Made by a program: the position numbers and the translations under genes
Assembly: GCA_018052995.1 (NCBI GenBank)
Contig: JAGPMK010000009.1
Coordinates: forward strand, 1-45,428
Origin: Syntrophorhabdales bacterium
Lineage (GTDB): Bacteria > Desulfobacterota > Syntrophorhabdia > Syntrophorhabdales > Syntrophorhabdaceae
DNA: 45,428 nt
Direction of reading: 5' to 3'
The notes under the pieces: model-generated
What the model saw: the letters and a program-made list of their open reading frames with translations, nothing else
What the model was told of the DNA's origin: nothing
Database searches by the model: none
In this document: in pieces, positions 1-45,428 of the stretch
Layout: each line of letters starts with the position of its first letter
Position numbering within the stretch: position 1 is the first letter of the stretch

Positions 1-1
1 A

Positions 2-118
2 GGTATAATCATAAAAAAGGCAAGAACAGGCGAGTTAGGTGATGGAAAGATATTTACCTATCCTGTGGAGAAGGCAATAAGGATCGGCTCAGGACAGCAG
101 GGCGAGGATGCTCTATAA
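2..118 (+). CDS. Nitrogen regulatory protein P-II, C-terminal end (partial)
   Basis: The window opens inside this gene; 38 codons remain before a TAA stop. The peptide carries the P-II C-terminal signature (TGELGDGKIF followed by YPVEKAIRIGSGQQGEDAL). P-II proteins are trimeric sensors of 2-oxoglutarate, ATP/ADP and, through uridylylation in many bacteria, glutamine. They control ammonium transporters and nitrogen-assimilation enzymes. The stop lies 16 bases before the first glutamate synthase gene, so co-transcription with it is likely. The fragment is too short to tell GlnB from GlnK. The T-loop and everything upstream lie outside the window. Confidence 0.88.
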   Translation, partial: GIIIKKARTGELGDGKIFTYPVEKAIRIGSGQQGEDAL

Positions 119-134
119 ATGAAAGGAATAAAAG

Positions 135-1292
135 ATGTGTAGGCTTTCTGCTATAACGTCTACGAATTTTGTGTCCCCTATGGAGAATATCTATGCCCTC
201 GAAACAATGAAAGAGGGCCATGATGGCTCAGGCATGGGACTGATATTAAAGGATCTGGGAGGGGTATTTGAAGACTTAAAAGAATACCCTATCCTCTCAG
301 GTATTTGTAGCGAAAAAGGGAAGGCATTGTTAGATGATTATATGAAAGCCAAGGGGTTCAAATTAATCCATGAATGGTCACCGGAGATAAAACCTGTTAA
401 AGGCCTTGTAAAAAGAGGTTATTATTTTGCAAGGGTATATGATTATCCTGACCTTTACCAAGAAAAAGCCTTTGAGGAAAAAGAGGCTTTTCTTCTCTTG
501 ACAAGGATAATGCTCAGACAGATGGGAGAAGATGGTTCTTCGTTAATAGTATTCAGTTTCTATCCTGATATCCTCACATTAAAGGAAGTTGGAGACCCGA
601 TGGCTTTAGGAGAATTCTTTAATCTTGATAATGGAAAACTTATGGCAAAGATAATCCTTGCCCAGGGCAGACAGAACACAAACTATTCGATCAACCTTTA
701 TGCATGCCATCCCTTTTTTATCCAAGGGTTTGCCACTATGACAAACGGAGAAAACACTGCCTTCATCCCAATCAGGGACTACCTCATATCCCGTGGTTTT
801 ATTGGCTATATGGGTTATAACAGTGACAGTGAGGTCTTTACCCACATACTCCACTACACAGTAAATAGGCTTGGTTTTCCTTTTACTTATTATAAAGATG
901 TAATTACACCTCTAAAACTTGATGAGATAAATAATAGACCAGATAGAGCAGCCCTTCATCTCTTAAGGATGTCCCTAAGATATCTTGTAATTGACGGTCC
1001 AAACTGCATTATTGGGTTTATTCCAGATGGGACATGTTTTATGGTGCAGGATTCAAAAAAACTAAGACCCGGTGTTGTTGGCGGTGTCCCTGGTAAATAT
1101 TGTTTAATGTCTGAGGTATGTGGTGTAGATAGGGTTATTCCAGAAAGGGACAGGACAAAAGATGCGTACCCAATGAAATATCATATGGTTGTAATCCCCC
1201 CTGGCGCATCTGAAATGCTTATCTGGAATCAGCTTAAGGCTGATTTTATCTGGGAAAAACAAATATGTAAAATGGAAGGTTGCCAGTGTTAG
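135..1292 (+). CDS. Glutamate synthase, class II glutamine amidotransferase subunit
   Basis: A 385-residue stand-alone version of the N-terminal domain of the glutamate synthase large subunit. It starts MCRLSAITS, so removal of Met exposes the catalytic N-terminal Cys of an Ntn hydrolase. This domain releases ammonia from glutamine for the FMN subunit. ATG 135 has a GAAAGGA ribosome site just upstream. The chain carries GATase II-like stretches (MKEGHDGSGMGL near residue 25). It overlaps the next gene by a few bases, which suggests translational coupling. Splitting the large subunit into separate amidotransferase, FMN and GXGXG proteins is typical of archaeal-type glutamate synthases found in anaerobic bacteria. 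Confidence 0.88.
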   Translation: MCRLSAITSTNFVSPMENIYALETMKEGHDGSGMGLILKDLGGVFEDLKEYPILSGICSEKGKALLDDYMKAKGFKLIHEWSPEIKPVKGLVKRGYYFARVYDYPDLYQEKAFEEKEAFLLLTRIMLRQMGEDGSSLIVFSFYPDILTLKEVGDPMALGEFFNLDNGKLMAKIILAQGRQNTNYSINLYACHPFFIQGFATMTNGENTAFIPIRDYLISRGFIGYMGYNSDSEVFTHILHYTVNRLGFPFTYYKDVITPLKLDEINNRPDRAALHLLRMSLRYLVIDGPNCIIGFIPDGTCFMVQDSKKLRPGVVGGVPGKYCLMSEVCGVDRVIPERDRTKDAYPMKYHMVVIPPGASEMLIWNQLKADFIWEKQICKMEGCQC

Positions 1293-2953
1293 TTTCAGAG
1301 GATTCAGGGATTAAATCTGACCAGGTAATCACCACCAAGGATCTACCCTATATCATTAAATGGAGAGAGGATAGATGCAAGAGGTGTGGTCGATGCACAT
1401 CTGTCTGTCCTATGGCTGCTATCAAACCTTCTGTAAAAATGATAAGGACCATTGAATCAGAAGGTCTTCTTCCTACACCAAAGGTAAAAATGAAGGCAAT
1501 CCATATGATTGAACAGGTAAAAGACATAGAACACTACTGCACAGGATGCTCAATCTGTCAGATGGTCTGTCCTAATGAAGCTATAGAACCAGAATACAAC
1601 CAACAAAATAGATTCATCCATTTTAAAAATACAGGCGGTGAACCTCAGAGAAGAGGTGGGAGAAGAAACGACCCGAACCCTTCAACCCTTGACAGGATAA
1701 AATTTACAAGGATTTCAATGCTCACAGACCCTGCCCTTGATGCACAAAGGCATGAGTTCAGGGTCAGGACATATCTCGGGAGGTTACTTCAGCCTGAAGA
1801 CCTTCCTATTATAAATATCAACGATAGACTTTCCATAGACAACAAAAGTGATGTTTTCATACCGCCACTCAAGGAGATTTTCCCTGTGATGATAGGTTCT
1901 ATGTCCATAGGAGCCCTATCCCCTCCTATGTGGGAAGGCCTTGCAATGGGCGTTACCTATCTAAATGAAGTAGAAGGCATACCTGTTATCATGTGCACAG
2001 GAGAAGGGGGTGTTCCACCAAGACTCCTCAAATCCCGTTACCTAAAGTATTTTGTCCTTCAAATAGCATCAGGTTATTTTGGCTGGGATGAGATCATCCA
2101 TTCTCTACCCGATATGGTAGAAGACCCTGCTGCCATAGAGATTAAGTATGGCCAGGGTGCAAAGCCAGGTGATGGCGGGCTACTTATGGCACAGAAGGTA
2201 ATAAAACTCATTTCAAAAATTAGAGGTGTCCCTGAAGGGGTTGACCTTGCCTCTCCCCCTACACACCAGACAAAATACTCTATAGAAGAGGCTGTGGCAA
2301 AGATGATACAGTCAATGTCCATGGCATTTGGATTCAGAATCCCTGTATACCCAAAGATATCGGGGACAAAGACTGCAACAGCAGTCCTTAATAACCTTGT
2401 CAGAAACCCTTATGCAGCAGCTCTTGCCATAGATGGTGAAGATGGAGGCACTGGCGCTGCATATAATGTATCCCTTGATAGGATGGGTCATCCTATTGCA
2501 TCCAATATCAGGGACTGCTATCTCGAACTTGTAAGGCAGGGCAGGCAAAACGAACTGCCTCTCATTGCAGGAGGTGGTGTTGGAAAAAAAGGAAATCTCG
2601 CTGCTAATACTGCAGCCCTTATTATGCTCGGTGCCTCTGCTGTCCAGGTGGGAAAATATATCATGCAGGCAACAGCAGGTTGTCTTGGTGATGAGCTAAA
2701 TAGGTGTAATATATGTAATACAGGTAGATGTCCCAGGGGAATAGCAACGCAAGACCCAAAACTTTACAGGAGGCTCGATTCTGAAAAGGTTGCAGAGCGT
2801 CTTGTTGATATATTCCGTAGCTGCGAGACAGAATTAAAAAAGATATTTGCACCTATGGGGAGAAGCACAGAATTACCTATTGGCATGTCAGATGCAATAG
2901 GGGTTGATGATAGAGATATTGCAGAAAGGTTAAATATAAGCTATGTATGCTAA
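1286..2953 (+). CDS. gltB: Glutamate synthase FMN-binding subunit with N-terminal ferredoxin domains
   Basis: About 555 residues. Two 4Fe-4S motifs sit at about residues 32-45 (CKRCGRCTSVCP) and 86-98 (CTGCSICQMVCP). They are followed by the FMN barrel of glutamate synthase, with KYGQGAKPGDGG, DGEDGGTGAAYN and GGGVGKKGNLAANTAALIML, and a late Cys cluster (CNICNTGRCPRGIATQDP). It makes glutamate from 2-oxoglutarate and ammonia. The longest frame begins at a TTG (1280) directly abutting GGAAGG. GTG 1286 has that same site six bases upstream, so I take GTG as the start. It overlaps the amidotransferase gene before it and the GXGXG gene after it. The ferredoxin domains leave the electron donor (ferredoxin or NADPH through the next subunit) open. 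Confidence 0.9.
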   Translation: MLVSEDSGIKSDQVITTKDLPYIIKWREDRCKRCGRCTSVCPMAAIKPSVKMIRTIESEGLLPTPKVKMKAIHMIEQVKDIEHYCTGCSICQMVCPNEAIEPEYNQQNRFIHFKNTGGEPQRRGGRRNDPNPSTLDRIKFTRISMLTDPALDAQRHEFRVRTYLGRLLQPEDLPIININDRLSIDNKSDVFIPPLKEIFPVMIGSMSIGALSPPMWEGLAMGVTYLNEVEGIPVIMCTGEGGVPPRLLKSRYLKYFVLQIASGYFGWDEIIHSLPDMVEDPAAIEIKYGQGAKPGDGGLLMAQKVIKLISKIRGVPEGVDLASPPTHQTKYSIEEAVAKMIQSMSMAFGFRIPVYPKISGTKTATAVLNNLVRNPYAAALAIDGEDGGTGAAYNVSLDRMGHPIASNIRDCYLELVRQGRQNELPLIAGGGVGKKGNLAANTAALIMLGASAVQVGKYIMQATAGCLGDELNRCNICNTGRCPRGIATQDPKLYRRLDSEKVAERLVDIFRSCETELKKIFAPMGRSTELPIGMSDAIGVDDRDIAERLNISYVC

Positions 2954-5330
2954 ACGACTTGAGCTCATACCTGAGAATATATATCCCATTGAATGGATAG
3001 ATGAAGAAACGGCTATTATAAAAGGTACTACTGGTAGGAATCGTGTATCTTCGAAGGTTCTGGAGGAATATATTCAACAGGCAGCCCAGGATGGCGCAAG
3101 GGTGATAAATATATATGCTGACGGACAGCATGGCATAGGGGGAAGGATCTGGCAAAAAAGAGGGCCTGTAAAGATAATTGTAAATGGGCCTGTTGGCCAG
3201 AGGTGTGGTTCAATGGGGACATTTGGAACTGAGATCATTGTTCATGGATCAGCATCAGATGATGTGGGATGGCTTAACTGCGGGGCAAAAATAACTATTT
3301 TAGGTGATGTGACTAACGGTGCATTTAATGCAGCTGCCCAGGGTATCCTCTATGTCCAAGGTAGTGGAGGTGCAAGATGTGACACCCTGACAAAACATAA
3401 CCCGAGGTTTGACCCGCCTCAGTCCTGGTATTTAAGGGATGTAGGGGACAGCTTTGCTGAATTCAAGGCTGGTGGCATATCAGTGGTATGCGGGGTAAAC
3501 CCCAGAGACCCTGATAATGTCCTTGGTTACAGACCCTGTGTAGGAATGGTAGGCGGAATAATATACTTCAAGGGGAGAATACAAGGATTCAGCGAAAAGG
3601 ATGTAAGGCTCCTTCATATAAATCAAGATGACTGGGAATGGCTAAAAGGAAATATGATGCCATTTCTTTCTGCCATAGATAGGTTATCTCTATACCATGA
3701 ACTGACATCAAATCCAGATGAATGGAAAAAACTCATTCCATATACACCAGAAGAGAGAAGATCCCAAAAAAAAGCATCCATACCAATCTCTGATTTTCGT
3801 AAAAAAGGTTGGGAGAAAGAAGTAGGAGAAGGAGGTATCTTCGCAGACTATATTGAACATGATAGATGGTCAGTAATCCCTTATATCGCAACAGGTGATT
3901 TAAGACGTTCAAGGCCTGTTTGGTCAAATGAAAAATATGAACCGCCGTGTGCCTATGTATGTCCTACCCATATCCCAACTCATAAAAGGACGCGACTCAT
4001 AAGAGAGGGAAAGATTAGTGAGGCACTTGAGATGATGCTGCAGTATTCGCCCATACCAGAGACTGTATGTGGAGGGATATGTCCTAATCTCTGCATTGAT
4101 GCATGCACAAGGGCAAGGCATGACAGAGCAATAAGGGTGGACAGGCTTGTAAAGATAGATTCAGAGATATCACCTCAAAAACCTATTGGAAAATCAGGAA
4201 AAAAGGTAGCGGTAATAGGCAGTGGACCAGCAGGGATTGCTGTTTCATGGCAGCTTGTTTTAAAAGGACATGAAATCCATCTCTACGAAGCATCAGAGAG
4301 ATTGGGTGGCAAGATAGAGAGGTGTATACCAGAGGAAAGACTTCCTCGTGATATTTTAAACAAAGAGATAGAGCGTTTTAAAGAGATAGGTATTCATTTA
4401 CATCTAAATACAAAGGTTGACAAGGAAATCTTTGAAGATATCTATAAAAAAAATGACGTAGTGGTCGTAGCGTGCGGCGCCCATAAACCAAGGAGACTTG
4501 ATTTTCCAGGCTCTGACCATGCAATCACTGCTTATGATTTTTTAAGAATGATAAATGAAGGAAAAAAACCAAACCTGACAGGCAAAAAGGTCTTGATTAT
4601 AGGTGCTGGTAATGTTGGTATGGATGTGGCATCAGAGGCATATATATACGGTGCAGAGTCAGTTACTGCCATAGACATACAGAGGCCTGCCGCATTTGGC
4701 AAGGAGCTTGAGATCGCAAGAAAAAAGGGTGTCAAGATTATCTGGCCAAAATCCATAGAACGCTATGATAAAGATAGTTGTAAGGTATTTTTTAAAGATA
4801 ATACATCAATAGCAGCCCATTTAGTAATAATTGCCATAGGAGATATGCCTTTAATAGACTTTGTCCCAATCTCTATTCATTCAGAAAAAGGATGGATTAA
4901 GGTAGATGAATTCTATCAGACCTCTGACCCAAAGGTATATGCCATAGGCGATGTAACAGGTCTTGGCCTTGTGACACACGCAATTGGTCATGGAAATATG
5001 GTGGCAGAGCATATTCATGCAAGACTAATGGCAAAACCATATTCATATACAAAAAAGGATGTCATCCCATACAGGAGGATAAAAACAGAATATTATGACT
5101 TTTGCGTCGATGGAGATAAAGACCCGGGAAAAGAGGCAGAAAGGTGTCTCTCATGTGGCACATGCAGGGATTGCCATATATGCGAGATAACATGTCACTT
5201 TGGCGCAATAAAAAGGACTGCATACGATGATGGAACATATGAATATGTTGTAGATGATGAAAGATGTATTGGCTGCGGTTTCTGTGCTGGTGTTTGCCCC
5301 TGTGGCGTTTGGGAGATGGAGGAGTTTTGA
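2943..5330 (+). CDS. Glutamate synthase GXGXG domain fused to GltD-like flavoprotein and C-terminal ferredoxin
   Basis: A 795-residue fusion. Residues 1 to about 250 form the GXGXG beta-helix of the large subunit (repeats such as GPVGQRCGSMGTFG and ILGDVTNGAFNAAAQG). A Cys-rich GltD-type cluster follows at about 335-405 (CAYVCPTHIPTHKR, CGGICPNLCIDAC). FAD (VAVIGSGPAG, about 420) and NAD(P) (VLIIGAGNVG, about 548) Rossmann motifs come next, then AIGDVTGLGLVTHAIGHG. The C-terminus adds two iron-sulfur motifs from about 733 (CLSCGTCRDCHIC; CIGCGFCAGVCP). It should pass electrons to the FMN subunit. The start overlaps the previous gene by 11 bases. Family and role are secure; the preferred electron donor is not. 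Confidence 0.9.
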   Translation: MYAKRLELIPENIYPIEWIDEETAIIKGTTGRNRVSSKVLEEYIQQAAQDGARVINIYADGQHGIGGRIWQKRGPVKIIVNGPVGQRCGSMGTFGTEIIVHGSASDDVGWLNCGAKITILGDVTNGAFNAAAQGILYVQGSGGARCDTLTKHNPRFDPPQSWYLRDVGDSFAEFKAGGISVVCGVNPRDPDNVLGYRPCVGMVGGIIYFKGRIQGFSEKDVRLLHINQDDWEWLKGNMMPFLSAIDRLSLYHELTSNPDEWKKLIPYTPEERRSQKKASIPISDFRKKGWEKEVGEGGIFADYIEHDRWSVIPYIATGDLRRSRPVWSNEKYEPPCAYVCPTHIPTHKRTRLIREGKISEALEMMLQYSPIPETVCGGICPNLCIDACTRARHDRAIRVDRLVKIDSEISPQKPIGKSGKKVAVIGSGPAGIAVSWQLVLKGHEIHLYEASERLGGKIERCIPEERLPRDILNKEIERFKEIGIHLHLNTKVDKEIFEDIYKKNDVVVVACGAHKPRRLDFPGSDHAITAYDFLRMINEGKKPNLTGKKVLIIGAGNVGMDVASEAYIYGAESVTAIDIQRPAAFGKELEIARKKGVKIIWPKSIERYDKDSCKVFFKDNTSIAAHLVIIAIGDMPLIDFVPISIHSEKGWIKVDEFYQTSDPKVYAIGDVTGLGLVTHAIGHGNMVAEHIHARLMAKPYSYTKKDVIPYRRIKTEYYDFCVDGDKDPGKEAERCLSCGTCRDCHICEITCHFGAIKRTAYDDGTYEYVVDDERCIGCGFCAGVCPCGVWEMEEF

Positions 5331-5453
5331 AATAGGTAGCAATATTCTTATTCTGCCTTTAGCAGTGATCGCCAGGTATTAAGTTTATGATTTACAAAAT
5401 CACATAAAATTTGATTAATTATAACGCTGAAAATTAGTTAAGGATTAAAAAAG
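5331..5453 (+). other. Intergenic spacer between glutamate synthase and carA
   Basis: A 123-base AT-rich gap. A six-pair stem (TGATTT, loop ACA, AAATCA) lies near 5388-5402 without a T-run. AATTATAACG downstream could hold a weak -10, but no good -35 sits at the right distance. AAGGA about nine bases before the GTG start is the carA ribosome site. Whether carA has its own promoter cannot be settled from this. Confidence 0.35.
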
Positions 5454-6623
5454 GTGGGACAAAAAAAGACAATGCTTGCCCTCTCTGATGGAACAGTGTT
5501 TGAGGGATATTCCTTTGGAGCTGAGGGAGAGATATTAGGTGAGGTGGTGTTTAATACATCCCTGACAGGTTATCAGGAGATACTCTATGACCCATCCTAT
5601 AAAGGTCAGATTGTGACTATGACATATACTCAGATTGGAAATTATGGGATAAACAATGAGGATGTGGAATCAAGAAAACCCTGGGTGGAGGGATTTATTG
5701 TAAAAGAACCATGTTCATATCCCAGCAACTGGCGTGCAATGTATACCCTTGATAGCCATCTAAAAGAACATGGTATTGTAGGTATCTATGGTATAGATAC
5801 AAGGGCACTAACAAAGCATATAAGGGAGGTAGGGGCAATAAATGGTATTATCTCTACTGTTGATTTGGATCCATTTAGATTGGTGAAAAAGGCTAAGTCG
5901 CATCCATCGATGGCAGGTCTTAACCTTGTGGATTATGTGACATGCGATAAACCTTATATATGGAATGAGGGATTATGGGAAATCGAAAAGGGTTATTCAA
6001 AACCCCTTGAATCAGAAAAAAAATTCAATGTGGTAGTCTATGACTTTGGCGTAAAGTATAACATTCTGAGGAATCTCGTAGGCATCGGATGTAATATTAC
6101 TGTTGTACCTGCCCATACCCCTTATTCAGATGTCTTGAATTTAAACCCTGATGGCATTGTCCTTTCTAATGGTCCGGGGGATCCTGAGCCTGTAAAATAT
6201 GCCATAGAAAATATCAGACACCTCATAGAAAAAAAGCCCATATTTGGGATCTGCCTTGGCCATCAACTCTTAGCTCTTGCCTTAGGTGGAAAGACATACA
6301 AACTAAAATTTGGTCATAGAGGTGGCAACCAGCCTGTGATGGATCTGAGGACAAAAAAGGTTGAGATAACCTCTCAAAATCACGGCTTTGCAGTAGATAT
6401 GGATAGCTTGAAAGATATAGCGGTTATAACCCATATAAATCTCAATGATAAGACCGTAGAAGGCATTGCCCACAGAGAACTCCCTGTGTTCTCTGTGCAA
6501 TATCACCCCGAGGCATCCCCGGGACCCCACGATGCAAATTATCTGTATCAATTATTCATAGAGATCATGCATGACCACAAAAGCCCACTAACTAAGAGGG
6601 TAGATGATGCCAAAAAGAGATGA
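5454..6623 (+). CDS. carA: Carbamoyl-phosphate synthase small (glutaminase) subunit
   Basis: 389 residues, normal length. The N-terminal CarA domain ([31 protein letters not shown]) is followed by a class I amidotransferase. The catalytic Cys is in GICLGHQ (about residue 267) and the His/Glu in [12 protein letters not shown] (about 348). It hydrolyses glutamine and channels ammonia to CarB for carbamoyl phosphate, feeding arginine and pyrimidine synthesis. The start is GTG 5454 with AAGGA about nine bases upstream. ATG 5472 is a weaker alternative because its purine stretch is farther away. The end overlaps carB by 20 bases. Confidence 0.95.
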
Positions 6624-9600
6624 TATAAAAAGCGTTCTCATTATAGGGTCAGGGCCTATCATCATAGGCCAGGCATGCGAGTTTGACTATTCTGGTGCCC
6701 AGGCATGTAAGGCGTTAAAAGAAGAGGGATACAGAGTAATACTTATCAATTCAAATCCTGCAACAATCATGACAGACCCTGAGCTGGCAGATGCAACATA
6801 CATTGAGCCCATCACACCATATTTCGTTGAAAGGATTATAGATAAAGAGAGACCTCATGCCCTTCTTCCCACATTGGGAGGTCAGACTGCCTTAAATGTG
6901 TCTCTTAAGGTAGCTGAGGATGGGTATCTGGAAAGATACGGCGTTGAGATGATAGGGGCAAATGTGGAGGCTATAAAAAAGGCGGAAGATAGAAACCTCT
7001 TTAAAGGGGCAATGAAAAAGATAGGGCTTCTTGTACCTGAAAGTGGATATGCCAAATCAGTCTCAGAGGCAATGGAGATAGCGGAACATATAAGCTATCC
7101 CCTTATTATAAGACCATCTTTTACATTAGGGGGCACAGGAGGAAACATTGCCTACAATAGAATAGAGTTTGAAAGATATACCCAGTATGGCCTTGATGCA
7201 AGCCCCTATCATGAGATACTTATTGAGGAATCTGTAATAGGATGGAAAGAATTCGAACTCGAGGTCATGAGGGATAAAAAGGATAATGTGGTCATCATAT
7301 GTTCCATAGAGAATCTTGACCCTATGGGTATCCATACTGGGGATTCTATAACCGTTGCCCCTGTCCAGACCCTGACAGATAAAGAGTATCAGATAATGAG
7401 GGATGGGGCAATCAAGGTAATAAGGGAGATAGGCGTAGATACAGGTGGGTCAAATATCCAGTTTGCCATAAACCCCATAAATGGAAAGATGTATGTTATC
7501 GAGATGAATCCGAGGGTTTCAAGGTCCTCTGCCCTTGCAAGTAAGGCTACAGGATTTCCCATTGCAAAGATAGCAGCAAAGCTCGCTGTAGGATATACCC
7601 TTGACGAGATACCAAATGATATAACGAAGAAGACCCCTGCCTCATTTGAACCTACAATAGACTATGTTGTTGTAAAGATCCCTAGATTTGCCTTTGAAAA
7701 GTTCCCTGAGTCAGACCAGACCCTCACAACACAGATGAAGTCTGTGGGGGAGGCAATGGCTATAGGTAGAACCTTTAAAGAAGCACTACAAAAGGCAATA
7801 AGATCCCTTGAGATAGATGAGTATGGACTTACTAAAAAAAGCTTTATGAGAGAAAATATTTCAATGAATTTGATAATTGAAAAATTAAGAACTCCAAATT
7901 CGGAAAGGCTCTGGTATATTGTAGAAGCATTAAAAAACAAAATAACTGTTGATGAGATTTATGAATATACAAAAATAGATTTGTGGTTCTTAAATAATAT
8001 TAAAGAGATTGTAGATTTTGAAAAACACATTAAGGGGTATCAATTCCTCAACGATACCTCTTTATTAAGATTTTCTAAAGAACTTGGCTTTTCAGATAAA
8101 TTCCTTGCCGGAATAATAAACTCTGAAGAAAAAGATATAAGAGAGGCAAGGAAAAAGGCAGGTATAGCGCCTGTCTACAAGACAGTAGATACATGTGCAG
8201 CAGAGTTTCCGGCGTATACACCTTATCTATATTCAACCTATGAAAAACCATTCTATCTTGCTAATGATAAAAATAATTCCATCGAAACCATCCTTGAGTG
8301 CGAATCAAGCCCAACAAATAGAAAAAAGATAATGATTCTCGGCAGTGGGCCCAACAGGATTGGCCAGGGAATAGAGTTTGATTATTGCTGTGTCCATGCT
8401 GCCCTTGCATTAAAAGGGGAGGGATTTGAGACCATAATGGTCAACTGTAACCCTGAGACAGTGTCTACAGATTACGACACATCTGATAGACTATATTTTG
8501 AACCACTGACATTCGAAGATGTGATGTCCATTGTAGAAAAGGAAAGACCATATGGGATTATCGTTCAGTTTGGAGGTCAAACCCCATTAAAGCTTGCAGT
8601 CCCTTTGGCTCAGGAAGGGGTTAATATATTGGGGACCTCTCCTGATTCTATAGACAGGGCTGAAGACAGACAAAGATTTGATGAACTCTTGACAGGATTG
8701 AACCTTAGAAGGCCTGAAAGTGGGACAGCAAGGACGCCTGAGGAGGCACTGGGTGTGGCAAAGGCTATCGGCTATCCTGTGATGGTAAGGCCATCTTATG
8801 TCCTCGGTGGTAGGGCAATGGAGATAGTCTATGATGAGGAAAGCCTTGTGTCATATATGAAGAAGGCAGTAGAGGCATCTCCTGAGCATCCGGTCCTCAT
8901 TGATAGATTTCTTGAGAATGCCATTGAGGTGGATGTAGATGCTATAAGCGATGGCGATGATGTGGTAATTGGAGGCATCATGGAGCATATAGAAGAGGCG
9001 GGCATCCATTCAGGTGATTCAGCATGCTCTATACCTCCCTACTCCCTATCTCAAGACATAATATATGAGATAAAAAGACAGACTATCCTCCTTGCAAAAG
9101 AATTAAATGTGGTAGGGCTTATGAACTGTCAGTATGCCGTAAAAGGTGGTGATATCTATATCCTTGAGGTAAACCCAAGGGCATCAAGGACCGTGCCTTT
9201 TGTAAGTAAGGCTACAGGCAGACCATTGGCCAAGATTGCTGCAAGACTTATGGTAGGGAAAAAACTAAAGGACATGGGACCCATAGGAGAGATAATCCCT
9301 GCCTACACATCAGTAAAAGAGGCTGTGTTCTCTTTTATAAAATTCCCAGGGGTGGATACAATTCTGGGGCCTGAGATGAAATCTACCGGCGAGGTTATGG
9401 GCACTGATTGTGATTTTGGAAGGGCATTTGCAAAATCCCAGCTTGCAGCCGGTTATACACTCCCCACAAGAGGTACAGTGTTTATAAGCGTAAGCGATGA
9501 TGACAAACCCCACGTATTGCCAGCAGTAAAGATACTGGCGGGGTGCTGTTTAAATATTATGGCAACCAAAGGGACTGCAAGGTTTTTAAATGAAAACAGC

Positions 9601-9906
9601 ATCAATGCCCAGACAATCAAAAAGATGACAGAGGGTAGGCCCAATGTGGTTGACAGGATTAAAAATAACGAGATAGCAATGATTATAAACATCCCTAAAG
9701 GGGCAAAATCAGTAAAGGAATCATATTATATAAGAAAGGCAGCACTTGTATATAATATCCCTTATTTTACCACCATAGCAGGTGCAAGGGCAGTAGCTAA
9801 TGCAATCTCAACCCTTATGGGCGAAGAGCTTCATGTAACAGCCCTTCAGGAACACTATACTTTAAATAAAATATGTAACAGCATAGGGGTAAAATATGAC
9901 AGATAG
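6604..9906 (+). CDS. carB: Carbamoyl-phosphate synthase large subunit
   Basis: 1100 residues in one chain, slightly longer than the usual 1060-1075. The two homologous ATP-grasp halves are both visible: N-half [17 protein letters not shown] and [18 protein letters not shown]-half [17 protein letters not shown] and [17 protein letters not shown]. The last 150 residues or so form the MGS-like allosteric domain. It makes carbamoyl phosphate from bicarbonate, ATP and CarA-derived ammonia. The start ATGATG sits within the carA end behind AAGAGGG. The linker coded around 7840-8100 is more AT-rich and Lys/Asn-rich than its surroundings, consistent with a less constrained oligomerisation region. Confidence 0.96.
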
Positions 9907-11638
9907 CATAAGGATTGCCATGTGCCAGATAAATCCAACAGTAGGTGATCTAAAAGGAAATAAAGATAAAATCCTTGATTACCTTCAAAAGGCTGAATCT
10001 TATGATGCAGATATAATATGTTTTCCTGAACTTGCAATTACAGGATACCCCCCTGAGGACCTAATTCTTAAGCCCCATTTTGTTCGTGAAAATATAAATA
10101 TGATAAAGGAGTTATCAAAGGATGTTGGTGAGGTAATAGTTATATGCGGCTTTATAGACAAGGAAGAGGATAGAGTCTATAACGCCGCATCTGTTATATA
10201 TAAAGGTGCCATATATGGCATCTATCATAAGGCGCTACTTCCCAATTATGGTGTATTTGATGAAAAGAGATATTTTAAACCAGGTGGTGAACCTATTGTT
10301 TTTCAATACGGACAGATAAAATTCGGGGTAAATATATGTGAAGACATCTGGTTCAAGGAGGGTCCCACAAGATTCCAGGCAATGGCATCTGCCGCCTTGA
10401 TAATAAATATAAACGCCTCGCCATATCAGGATGGAAAAATTATGGTACGCGAAGAGGTTGTGAGGTCTCAGGCAAGGGAATCAGGCGTGTTTATTGCCTA
10501 TACCAATATGGTGGGGGGTCAGGACGAGCTTGTATTTGATGGGGGGAGCATGCTCTTGGATAAGGAAGGGAATGTCATATTAAGGGCAAACCAGTTTGTT
10601 GAATGTATCCTCTATGGAGATATTCCTTTAGCATCCCTTAAAAAAGAAGAGGATAGTTCAAAGAAGAAGGGCTGGTCTCATAGGATTATTAAGATATCAG
10701 ATAGTATTCCAAAAAAGAAAAGGGATCCTATTTTCTCTGAGATATTTAGTTATTTGGAGCCAGAAGAAGAGATTTACAAAGCCCTTGTTTTGGGGTTGAA
10801 AGATTATGTATTTAAAAATAAATTTAATAAAGTAGTTATAGGTTTAAGCGGAGGAATAGATTCATCCCTTGTATGCACCATAGCTTGTGATGCCATAGGG
10901 AATGAAAATGTATTCGGTGTTTTTATGCCATCTAAATATACCTCTCATGAGTCAAGAGAGGATGTCTTTAGACTTGTAAAAAATCTTGACATTACAATTT
11001 ATGAAATCCCCATTGATTCTATATTCGAGTCATATCTTTATTCCCTTAATCCATTTTTCAAAGGATTAGACGAAGGCATAACAGAAGAGAATATCCAGGC
11101 ACGCATAAGGGGAAACATTCTGATGGCTTTTTCTAATAAATTCAGTTGGCTTGTTTTAACAACAGGTAATAAATCAGAGATGAGCGTAGGTTATGCTACT
11201 TTATATGGTGATATGGCAGGTGGTTTTGCAGTTATAAAGGACATACCAAAGACAATGGCGTATAAGCTTTGTGAATATAGGAATAGAAAAAATGAGATAA
11301 TTCCCAGGAGGGTGCTCACAAAGGAACCTTCTGCTGAGCTAAAACCCAATCAAAAAGATACTGACACACTTCCTAAATATGAACTCCTTGATACTATTCT
11401 TAAAGCATATGTGGAAGAAAATAAAAGTATCGATGATATTATAGTCTATACAGGAATAGCTGCAAATATAGTTCACAAGGTCATAAAGATGATTGATAAG
11501 AGCGAATACAAGAGAAGGCAATCGCCACCTGGCATAAAGATAACACCTTTAGCATTTGGTAAAGACCGCAGGATGCCCATAACAAATCAGTTTAGGTCGG
11601 ACACTACTCTAACAAAAATAAGTTATAGTGATCTATAA
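9896..11638 (+). CDS. nadE: Glutamine-dependent NAD+ synthetase
   Basis: 580 residues with two domains. The N-terminal nitrilase-type glutaminase has the catalytic Glu in [15 protein letters not shown] (about residue 44), a Lys in [12 protein letters not shown] and Cys in NICEDIWF (about 148). The C-terminal NAD synthetase has the PP-loop [10 protein letters not shown] (about 316-325). It amidates nicotinate adenine dinucleotide to NAD using glutamine. ATG 9896 overlaps the carB end by 11 bases, so it is probably co-transcribed with carAB. This continues the theme of glutamine amide users in this block. Confidence 0.95.
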
Positions 11639-12006
11639 TGCCTTTAATGTACACCAAAGGTGATGTAAGATATGAAAAAAAGAGGTGTTTTTTATCCATA
11701 CCCTCCTTATCCTTTATAAGAAGGTATTGTAACACATGGTGTATGGCAGGAAGGATTAAAAATCCGATTTAATCGAACACTAAAATCCGAAATTATATAA
11801 AAGGTGTTCGAGGTGGGGTGGATTTTACACCAAGATGCGTCCAAGTGCTTGAGTCCCCCTTCAATCATCTCGCTAATGGGATTTAAAAACTTGACATTAG
11901 AGAAGTTTTATTGTTTATTTATACCCATCCCTTGGGTAATAAAAAAGTTGCAGACTGAAAAACTAAGGGAATATGTTCTTTTGGAATTTGAGATAATTAT
12001 AACTAT
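11639..12006. other. Intergenic region between nadE and tRNA-Asn
   Basis: About 370 bases without a convincing gene. It holds an imperfect hairpin at 11698-11727 (ATACC...GGTAT outside, CTTAT/ATAAG inside) that could end the carAB-nadE transcript although no U-run follows. It also holds short dyads (GGATT/AATCC near 11754; GGTGT/ACACC near 11802-11831) and a likely promoter at 11891. A 70-codon frame from 11804 runs into the tRNA, has no ribosome site and reads as unstructured peptide, so I do not call it. Confidence 0.5.
11891..11919 (+). promoter_or_regulatory. Candidate sigma-70 promoter for tRNA-Asn
   Basis: A perfect -35 TTGACA (11891-11896) is followed, after 17 bases, by TTTATT (11914-11919) inside an AT-rich run, about 90 bases before the tRNA. 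The -35 is consensus and the -10 is only fair. It is the best promoter in this gap and would drive tRNA-Asn and possibly the transporter gene after it. Confidence 0.5.
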
Positions 12007-12080
12007 TCCCCGGTAGCTCAATCGGCAGTAGCGGCTGGCTGTTAACCAGTAGGTTGCAGGTTCGAGTCCTGCCCGGGGAG
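12007..12080 (+). tRNA. tRNA-Asn (anticodon GUU)
   Basis: The cloverleaf closes. The acceptor TCCCCGG pairs with CCGGGGA and the discriminator is G. The anticodon stem GCTGG/CCAGT encloses loop CTGTTAA with GTT at the anticodon. The T arm is GCAGG-TTCGAGT-CCTGC. The D arm is slightly irregular (GCTC with an enlarged loop). No CCA is encoded. A T-rich run follows at once. GUU anticodons carry queuosine at G34 in most bacteria. Confidence 0.95.
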
Positions 12081-12093
12081 TTTTTTTATTTTT

Positions 12094-12831
12094 ATGCTGA
12101 GAGAGACCTCGCAGTGGTGCAATAATTTGGATAAGAGAAAAAACATAAAGGCTTACACCAATCAGTATTCCATATGGTTTGTTATTATAGTCTCCATCTT
12201 TATAACCTGTATTATTACATCCAATATAATATCTGTAAAACTGTTGTATGTCTTTGGCCTAGTGCTGCCTGCAGGGGTCATAATATTTCCTGTAAGCTAT
12301 ATAATAGGCGATATACTCACAGAGGTATACGGTTATTCCCGTTCAAGAAAGGTCATATGGCTCGGTTTTATATGCAATCTTATGCTGACAATCTTTATAT
12401 GGCTTGCAGGGCTAATAAAACCAGCTCCATTCTGGGATGGACAGTCAGGGTATGAAAAGATACTTGGATTTGCACCCCGTCTCCTTGTTGCCTCTTTTAT
12501 TGCCTATCTTGCCGGGGAGTTTGCTAATGCCTATGTCCTTGCTCGGATGAAAATAATAACAAAAGGCAGGTGGCTATGGAGCCGCACCATAGGCTCAACC
12601 TTAATAGGACAAGGTCTTGATTCATTTGTTTTTATTACCCTTTCTTTTATCGGGACGGTCCCTTTAAAACCCCTTTTTTCAATGGCTGTCTCACAGTGGA
12701 TTTTCAAGACAGCATATGAGGCTATTGTTACACCTTTTACATATATTGCAGTAGATTTTCTTAAGCGTAAAGAAGGTATGGATGCGTATGACTATAACAC
12801 ATCTTTTAACCCTCTGAGGTTTTCTGATTAG
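12094..12831 (+). CDS. yhhQ: Queuosine precursor transporter, YhhQ/DUF165 family
   Basis: Up to 245 residues of integral membrane protein with about six hydrophobic segments. The family-typical stretch VSYIIGDILTEVYGYSRSRK lies after the second segment, and GSTLIGQGLDSFVFITLSF comes later. In YhhQ-type proteins this fold imports queuosine precursors (preQ0/preQ1). The start is uncertain. ATG 12094 has only the tRNA end (GGGGAG) 13 bases upstream. TTG 12127 would give a shorter cytosolic N-terminus but has no clear ribosome site. The gene begins 13 bases after tRNA-Asn(GUU), itself a queuosine-modified tRNA in most bacteria. Confidence 0.87.
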   Translation: MLRETSQWCNNLDKRKNIKAYTNQYSIWFVIIVSIFITCIITSNIISVKLLYVFGLVLPAGVIIFPVSYIIGDILTEVYGYSRSRKVIWLGFICNLMLTIFIWLAGLIKPAPFWDGQSGYEKILGFAPRLLVASFIAYLAGEFANAYVLARMKIITKGRWLWSRTIGSTLIGQGLDSFVFITLSFIGTVPLKPLFSMAVSQWIFKTAYEAIVTPFTYIAVDFLKRKEGMDAYDYNTSFNPLRFSD

Positions 12832-12868
12832 AAAATTATAAAAATCCTGTTTTTTTAAACCTGCGAAG

Positions 12869-12886
12869 ATAGACGTTCTATTTTTT
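12869..12886 (+). terminator. Weak candidate terminator after yhhQ
   Basis: A short stem ATAGA/TCTAT with loop CGT is followed by six T. It lies between the convergent yhhQ and pth genes and overlaps the pth stop. The five-pair A/T-rich stem makes this a weak call. Confidence 0.25.
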
Positions 12887-13426
12887 GTTGTATATGCTCA
12901 TTGCCTTTTCTTTGCCTTCATAGATAAATGTGTGCAATGCATCAGTTGCTAAATCAAGGGTTTCATGAAGACATTCTTCTTCATCCTTTCTGAAGGCTGA
13001 AAGCACATATTCCTCTGGTGTTATTGTTGGGTCTCTGCCTATGCCGATCTTTAGTCTATAAAAATTTTTTGTTCCCAAGGACTCAATAATGGACCTGACA
13101 CCCCTATGACCAGCATCACTACCATCCCACTTTATCTTAACCCTCCCGAATTCTATATCGAGGTCGTCATGGATAATAATTATTTCATCGTTTTTAATAT
13201 TGTGTTGTTTTATTAAATCAGCTACAGGGCCACCTGAAAGGTTCATGTAGGTGTCTGGCTTTGCAACTATGATGTCTTCTTTAATGCCTACAATACACTT
13301 ACATATCTTTTTATCAAGGGGGATGGAATACCTATGGGCAAATCTCTCTACTGCAAGGTAACCCATATTATGTCTTGTAAATGAATATCTGTAGCCTTTA
13401 TTTCCGAGACCGCATAAAAGGAACAA
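12878..13426 (-). CDS. pth: Peptidyl-tRNA hydrolase
   Basis: 182 residues. It starts MFLLCGLGN, with the catalytic His at about residue 19 (TRHNMGY), KPDTYMNLSGGPV, and Asp in IIIHDDLDI (about 90). It frees tRNA from peptidyl-tRNA that drops off the ribosome. The start is TTG 13426: it places GLGN at the usual distance from the N-terminus, AAGG lies six bases upstream, and no in-frame ATG fits. It begins nine bases after the rplY stop. The rplY-pth pair is a common bacterial arrangement. Confidence 0.94.
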   Translation of the reverse strand: MFLLCGLGNKGYRYSFTRHNMGYLAVERFAHRYSIPLDKKICKCIVGIKEDIIVAKPDTYMNLSGGPVADLIKQHNIKNDEIIIIHDDLDIEFGRVKIKWDGSDAGHRGVRSIIESLGTKNFYRLKIGIGRDPTITPEEYVLSAFRKDEEECLHETLDLATDALHTFIYEGKEKAMSIYNKK

Positions 13427-13434
13427 TCAGCGCC

Positions 13435-14049
13435 TTAAGCCTCCTTCTTTTCTGGCTCTGTCTCTTCTTCAGCAGCTACCTTTTCCTCTGTCTCAGGTGG
13501 TATTACTGTTACTATTGCAATCTCCGGGTTTTCGAGAAATCTCAAACCAGGATAGGATATATCGCTTATGTGTATGGAATCCCCTATATCGAGGTCTGTA
13601 ATGTCTACATCTATTTTGTCGGGTATCTGAGTTGGCAGACATTCTACAACTATTCTCATGAGATGCTGTTCTATGATGCCATTGTTAATCAATCCTTTTG
13701 CCTCTCCCACAAGATGGATTGGTATCTCAACCTGAATCTTTCTTTCCATGGAGACATGGAGAAAATCTATATGGATTATATTGTCCCTGCATACCTCCCT
13801 CTGAACATCCTTTACCATTACAGGCATTTCAATTGTGCCACCATTTTTTTGAATCTGCATCTTGAGTATTGCATTTCTCTTTAGGTGTTTACTTAATTTT
13901 TTCCATTCCTTTGCAGATACTGTTATCATCTGGGTTTGTGTGTCCCTTCCGTAAAGAACCGCAGGTATGTGACCCTGTTCCCTTAGCTTTCGTGCTACTG
14001 ATTTTCCACTTCCCTTTCTAATATCTGCCTTAATGATGGTCTCTTCCAT
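13435..14049 (-). CDS. rplY: 50S ribosomal protein L25/CTC (TL5 type)
   Basis: 204 residues, the long CTC form. The N-terminal 5S rRNA-binding L25 domain (RKGSGKSVARKLREQGHIPAVLYG) is followed by the C-terminal beta domain (IPIHLVGEAKGLINNGII, DKIDVDITDLDIGDSI). A Glu-rich tail ends EPEKKEA. ATG 14049 has an excellent GGAGGA site. It sits between prs and pth, as in many proteobacteria. Confidence 0.95.
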   Translation of the reverse strand: MEETIIKADIRKGSGKSVARKLREQGHIPAVLYGRDTQTQMITVSAKEWKKLSKHLKRNAILKMQIQKNGGTIEMPVMVKDVQREVCRDNIIHIDFLHVSMERKIQVEIPIHLVGEAKGLINNGIIEQHLMRIVVECLPTQIPDKIDVDITDLDIGDSIHISDISYPGLRFLENPEIAIVTVIPPETEEKVAAEEETEPEKKEA

Positions 14050-14075
14050 TTTTTCCTCCAGTTTTGAAGATTCTT

Positions 14076-15011
14076 CTAAATAAAAAGTGAACTTACTGAT
14101 TCATCTCTGTATATCCTCTTTATAGCCTCTCCGAGAAGGGAAGACACATCAAGGAGTGTAATATTTTTAAGTTTTTCTGCCTCCTGCGATAAGGGGATAG
14201 TGTTTGTTACTACAAGCTCCTGTATAGATGAATCCTTTAGCTTTTCCACGGCATTCCCAGAGAGCACTGGATGGGTGCAACATGCATATACGCTGCTAGC
14301 ACCATTTTGCATAAGCGTCTGTGCTGCCTGGACAATCGTCCCCCCTGTATCTATCATGTCATCAAGCAATATGGCTGTCTTATTTTTTACATTTCCCACT
14401 ATACTCATAACCTTAGAAACATTTGCCTTTTCTCTTCTTTTATCTATGATAGCAATGGATGCATTTAGTCTCTTTGCAAGCTCTCTTACCCTCTCAACAC
14501 CACCGGCATCAGGCGATACAACCACTATATCCCCGGTTATCTTCTTTAGATAATTAAACTGAACAGGAAGGGCATAGAGATGATCAACAGGTATATCAAA
14601 AAATCCCTGAATCTGACCTGCATGAAGGTCCATGGCAAGGATACGGGATGCCCCTGCTATGGTTATTAGATTAGCAACAAGCCTTGCTGATATGGATGTC
14701 CTTGGGACAACCTTTCTGTCCTGTCTTGCATAACCATAATATGGGATCACAACGGTTATCCTTGAGGCAGATGCCCTTTTCACTGCATCGAGCATAATCA
14801 GGAGCTCCATGAGGTTATGACTTACAGGAGGACACGTTGGTTGAACGAGGAATGTATCCATTCCCCTTACGCTCTCCTCAATCTCTACCTGTATCTCGCC
14901 ATCACTGAATTTACTTACCTTTGCCCTGCCAATCTCTATATTGAGGTAGCTGCATATGCTCTCAGCAAGTTTTTTGTTCGCATTACCTGAAAATACCCTT
15001 AGCCTATCCAA
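14076..15011 (-). CDS. prs: Ribose-phosphate pyrophosphokinase
   Basis: About 311 residues from TTG 15011. It makes PRPP from ribose 5-phosphate and ATP for nucleotides, NAD, His and Trp. Motifs include FSGNANKKLAESI, the metal/ATP region DLHAGQIQGFFDIPVDHLYA, SPDAGGVERVRELAKRL and the PRPP loop LLDDMIDTGGTI. The open frame extends to 15107, but that extension is the complement of the tRNA-Gln gene, so it cannot be the real N-terminus. TTG 15011 has AAGGGGG about eight bases upstream and gives a protein of family length. Confidence 0.94.
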   Translation of the reverse strand: MDRLRVFSGNANKKLAESICSYLNIEIGRAKVSKFSDGEIQVEIEESVRGMDTFLVQPTCPPVSHNLMELLIMLDAVKRASASRITVVIPYYGYARQDRKVVPRTSISARLVANLITIAGASRILAMDLHAGQIQGFFDIPVDHLYALPVQFNYLKKITGDIVVVSPDAGGVERVRELAKRLNASIAIIDKRREKANVSKVMSIVGNVKNKTAILLDDMIDTGGTIVQAAQTLMQNGASSVYACCTHPVLSGNAVEKLKDSSIQELVVTNTIPLSQEAEKLKNITLLDVSSLLGEAIKRIYRDESVSSLFI

Positions 15012-15039
15012 ATTATGTGCCCCCTTATAAACATTAATT

Positions 15040-15111
15040 CTGGGGTGGGAGGATTCGAACCTCCGAATGCAGGCTCCAAAGGCCTGTGTCTTACCGCTTG
15101 ACGACACCCCA
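15040..15111 (-). tRNA. tRNA-Gln (anticodon UUG)
   Basis: Read on the minus strand, TGGGGTG pairs with CACCCCA, with discriminator G. The anticodon stem CAGGC/GCCTG holds loop CTTTGGA, giving TTG at 34-36. The T arm is GGAGG-TTCGAAT-CCTCC. The gene is 72 bases without an encoded CCA, like the E. coli tRNA-Gln shape. It lies 23 bases after spoVG and 28 bases before prs, on the same strand, so it is likely cut from a shared transcript. Confidence 0.96.
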
Positions 15112-15134
15112 ATCTATGTTAAATTATCCTATCC

Positions 15135-15410
15135 TTATTCTTTTTCTTTGGCTATCTTATCCAGTTCTTTTTCATATGCCTTAAGAACATTTGATTCTAT
15201 CTTCTGTCTTGTCTCATTATTCAATGGATGCACTGTATCCCTATATGACCCATCTTTCATTTTTTTACTTGGCATTGCAACAAAAAGCTTGTTTTCACCA
15301 TGTATTATCTTTAGGTCCCTTATGATGAAACAGTCATCAAACACAATAGATGCATACGCCTTAACCCTTTTTTCATTGACAGGAAAAATCTTTATGTCTG
15401 TAATCTCCAT
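15135..15410 (-). CDS. spoVG: SpoVG family nucleic-acid-binding regulator
   Basis: 91 residues beginning MEITDIKIFPVNEKRVKAYA, with VFDDCFIIRDLKII and FVAMPSKKMKDGSYRDTVHP. These are the hallmark SpoVG segments, followed by a helical Lys/Glu-rich tail. The name comes from Bacillus sporulation, but the family is widespread in non-sporulating bacteria and binds DNA and RNA. ATG 15410 has GGAGGGG about eight bases upstream. It lies in the ispE-prs-rplY-pth run, so a housekeeping regulatory role is more likely than sporulation. Confidence 0.94.
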   Translation of the reverse strand: MEITDIKIFPVNEKRVKAYASIVFDDCFIIRDLKIIHGENKLFVAMPSKKMKDGSYRDTVHPLNNETRQKIESNVLKAYEKELDKIAKEKE

Positions 15411-15439
15411 AAGCCTTGCCCCTCCTATATATTATGCCT

Positions 15440-16291
15440 CTAAATTATGCTTTCAGCAGTAAAAATATTTCCCAGGTCACACACACCAGGGACTGCCTTC
15501 TCTGCCTTGGCGCTGTTTTCGAATATCCCAAAGACCGATGAGCCGCTGCCACTCATAATTGATCCCATTGCCCCTGCCTGGAGCAGTCTTTCTTTTATTC
15601 TTATTATATCAGGAAACATAGCTATGGCAGCCTTCTCGAGGTCATTATGGAGAACATTTACAACATCATGGACAGATTTGAAATTAACACTCAATTTAAT
15701 ATCATTTTCTTTTTTTGTCAACACGATTTTTAGGCTTTCATATACATCTTTTGTGCTTATTGGCCTGTTTGGATAGACTATAACATAAAATAGCTTAGGC
15801 AATCTCAGAGGGCTAATCAGTTCCCCTACACCCTTCATTATACAGTGTCTTCCATATAAAAAAAGGGGACAGTCAGCACCGATTTTTTTTGCAATATTGT
15901 AAAGTTCTACCTCTTCTGCATTGATATTCCATAATTTCACCAATCCTTTTATTACTGCGACAGCATTGCTGCTTGGTCCTCCAAGCCCGCTACCAATAGG
16001 TATATTCTTTTCAATAAATATCTCTATACCATTTTTTATGTTGTATCTCTCCTTTATAAGCGTGGCTGCCTTAAATAGTGTGTTAGCCCTGCCCACTGGA
16101 AGAATCCCCTTATTATCATTGACAATAACATTGTCATCATCAACTTCTTTGATTGTTATTCTGTCAAAGATGGATATGATGTCAACTATGCTTATAATAT
16201 TATGATACCCATCTTCTCTTTTATTAAGGACCTTCAAAAAGAGATTCACCTTTGCAGGTGAACGCAGTGAAATTGTTCGATTTTTTCTCAT
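15440..16291 (-). CDS. ispE: 4-diphosphocytidyl-2-C-methyl-D-erythritol kinase
   Basis: 283 residues, a GHMP kinase. The N-terminus SPAKVNLFLKVLNKREDGYH is diagnostic of IspE, the glycine loop is IPIGSGLGGPSSNA, and MSGSGSSVFGIF comes near the end. It phosphorylates CDP-methylerythritol in the non-mevalonate isoprenoid pathway, so the organism uses MEP. ATG 16291 overlaps the rng stop in ATGA, indicating coupled translation. Confidence 0.95.
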   Translation of the reverse strand: MRKNRTISLRSPAKVNLFLKVLNKREDGYHNIISIVDIISIFDRITIKEVDDDNVIVNDNKGILPVGRANTLFKAATLIKERYNIKNGIEIFIEKNIPIGSGLGGPSSNAVAVIKGLVKLWNINAEEVELYNIAKKIGADCPLFLYGRHCIMKGVGELISPLRLPKLFYVIVYPNRPISTKDVYESLKIVLTKKENDIKLSVNFKSVHDVVNVLHNDLEKAAIAMFPDIIRIKERLLQAGAMGSIMSGSGSSVFGIFENSAKAEKAVPGVCDLGNIFTAESII

Positions 16292-17775
16292 TTTATTGTT
16301 TCGATATGGAAATTTTCTATACTGTATTCTGGATTTGCAAATATGTTGATCTTTGTTTTATATGTATGTTCTATAAACTCGAGGGATGTCTTTTCCTCCT
16401 CATAAAGGAGACGCGCCACATCTGGTGAGAGGTATACATTATATGACCTTCCCTCCTCTTTTTTGCACATAGCTGTAAGCTCCCTTAATACCTCATAGCA
16501 TACTGTATATTTTGCCTTAATATAACCAGCACCCTCACATACAGGGCATACATCTGTCAGTATATTTACTATATTGTGTCTTGTCCTCTTTCTTGTAATC
16601 TGAACCAGGCCTATCTCGCTTATAGGGTAGGCATAGGTCTTTATCCTGTCTTTTTTTAGGGCATCCATAAGCGCCTGAAAAACCATCTCCCTTGATTCCT
16701 TTTTTTCCATGTCTATAAAGTCAATGATTATTATGCCCCCTATATTTCTTAGTCTTATCTGATATGCAATCTCTTTTACTGCCTCAAGGTTTGTCCTAAG
16801 TATTGTATCCTCCAGGCCCTTTTTTCCCAGATATCGTCCTGTGTTCACATCTATAACAGTCAGCGCCTCTGTATAATCGAATACAATATAGCCCCCAGAC
16901 TTAAGCCATATCTTTTTTTGTGAAAGCTTGGCTATATCAATCTCAATACCGAATACCTCAAAAATAGGGTCTTTTTCATCAAAGTATACGACCTCACAGT
17001 TCTCTTCAGGTAGATACTCATTGATAAATTGTTTAACCCTATCAAACACTAAGGGGTCATCTATGATAATTTTTTTAAGGTTATGAGAATAAAGGTCTCT
17101 TATGGCACGGAAGATAATGCCGAGGTCCTGGTGGAGCATAGACGGCGCCCTGGTGTGTCTTGATTTCTCCAGTATGCTCTCCCATATCCTCTTTAAGAAA
17201 TTCAGGTCGCTCTTTAGTTCCTCCTCCGTCTTGCCTTCTGATGCGGTCCTTGCAATAATGCCAAACCCCTTTGGGCATATATCCTTTAAAAGGTTTGCCA
17301 GTCTCTTTCTCTCCTGTTCGTCCTCTATCCTTCTTGATACACCTATATGCTGTGTGGAGGGCATCAGCACTAAAAGCCTGCCAGGTAGTGTTATCTTCGA
17401 CGTTACCCTTGTTCCCTTCTGTCCTATGGGCTCTCTCGAGATCTGGACAATAATCTCCTGTCCCTCCTCAAGGACACCTTCTATGCGCTCGTTGGAGTCA
17501 ATGGGTATTATAGCATCCAGGTCATCGAATTCCTCATACATTGACCTATCGAGCATTATATCCCCCACGTATAAAAAGGCAGCCTTATCAAGGCCTATAT
17601 CAATGAAGGCTGCATCCATACCAGGCACTATCCTTGAAACCCTGCCCTTATATATATTGCCTACTATATTTTTTTCGTATTTGCGCTCTATGAAAAACTC
17701 TACAGGAACCCCGTTTTCGAGAAAAGCCATCCTTATTTCATTGAAAGTAACATTAATTATCAGCTCTGATGCCAT
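16288..17775 (-). CDS. rng: Ribonuclease G/E family endoribonuclease
   Basis: 495 residues, RNase G size, lacking the long C-terminal scaffold of RNase E. The N-terminal S1 domain spans about residues 35-125 (NIYKGRVSRIVPGMDAAFID). The catalytic acidic residues lie in VIDVNTGRYLG and IIIDFIDME, and the zinc-link Cys pair in CPVCEGAGYI (about 408). It processes 16S rRNA 5' ends and decays mRNA. ATG 17775 lies inside the end of the radical SAM gene, a 23-base overlap. Confidence 0.95.
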   Translation of the reverse strand: MASELIINVTFNEIRMAFLENGVPVEFFIERKYEKNIVGNIYKGRVSRIVPGMDAAFIDIGLDKAAFLYVGDIMLDRSMYEEFDDLDAIIPIDSNERIEGVLEEGQEIIVQISREPIGQKGTRVTSKITLPGRLLVLMPSTQHIGVSRRIEDEQERKRLANLLKDICPKGFGIIARTASEGKTEEELKSDLNFLKRIWESILEKSRHTRAPSMLHQDLGIIFRAIRDLYSHNLKKIIIDDPLVFDRVKQFINEYLPEENCEVVYFDEKDPIFEVFGIEIDIAKLSQKKIWLKSGGYIVFDYTEALTVIDVNTGRYLGKKGLEDTILRTNLEAVKEIAYQIRLRNIGGIIIIDFIDMEKKESREMVFQALMDALKKDRIKTYAYPISEIGLVQITRKRTRHNIVNILTDVCPVCEGAGYIKAKYTVCYEVLRELTAMCKKEEGRSYNVYLSPDVARLLYEEEKTSLEFIEHTYKTKINIFANPEYSIENFHIETIK

Positions 17776-20053
17776 ATATCTTTTTATCCTCCACCTTTAT
17801 GATCCTTGTAAATTCATTCCCTTGAATATATCTTTTTATCCTATCTGTCTTTAGTGAATAGAATATCTTTTTATTTCTCCTTAAAAGCAGATTAACCCCC
17901 TCATGGAAGATACCTTTTTCTGTTATAAGTATATAGGTATACTCTTTTTTTATGTTTTTTAAACTCTCAGTAAAGAACTCGTATATTTTTATCCCCTTTG
18001 GCAGAAATCTATTTATCTTTTTAACCATGTCCTTGTTGATCATTTGATAATCTTTTGTCTCTATCTCAATAAATTCACACACAGTTTCAATCCCTAATGG
18101 CAATGCATCAGACATGGTTATCCTTGGTATAGGATGATACCTGCCCTTCATTTGCAGGCCAATCCCAGAGGCCCTAAATGCCCTTAGAAGCATATTCATA
18201 GTATCCAGCTGCCCAATATATCTCGAGACACCGTATTTTCCATAACGAAAGGTAACCTTTTTTGCATCACCGCTTTCATGTACCTGTATCTCCTCGGGTC
18301 TCTGTTTATCTCCATCTCGTATCTCTTTTGCCCTCTGCCCTTTATCTCCTGCCACCTGCCCTACACAGCCCAATCCGCATCCACTGCATGATGAATAACA
18401 GTTTGGGGTTAGATATCCCTCTTCAGCATTCTCAAGCTCTTTCACAAGAAATGATCTTTCAATACCCGTGTCAATGAAATCCCACGGGAGGTGTTGAAAC
18501 GGGTCTTTCTTGTCCAGATATTGCCTTACATCCAGATTTTTTTCTCTAAACCAGTCGAGATAGTATTCTGGCTTGAAAAATTCATTCCACGCCTCAAGTC
18601 TTATATCCCTCTCTACAAGGTATTCAAATAGCTGTAGTAGGGTGGCATCGCCCCTTGTAAGAAGTGCCTCTATAATACTTCTCTTTATATCCCTGTAGTT
18701 AACCTTTATGCCAGTGCCTTTTAATGAGGTTTTTATAATATGTATCTTTTCTCGCAATATCTCCTCATCCTCCATTGCCAACCACTGAAAGGGTGTATGG
18801 GGTTTGGGGACAAAGGGCGATATGGCAAGATTTATATTTATACCAGCCTTCTTAAATTCCCTTATTATCTCCTTTATACTAGTGAGATCCCCCTCTTTCT
18901 CCCAGGGAAAACCGGTCATAAGATAAAATTTGAGGTTTCTCCAGCCATATCTTTTAAGGGTTGGTATCTGGTCTATCAGGTATCCTATGTCTATATCCTT
19001 ATTTAGTCTATATCTTAGGTTGGAGGATGATGCCTCAATAGCAAAGGTAAAGCCAGTCCTTGCCATACCCCCTATGGTCACGATATCCCCTTCCTTTAAA
19101 GAGCCGATTTTTAGTGAGGGAAGGGATAAAGAGATATTTTTAAACCTCTCCTTTACATAATTGATAATCTCTGATAGGCCGCTATAATCACCTGTGCTTA
19201 AAGATAAAAGGGATAATTCCTCATAACCTGTGTTTTTTAGCGCTGTCTCTATTATCTCTTTTATCTTTTCAACAGGCCGTTCCCTGTAGGGTCTATACCC
19301 GAAACCTGCTATACAGAAACGGCATCCATTACCGCAGCCCCTTGAAACCTCAATATTGAGCCTGTTGTGTATACTCCCTGTAACTGGCAAGGATGGCCTT
19401 ACAGGATGAAAAGAATCGTTAAGGTCTTTTACAAAGAGCCTTTTAACCTTTGTTCTTTTGAATAAAGGCGAGTATACACCATCAAACTCGGACAACCCTT
19501 TTATGATGTTTAGTCTTGTCTCCCCTTTTAAGAGTTTGTATCCCTTGAGTATTTCAGTGAGCGCCCCCTCTGCCTCACCTACAACAATAAGGTCAAAAAA
19601 AGCCTCAAAGGGGGTAGGATTTAGCATAAGTGGTCCCCCTCCTATTATTACAGGACCCCTTTCTCTCTCTGAAGACCTTAACCTTATACCTGATAACCTG
19701 AGCATATTAAGGACATTGGTTACATTCAATTCATATGTCAGGGAAAAACCTATTAGATCCATCATATTAAGGGGGGTCTTGGATTCGAGGGTAAAAAGGG
19801 GGAGGTTATTCTCCCTTAGATAGTTATCCATATCTATCCATGGCGCAAAACATCTCTCGCACCACACACCATCTATGCTGTTGGCAAGCTCATAGAGGAG
19901 AAAATGCCCATAGTATGACATCCCTACCTCATATATATCTGGGTAGCATAGGGCAAACCTAACCTTCACATCCTCTATGTTTTTGTATGTGTTGTTAGGT
20001 TCAACCCCAATATATCGTGCAGGTTTTGTTATATATCTTGGCAATATATTCAT
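17753..20053 (-). CDS. B12-binding-like radical SAM protein fused to DUF2344 (TIGR03960/TIGR03936 type)
   Basis: 766 residues. An N-terminal B12-binding-like region (YPDIYEVGMSYYGHFLLYELA; GGGPLMLNPTPFEAFFD) leads to a radical SAM core with CGNGCRFC (CxxxCxxC, about 239-246). A Cys-rich stretch, CYSSCSGCGLGC, precedes a hydrophilic linker of about 30 residues. The C-terminal DUF2344 domain follows (RYGKYGVSRYIGQLDTMNML). The substrate is unknown to me. The recurrent position just before rng in bacteria suggests work on RNA or the ribosome, which is inference. It is first in the minus-strand run. Confidence 0.88.
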   Translation of the reverse strand: MNILPRYITKPARYIGVEPNNTYKNIEDVKVRFALCYPDIYEVGMSYYGHFLLYELANSIDGVWCERCFAPWIDMDNYLRENNLPLFTLESKTPLNMMDLIGFSLTYELNVTNVLNMLRLSGIRLRSSERERGPVIIGGGPLMLNPTPFEAFFDLIVVGEAEGALTEILKGYKLLKGETRLNIIKGLSEFDGVYSPLFKRTKVKRLFVKDLNDSFHPVRPSLPVTGSIHNRLNIEVSRGCGNGCRFCIAGFGYRPYRERPVEKIKEIIETALKNTGYEELSLLSLSTGDYSGLSEIINYVKERFKNISLSLPSLKIGSLKEGDIVTIGGMARTGFTFAIEASSSNLRYRLNKDIDIGYLIDQIPTLKRYGWRNLKFYLMTGFPWEKEGDLTSIKEIIREFKKAGININLAISPFVPKPHTPFQWLAMEDEEILREKIHIIKTSLKGTGIKVNYRDIKRSIIEALLTRGDATLLQLFEYLVERDIRLEAWNEFFKPEYYLDWFREKNLDVRQYLDKKDPFQHLPWDFIDTGIERSFLVKELENAEEGYLTPNCYSSCSGCGLGCVGQVAGDKGQRAKEIRDGDKQRPEEIQVHESGDAKKVTFRYGKYGVSRYIGQLDTMNMLLRAFRASGIGLQMKGRYHPIPRITMSDALPLGIETVCEFIEIETKDYQMINKDMVKKINRFLPKGIKIYEFFTESLKNIKKEYTYILITEKGIFHEGVNLLLRRNKKIFYSLKTDRIKRYIQGNEFTRIIKVEDKKIYGIRADN

Positions 20054-20117
20054 CGTTTTTCTTCATACACCGAACGCGGAATATCTATAATACTGGTGGA
20101 TGTTTTTTTAATGTCCT

Positions 20118-20159
20118 TTAGGTTTTATGATATGGCGCTAGCAGTTTTATAAAACCTAA
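20118..20159. repeat. Eleven-pair inverted repeat in the spacer upstream of the radical SAM gene
   Basis: TTAGGTTTTAT at 20118-20128 is matched perfectly by ATAAAACCTAA at 20149-20159, with a 20-base loop. No T-run follows on either strand, so it does not look like an intrinsic terminator. It lies in the 236-base gap between the phosphohexomutase stop and the radical SAM start. It could be an operator or leader structure. The rest of the gap holds only weak -10-like boxes on the minus strand. Confidence 0.5.
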
Positions 20160-20289
20160 CCAGATAATATACCCTTAAACTTTTCTGTTTATAGGATTCA
20201 AGTGTATGGCTGTTCATGGATTACAGGCCACCAACTATTTTTTTACGATATTCAATCATCTATATTCTGCATTCTGTGTATAGGTTTTT

Positions 20290-21645
20290 TTAAAAGTCAG
20301 CCATTATCCTCTTTAGGTCATCTGTTACCATTTTCTTTATCCTCTCAAGTGCCTCCTCTGTTTCTGCCTCAAACCTCAGGACAAGAACAGGCTGGGTGTT
20401 AGAGGCCCTTACAAGACCCCATCCATCATCCAGCAACACCCTTACCCCATCTATATCAATAATATTGTATCTCTCCCTGTAGTAATCTGTAAGTTTTTTT
20501 ACCACATGGAATTTAATGCTGTCGGGGCATTCAATCCTTATCTCAGGGGTTGAGTAGAGCCTTGGCAGGTCCTTTAAAAATTCTGACACAGGCCTACCAT
20601 CTTTTTCCATTATCTCTATAAGTCTGAGGGATGCATAGATAGCATCATCATATCCAAAAAACCTGTCTGCAAAAAACATGTGACCACTCATCTCCCCACC
20701 AAGGACAGCGTTTAATTCCTTCATCTTCTGTTTAATCAACGAGTGGCCTGCCTTCCACATAACAGCCCTGCCACCATGTTTTTCTATATCATCATAAAGG
20801 TTTTTTGAGCACTTCACCTCTGAAACAAAATATGCACCAGGCCTTTCCTTGAATATATCCCTGGCAAATATAATCATGAGGTAATCACCCCAGATGATAT
20901 TCCCTTCATTATCCACAACACCTATCCTGTCTCCATCGCCATCATATCCTATACCTATATCCGCCTTGTTTTTGAGGACTGTCTCTCTTAGCATAACTAC
21001 GTTCTTCTCAACAGTGGGGTCAGGGAAATGATTGGGGAAATGACCATCCACATCACAGAAAAGATCAATGACATCCTGCCCCATCTCCCTCATAATCGGC
21101 ACAGCCACAACGCCCGCAACACCATTGCCGGCATCTACAACTATTTTAAAACTTTTGCTGATCTTTATGTTTTTCCTTAAGTAATTATAATAGTCTTCTA
21201 CAATATTGCCATATTCTCTACATATGCCCTTCCCTTTTATAAATCTCTCAGCCTCTATTATCCTTCTTATATCCTGTATCTCCTCACCAAAGAGGGTTGT
21301 CTTGCCAAATGCCACTTTAAATCCATTGAATTCTGGCGGGTTATGGCTTCCTGTGATCATTATTCCGCCCTCCACATCCATATTGAATAGAGAAAAATAA
21401 AAAAGCGGGGTAGGACACTGGCCTAGATCAATAACATCTATCCCTGATTCTGTCATCCCCTCTACTATGAGATTTTTTAGGTGTTCTGAGCTAAGCCTTC
21501 CATCCCTTCCCACAGATGCCTTTCTTTTGCCCCTTTCCTGCATGTATGTGGCGAATGCCCTGCCAATATCTTTTACCACATCATCGGTTAGATCCCTTTC
21601 AACAGTTCCTCTTATATCATATTCCCTGAATATCTCCTTGTTCAT
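20290..21645 (-). CDS. Phosphomannomutase/phosphoglucomutase
   Basis: About 451 residues, alpha-D-phosphohexomutase family. The phosphoserine loop is ITGSHNPPEFNGFK (about residue 97), the metal loop DGDGDR (about 234), the sugar-binding loop GGEMSGHMFFADRFFGYDD, and the C-terminal phosphate loop RASNTQPVLVLRFEAE. It interconverts hexose 1- and 6-phosphates for polysaccharide precursors. The longest frame starts at 21657, but GGAGGT sits five bases before the internal ATG 21645, which gives MNKEIFREYDIRG, the usual N-terminus. Mannose versus glucose preference cannot be told. Confidence 0.92.
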   Translation of the reverse strand: MNKEIFREYDIRGTVERDLTDDVVKDIGRAFATYMQERGKRKASVGRDGRLSSEHLKNLIVEGMTESGIDVIDLGQCPTPLFYFSLFNMDVEGGIMITGSHNPPEFNGFKVAFGKTTLFGEEIQDIRRIIEAERFIKGKGICREYGNIVEDYYNYLRKNIKISKSFKIVVDAGNGVAGVVAVPIMREMGQDVIDLFCDVDGHFPNHFPDPTVEKNVVMLRETVLKNKADIGIGYDGDGDRIGVVDNEGNIIWGDYLMIIFARDIFKERPGAYFVSEVKCSKNLYDDIEKHGGRAVMWKAGHSLIKQKMKELNAVLGGEMSGHMFFADRFFGYDDAIYASLRLIEIMEKDGRPVSEFLKDLPRLYSTPEIRIECPDSIKFHVVKKLTDYYRERYNIIDIDGVRVLLDDGWGLVRASNTQPVLVLRFEAETEEALERIKKMVTDDLKRIMADF

Positions 21646-21692
21646 CTTTACCTCCATCCAGTTTTATATAAAATCTCTATCTCTTGCCTACA

Positions 21693-21730
21693 TTTTAAGG
21701 CCTTTGTGAGACTTCATGAAGGTCTTAAAA
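21693..21730. repeat. Twelve-pair hairpin in the divergent spacer before the LOG gene
   Basis: TTTTAAGGCCTT (21693-21704) pairs with AAGGTCTTAAAA (21719-21730), eleven Watson-Crick pairs plus one G-T, around a 14-base loop. Part of the right arm recurs as a near-direct repeat (TTCATGGGTCTTAA) at about 21774-21787. The same DNA on the minus strand is open as a short peptide frame ending at an in-frame TAG. The hairpin and the frame may be alternative readings of the same bases. Confidence 0.4.
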
Positions 21731-21831
21731 TCCATCACCACAGCGGGTTTAATGATGTGTCCAGTCTTCGATTTCATGGGTCTTAACGCAATATTTTTAA
21801 ACAAGAGTCTGTGGTTGCCTTAATAATTAAG

Positions 21832-21860
21832 TTGACATACATACGGCTTATAAATAATAT
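21832..21860 (+). promoter_or_regulatory. Strong sigma-70 promoter for the LOG-family gene
   Basis: The -35 TTGACA (21832-21837) and -10 TAATAT (21855-21860) are separated by exactly 17 bases. This is the closest match to consensus in the window. Transcription should start near 21867, about 33 bases before ATG 21900, with AAGGGG as the ribosome site. Confidence 0.8.
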
Positions 21861-21899
21861 ATGTAAATGCTCAAAATCTCAAGATAAAAAGGGGATGGC

Positions 21900-22550
21900 A
21901 TGGAAAAACAATATGTTATAGAGGACTTTACATTAAAGGATGCATGGAGACTGTTCCGCATAATGGCAGAGTTTGTTGATGGTTTTGAAGACCTCTCTGA
22001 TGTCCACCCTGCTGTAAGTATTTTTGGCAGTGCCAGATGCATAAAGGGCGATGTCCTCTATGAAAAGGCATTAAAGCTCGCAAAAATCCTTGCAAAGAAT
22101 GGATTCAATATAATAACCGGTGGTGGTGGTGGTGTAATGGAGGCGGCAAATAGGGGGGCAAAAGAGGGTGGTGCAAAATCTGTAGGGTTAAATATCGAGC
22201 TGCCTTTTGAACAGAAACCCAATCCCTATTCTAATATCAGGCTGAGCTTCCGTTATTTTTTTGTAAGAAAGGTCATGTTTATAAAGTATGCTGTAGCCTA
22301 CGTGGTCCTACCTGGTGGCTTTGGGACCCTTGATGAATGCTTCGAGGCAATAACCCTTATACAGACCAAGAAGGTTAAGCCCTTTCCTGTTATTTTGATG
22401 GATTCTTCTTATTGGGATGGGCTTATTAACTGGATTAAAAACACCCTTCTTGACACAGGCAAGATATCCCCTGGGGACATTAATATTTTTAAGGTAATGG
22501 ATGAACCAGAAGAGGTTGTTGAATACATAAAAAGGTTTATAATCCTCTGA
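21900..22550 (+). CDS. LOG family (TIGR00730) nucleotide phosphoribohydrolase-like protein
   Basis: 216 residues. Family motifs are FGSARC near the start of the fold, ITGGGGGVMEAANRGAKEGG, the Arg-Lys pair in FVRKVMFIKY, and the signature PGGFGTLDE. LOG proteins release the base from nucleoside 5'-monophosphates and have long been mislabelled lysine decarboxylases. The substrate here is not known. An N-terminal extension of about 40 residues (EDFTLKDAWRLFRIMAEFVD) precedes the core, as in the longer TIGR00730 members. It is a single-gene unit with its own strong promoter, convergent with trmI. Confidence 0.9.
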   Translation: MEKQYVIEDFTLKDAWRLFRIMAEFVDGFEDLSDVHPAVSIFGSARCIKGDVLYEKALKLAKILAKNGFNIITGGGGGVMEAANRGAKEGGAKSVGLNIELPFEQKPNPYSNIRLSFRYFFVRKVMFIKYAVAYVVLPGGFGTLDECFEAITLIQTKKVKPFPVILMDSSYWDGLINWIKNTLLDTGKISPGDINIFKVMDEPEEVVEYIKRFIIL

Positions 22551-22557
22551 TTTTTGT

Positions 22558-23316
22558 TTAGATGAGTTTTCTTGCGAATATCAGATAACCTGTGTGGGCA
22601 ACCATCCTGTCAAAGGGTCTTACCCTTTCACTTACTGTCTTGTATCTACGTAGGAGTATCTCTATTATTTCTACATCACCGAAACCATTATGATTATCAA
22701 ACGCCCTGAGGATCTCCGATATCTGATTCGCAGTAGGCACTATCATCCCGATAGCGCCACTTGCTCTTAGTAGATTCCATAGATGTCCAATTAAATGCCA
22801 TGGTTCCCTTACATCTATAAATAGAGAATCAAAGTCTGATTCATTGAAATCCAGTATATCAGCATTTATAAGCCTCACATTATCAAATATGCAGAAACGC
22901 TCAATATTCTTTTTTGCGTTTTTAAAATGCCTCTCTTCCTTTTCTATGGTGGTTATCCTGCCTTGGCTACCCGCTAAGGCAGAAAGCATGATGGTTAGTG
23001 CCCCGCTTCCCGTTCCTGTTTCAAGGATATTAGAGCCATTTTTAATATCCAGTTTCATACATATGAAGGCCGCATCCTTTGGATATATAATCTGGGTATC
23101 TCTCTTTACACCAAACATGATTATATCTTCAATGGTGGGTCTATATACTTCGTATTCACCGTATCTTTTCCCAAAGGGATTACCGAGAAGATCTGTGAAT
23201 GGTAGCGTCCCTCCTTTGCCACTAAATACCTTATTTTCCTCTACCTTTTTCAGATACCTTCTCTCTTTGTGGCATATCAAGACAAGGTCGTTATTTTCTA
23301 TTCTTTTTTCTTCCAT
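22558..23316 (-). CDS. trmI: tRNA (adenine-N1) methyltransferase, TrmI/GCD14 family
   Basis: 252 residues. The N-terminal beta domain includes GKGGTLPFTDLLGNPFGKRYG and YRPTIEDIIMFGVKRDTQIIYPKD, typical of TrmI. The SAM motif is LETGTGSGALTIMLS (about residue 98). It methylates A58 in the tRNA T loop, using SAM. It is last in a minus-strand run with nucleotide-sugar genes, 17 bases after the small Cys-motif gene. The link may be positional rather than functional. Confidence 0.9.
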   Translation of the reverse strand: MEEKRIENNDLVLICHKERRYLKKVEENKVFSGKGGTLPFTDLLGNPFGKRYGEYEVYRPTIEDIIMFGVKRDTQIIYPKDAAFICMKLDIKNGSNILETGTGSGALTIMLSALAGSQGRITTIEKEERHFKNAKKNIERFCIFDNVRLINADILDFNESDFDSLFIDVREPWHLIGHLWNLLRASGAIGMIVPTANQISEILRAFDNHNGFGDVEIIEILLRRYKTVSERVRPFDRMVAHTGYLIFARKLI

Positions 23317-23333
23317 GGTCTTTCGCTTGGATC

Positions 23334-23573
23334 TCAGGGATTTAAAGGACGGGTATAGATGACCTTATATCGTTCTCTATCTGCATCGAGGCACACTGTG
23401 CAGCCTTTTTCACAGCAGGTATCATCTTTTAATTCCTCTTTAGCCTGAAGCGGTTCTAAAAGCACTTCAAAGCCTATCTCCCTGTAGAGTTCAGACATCT
23501 CGGATAGTCTAGGTTCAGAGGCAACAAATCTCTTTTCCCAACCATCTTTTTTAAGTATCTCTTCCCTGGTCAT
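23334..23573 (-). CDS. Small conserved-looking protein with a CCxxGCxxC motif
   Basis: 79 residues from ATG 23573, whose ATGA overlaps the decarboxylase stop. A longer frame exists to 23663 but lies inside that gene. The N-terminus is hydrophilic ([20 protein letters not shown]), the middle could be helical ([20 protein letters not shown]), and the C-terminus carries [20 protein letters not shown]. The four clustered Cys suggest zinc or an iron-sulfur cluster. I do not recognise the family. Coupling between UXS and trmI suggests a real translated gene. Confidence 0.7.
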
Positions 23574-24598
23574 TTTTTTGTCTTTACTGCAGCCCCTTTC
23601 TGTCCTGAAAAATATTCTATTGTTTTCGTAAGACCTTTTTCCAGAGGCACCTTTGGCTGCCATTTAAGATATTTTTTTGCCTTTGATATGTCAGGACACC
23701 TTCTTTTAGGGTCATCCTCAGGAAGCCTTTCGAATATTATCTCAGATTGTGAGCCTGTTATATCTATAATCCTTTTTGCAGTCTCAAGAATGGATACCTC
23801 CTGGGGATTTCCAAGGTTGACAGGCCCTGGAAGCCCTGAGAGATAAGGCTTTGTATAGTCCCTACCTTTTTTGTATTCGCCTGTATCATAATCCATCATT
23901 CTTATCATGCCCTCTATCATGTCATCTATATAGCAGAAAGACCTCGTCTGGGTTCCATCCCCGTATATTGTTATGGGTTCACTTTTTATTGCCTGGACAA
24001 TAAAGTTGCTTATAACCCTGCCATCATCAGGTCTCATCCTTGGCCCGTAGGTATTAAAGATCCTAATAACCTTTATGTCAACCCTGTTCTGTCTCATATA
24101 ATCAAAAAAAAGGGTTTCTGCAACCCTTTTACCCTCATCATAGCAGCTTCTTTTTCCTATAGGGTTTACATTGCCCCAGTATTCCTCTTTTTGGGGATGA
24201 ACCTCTGGGTCCCCGTAGACCTCACTTGTAGATGCCTGCATTATTCTTGCCCTTACCCTCTTTGCAAGTCCAAGCATGTTTAATGTCCCAAGGACATTTA
24301 CCTTAATAGTCTTTACAGGGTTATACTGATAGTGAATAGGGCTTGCAGGGCAGGCAAGATTGAATATCCAATCAACCTCAAGGAGGATAGGGTTTGTTAC
24401 ATCATGTCTTATGACCTCAAATCTTGGGTTTTTAATGATCTTGCCCAGATTGGATTTTGTACCTGTAAAGAAGTTATCAAGGGCAATGACCTCATGGCCA
24501 TCATTTATCAGCCTCTCACAGAGATGGGAGCCAATAAAACCGGCACCCCCTGTTACAAGAATCCTTTTTGGTTCATTATAAGAATGATAACTATACAT
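23570..24598 (-). CDS. UDP-glucuronate decarboxylase (UDP-xylose synthase)
   Basis: 342 residues, extended short-chain dehydrogenase. The NAD motif is [16 protein letters not shown], the active site YDEGKR (about 152) with [20 protein letters not shown], and [20 protein letters not shown] follows. These match UXS rather than epimerases. It converts UDP-glucuronate to UDP-xylose. The preceding gene supplies UDP-glucuronate, and the ATG lies eight bases inside it. The pair supports xylose in a surface glycan. Confidence 0.93.
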
Positions 24599-25919
24599 TT
24601 TTTCTGCCTATACATGTGTATTTAAAGCCAAGTTCAAGCATCTTCTTAGGGTTATACTGGTTTCTTCCATCAAATATGACCGCTGATTTCATGAGTGCTT
24701 TCATCTTTTCAAAGTCAGGCTCCCTGAAAGAGAGCCATTCAGTGACAAGGATAAGACAGTCTGCATCTTTCAGGACATCATATTGATTTTGCCCAAAGGT
24801 GATGTTTTTATTCCCTTTGAATATGCCACGGGCAACCTCCATGGCCTTGGGGTCAAAGAGATTGCAGAAACCCCCTTTTTTTGTAAGGGTATCAACTATA
24901 TATATGGAGGGTGCCTCCCTCATGTCATCTGTGTTTGGTTTGAATGCAAGCCCCCATATGGCAAATATCTTATCTTTTACGTTGTTATTATAAAAATTCA
25001 ATATCTTTTCAGTAAAGGCGATCCTCTGTTCCTCATTTACCCTCATGACATCCTCTAATATCGTGGGGGTGTAACCGTAATTCTGTGATGTCTTGATCAA
25101 TGCCCTTACATCCTTGGGGAAGCATGACCCTCCAAAACCAACACCTGGAAAAAGGAATTTTGGTCCTATTCTTGAATCACTGCCTATACCCCTCATGACC
25201 ATCATAACATCAGCACCAACCCTTTCGCATATTGTTGCTATTTGGTTCATAAAGGATATCCTTGTTGCAAGCATGGCGTTCGCCGTATATTTTGTCATCT
25301 CGCTTGACCTTATATCCATAACAAGAAATGGTGCACCTGTTCTCACATAGGGGTTATATAACTCCCTGAGTATCTCCTCTACCCTTCCATGCTCCACGCC
25401 TATTACAACACGCTCAGGCCTCATACAGTCCTCCACAGCCATACCCTCTTTAAGGAATTCAGGGTTTGATGCTATATCAAAGGACACGTCAGCCTTTCTT
25501 TTTTCCAGCTCTCTGGATATGGTCTCCTTAACCATCTCGCATGTCCCCACAGGAACTGTTGATTTCACCACAATTATCCTGTACTTCTCTAGGTATTTTC
25601 CAATATTTTGCGCTACATCCTGGACATATTTCAGGTCAGCAGAGCCGTCTTCGTCCTGAGGTGTATTAACACATATAAAGATAATCAAACCATGCTCAAC
25701 TGCCTCTTTTATATCTGTTGAGAATCTCAGCCTGCCCTCCTTAAGGTTGTTTTTCACAAGCTCCCCAAGCTGAGGTTCGTATATGGGGATAATGCCTTTT
25801 TTTAATCTTTCTATCTTTCTCTTATCAATATCCATACATATCACATCATTGCCTGTCTCAGCAAAACATGCACCTGTGACAAGACCCACATAGCCAACAC
25901 CTATCACCGATATATGCAT
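24591..25919 (-). CDS. ugd: UDP-glucose 6-dehydrogenase
   Basis: 442 residues. The N-terminal NAD motif is [20 protein letters not shown], the catalytic Cys lies in [14 protein letters not shown] (about 264), and the C-terminal domain includes [18 protein letters not shown]. It oxidises UDP-glucose to UDP-glucuronate. ATG 25919 has GCGGAGG at good spacing. It is first gene of the minus run ugd-UXS-small Cys protein-trmI, divergent from rimP. Confidence 0.95.
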
Positions 25920-25982
25920 ACAGCCTCCGCTTTTTTCATTTTTTTACCCTGCATAACCTGTTAAAGTCAATAAAAATGAGGC

Positions 25983-26011
25983 TTGAAATACTTAGGCATT
26001 TATGCTAAATT
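25983..26011 (+). promoter_or_regulatory. Candidate promoter for the rimP-nusA-infB run
   Basis: TTGAAA (25983-25988) and TAAATT (26006-26011) are 17 bases apart in the divergent spacer. Start would fall near 26018, so the hairpin at 26021 would be at the extreme 5' end of the RNA. The boxes are fair, not perfect. Confidence 0.4.
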
Positions 26012-26020
26012 TAAAAGGTT

Positions 26021-26044
26021 AAAGTGGGTTGAACCCGCTTTTTT
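26021..26044 (+). promoter_or_regulatory. Terminator-like leader hairpin upstream of rimP (rimP-leader-like)
   Basis: AAAGTGGG (26021-26028) pairs with CCCGCTTT (26034-26041), with one T-G pair and loop TTGAA, and a run of six T ends the structure. This is a short Rho-independent terminator shape placed 20 bases before ATG of rimP rather than after a gene. Similar G-rich hairpins with U-runs occur ahead of rimP-nusA operons in other bacteria. It could be an attenuator responding to NusA. Confidence 0.65.
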
Positions 26045-26064
26045 AGTTTAATGGCGGATATATT

Positions 26065-26535
26065 ATGATAGATGAGGTTGCAGAGACAATAAAAGAAAAG
26101 GTAAAAAAATGCCTTTCGCCAATAACAGAGGAATACGGGCTGGAGTTGGTTGATGTAGAATTCAAATCATCGGGTAAAAGATGGCTCCTGCGCATCTACA
26201 TTGATAAGCAAGGTGGTGTTGTCCTGTCGGATTGTGAGAATATAAGTAGGGAACTGAGCTCAATACTCGATGTTGAGGATTTTATATCCCATCCCTATGT
26301 CCTAGAGGTTTCGTCTCTAGGGCTTACAAGGCCATTAAAAACAAGACAAGATTTTATAAGGGCTAAAGGCAAAAAATGTAAGGTAATAACATCTAAAAAG
26401 ATTTATAATAAGAATGAATTCAAGGGCGAGATTACTGATGTAAAAGAGGATGAGATTGAGATTAAAGGAAAAATAGATGTATTTAATATACCGATATATG
26501 CTATAAAAAAGGCAAATTTAGAATTTGACCTATAA
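26065..26535 (+). CDS. rimP: Ribosome maturation factor RimP
   Basis: 156 residues. Family segments include YGLELVDVEFKSSGKRWLLR, DCENISRELSSILDVEDF and YVLEVSSLGLTRPLK, ending in the Sm-like C-terminal beta domain. It assists 30S subunit maturation. The ribosome site before ATG 26065 is weak (GGCGGA), consistent with control by the leader hairpin just upstream. It is followed 21 bases later by nusA, the standard order. Confidence 0.95.
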   Translation: MIDEVAETIKEKVKKCLSPITEEYGLELVDVEFKSSGKRWLLRIYIDKQGGVVLSDCENISRELSSILDVEDFISHPYVLEVSSLGLTRPLKTRQDFIRAKGKKCKVITSKKIYNKNEFKGEITDVKEDEIEIKGKIDVFNIPIYAIKKANLEFDL

Positions 26536-26556
26536 TAGACACAGATAGGGGTAGAA

Positions 26557-27873
26557 ATGGCGTATTTAAATCTAAACTTTGTTATAGAGCAGGTGGAGAA
26601 AGAAAAAGGGATACCGAAAAGCACGATTACCTCTGCCCTTGAAGAGGCTGTTCTTGCTGCCTCAAAGAAGAGATTTGGTGCAAATCTTGATCTTGAGGCA
26701 AGATATAACGAAGAGCTTGAAGAGATAGAGGTTTTTCAGTTCAAGACCGTTGTGGAAGAGGTTAAGGATCCTGAAACAGAGATAAGTCTTGATGAGGCGA
26801 GACAACAAGATCCGGAGTGTCTGCCTGGGGATAAGATTGGAACAAAGCTCGATACAAAAAAGCTTGGGAGGATAGCAGCCCAGACTGCAAAACAGGTTAT
26901 AATGGAGAAGGTTAAAAATGCAGAAAGCGATGTAATCTATGATGAGTTTAAAAATAAAAAAGGAGAGGTTGTTACAGGTTTTATACAGAGGGTAGAAAAG
27001 GGTTTTTATATAGTAAACCTAGGCAAAACAGAGGCTATACTTCCATTTAAGGAGACCATACCAAATGAGGTATTTAAACAGAAGGATAGAATAAAAGCAT
27101 ATATCCTTGACGTGGAAAAGAATCAAAAGAAGGGATGCACAATAACCCTATCAAGAAGTCATCCAGGTTTTCTGATGAAGCTTTTTGAGCTCGAGGTGCC
27201 AGAGATACAGGAAGGTTTAATAAGAATACTTAATGCAGTGAGGGAACCAGGTGAGAGGGCAAAGATATCTGTCCAGAGCGAGGACTTAGATGTTGACCCA
27301 ATTGGGGCGTGTGTAGGTGTCAAGGGATCAAGGGTTCAGGCGGTTGTTCAGGAGCTAAGAGGTGAAAAGATCGACATTATACCTTACAGCAAAGACCCTA
27401 CAAAGTTTGTATGCAATGCGCTGGCACCTGCAAGGGTCTCCAAGGTATACATTAATGAAGATGCTCGTTCTATGGAGATTATTGTAAATGATGATCAGTT
27501 ATCTCTTGCCATAGGGAAAAAAGGTCAGAATGTAAGGCTTGCGTCTAAACTTACAGGCTGGCGTATAGACATAAGTAGCGAATCGGAGGTGGAGATGTCA
27601 TCTAAAAAGGTTATTGATGAGCTTATGGATACCCTTAATATAAGTGAGATACTTGCAAGGATACTTTATGATGAATATCTCAGGGATATCCGGGATATAG
27701 CAAGGCTTACCACAGAAGAACTGAATAAGATAACAAGCATATCCATAGAAGATTGCCGTCGTATAATAGAAAATGCAAAGGCCGCTACTCGTAGTAGTAT
27801 TGAATCAAGCCAGGATTTTACAAAAGATAAACAGCCAGAATTGGCTAATTTAGTAGTTAAGTCTCGAGACTAA
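26557..27873 (+). CDS. nusA: Transcription termination/antitermination protein NusA
   Basis: 438 residues. The order is the N-terminal RNA polymerase-binding domain (VIEQVEKEKGIPKSTITSAL), S1 domain (about 135-200; GEVVTGFIQRVEKGFYIVNL), KH1 (GACVGVKGSRVQAVVQEL) and KH2 (LAIGKKGQNVRLASKLTGWR). A short helix-hairpin-helix tail comes last (LARILYDEYLRDIRDIARLT). The two acidic AR repeats of E. coli NusA are absent, as in most bacteria outside gamma-proteobacteria. It controls pausing and termination and probably its own operon. Confidence 0.96.
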   Translation: MAYLNLNFVIEQVEKEKGIPKSTITSALEEAVLAASKKRFGANLDLEARYNEELEEIEVFQFKTVVEEVKDPETEISLDEARQQDPECLPGDKIGTKLDTKKLGRIAAQTAKQVIMEKVKNAESDVIYDEFKNKKGEVVTGFIQRVEKGFYIVNLGKTEAILPFKETIPNEVFKQKDRIKAYILDVEKNQKKGCTITLSRSHPGFLMKLFELEVPEIQEGLIRILNAVREPGERAKISVQSEDLDVDPIGACVGVKGSRVQAVVQELRGEKIDIIPYSKDPTKFVCNALAPARVSKVYINEDARSMEIIVNDDQLSLAIGKKGQNVRLASKLTGWRIDISSESEVEMSSKKVIDELMDTLNISEILARILYDEYLRDIRDIARLTTEELNKITSISIEDCRRIIENAKAATRSSIESSQDFTKDKQPELANLVVKSRD

Positions 27874-27903
27874 TCTACAGGAGGAGATTATTTTAATATT
27901 ATT

Positions 27904-30567
27904 ATGGCAAAGATAAAGTTAACAGCCATTAAAAGTAATTTAACCGATGAGGACCTGCTTAGTAAGATAAAGGCAAAAAAAATCAATGCAAAGGTCAAGG
28001 GAAGGGAAAGAGAGGAACAAGGGCATCAGGGCCAGGAGAAAGAGAAGAATGAAAAGACCTCGCCGACTGGTGAAATAATAATAGAAAAAAGGATCTCCAC
28101 TGGTATTATAAGGCGAAGAGTACAGCCCTCACCTGCTGAAAAAGAAAAGCTGGAGATAAAAGAAGGGGAGATTGAGGTAAAGGAAAGGATTGAGGTAAAG
28201 CCTGAGGTAAGAGGTGAGGAGAGAGGCACTATCATCATTGAGCCCACCATCAAGGTTGACAAAGAAAAAGAGAAGAAAACTATACAGGTAGTAAAGAAAG
28301 GTGATGAAAAACTTATCTCATTGATCGAAGAGCCAGCCATAACTGAATCAGAATCTAAAGAAATAAAGGAAGAGATAGAACATAAACACGAAGAAAGAGA
28401 AAAAGAGGCAGAGCAACCAATAATAAAAGACCTTTTAACCGACCAGCCAAAAGGTGATATTGAATCTATTGGTAAAGAAAAGAGCGAGGAGATCACAAAG
28501 GTTCTTGAGGAGCACTATAAACAGGAACTGGAAAAGGGTATTGATTTAGGCGGTGAGGAAGAGGGAAAAAAGAAAAAAAAGACAGAGAAGCTGCTTAAAA
28601 AGATTGAGGAGCAGGACCAGGAAGAAACAAGGTTAAAGAAAAAGGGTATCGTTAAGAAAAAGGTTATTATAAAAGAGGATGAGTTTTATGCCTTTAAAAG
28701 GCAGAGACCAAAGCCAGGGGGCCCGTTAAAACGGGATAAGAGAGAGAGAAAGGAAGAAGAGAAAAGGGAGACCGATGAGAAGGTTCAGGAGATAAAACCT
28801 GCTAAAAGGGTTATAAAAATTAGAGATGAGATTCAAGTAAGTGAACTTGCAAAGAAAATGGGCGTCAAGGCACAAGATGTAATAGCAAAGCTTCTCTCCC
28901 TTGGTGTGCTTTCAGCAATCAACCAAAATATAGACTTCGATACATCCTATCTTGTGGCATCTGAATTTGGTTTTGAGGTAGAAAAGGTTACATCCATAGA
29001 GGATGATTTTCTTGCTATGGAAGAGGGGCAGGAAGATGGGCCTGAGAAATTAAAGCCAAGACCTCCTGTGGTAACAATAATGGGTCATGTAGACCACGGG
29101 AAAACCCTTTTGTTGGATACCATAAGGCATACCAATGTTGCAGAGCATGAGGCAGGAGGCATTACTCAGCATATAGGTGCCTATGTAGTAAATGTGGATG
29201 GCAGGGATATTGTGTTTGTAGATACGCCAGGACACGAGGCATTTACTGCTATGAGGGCAAGGGGCGCAAAGGTTACAGACATTGTTGTTCTTGTTGTTGC
29301 TGCAGATGATGGTGTTATGCCGCAGACGGTAGAGGCTATAAACCATGCAAAGGCAGCCAATGTTCCAATAATTGTGGCAATAAACAAGATAGATAAAGAA
29401 AATGCCAATATTGATAGGGTAATAAAAGATCTTTCTACATATGAACTTATCCCCGAGGAATGGGGAGGCACTACCTTATTTGCTAAGATATCAGCAAAAA
29501 AGAAGATAGGCATTAAAGAGCTCCTTGAACTGATAATATTACAGGCAGATATGCTGGAATTAAAGGCCAACCCCGATAAGCATGCAAGGGGTATTATAAT
29601 AGAATCAGAGCTTGACAGGGGTCATGGTCCTGTGGGGACAGTAATAATACAGGAAGGCACTCTTAAGATACAGGATCCCTTTATAGCTGGTCATATGTTC
29701 GGAAGGGTTAGGGCAATGATTGATGATAAGGGTAAACGGATAACCGCTGCCCCCCCATCTACCCCGGTTCTTGTGGTTGGTTTCCAGGAGGTGCCCCATG
29801 CAGGTGACAGGTTTATCGTAACCACAGAGGAAAGATACGCTAAGGAGCTTTCAAGGTATAGACAGGAAAAGATTAGGGAGAGAGAGGTCATAAAAAGCTC
29901 AAGAACTACCCTTGAAGAACTTTACACAAAGATGGGTGGCTCTGAAAAGGTCGTTCTCAATGTGATTTTGAAGGGCGATGTCAGGGGGACAATAGATGCC
30001 ATTGTAGAGGTCCTAAAAAAGATGTCTAATGAAAAGGTAGAGATACAGATAGTCCATAGTGGCGTGGGGGCAATAACAGAAACAGATGTGAATCTTGCCA
30101 TGGCATCAGGGGCAGTTATTATAGGATTCAATGTAAAGCCAATAGGCAAGGCACAAGCCCTTGCAGAACACGAAAAGATAGAGATTAGGACATATTCCAT
30201 TATATACGAGATGATCGATGACCTCAAAAAGGCAATGGAGGGTTTATTAGCACCAAAAATTGTGGAGACTGATATTGGAAAGGCAGAGGTGAGAAGGGTA
30301 TTCACCATTTCAAAGACAGGTAATATCGCAGGATGCTATGTCCTTGAGGGCAAGGTAGTAAGAAATTCCTTTGCACGGGTGAAAAGAGATGGTGACAGCG
30401 TGTTTATAGGCAAGATAGATTCACTAAAAAGGTTTAAGGATGATGTCAAAGAGGTTCAGTCAGGATATGAGTGTGGTATAGTCCTGGATAATTTCAATGA
30501 CATCCAGGAAGGGGACATTTTGGAGTTTTTTGTTCAGGAGAAAGAAAGGCAGACCCTTGATGGGTAA
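27904..30567 (+). CDS. infB: Translation initiation factor IF-2
   Basis: 887 residues. The first 300 or so are Lys/Glu-rich and low in complexity. The IF2N domain follows (VSELAKKMGVKAQDVIAKLL), then the GTPase with G1 GHVDHGKT (about 394), G3 DTPGHEAF (about 439) and NKID (about 493), and C-terminal beta and fMet-tRNA-binding domains. It delivers initiator tRNA to the 30S subunit. AGGAGG lies 19 bases before ATG 27904, with no canonical in-frame start nearer, only ATT codons (27898, 27901). The start is therefore slightly uncertain, although the N-terminus MAKIKLTAIK looks natural. Confidence 0.96.
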   Translation: MAKIKLTAIKSNLTDEDLLSKIKAKKINAKVKGREREEQGHQGQEKEKNEKTSPTGEIIIEKRISTGIIRRRVQPSPAEKEKLEIKEGEIEVKERIEVKPEVRGEERGTIIIEPTIKVDKEKEKKTIQVVKKGDEKLISLIEEPAITESESKEIKEEIEHKHEEREKEAEQPIIKDLLTDQPKGDIESIGKEKSEEITKVLEEHYKQELEKGIDLGGEEEGKKKKKTEKLLKKIEEQDQEETRLKKKGIVKKKVIIKEDEFYAFKRQRPKPGGPLKRDKRERKEEEKRETDEKVQEIKPAKRVIKIRDEIQVSELAKKMGVKAQDVIAKLLSLGVLSAINQNIDFDTSYLVASEFGFEVEKVTSIEDDFLAMEEGQEDGPEKLKPRPPVVTIMGHVDHGKTLLLDTIRHTNVAEHEAGGITQHIGAYVVNVDGRDIVFVDTPGHEAFTAMRARGAKVTDIVVLVVAADDGVMPQTVEAINHAKAANVPIIVAINKIDKENANIDRVIKDLSTYELIPEEWGGTTLFAKISAKKKIGIKELLELIILQADMLELKANPDKHARGIIIESELDRGHGPVGTVIIQEGTLKIQDPFIAGHMFGRVRAMIDDKGKRITAAPPSTPVLVVGFQEVPHAGDRFIVTTEERYAKELSRYRQEKIREREVIKSSRTTLEELYTKMGGSEKVVLNVILKGDVRGTIDAIVEVLKKMSNEKVEIQIVHSGVGAITETDVNLAMASGAVIIGFNVKPIGKAQALAEHEKIEIRTYSIIYEMIDDLKKAMEGLLAPKIVETDIGKAEVRRVFTISKTGNIAGCYVLEGKVVRNSFARVKRDGDSVFIGKIDSLKRFKDDVKEVQSGYECGIVLDNFNDIQEGDILEFFVQEKERQTLDG

Positions 30568-30569
30568 TT

Positions 30570-30869
30570 ATGATTGTTGGCGTTTCAACGATTGAGATTT
30601 TTTTACCTGATAGTCAATCATTAAAGGATAAGAGACAGGCAGTGAAAAAGATTATTGAAAAGACGAGGATGAGGTTCAATATATCCATAGCGGATTTCAG
30701 CCAGAATAATCTGTGGCAGAGGGTAAAGATAGGTTTTTCTGTTGTTGGAATAAACAAAGACCACATTGATGCTGCTATTGAAGATATAAATAATTATATT
30801 GAATCTCTGTATATAGGCAAGATTATAGACACGAACTCTGAGATTATTATTTTGGGGAATGAGATATAG
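30570..30869 (+). CDS. DUF503/YlxP family protein
   Basis: 99 residues matching YlxP, with IVGVSTIEIFLPDSQSLKDK and RFNISIADFSQNNLWQRVKI. The family commonly sits between infB and rbfA, as here, and is thought to aid ribosome assembly, but its molecular role is not established. ATG 30570 follows the infB stop by two bases and the end overlaps rbfA by 11. Confidence 0.93.
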   Translation: MIVGVSTIEIFLPDSQSLKDKRQAVKKIIEKTRMRFNISIADFSQNNLWQRVKIGFSVVGINKDHIDAAIEDINNYIESLYIGKIIDTNSEIIILGNEI

Positions 30870-31209
30870 AAGGTTAAGGGTCCAGGATCAGCTAAGGGAG
30901 GAGGTCTCTCAGATACTTTTTAAGGATATTAAAGACCCTGGCCTTGGTTTTGTAACAATACTGGAGGTAAAACTCACCGAAGACCTTAAGATTGCAAAGA
31001 TTTTTTGTTCTATCTATGGTGGTGATGATGAAAAAACAAGGTCAATGGCAGCGCTTAATAGGTCTAAGGGGTATATAAGGTTTCTTTTAGGACAGAGGGT
31101 AAAGCTAAGATATACACCTGATATAATCTTTATTCTCGATGATACATATGAAAAGGCGGCAAGGATAGAGGAGATTTTAAGAAGGGAGAGGGATGCTAAG
31201 ACAGATTAA
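30859..31209 (+). CDS. rbfA: Ribosome-binding factor A
   Basis: 116 residues of the KH-like RbfA fold: MRYRRLRVQDQLREEVSQIL, DPGLGFVTILEVKLTEDLKI, and DDTYEKAARIEEILRRER at the end. It binds the 30S platform during late maturation of 16S rRNA. ATG 30859 lies within the ylxP end, directly behind TTTTGGGG with almost no spacing, so translation probably depends on coupling. Confidence 0.95.
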   Translation: MRYRRLRVQDQLREEVSQILFKDIKDPGLGFVTILEVKLTEDLKIAKIFCSIYGGDDEKTRSMAALNRSKGYIRFLLGQRVKLRYTPDIIFILDDTYEKAARIEEILRRERDAKTD

Positions 31210-32149
31210 AAGCAGGGTAGAGCAAGGGAGCAGGTTTCTTATAACCACCCATATTGACCTTGATGGTGATGCTGTTGGGTCATGTTTTTCCCTCTACTGG
31301 GCACTTAAATCCCTTGAAAAAGAGGTGTTTGTATATTTCAGGGATAAGATACCATATAAATATAGATTTCTCCCAGGCCCAGCAGGGCATCAGTTAATCT
31401 TAAATACCTTGCCGGTGGACGAATATGATAATGTTTTTGTCCTTGACTGCGGTGACCTTTACAGGGTGGGAGAGGACTATGAAGGGCTTAAGAAGAGTAA
31501 TGCCTTTATAGTAAATATAGACCATCATAATACAAACAGCATTTTTGGAGATATAAATTTTGTAGATGAAAATGCCTCATCTACAGCAGAGATAATGTAT
31601 GATCTATTTAGATATCTTGTAATCGATATATCGCATGAGATGGCAGTAAATATTTACACTGCCGTATTAACAGATACCGGTTCATTTAGGTATGATAATA
31701 CAACCAATAAGGCATTCAGTATATGCGAGCACATGACAAGGATAGGTGTTAGGCCCTCTTTTGTTGCTGAAAAGGTATATGAGAGTCATCCTAAAGAGAG
31801 GTTTCTACTTCTTGGTAAGGTTTTGGATACCATCGAGATATGTAGCAATGGGAGGGTGGTAATAGCATACATAACAAGGGAGATGTTTCAGGCTACAGGT
31901 GCTACAGAGGAGCATTCAGATGGGTTTGTAGAATATTTAAAAGAGATTGAGGGGATAGATATAGCGGTTCTTATAAGGCAGTTGGACAACGGAAGATGTA
32001 AACTCAGCATGAGGTCTAAGGATGGGGCAGATGTAGCGGGTATCTGTAGATTATTCGGCGGCGGGGGACATAAAAAGGCAGCAGGATGTTATGTCGATGG
32101 GGATATAGAGCAGGTAAAAAAAAGATTTTTAGAGGTCATAAATATTTAG
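31193..32149 (+). CDS. nrnA: DHH-family oligoribonuclease/pAp phosphatase
   Basis: 318 residues. DHH domain motifs are THIDLDGDAVGS near the N-terminus and the signature NIDHHNTN (about 109). The DHHA1 domain has RLFGGGGHKKAAGCYVDG. NrnA degrades nano-RNAs and often dephosphorylates pAp. It sits between rbfA and truB as in many bacteria and overlaps rbfA by 17 bases, behind GGGAGAGGG. Confidence 0.92.
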   Translation: MLRQIKSRVEQGSRFLITTHIDLDGDAVGSCFSLYWALKSLEKEVFVYFRDKIPYKYRFLPGPAGHQLILNTLPVDEYDNVFVLDCGDLYRVGEDYEGLKKSNAFIVNIDHHNTNSIFGDINFVDENASSTAEIMYDLFRYLVIDISHEMAVNIYTAVLTDTGSFRYDNTTNKAFSICEHMTRIGVRPSFVAEKVYESHPKERFLLLGKVLDTIEICSNGRVVIAYITREMFQATGATEEHSDGFVEYLKEIEGIDIAVLIRQLDNGRCKLSMRSKDGADVAGICRLFGGGGHKKAAGCYVDGDIEQVKKRFLEVINI

Positions 32150-33034
32150 ATGAATGGTTTTCTTATAGTTGACAAGAGCCCTGGTATCTCCTCATATGAT
32201 GTTATAAGGAGATTGAAAAGGTTATCAAGATTTAAAAAAATTGGTTACATAGGCACCCTTGACAAGAATGCTACAGGTGTCCTACCTGTGGCAATCAATG
32301 AGGGTGTAAAATTGATACCCCTTCTTGAAGACTATGAAAAGGTATATAAGGCAAGAGTTTTGCTTGGTGTCCAGACAGATACCTATGATATAGAGGGTAA
32401 GGTACTCTCTGAAAAACCCGTGACTGAATATAAAATAGATGATATAGAAGGTGTCTTAAGAGGTTTTCTAGGGGATATAACCCAGAAGGTTCCTATGTTT
32501 TCGTCAAAAAAAGTCAATAGAAGACCACTATATAAGCTGGCAAGAAAGGGCATAGAGATTGACCCCCCTGAGAAGAATGTCCGTATCTATAATATATCCA
32601 TAAAAGATTATTCCCATCCATATGTGGATATAGAGGTAACATGTTCAAAGGGGACCTATATAAGGTCCCTGGCAAATGATTTTGGCAATATCCTTGGTTG
32701 CGGGGCAACCCTTTTTTCCTTAAAAAGGACAAAACATGGAGAGTTTACATCGGAAATGAGTATAGATATAGATGAAATCAAAAACGAAGCAGACCTTGAA
32801 AGGTGCCTGATACCCCTTAAGGATGTCCTTCCCCACATGAACAGGGTAACGATAGATAATCAGTTCGAAAGGTTTTTAAGGCAGGGTATGCCTGTCCCTA
32901 TTATGAGCAATACAGACATTAACAGGAATGATGAATTTGTCAAACTGTTTAACAGAAGAAATGAATTAATAGCCATAGGTTTCACTGACACAAAAACAAA
33001 TACAATAAAGGTAAAAAGACTTATAAACAATTAA
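32150..33034 (+). CDS. truB: tRNA pseudouridine(55) synthase
   Basis: 294 residues. The catalytic Asp is residue 38 in [13 protein letters not shown]. Other family parts are [39 protein letters not shown] and [16 protein letters not shown], with a C-terminal PUA-like tail. It makes Psi55 in the tRNA T loop. One oddity: the His normally before the catalytic loop (GHTGTLD) is Tyr33 here (GYIGTLD). ATG follows the nrnA stop with no gap. Confidence 0.93.
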
Positions 33035-33044
33035 GGAGGAAGAG

Positions 33045-33314
33045 ATGGCACTTACTTCAGCCCAGAAAAGAAGGATAATCGATGATTTCAGAACCCACGA
33101 GAAGGATACAGGTTCCCCTGAGGTGCAGATTGCTATTCTTACAGAGCGCATAAGGTCATTGACAGAACATTTTAAGAAATTTTCAAATGACCATAATTCC
33201 AGGAGAGGGCTACTTGTTCTTGTGGGAACACGAAGGAGGCTGCTTGGTTATCTGAAGGAAAAGAATATCGAGAGATACAAAAAATTAATAGACAGACTTG
33301 GATTAAGAAAATAA
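33045..33314 (+). CDS. rpsO: 30S ribosomal protein S15
   Basis: 89 residues, exactly standard length: [20 protein letters not shown], then [16 protein letters not shown] and [19 protein letters not shown]. It binds 16S rRNA helix 22 early in assembly. An ideal AAGGAGGA precedes ATG 33045. It lies upstream of pnp, the classic rpsO-pnp pair. Confidence 0.98.
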
Positions 33315-33335
33315 AAATCTGATTGGAGTTTAAAG

Positions 33336-35426
33336 ATGGAAGAGATTATCAAGATAGACTATGCTGGCAGGGAACTGAGTATAAGCACAGGGTCTATCGC
33401 AAAACAGGCAAATGGAAGTGTGGTGGTAAGATATGCAGATACAGTGGTTCTTGTGACTGCCGTAATGGATAAAAAACAATCGGACAGGGACTTCCTCCCC
33501 CTTGTAGTCAACTACCAGGAGATGTCCTACGCAGCTGGAAAATTTCCAGGTGGTTTTTTCAAAAGAGAGGGAAGACCATCGGATAGAGAGGTATTAATGT
33601 CCCGTCTTATAGATAGACCATTGAGACCTCTTTTCCCTAAAGGCTTCAACAATGAGGTCCAGATCATAGCAACGGTGCTCTCTGCAGACCAGGAGAATGA
33701 CCCTGCCATATTGGGGATACTTGGTGCATCCTGTGCCCTTATGATATCTGAGATACCCTTTGAGGGTCCCATGGCAGGGGTAAAGATTGGGAGAAAAGAC
33801 GGCAAATTCATAATAAATCCCTCCCTTGAAGATTTAGAGCAGAGCGATTTAGATATAGTTATGACAGGTACAAAAGATGCAATAATAATGGTGGAGGGCT
33901 CTGCAAAATTTATAAGCAGTGAAGACCTCATAGAGGCTATACATTTTGGCCACCAGAACATAAGCCCCCTGATTGAGTGTCAGAACAGATTAAGGGAAAG
34001 GGCAGGAAAAGAAAAGTGGATCTTTGAGAAATCGGATAGCGAAGGCAAGATAAAGGCAGAGATAGAACAGAAGATACAGACGGATATTATAGAGGCACTC
34101 ACATTATCATCAAAGGCTATGCGGACAGATAGGCTCAATGCAATATTCGCCAGTATTACAAAGGAATACCCTGAGACAGACGAGATACTTATAAAATCAT
34201 GTTTTGAGGACATAACAAGACATATAATGAGACAGCAGCTTATCGCAAATGGAACGAGGATAGATGGCAGAAAAAGCGATGAGATAAGAGATATAACATG
34301 TGCTGTAGGCATTCTTCCAAGGACCCACGGATCTGCATTGTTCACAAGGGGCGAGACCCAGGCGCTTGCAGTAACAACTATGGGCACATCAGAGGATGAA
34401 CAAAAGGTTGAATCACTCCACGAGGGCGAGACATTCAAGACCTTTATGCTACATTATAATTTCCCTCCGTTTTCTGTGGGAGAGATAGCCATGCTCAGGG
34501 GTCCTTCAAGACGAGAGATAGGGCATGGAAATCTTGCTGAAAGGGCATTGTCCCCTGTTCTTCCATCAAGAGAGGAATTTCCTTATACAATAAGGATTGT
34601 ATCTGAGATCCTTGAATCAAATGGTTCCTCTTCCATGGCAACTGTCTGTAGTGGCTGTCTGTCATTAATGGATGCTGGGGTTCCTATAAAGGATACAGTA
34701 GCAGGGATTGCTATGGGTCTTGTGAAAGAGGATGAGCACGAGATTGTCCTCTCCGATATACTCGGTGACGAAGACCATATGGGTGACATGGATTTCAAGA
34801 TCGCAGGGACAAAAAATGGTATAACCGCTATTCAGATGGACATAAAGATCAAAGGTATAACAAAGGAGATTATGTCAAAGGCGGTTGCCCAGGCGCAGAA
34901 GGGGATTTTTCATATACTGGATATAATGCATAAAACCCTTAATAAACCAAGGGATTCGCTGTCACCTTATGCCCCTAGGATATTTACAATTCACATAAAT
35001 CCTGACAGGATAAGGGATGTCATAGGTCCTGGAGGCAAGGTGATAAAAGGTATAATAGAACAGACAGGTGTTAAGATAGACATAGAAGACTCTGGTGTTG
35101 TGAGCATTGCATCCAATGATGAGTCATCAGCCAGCGAGGCGATTAGAATAATAAAGCAACTGACAAAAGAGGTAGAGGTTGGGGATGTCTATCTTGGTAA
35201 GGTAAAAAAGGTCCTTGATTCAGGCGTTGTTGTAGATATTATGCCTAACGTGGACGGCTTTGTCCATATAAGTCAGCTTGCCGAAGGATATGTTAAAAAG
35301 GCATCTGATATTGTAAAAGAAAGGGATGAGATGCTTGTAAAGGTTATCGAGGTGGAACCAAATGGTAGGATAAGGCTCTCAAGAAAGGCTATCTTAAATG
35401 AGAAACAGGAAAAGAAAAACAGATAA
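33336..35426 (+). CDS. pnp: Polyribonucleotide nucleotidyltransferase
   Basis: 696 residues. Two RNase PH domains (SYAAGKFPGGFFKREGRPSD; NFPPFSVGEIAMLRGPSRRE) flank a helical domain. A KH domain (IRDVIGPGGKVIKGIIEQTG) and a C-terminal S1 domain (VGDVYLGKVKKVLDSGVVVD) follow. It degrades RNA 3' to 5' with phosphate. Start and length are ordinary. Confidence 0.97.
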   Translation: MEEIIKIDYAGRELSISTGSIAKQANGSVVVRYADTVVLVTAVMDKKQSDRDFLPLVVNYQEMSYAAGKFPGGFFKREGRPSDREVLMSRLIDRPLRPLFPKGFNNEVQIIATVLSADQENDPAILGILGASCALMISEIPFEGPMAGVKIGRKDGKFIINPSLEDLEQSDLDIVMTGTKDAIIMVEGSAKFISSEDLIEAIHFGHQNISPLIECQNRLRERAGKEKWIFEKSDSEGKIKAEIEQKIQTDIIEALTLSSKAMRTDRLNAIFASITKEYPETDEILIKSCFEDITRHIMRQQLIANGTRIDGRKSDEIRDITCAVGILPRTHGSALFTRGETQALAVTTMGTSEDEQKVESLHEGETFKTFMLHYNFPPFSVGEIAMLRGPSRREIGHGNLAERALSPVLPSREEFPYTIRIVSEILESNGSSSMATVCSGCLSLMDAGVPIKDTVAGIAMGLVKEDEHEIVLSDILGDEDHMGDMDFKIAGTKNGITAIQMDIKIKGITKEIMSKAVAQAQKGIFHILDIMHKTLNKPRDSLSPYAPRIFTIHINPDRIRDVIGPGGKVIKGIIEQTGVKIDIEDSGVVSIASNDESSASEAIRIIKQLTKEVEVGDVYLGKVKKVLDSGVVVDIMPNVDGFVHISQLAEGYVKKASDIVKERDEMLVKVIEVEPNGRIRLSRKAILNEKQEKKNR

Positions 35427-35431
35427 AAGCG

Positions 35432-36691
35432 ATGTATAGAAAGACCATACTTGATAATGGTATAACTATTGTTACAGAGTCAATACCGTATTTTTCAACA
35501 ATATCAATGGGCCTGTGGTGGCAGGCAGGCAGCAGGTTTGAGCAAGAGTCTAATAATGGCATCTCCCACTTCATTGAGCATATGCTTTTTAAAGGCACTC
35601 AAAAAAGAACTGCATATGATATCGCAAGGGAGATAGATGCAAGGGGGGGGCTAATAAACGCCTTCACAGGTAAGGAATACTCCTGTCTCTACGTAAAGGT
35701 TTTGAAAAAAGATATGGAGATTGCCATCGATATCCTTTCTGATATGTATAAGAATTCACTTTTTGATGATGAGGATATGGAAAGGGAGAGATATGTTATT
35801 GCCCAGGAGATAAAGATGGTGGAGGACAGCCCAGAGGAATATATATACGACATATTCAATGCATACTATTTCTGCAATCACCCTCTTGGCATGACAATAC
35901 TGGGTAGGCAGGAAAATATAGAGATGTTTAATAGGGACGTACTTGTTGACTACTTTAAAAGATTCTATAGCACAAAACGGTTGATAATAACAGCTACAGG
36001 CAGGGTTGACCACAGCGATTTTGCTGAAAAGATTAAAAAAGCCTTTGAAGGCTCTAACAAGTCAGATACAAAGGTAGATGATGCAGGGATACCTGCCACT
36101 GGAAAGACAATAAACTTGATTGAAAGGGATCTAGAACATACATATCTGTGCCTGGGCACCGAAGGTTTGAGCCAGATGGATAAGAGACGCTATTGCCTAT
36201 ATGTCCTTAATACTATAATTGGAGGCAGCACAAGCTCCCATCTCTTTCAGGATATAAGGGAAAAAAGAGGGCTTGTCTACAATATATACTCATACGTTAA
36301 CTGCTACAGAGATACAGGAACCTTTGGCATATCCACATCAACCTCTGAAGAGTCTGTTATTGAGGTTTTAGCCCTTCTTAGGGATGAGATAATCCGGATA
36401 AGGAGAGACGGTATAACGGATAGTGAGCTTGAATTTTCAAAGAATCACATAAAAGGTAATATCTTCATGTCTCTTGAAAGCTCTGATGCAAGAATGGGAA
36501 GACTTGCAAAAAATGAGATATATTTTGGGGATTACATCCCTATCAAAGAGACGCTGAGAGAGATAGATAGAATCAAGAAGAGGGATGTAAATGAGGTTAT
36601 TGAGGTAATGCTGGATGATATGGATGATATATCCCTGACCATCCTCGGAAAGGCAGACATAAAAGCAATCGAGGACATATGGAAAAATTGA
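35432..36691 (+). CDS. M16 family zinc peptidase
   Basis: 419 residues. The inverted zinc motif HFIEH is at about 45-49, with the downstream Glu about 75 residues later (ERYVIAQEIKM). The second, inactive half includes IREKRGLVYNIYSYVNCYRD. This single-chain M16B type usually sits after pnp in this gene order. Its substrate is unclear and it is sometimes called a processing peptidase. No signal peptide is visible, so it is probably cytoplasmic. Its stop overlaps the dut start. Confidence 0.92.
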   Translation: MYRKTILDNGITIVTESIPYFSTISMGLWWQAGSRFEQESNNGISHFIEHMLFKGTQKRTAYDIAREIDARGGLINAFTGKEYSCLYVKVLKKDMEIAIDILSDMYKNSLFDDEDMERERYVIAQEIKMVEDSPEEYIYDIFNAYYFCNHPLGMTILGRQENIEMFNRDVLVDYFKRFYSTKRLIITATGRVDHSDFAEKIKKAFEGSNKSDTKVDDAGIPATGKTINLIERDLEHTYLCLGTEGLSQMDKRRYCLYVLNTIIGGSTSSHLFQDIREKRGLVYNIYSYVNCYRDTGTFGISTSTSEESVIEVLALLRDEIIRIRRDGITDSELEFSKNHIKGNIFMSLESSDARMGRLAKNEIYFGDYIPIKETLREIDRIKKRDVNEVIEVMLDDMDDISLTILGKADIKAIEDIWKN

Positions 36692-37119
36692 GGGTGTCGG
36701 TTGCAAAAAAAGAAGGGGCAACCCTACCACTTTATGCAACAGAGTCATCAGCCGGGATGGACCTCTTTGCATTTATAGATGGGCCTATAATAATAAAACC
36801 TATGGAGCGGGCATTGATACCTACAGGGATATATATAGGCATACCAGAAGGTTACGAGGGGGAGATCAGGCCAAGAAGCGGCCTTGCATATAGATTCGGG
36901 ATTACTGTCCTCAATACACCGGGGACAGTAGATAGTGACTACAGGGGTGAGATCAAGGTCCTACTTATAAATCTGGGGGAGAAGCCCTTTACTGTGAATA
37001 ACGGTGATAGGATAGCCCAGATTATCTTCAAAGGCATTGCAAGGGCGAGTTTTCATGTTGTTGCAGGTCTGCCTGAGACAACAAGGGGTCATGGTGGATT
37101 TGGTTCCACAGGGACATAG
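36679..37119 (+). CDS. dut: Deoxyuridine 5'-triphosphate nucleotidohydrolase
   Basis: 146 residues with the trimeric dUTPase motifs in order: SSAGMDLFA, RPRSGLAYRFGI, NTPGTVDSDYRGEI, NNGDRIAQIIF and the C-terminal arm RGHGGFGSTGT. It hydrolyses dUTP to dUMP, keeping uracil out of DNA. It overlaps the M16 gene by 13 bases. Confidence 0.96.
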   Translation: MEKLRVSVAKKEGATLPLYATESSAGMDLFAFIDGPIIIKPMERALIPTGIYIGIPEGYEGEIRPRSGLAYRFGITVLNTPGTVDSDYRGEIKVLLINLGEKPFTVNNGDRIAQIIFKGIARASFHVVAGLPETTRGHGGFGSTGT

Positions 37120-37126
37120 GGGTTAA

Positions 37127-37987
37127 ATGGACCTTTATCATGGTCTTGATATCTTTATCAGCTATATGACCGCTGAGAGGGGTGCATCACCCCACACAAT
37201 AGATGCCTACAACAGAGATATAATGCAATTTTTAAGGTATCTTGAATCAAATGCCATTAGTATGCCCACAAAAAAGGATATAGAGGGGTTTATAGGCCTC
37301 TTAAGGGGACAGGGCAAAAAGGCAAGGAGTATATTAAGGGTCATATCTGCACTTAAGGGCTATTTTAACTTCCTTGTCCTTGAGGGTCATATTAAAGAAA
37401 GCCCTCTTGAGGATATAGAGACACCGAGATTCAAGGCGCCTATACCAGAGGTATTAAGTCAGGAAGAGATCGTCGAGCTTATAGAGGCAACAGATGATGG
37501 AGGGTCGTCGCTTAGGGATAGGACCATGCTTGAGCTTATGTACGCCACAGGCCTGAGGGTTTCAGAGCTCATCCAGCTAAAAAAGAGTGATGTGAACCTT
37601 GAGGCTGGTTTTTTAATAGCCTTAGGAAAGAGGTCAAAGGAGAGGGTGGTACCCATTGGTTCATACTCAAGGGATGCGATAAGACAATACCTTGAGTCAG
37701 AGAGACCAAGGGGCGTCTATCTTTTTCCTAATAAAAGGGGCAATAGGCTCACAAGGCAGGCAGTATGGAAGATAATAAGGAAATATGCCAGAAAAATTCA
37801 GAGGTCGCATATCTCACCCCATACAATCAGGCATACCTTTGCTACCCATCTGTTAGAGGGTGGCGCTGATTTAAGGTCTGTTCAATTACTCCTCGGCCAC
37901 GAGGATATAACTACAACACAGATCTATACCCATGTGGATAGTAAAAGGCTTAAGGAGATCCATAAAAAACACCATCCAAGGGGTTAG
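37127..37987 (+). CDS. xerD: Tyrosine recombinase XerD-like
   Basis: 286 residues. A SAM-like N-terminal DNA-binding domain (FISYMTAERGASPHTIDAYN) is followed by the catalytic domain with Arg in TGLRVSEL (about 143), HTIRHTFATH (about 231-240), LLGHEDITTTQIYTHV and the nucleophile Tyr (about 267). The C-terminus KEIHKKHHPRG matches the XerD ending better than XerC. It resolves chromosome dimers at dif with a partner. It sits in a housekeeping run, not next to a phage, so a core Xer protein is favoured over an integrase. Confidence 0.9.
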   Translation: MDLYHGLDIFISYMTAERGASPHTIDAYNRDIMQFLRYLESNAISMPTKKDIEGFIGLLRGQGKKARSILRVISALKGYFNFLVLEGHIKESPLEDIETPRFKAPIPEVLSQEEIVELIEATDDGGSSLRDRTMLELMYATGLRVSELIQLKKSDVNLEAGFLIALGKRSKERVVPIGSYSRDAIRQYLESERPRGVYLFPNKRGNRLTRQAVWKIIRKYARKIQRSHISPHTIRHTFATHLLEGGADLRSVQLLLGHEDITTTQIYTHVDSKRLKEIHKKHHPRG

Positions 37988-37995
37988 CCTGTTAA

Positions 37996-40647
37996 ATGAA
38001 GGTTATCACATCCCACAATAACGCAGATTTCGATTCCCTATCATCAATGATGGCTGCAAAGAAGCTATATCCCGATGCGGTTCTTGTCTTCCCTGGTTCC
38101 CAGGAAAAGACATTAAGGGATTTTCTTATCCACTCCACTCTATACATCTTTGATATAGAAAAGACAAAAAATATTGACTGCAATTCCATTGATACACTTA
38201 TAATTGTCGATACAAGACAGAGGTCAAGGATAGGGGATTTTGCCAAGATAGTAGATAGAAAGGATCTAAAGATACATATCTTTGACCATCACCCAGATAC
38301 ACAGGATGATATAAAAGGTGATATAGAGGCCATAAGAAAGACAGGGGCTACTGCCACAATCCTCATATCCATGCTGAAAGAGAAGGGTATAAGTATTACC
38401 CCGGAAGAGGCTACTGTAATGATGCTTGGTATATACGAGGAGACAGGTTGTTTTCTTTTTCCATCCACAACTATAGATGACTTTAATGCTGCATCTTTTC
38501 TCCTTTCCCAGGGTGCCAACGTAAATCTTGTATCAGACCTCCTTGTAAAAGAGTTAACGTCTGAGCAGGTATTTCTTTTGAATGAGCTCATCAATAATGC
38601 ATCTGTTGTGAATATCAATGGTATAGATGTTGTTATTGCTGAGGCGAGCATTGAGAGGTATGTTGGTGATCTTGCAGTAATTGTCCATAAATACAGGGAT
38701 ATGGAAAACCTAAACGTCATATTTGCATTGTTCAGACTTGAAGATAGGGTCTACATAATAGGCAGAAGTAGGGTACCTGAGGTGGATGTAGGCTATATTC
38801 TTTCCCTATTAGGGGGAGGTGGGCACAAAGAGGCTGCATCATGCACTATTAAAGATATGACAATGCCTGAGGTAAAGGACAGACTCATTGAACATCTTAA
38901 GCACAACGTAAAGCCTCTTTTTACAGCAAAGGATATAATGTTTTTTCCTGTTAAGTTTGTGGATGCAGAGGCACCTATAAGCGAGGCAAAAAATACAATG
39001 GTTAAATACAATATAAATGCCCTTCCAGTACTCAAGGATGAAAGGGTTGTTGGTGTGATAACGAGGCAGATTGTGGAAAAGGCAGTATTTCACAGACTCG
39101 AGGATATCCCTGTAAAGGAGTATATGTCTACAGACTCTATATTTGCAAGGCCTGAGGACTCTGTTGAGAAGGTGAAGGATATGCTTATAGGCAGCAACCA
39201 GAGGTTTGTCCCTGTTACAGAGAACGGAAGACTAGTGGGTGCCATAACAAGGACAGATCTTTTGAGGGTTCTGGAGGATGAGGTATCAAAGACCGTTGTT
39301 AATAAGATAGAGACCCATGGCCTTTATGCAAAGAAGAAGAATGTTAAGAATCTTATGAAGGAGAGGCTAGATAGTGACACATTGGAAAAGCTGATAGCTA
39401 TAGGTAATCTAGCTGATGAGATGGGCTATCATGCCTATCTTGTAGGTGGGTTTGTAAGAGACCTGCTCTTGAGGATATATAATTATGATATAGATATTGT
39501 GATAGAGGGAGACGGTTTAAGGTTTGCCAATGAACTTGCGGTAAGATACCACGCAAAAATGAGACAGCATCAGGAATTTGAGACCGCAAAGGTCATATAT
39601 AGTGATGGTTTTAAGGTTGATATAGCCACAGCAAGGCTTGAATACTATAAGTCTCCTGCTGCCCTCCCTACGGTTGAACATAGCTCTCTTAAGCTGGATC
39701 TGCAGCGCAGGGATTTCACCATAAACACCCTCGCCATCTCTCTAAATAAGAATACCTTTGGACATCTGATAGATTTTTTCGGTGCCCAGAGGGATATAAA
39801 GGAAAGGGTAATAAGGGTCCTGCACAGTTTAAGCTTTGTCGAAGACCCCACAAGGGTCTTCAGGGCTATAAGATTTGAGCACAGATTTGATTTCCAGATA
39901 GGCAAACACACACTGAACCTTATAAAAAATGCCGCAAGGATGGGTTTCTTTTCTAAGATTAAAGGCAGGAGGTTATGGACTGAATTATCGCTCATACTCC
40001 TTGAAGAATCACCCGAAAAGATACTAAAAAGACTCCAGGAGCTCGATCTCCTGAAATTTATATATCCTGACCTTATTTTTGATAAGGAGAAGGAGCGGCT
40101 GTTTAGTCAGATGCAGACTGTATTTAGATGGTATGAGCTTCTATATAGTGGAAGGACATGTGACAGACTTGGTTTTTATATCCTAGGATTAACAGATCAG
40201 CTAAAACAGGATAAGGTTATAGATTTCTGCAATAGGCTGGAGTTGAAGGAGTCATTGAAAAGAAAGACCATAGAGAATACTGAGAAGATAAGGGATACAC
40301 TTATAAGATTTGCTGTTGGTCTTACAGCTATGCCAAAGAGTATGATTTATAGAACCCTTGACCAGATAACTGATGAGGCAAAGCTATTTATTATGGCAAA
40401 GACAAAATCAGAGGAGATAAAGAGGCTTATATCTAACTATATAACCTATATAGATTCTTATAAACCCATAGTGACTGGGGCTGACCTGAAGAATATGGGC
40501 TTGCAAGAGGGTCCTTTATATAAGGAGATACTGGACAGACTCAGAGATGCTAAGATTGATAATAACCTCAAGACAAGAGAGGATGAGCTGGGGTTTGTGA
40601 AAAATTATATAGAACACCTACCTGGCAATGGCATTACAAAAAGATAG
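37996..40647 (+). CDS. DHH-CBS-CBS-tRNA nucleotidyltransferase/poly(A) polymerase fusion
   Basis: 883 residues. The DHH/DHHA1 phosphoesterase spans about 1-300 (SHNNADFDSLSS, IFDHHPD at about 96, LLGGGGHKEAASC at about 272). Two CBS domains follow at about 311-430 (TAKDIMFFPVKF; VKEYMSTDSIF). The class II nucleotidyltransferase head begins about 480 with LVGGFVRDLLL and the metal pair in YDIDIVIEG, then RRDFTINTLA and the tRNA-binding helical tail. Proteins of this build are known from Aquifex and deltaproteobacteria, where some only add the A of CCA. The DHH part may act as nuclease and CBS may sense adenylates; both are inference. Confidence 0.92.
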   Translation: MKVITSHNNADFDSLSSMMAAKKLYPDAVLVFPGSQEKTLRDFLIHSTLYIFDIEKTKNIDCNSIDTLIIVDTRQRSRIGDFAKIVDRKDLKIHIFDHHPDTQDDIKGDIEAIRKTGATATILISMLKEKGISITPEEATVMMLGIYEETGCFLFPSTTIDDFNAASFLLSQGANVNLVSDLLVKELTSEQVFLLNELINNASVVNINGIDVVIAEASIERYVGDLAVIVHKYRDMENLNVIFALFRLEDRVYIIGRSRVPEVDVGYILSLLGGGGHKEAASCTIKDMTMPEVKDRLIEHLKHNVKPLFTAKDIMFFPVKFVDAEAPISEAKNTMVKYNINALPVLKDERVVGVITRQIVEKAVFHRLEDIPVKEYMSTDSIFARPEDSVEKVKDMLIGSNQRFVPVTENGRLVGAITRTDLLRVLEDEVSKTVVNKIETHGLYAKKKNVKNLMKERLDSDTLEKLIAIGNLADEMGYHAYLVGGFVRDLLLRIYNYDIDIVIEGDGLRFANELAVRYHAKMRQHQEFETAKVIYSDGFKVDIATARLEYYKSPAALPTVEHSSLKLDLQRRDFTINTLAISLNKNTFGHLIDFFGAQRDIKERVIRVLHSLSFVEDPTRVFRAIRFEHRFDFQIGKHTLNLIKNAARMGFFSKIKGRRLWTELSLILLEESPEKILKRLQELDLLKFIYPDLIFDKEKERLFSQMQTVFRWYELLYSGRTCDRLGFYILGLTDQLKQDKVIDFCNRLELKESLKRKTIENTEKIRDTLIRFAVGLTAMPKSMIYRTLDQITDEAKLFIMAKTKSEEIKRLISNYITYIDSYKPIVTGADLKNMGLQEGPLYKEILDRLRDAKIDNNLKTREDELGFVKNYIEHLPGNGITKR

Positions 40648-40681
40648 ACATAGTTAACATTGTATTGGAGACTATAGTATT

Positions 40682-41377
40682 ATGGAGTTTTTAGTTCCTG
40701 CCCTTGAGGTTAAGATTGAATGTTATGAGGGCCCCCTTGCTGTTCTTATTAACCTCATAAAAAAGAACAGGGTGAGTGTCTGGGATATACCCCTTGCACC
40801 CATTACAGAGAGGTTTCTCCAATATGTTGAGCTTGTCCAGGAGATGAGACTAAAGATCGCTGAGGATTTTATCGAGGTCGCCTCACTTTTGATATATATA
40901 AAATCAAAAATGCTCCTTCCTAAGGCCATTCCAGAGGATGAGACAGACCCCAGGGATGAGCTCATCGAAAGGATTATAGAATATGAAAGGCTAAAAAATA
41001 TGGTGGATGCCATCAATAATCTTCCCTTATTGAACAGGGATATCTTTGCAAGAGAGGGAAGGTCTATACAGGGTAAGGATGACTATAACCTTTTAAGTCT
41101 CTGCAATGCTTTTTTTGATTTGATAAGGAACAAAGAGGATAGATATATTGTGGTAAGGGAGCTTAAGCCGACCCTTGAGGAGAAACTCAGCATGTTGAAG
41201 GATATCCTTGATTCAAAGGGGTTCTTTGAATGGGGGGATGGAGATGAGATGGAGCATTCTGAAAAGGTGGTAACAATACTGGGGATGCTTGAGCTTACAA
41301 AGATCAATATGGCAACTATTCACCAGAGAAGGCCTTTCAGCAGGATTATTATAAAAAGAAGAGACGGAGGCATATAA
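40682..41377 (+). CDS. scpA: Segregation and condensation protein A
   Basis: 231 residues, kleisin. The N-terminus CYEGPLAVLINLIKKNRVSV is followed by DIPLAPITERFLQYVE and ASLLIYIKSKMLLPKA; the C-terminal winged helix includes VVTILGMLELTKIN. It closes the SMC ring for chromosome segregation. TTGGAG lies ahead of ATG 40682. The usual partner scpB is not next to it: sppA follows by one base. Confidence 0.94.
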   Translation: MEFLVPALEVKIECYEGPLAVLINLIKKNRVSVWDIPLAPITERFLQYVELVQEMRLKIAEDFIEVASLLIYIKSKMLLPKAIPEDETDPRDELIERIIEYERLKNMVDAINNLPLLNRDIFAREGRSIQGKDDYNLLSLCNAFFDLIRNKEDRYIVVRELKPTLEEKLSMLKDILDSKGFFEWGDGDEMEHSEKVVTILGMLELTKINMATIHQRRPFSRIIIKRRDGGI

Positions 41378-41378
41378 T

Positions 41379-42239
41379 ATGGCGAGATCACGCGTGAAGA
41401 TAACATTGGTAGTAATATTGATTGTTATTGTCGTTGCTTTTTTTACCTCACTTTTAGCAGGTCTAGTAGGAAGGTCGTTGGGGGATAAGATAGGTGTTCT
41501 GGAGATAGAAGGGGTTATAACAGATATGAAAGACTTAATGGAGGATGTGGTTAAATTTAAAGAAGATGATAGCATCAGGGGGGTTATAGTAAGGATAAAC
41601 TCACCAGGGGGCTCTACCGCACCTACACAGGAGATATACAGAGAGCTGAAGAAGCTTAGGAATAAAAAGAAGGTGTATGTGTCTATGGGTTCTGTATGTG
41701 CCTCCGGTGGTTATTATATAGCCTCTGCTGGGAATAAGATATATGCCCTTCCATCCACAATAACAGGGAGCATAGGCGTTATTATGGAGAATGTTGTGAT
41801 GGAGGATTTGCTAAAAAAGATAGGGATACAGGCAAACCCAATCAAGGCTGGCGCCTACAAGGATATAGGCTCGCCATTCAGGAGGATGAAGGCAGATGAG
41901 AGGGCATATCTCCAGGAGATAATAGACAGTATCCATAACGAGTTCATAAAGGATGTGGCAGATGCAAGGAAGATGAATGTGGATGCAGTGAAAAAATTTG
42001 CCGATGGAAGGGTTTTTACAGGGTCGCAGGCAAAGGCTATTGGCATGGTGGACAATATAGGGACCTATCATGATGCCATAGATGATATGAAAAGGGCTCT
42101 CAACATAAAGGGGAAACCAGTGCTTGTTTATGGTAAAAAACCATTCTCTCTCCTCCGCATGCTCGTATCATCCATCTACAATGGGGTTTATACCACATGG
42201 TTCTCCACCCCTTTCAAGTTCCTTTATACCCCGAACTAA
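41379..42239 (+). CDS. sppA: Signal peptide peptidase SppA, 36K type
   Basis: 286 residues, the short single-domain SppA. An N-terminal transmembrane anchor at about residues 7-30 (VKITLVVILIVIVVAFFTSL) precedes the ClpP-like fold. RINSPGGSTAPTQEIYREL, the nucleophile Ser in CASGGYYIASAGNKIYA, and the Lys in IKAGAYKDIGSPFR give the Ser-Lys dyad. It degrades cleaved signal peptides at the membrane. GGAGG eight bases upstream sets the start. It is last in the long plus-strand run. Confidence 0.93.
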   Translation: MARSRVKITLVVILIVIVVAFFTSLLAGLVGRSLGDKIGVLEIEGVITDMKDLMEDVVKFKEDDSIRGVIVRINSPGGSTAPTQEIYRELKKLRNKKKVYVSMGSVCASGGYYIASAGNKIYALPSTITGSIGVIMENVVMEDLLKKIGIQANPIKAGAYKDIGSPFRRMKADERAYLQEIIDSIHNEFIKDVADARKMNVDAVKKFADGRVFTGSQAKAIGMVDNIGTYHDAIDDMKRALNIKGKPVLVYGKKPFSLLRMLVSSIYNGVYTTWFSTPFKFLYTPN

Positions 42240-42413
42240 AGGCATCCAATAGAAAAGCCTAAATTCCCTCTAAGTTAGGCATTAACTTCATATAACCATA
42301 ATATTCTGAAATAGTAGCATGGATGGTTAACCCCTAACCCCGCCCCAAATACGTAATAAGACCTTTACCCTGTCTTTCCCCCTTAACCGTCTTCTAACTA
42401 TCCTTGATATGTA

Positions 42414-42422
42414 TGGTATAAT
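42414..42422 (+). promoter_or_regulatory. Extended -10 promoter element
   Basis: TGGTATAAT holds a perfect TATAAT (42417-42422) preceded by TG at the extended -10 position. No good -35 lies 17 bases upstream, which extended -10 promoters tolerate. It is 30 bases ahead of the small frame at 42453. Confidence 0.5.
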
Positions 42423-42452
42423 AGCAAATATTTAATCCCAGGAGGCCTCCTT

Positions 42453-42536
42453 ATGTCAGATAGATTCACTATTTATGGTTTTGTAGATTACGGCAAGACT
42501 GAGGCACAACCTTCCATCTATAACATATTCAGATGA
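42453..42536 (+). CDS. Possible 27-residue small protein or truncated gene start
   Basis: ATG 42453 sits seven bases after AGGAGG (42440-42445) and 30 bases after an extended -10. The frame reads MSDRFTIYGFVDYGKTEAQP and stops at TGA 42534. The initiation signals are as good as any in the window. The AGGAGG is half of a perfect 12-base palindrome, AGGAGGCCTCCT, so it could be hidden in a hairpin. I do not recognise the peptide. It may be a true small protein or the stub of a lost gene. Confidence 0.35.
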   Translation: MSDRFTIYGFVDYGKTEAQPSIYNIFR

Positions 42537-42648
42537 TACTGATGCTAATTAGATAAGGAAAGGAAGCAGAGCCTACTTAAGGATATAAGACTCATATATC
42601 TGTTGATGCTAAAGAAGGGTTCATGTTGGGGGATTAACTCTTTGCCTT

Positions 42649-42836
42649 CTATCCTATTTTAAGATTATAACGACATGCTTCATCTTGCAACAATAACAAT
42701 ACCATGCATATATCATTAGTTTCTACCACTTCATCTACCCTTAATCCAGCAAAATGTATAAGCCATAACAAAATCTCCTGTGCAGTCTATCCGCAATAGT
42801 GCCACCACCTGCCCCTTTAATATAAATCCTTGACAT
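42649..42836 (-). pseudogene. Frameshifted remnant of a small (about 62-residue) protein
   Basis: On the minus strand, ATG 42836 has an ideal AAGGAGG eight bases upstream and reads MSRIYIKGAGGGTIADRLHR before stopping at 42741. A second frame opens inside it and continues, protein-like, through AQEILLWLIHFAGLRVDEVV and ETNDICMVLLLLQDEACRYN to a TAG at 42649. One indel near 42785 would join them into a protein of about 62 residues. I do not recognise the family. A sequencing error would turn this into an intact gene. Confidence 0.4.
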
Positions 42837-42893
42837 GTGTGTAACCTCCTTATAGAATCAATGGTGTAGAATACAGGGTAAGGATTAAAGACC

Positions 42894-43340
42894 ATGGACT
42901 ATGATGATATCTTAAATGTGCTTGCGCCTTGCGGCCTGAATTGTTCCAAATGCCTGGCCTATAAGGATGGAGACATAAAGAGAAGCGCAAGTGAGTTAAA
43001 GAGATTGCTGGGAGAGTTTGATAGTTATGTTGAAACCTTTTCTAAGATTAGCCCTGTCTTTGAAAACTACCCTTCATTTAAAAAGTTGTTAGACCACTTT
43101 GCACAAGCCAGTTGTGAAGGGTGTCGTAATGGGAGCTGCGTATACCCCAATTGCGTTGTTGCCTCTTGCTGCAAGAGAGAGGGTGTCGATTTTTGTTTTC
43201 AGTGTACAGGGTATCCGTGTGATAAAACCAATTTTGACCCAGCCCTAAAAGAGATATGGCTCAAGATAAATAATCTGATGAAAGAAAAGGGCATTGAGCG
43301 ATACCTTGAAGAGTCAAAAGATTTACCGAGATATGCATAG
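42894..43340 (+). CDS. DUF3795 Cys-rich protein
   Basis: 148 residues. The opening LAPCGLNCSKCLAY, then CEGCRNGSCVYPNC, CCKREGVDFCFQCTGYPCDK and a helical tail, match the DUF3795 pattern. The many paired Cys suggest bound zinc or iron-sulfur. The function is unknown. AAGGA about nine bases before ATG 42894 supports the start. It stands alone between decayed frames and the insertion element. Confidence 0.85.
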   Translation: MDYDDILNVLAPCGLNCSKCLAYKDGDIKRSASELKRLLGEFDSYVETFSKISPVFENYPSFKKLLDHFAQASCEGCRNGSCVYPNCVVASCCKREGVDFCFQCTGYPCDKTNFDPALKEIWLKINNLMKEKGIERYLEESKDLPRYA

Positions 43341-43479
43341 TCACAAACACGAGTTGAGATTAACAGACGATTTGCTGGGAGAGGGTTGTCGAGGGCCATG
43401 GTATATACCCAGTTTAAGCCCTTAAGGGCCAAGGTAATTCCCCACTTTGCCGAAAGAAGTAGATAAAAATTACCGATCC
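43341..43479. other. Spacer with nested palindromes left of the IS21-like element
   Basis: Holds a perfect 12-base palindrome, GCCCTTAAGGGC (43418-43429), and a seven-base inverted pair, GGTAATT (near 43433) and AATTACC (near 43469). A short frame reads MVYTQFKPLRAK from about 43398 without a ribosome site. This may be transposon-end debris. No gene is called. Confidence 0.35.
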
Positions 43480-45302
43480 TGTCATTCCTGAATAAGACAA
43501 ATTTCAGGGAATGGAGGGATCATGGCAAGGAGGAATATACCGATGAACGAAGTAGTGGAAGTATTGTATCAATGGTATAAGGGAAGGAAGATATCGCAGA
43601 TCAGCCAATCACTGGGCATGGACAGAAAAACGGTGCGGAAGCATATAAGGAGCTTTAAGTCTTTAAGGGATTAGCCAGAATGGACTATTCCCCGATGAAC
43701 AGGAGCTTGTTGCCAGACTGAAGGACGTATTGCATTCACCTGCATACGAACATCCTGTCCTTGATCTGGTTACTAAGTACAGATCAGACATCGAAGCATG
43801 GTTAAAAGATCCTAATATGACCGGCAAGCAGATATGGCTGCTTCTTAAAGAAAACTTTAATATTAATGTCGGCTACACCACCATAAAGCGGTATCTCAGA
43901 AAAGAATTTTCCTTCGGCAGACCAAAGGTTACAGTAAGGATAGAAACGCCCTCCGGAGCTAAAAGCCCAGGTTGATTTCGGCTATGCAGGTTTTATATAC
44001 GATCCCGACAAACAGAAGATGAGAAAAGCATGGGCATTTATCATGAGCCTGTCATGCAGCCGTCATAAGTATGTCCGCCTTGTCTTCCACCAGGACGTCG
44101 ATACATGGCTTGACTGCCATGAGAGGGCTTTTGAATCATACTGGACAATTTAAAATCAGGGGTTATGCCGACATGGAACATCATTACGGATTTGTTGCCG
44201 ATCCTGCCAGGGAAGAACCCCTTAAGCATAAGGGAAAGGTGGAAAGGACTGTCCCCATAGTTCGCAAGCATCTATTGGCGGGAAGAGCCTTCCTGGATAT
44301 TACCGATGCCAGTAAGCCGTGCCCTTATCTGGTGCAAAGACGATATCGGTATGGAGATTCATGGGACAACAAAGAAAAGACCTTATGAAGCCTTTCTTGC
44401 AGAAGAGAAGTCACATCTCATGCCTTTGCCTGATATTCCCTTCGAGCATCCGCTATGGAAGGAATGTACCGTCCATATAGTATTTGATTCTCTCCCTACA
44501 AGGTACATAGGCAAAAAGGTGTGGGTCAAGGGGATCAAAAAGACCATTGAGATATTCTTAGACCATGAACGTATAAAAATACATCCCCGGGCACAATCTT
44601 TCGGGCAATGGATAACAGACACTTTCGACTATCCGCTGGAGAAGCTCGCTTTTTTAATGAGCACCCCTACCTGGTGCAGAAAAAAGGCATCTGAGTTCGG
44701 CCCCCATACGGAAGCCCTTATTACTGCAGTCCTCAAGGAAAACGCCATGAGGAATTTAAGAAAGGCTTAAGGCTTGCCGAAAAGCAACCCCATGAGATAG
44801 AAAAGGTGGCACAACGGGCCCTTTTGTTCGGGAATCTCCACTATAAGAGCATCAAGACCATGATCGAACAGGGTATTAAAACGAATTGCCTGCAGAGAGA
44901 TTGGCGCCTCTATCAGATTTGGGACAGCGCTTCTTGCGTCCCTCCTCATACTTTGGCAGGGAGACATTATGATCGATCACCACCTTATAAAACAATTACG
45001 AATATTAAAACTCGGCGGGTTTGTCGAAACCCTCGATCTTCGTGTCGCCCAGACACAGAAAGATGAACTTTCCCATCTTGCCTTTTTAACGCTTGTTGTA
45101 CAGGATGAGATAGAAAGAAGGGAGGCAAAGAAGCTTGAAGCCCGCCTTCAAAAGGCATCCTTTGAGGAAAATAAAACCCTTGAAGGGTTTGATTTTACCT
45201 TCAACCCGAAGATCAAACGAAGTGTAATCACCGATCTTGCCACCTGTCTATTTATTGAGAGAAAAGAACACATCCTTGTCTATGGACCTGCCGGGATAGG
45301 GA
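43480..45302 (+). mobile_element. Degraded IS21-family insertion element
   Basis: Contains istA then istB in the usual order. The left limit is a guess: TGTCATTCC at 43480, followed by an imperfect dyad CATTCCTGAA/TTCAGGGAATG (43483-43513). The right end is lost, since istB homology stops inside its Walker A loop near 45302. Several frameshifts and two short gaps in istA show the copy cannot encode its own full transposase as written. The possibility of poor sequence near a contig end should be kept in mind. Confidence 0.75.
43522..44966 (+). pseudogene. istA: IS21-family transposase IstA, multiply frameshifted
   Basis: Homology passes through at least five segments. MARRNIPMNEVVEVLYQWYK with a helix-turn-helix stops at TAG 43672. 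The next frame, about 43679-43975 (FPDEQELVARLKDVLHSPAY), is followed by a third with QVDFGYAGFIYDPDK, holding the first catalytic Asp, to a TAA at 44151. LDNLKSG, with the second Asp, survives at 44141-44161 in another frame. YADMEHHYGFVADP and HKGKVERTVP follow from 44164. RALIWCKDDIGMEIHGTTKK onward is in yet another frame to 44770, then a tail to about 44966. About ten residues before LDNLKSG and about twenty after it appear missing. Confidence 0.8.
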
Positions 45303-45364
45303 ATTATCGAAAGTTTTTGTTTATGGAAAGATTCCAAGCTAACTACTTAAAATACATCATATAG
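44969..45364 (+). pseudogene. istB: IS21-family helper ATPase IstB, truncated
   Basis: ATG 44969 begins MIDHHLIKQLRILKLGGFVE, followed by the IstB N-terminal domain (LSHLAFLTLVVQDEIERREA; FDFTFNPKIKRSVITDLATC). The Walker A loop begins as VYGPAGIG at about residue 111, but where GKTHLA is expected the frame reads NYRKFLFMERFQ and ends at 45364. The ATPase core is gone. The break coincides with unrelated AT-rich DNA and a long palindrome. Confidence 0.8.
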
Positions 45365-45385
45365 TAGCCCAGAATCTTTCCATAA
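45321..45385. repeat. Long palindrome downstream of the istB break
   Basis: TTATGGAAAGATTC (45321-45334) is matched perfectly by GAATCTTTCCATAA (45372-45385). Inside, CTACT (45343-45347) pairs with AGTAG (45363-45367), with partial GCTA/GGCT pairing between. The whole 65 bases could fold into one hairpin. It sits about 20 bases after istB homology stops. It may be the end of a second mobile element, a MITE-like repeat, or two inverted element ends. Confidence 0.65.
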
Positions 45386-45428
45386 TAACTATCTGCAGAA
45401 CTCCTGTAACCAATTCATTAAATCTGTA

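Follow-up and report, generated by a model that had tools for sequence, protein, structure and literature searches.

The window, the whole stretch of 45,428 nucleotides that was analysed, carries at 37996-40647 an open reading frame that starts with ATG and encodes a protein of 883 residues. The reading frame and the Pfam matches bear out the initial annotation, according to which a DHH phosphoesterase, two CBS domains and a tRNA nucleotidyltransferase are joined in one chain. All Pfam domains of the fusion scored above cut-off except tRNA_NucTran2_2, which covers the C-terminal body. The following features were placed in and around the gene:

31193..32149, + strand: separate NrnA-like DHH protein with motif IV T-D-T-G (NCBIfam)
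37127..37987, + strand: xerD, the upstream neighbour (family match); 31 of the 72 relatives with sufficient flank have a xer-like gene at this place
37996..40647, + strand: DHH-DHHA1-CBS-CBS-nucleotidyltransferase fusion (ATG reading frame of 883 aa, Pfam and NCBIfam families, structure model)
38002..38433, + strand: DHH domain, residues 3-146 (Pfam, 7.8e-11)
38440..38442, + strand: codon of E149 at the motif IV metal-ligand position (alignment; Asp in 53 of 73 fusions)
38662..38910, + strand: DHHA1 domain, residues 223-305, with GGGGH at 273-277 (Pfam, 1.6e-7)
38926..39279, + strand: CBS pair, about residues 311-428 (Pfam, two stretches, 1.9e-24, the better one at 373-427)
39433..39816, + strand: nucleotidyltransferase head, PolyA_pol, residues 480-607, with DxD at 498-500, D542 and RRD at 571-573 (Pfam, 3e-28)
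39634..39693, + strand: flexible-loop region, about residues 547-566, present (alignment and reference spacings)
39841..39855, + strand: amino-acid template motif D, E616-D617-x-x-R620 (alignment)
39889..40074, + strand: neck and RNA-binding part, PolyA_pol_RNAbd, residues 632-693 (Pfam, 1.4e-8)
40213..40590, + strand: body and tail, tRNA_NucTran2_2, residues 740-865 (weak Pfam match, 22 bits against a cut-off of 27)
40682..41377, + strand: scpA-like gene, the downstream neighbour (match below cut-off); 49 of the 70 relatives with sufficient flank have such a gene at this place

The fusion protein is real. Near-full-length relatives (for example over residues 1-872) occur in many other genomes, indicating that the gene is no assembly accident. 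The nearest named relatives, from Deltaproteobacteria UBA7527 and Syntrophus-like drafts, are 61-69% identical, so that the source of the window is probably a Syntrophus-like member of the Thermodesulfobacteriota. Apart from an oddity in the motif IV metal site the protein is largely ordinary in kind. Ahead of the fusion, the gene run contains the NrnA-like gene, a gene judged by eye to be pnp-like, dut and xerD, and the scpA-like gene follows the fusion; neighbour frequencies were counted over those of 80 related loci that had sufficient flank. The separate DHH protein that had been noticed in the same run is indeed there, with NrnA as its best NCBIfam match, at 91.5 bits where the cut-off is 350.

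An AlphaFold2 model, built from the window protein and 35 relatives, had a mean pLDDT of 84.9 and a pTM of 0.56, so that the domains are predicted well and their mutual arrangement is uncertain. Foldseek searches with this model returned the Thermotoga CCA and Aquifex nucleotidyltransferases as top matches, followed by the DHH-DHHA1 proteins GdpP, TmPDE, DhhP and NrnA. The statement that the motifs of all domains are complete was correct everywhere except in motif IV of the DHH domain, which reads E148-E149-T-G and lacks the usual ligand Asp.

Class and flexible loop of the nucleotidyltransferase half

The nucleotidyltransferase half matched PF01743 with 103.2 bits against a cut-off of 23, and D498, D500, D542, R571, D573, E616, D617, R620, R659 and E663 were invariant in all 73 aligned fusions. 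The catalytic motifs and the PF01743 match place the protein in the superfamily of class II tRNA nucleotidyltransferases and bacterial PAPs. Both elements proposed for inspection, the flexible loop and the amino-acid template, are present. The spacing between DxD and RRD is 73 in the fusion (D498 to R571), 73 in the Thermotoga maritima CCA enzyme (TmCCA) and 72 in the 4wby chain, which we take to be the Aquifex A-adding chain (AaL), and the template reads E616-D617-x-x-R620.

A quick tree built from 67 nucleotidyltransferase cores grouped the fusions with TmCCA, unfused relatives and the Aquifex A-adding chain in a single clade (SH-aLRT 100), and TmCCA was the reference closest to the fusions (SH-aLRT 88). 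Support in this tree and in the likewise quick tree of the 73 aligned fusions, 72 rows of which differ, is SH-aLRT only. By domain order and tree position, the window protein belongs to the clade of fused A-adding and TmCCA-type enzymes. PAP identity was ruled out by the tree position and by the lack of a PAP signature; the IGRRFRLAH-type letters that we take to be this signature were not found on reading the window protein or the second nucleotidyltransferase of the genome.

Within the clade, the resemblance points in two directions. NF041569, an A-adding model that presumably rests on the Geobacter enzyme, was matched end to end (residues 1-872 on model positions 1-877 of 880). The score of 997.7 bits lies under the cut-off of 1440, so that we liken the fusion to this equivalog for working purposes and do not count it as a member. 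The nearest solved relative by sequence is TmCCA (266.5 bits versus 193.9 for 4wby), and among the sequence features tested none separated A-only from full CCA addition. Because the nearest solved enzyme adds all of CCA and the NF041569 score is below cut-off, architecture and similarity cannot tell the two activities apart, and the case for A-only addition therefore rests on a partner enzyme.

A second class II enzyme and the ends of tRNA genes

Whether a second, CC-adding enzyme exists elsewhere in the genome had been named as the key question. A PolyA_pol search of the genome, which is 93.7% complete at 1.93 Mb in 84 contigs, identified one further gene, on contig C12, encoding 452 residues with an HD domain; a third PolyA_pol gene, PAP included, was not found in the 84 contigs. 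The DxD-to-RRD spacing of the C12 protein is 57 versus 73 in the fusion, and the gap falls at the location of the flexible loop. Its top solved match is 3wfo (E 1.3e-27), presumably the Aquifex CC-adding enzyme, and the two share a clade in the 67-core tree (SH-aLRT 91), outside which fell only 1 of 19 partner-type rows (from G100). The genome thus does contain a loop-less class II enzyme of apparent CC type. Passages of two papers (PMC7014341, PMC3925840) name a lost or shortened loop as characteristic of CC-adding enzymes in bacteria; the second, a review, also states that grafting a long loop did not always convert a CC-adder into a CCA-adder. From the sequence features listed here, we infer that the C12 enzyme would be specific for CC.

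The covariance model found 42 tRNA genes in the genome. CCA is encoded in 19 of them and absent in the other 23, so that both the CC and the A step are needed. Two of the genes without encoded CCA lie in the window:

12007..12080, + strand: tRNA-Asn gene without encoded CCA (covariance model)
15040..15111, - strand: tRNA-Gln gene without encoded CCA (covariance model)

A loop-less second class II enzyme and a need for CCA synthesis de novo, as expected of a split CC plus A system, are therefore both present. Our preferred interpretation, to which we assign a probability of about 0.77, is that such a split system operates here and that the fusion supplies its A-adding half. The loop-less C12 enzyme would add C74 and C75 to tRNAs, and the nucleotidyltransferase half of the fusion would then add A76 with ATP, using its EDxxR protein template and full flexible loop. 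These successive additions would mature the products of the 23 CCA-less tRNA genes and repair worn ends. Addition of A only, already raised in the initial annotation for some members of this family, is likely as the best reading of the fusion, given the separate loop-less CC-type enzyme in the same genome.

We surveyed a sample of 148 genomes from the phylum that were at least 90% complete, assigning classes by hand from tables. The fusion was present in 128 genomes and absent in 20; the 128 include nine partial views, among them a genome (G105) with a fragment of residues 1-236 only and no fusion head domain. A second enzyme of the partner type accompanied the fusion in 118 of the 128 genomes. 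In 102, it matched the partner alignment A2 strongly (209 bits or more), and in 16 others it was a second PF01743 match with a short or gapped head. Of 21 partner candidates and 27 PAP-like loci, 16 and 22, respectively, yielded a head spacing, as did 75 of 76 further candidates and 3 of 4 controls. These measurements cover 85 of the 102 strong-match genomes and fell at 56-66 in 82 of the 85 heads. The three longer heads (69 in G044, 70 in G180, 74 in G114) have additional residues that, as judged by eye from the strings, lie before the loop position. Nine of the 16 short or gapped heads were measured, at 51-63; of the other seven, five were read from printed strings and two (G064, G164) were left unread by the motif patterns.

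An A2 match by itself is no sign of a missing loop, as genomes without the fusion match A2 too. Three fusion-less control genomes (3 measured of 4), each with one A2 match, had a spacing of 69 and a loop; they are probably full CCA-adders, because the single match is all that each has. The remaining 10 of the 128 fusion-bearing genomes lacked a partner of this type. Four, all from one family, have a second enzyme with a spacing of 67-84, which resembles E. coli Cca; in one, the sole second enzyme is PAP-like; and in five, including a draft that is 100% complete (G171), the fusion was the only class II enzyme found. Many relatives also encode a PAP-like third enzyme whose signature is of the IGRRFRLAH type. 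The pairing of fusion and partner is strong, not absolute.

These counts bear on another explanation, in which the fusion adds the whole of CCA like its T. maritima homologue, leaving the C12 enzyme with a redundant or specialised auxiliary role. TmCCA is indeed the closest solved relative, the top fold match and the nearest tree reference. Moreover, the five drafts with the fusion as the sole class II enzyme found include one (G182) in which 8 of the 10 tRNA genes inspected lack CCA. The value of that draft as evidence for full CCA addition is weakened by its family: the other two members searched each have a partner-like match, so that the absence may be a draft gap. In addition, a second and mostly short-headed enzyme accompanies the fusion even in small genomes, for example G000 and G040 (1.5 Mb). 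We consider it unlikely that the fusion adds all three nucleotides.

The tRNA gene ends of partner-less genomes were tried as an indicator of fusion specificity and proved uninformative, as partner-bearing genomes encode CCA nearly as often. Among the best-scoring tRNAs, to which these samples in relatives are confined, CCA was encoded in 30 of 30 genes inspected (40 found) in G171, and in 10/10, 7/10 and 2/10 genes in the partner-less drafts G076, G181 and G182. The corresponding figures were 29 of 30 in ten partner-bearing genomes with three genes each, 15/15 in G059, and 14/15 in G096, which has an unfused A-type and a CC-type enzyme.

The DHH-CBS unit and the glutamate in motif IV

The ligands of motifs I-III and the GGGH motif of DHH-DHHA1 proteins are present in the window protein. 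H7, D11, D13, D72, D97, H98, H99, R257 and GGGH 274-277 were invariant in 73 of 73 fusions, and G273 and R259 were kept in 70 and 71 of the 73, respectively. Motif IV reads E-D-T-G in 53 of the 73 fusions and E-E-T-G in the other 20. Position 149 is the sole column in residues 1-305 that separates the Glu and Asp sets (85% on each side). All 15 rows from the order of the window and 5 of the 8 from Nitrospirota carry E149, which requires two origins on the quick tree. The 80 related loci, of which 55 gave a reading frame by rule and 25 were dropped, were found by a scan with the pattern GIYE[ED]TG and can show only E or D at this position; the 18 A1 rows, collected without the pattern, likewise had only E or D.

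One explanation for the glutamate is that the DHH unit lost catalysis in the window lineage and now serves as a nucleotide sensor or scaffold, which would be compatible with A addition by the other half. E149 corresponds by motif to D156 of B. subtilis NrnA, the motif IV Asp described as a metal-1 ligand in a passage of PMC5593865. It also aligns with D154 of TmPDE, whose D80N D154N variant is called inactive in PDB titles, and mutation of conserved ligand residues, motif IV included, is reported to inactivate PyapApase (PMC8268124). The recurrence of Glu through the order and in Nitrospirota, by two separate changes, would fit such a loss. A change of Asp to Glu is conservative, though, and the other DHH ligands are invariant across all 20 E149 rows, a pattern unlike decay. 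We regard loss of catalysis as rather unlikely. As a distinctly speculative variant, D149E may in both lineages have altered metal, substrate or rate, turning the unit into an adenylate sensor that hydrolyses slowly or not at all and gates the addition of A76.

Adenylate sensing by the CBS pair appears plausible for CBS2 only. The ribose-binding CBS pattern is G-x-x-T-x-x-D. Of the 73 fusions, 67 have its Asp in CBS2 (D421) and one has it at the CBS1 position, consistent with a single putative adenine-nucleotide site.

The module also occurs by itself. Separate DHH-CBS frames of 433-470 residues that lack a nucleotidyltransferase part were found in at least 13 of the 148 genomes, and for three of them Pfam identified DHH, DHHA1 and CBS only. 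The nine that were inspected keep the motif IV Asp. The existence of such frames implies that the DHH-CBS module can exist without a nucleotidyltransferase and argues against a role confined to tRNA ends. The neighbours of stand-alone genes gave no functional clue at the two loci viewed (L247 and L253). Assignment of the DHH unit as an inorganic pyrophosphatase was rejected, as DHHA1 is present and PPase models score below NrnA.

The proposal that one protein could trim damaged tRNA 3' ends with its DHH domain and restore them with its other half has to be judged against these data. The two halves are conserved together, and the DHH ligands besides motif IV, as well as H277 of GGGGH, are kept in 73 of 73 fusions. 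Yet most solved DHH-DHHA1 relatives are phosphodiesterases with short (di)nucleotides as substrates, DHH-CBS genes also stand alone, and E149 may weaken catalysis. The accessory domains of the Thermotoga enzyme were reported to be dispensable for CCA addition (2021 paper, PMC8208693), and at a pTM of 0.56 the modelled arrangement of the halves is unreliable. Trimming of tRNA ends is thus unsupported, and we consider it very improbable. The N-terminal DHH-DHHA1-CBS part would instead be a separate phosphodiesterase module of the NrnA, GdpP or TmPDE kind. Its substrates may be short nucleotides that contain adenine, and an adenine nucleotide bound in CBS2 may tune it.

The wider question is why an enzyme that finishes tRNA ends bears a phosphodiesterase-CBS unit. 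The twice-arisen D149E change provides natural variants for probing the role of this unit.

Comparison with known systems

The architecture of DHH, CBS and nucleotidyltransferase is in print, as the initial annotation had indicated. According to passages of PMC8208693, the CCA enzyme of T. maritima has Nrn and CBS domains of its own, and there are deltaproteobacteria in which CC- and A-adding enzymes are separate and PAP is lacking; the experimental study of the Geobacter sulfurreducens set (Bralley et al. 2009) is cited there. DHH-DHHA1 in tRNA nucleotidyltransferases is also mentioned in part of PMC12709177, and a DHH-DHHA1 cluster of CCA-adding enzymes is described for Bacilli in part of PMC9757072. 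In the literature searched, mostly non-subscription and represented by titles, abstract beginnings and passages, we found no test of the DHH-CBS part of these fusions and no mention of a motif IV Glu.

The N-terminal unit shares the DHH-DHHA1 fold, motifs I-III and GGGH with NrnA, GdpP, TmPDE and DhhP, but has a Glu in motif IV and is fused to CBS domains and a nucleotidyltransferase. The T. maritima enzyme is the closest to the fusion by sequence and fold and shares the Nrn and CBS domains and the loop spacing of 73. Unlike the window genome, which has a second, loop-less enzyme, it relies on one protein that adds all three nucleotides alone (as stated in a passage of PMC3925840).

The Aquifex A-adding enzyme AaL falls into the clade of the fusion, has the full loop, and has the CC-adding partner AaS in its genome (same review, PMC3925840), although it is more distant from the fusion in sequence. 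The Aquifex CC-adding enzyme (3wfo) is a relative of the C12 partner and not of the window protein. The Geobacter set presumably behind NF041569 resembles the system described here in that a model of the fusion's length is matched end to end and a separate CC-adding enzyme stands alongside. It differs in that G. sulfurreducens possesses a PAP, whereas the search of the window genome yielded no PAP gene, and in that the DHH domain of the window protein carries E149.

Encoded CCA in tRNA genes

Genome-wide, 23 of the 42 tRNA genes in the window's genome lack an encoded CCA, two of them in the window:

12007-12080, tRNA gene without encoded CCA
15040-15111, tRNA gene without encoded CCA

Sampling of three tRNA genes from each of ten other partner-bearing genomes found CCA encoded in 29 of 30. 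On contig C13 of the window's genome, ARAGORN called a tRNA-Sec (tca) gene (L040:1311-1404), a hint of selenocysteine use.

Genomes departing from the fusion and loop-less partner

In one family (genomes G154, G105, G176 and G131; stretches L227-L230), the fusion is accompanied by a second nucleotidyltransferase with a DxD-to-RRD spacing of 67-84 residues, similar to E. coli Cca, in place of a loop-less enzyme. In the 100% complete draft G171, no class II nucleotidyltransferase was found besides the fusion; CCA was encoded in all 30 tRNA genes inspected.

DHH motif IV in fused and stand-alone proteins

Residue 149 of DHH motif IV (codon 38440-38442) is Glu in place of Asp in 20 of 73 aligned fusions, a set drawn mostly from a pattern scan that admitted only these two residues there; the 18 rows collected independently of the pattern likewise have just Glu or Asp. 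The Glu occurs in two separate lineages, and this is the sole separating column across residues 1-305. DHH-DHHA1-CBS-CBS genes without a nucleotidyltransferase also occur on their own in the sampled genomes (L247-L258), and motif IV had Asp in the nine sequences inspected. Two examples are:

L247:4040-5341, stand-alone DHH-DHHA1-CBS-CBS gene
L253:4001-5302, stand-alone DHH-DHHA1-CBS-CBS gene

Partner enzymes

The CC-type partner on contig C12 (L004:3391-4749) contains an HD domain, and thus both halves of the probable split system adjoin a phosphoesterase-type domain. On inspection by eye of L390-L405 (e.g. genomes G113, G138, G080 and G122), some partners resemble ordinary CCA-type heads minus the loop, and others the type of the Aquifex CC-adding enzyme, AaS, hinting that loop-less enzymes may have more than one origin.
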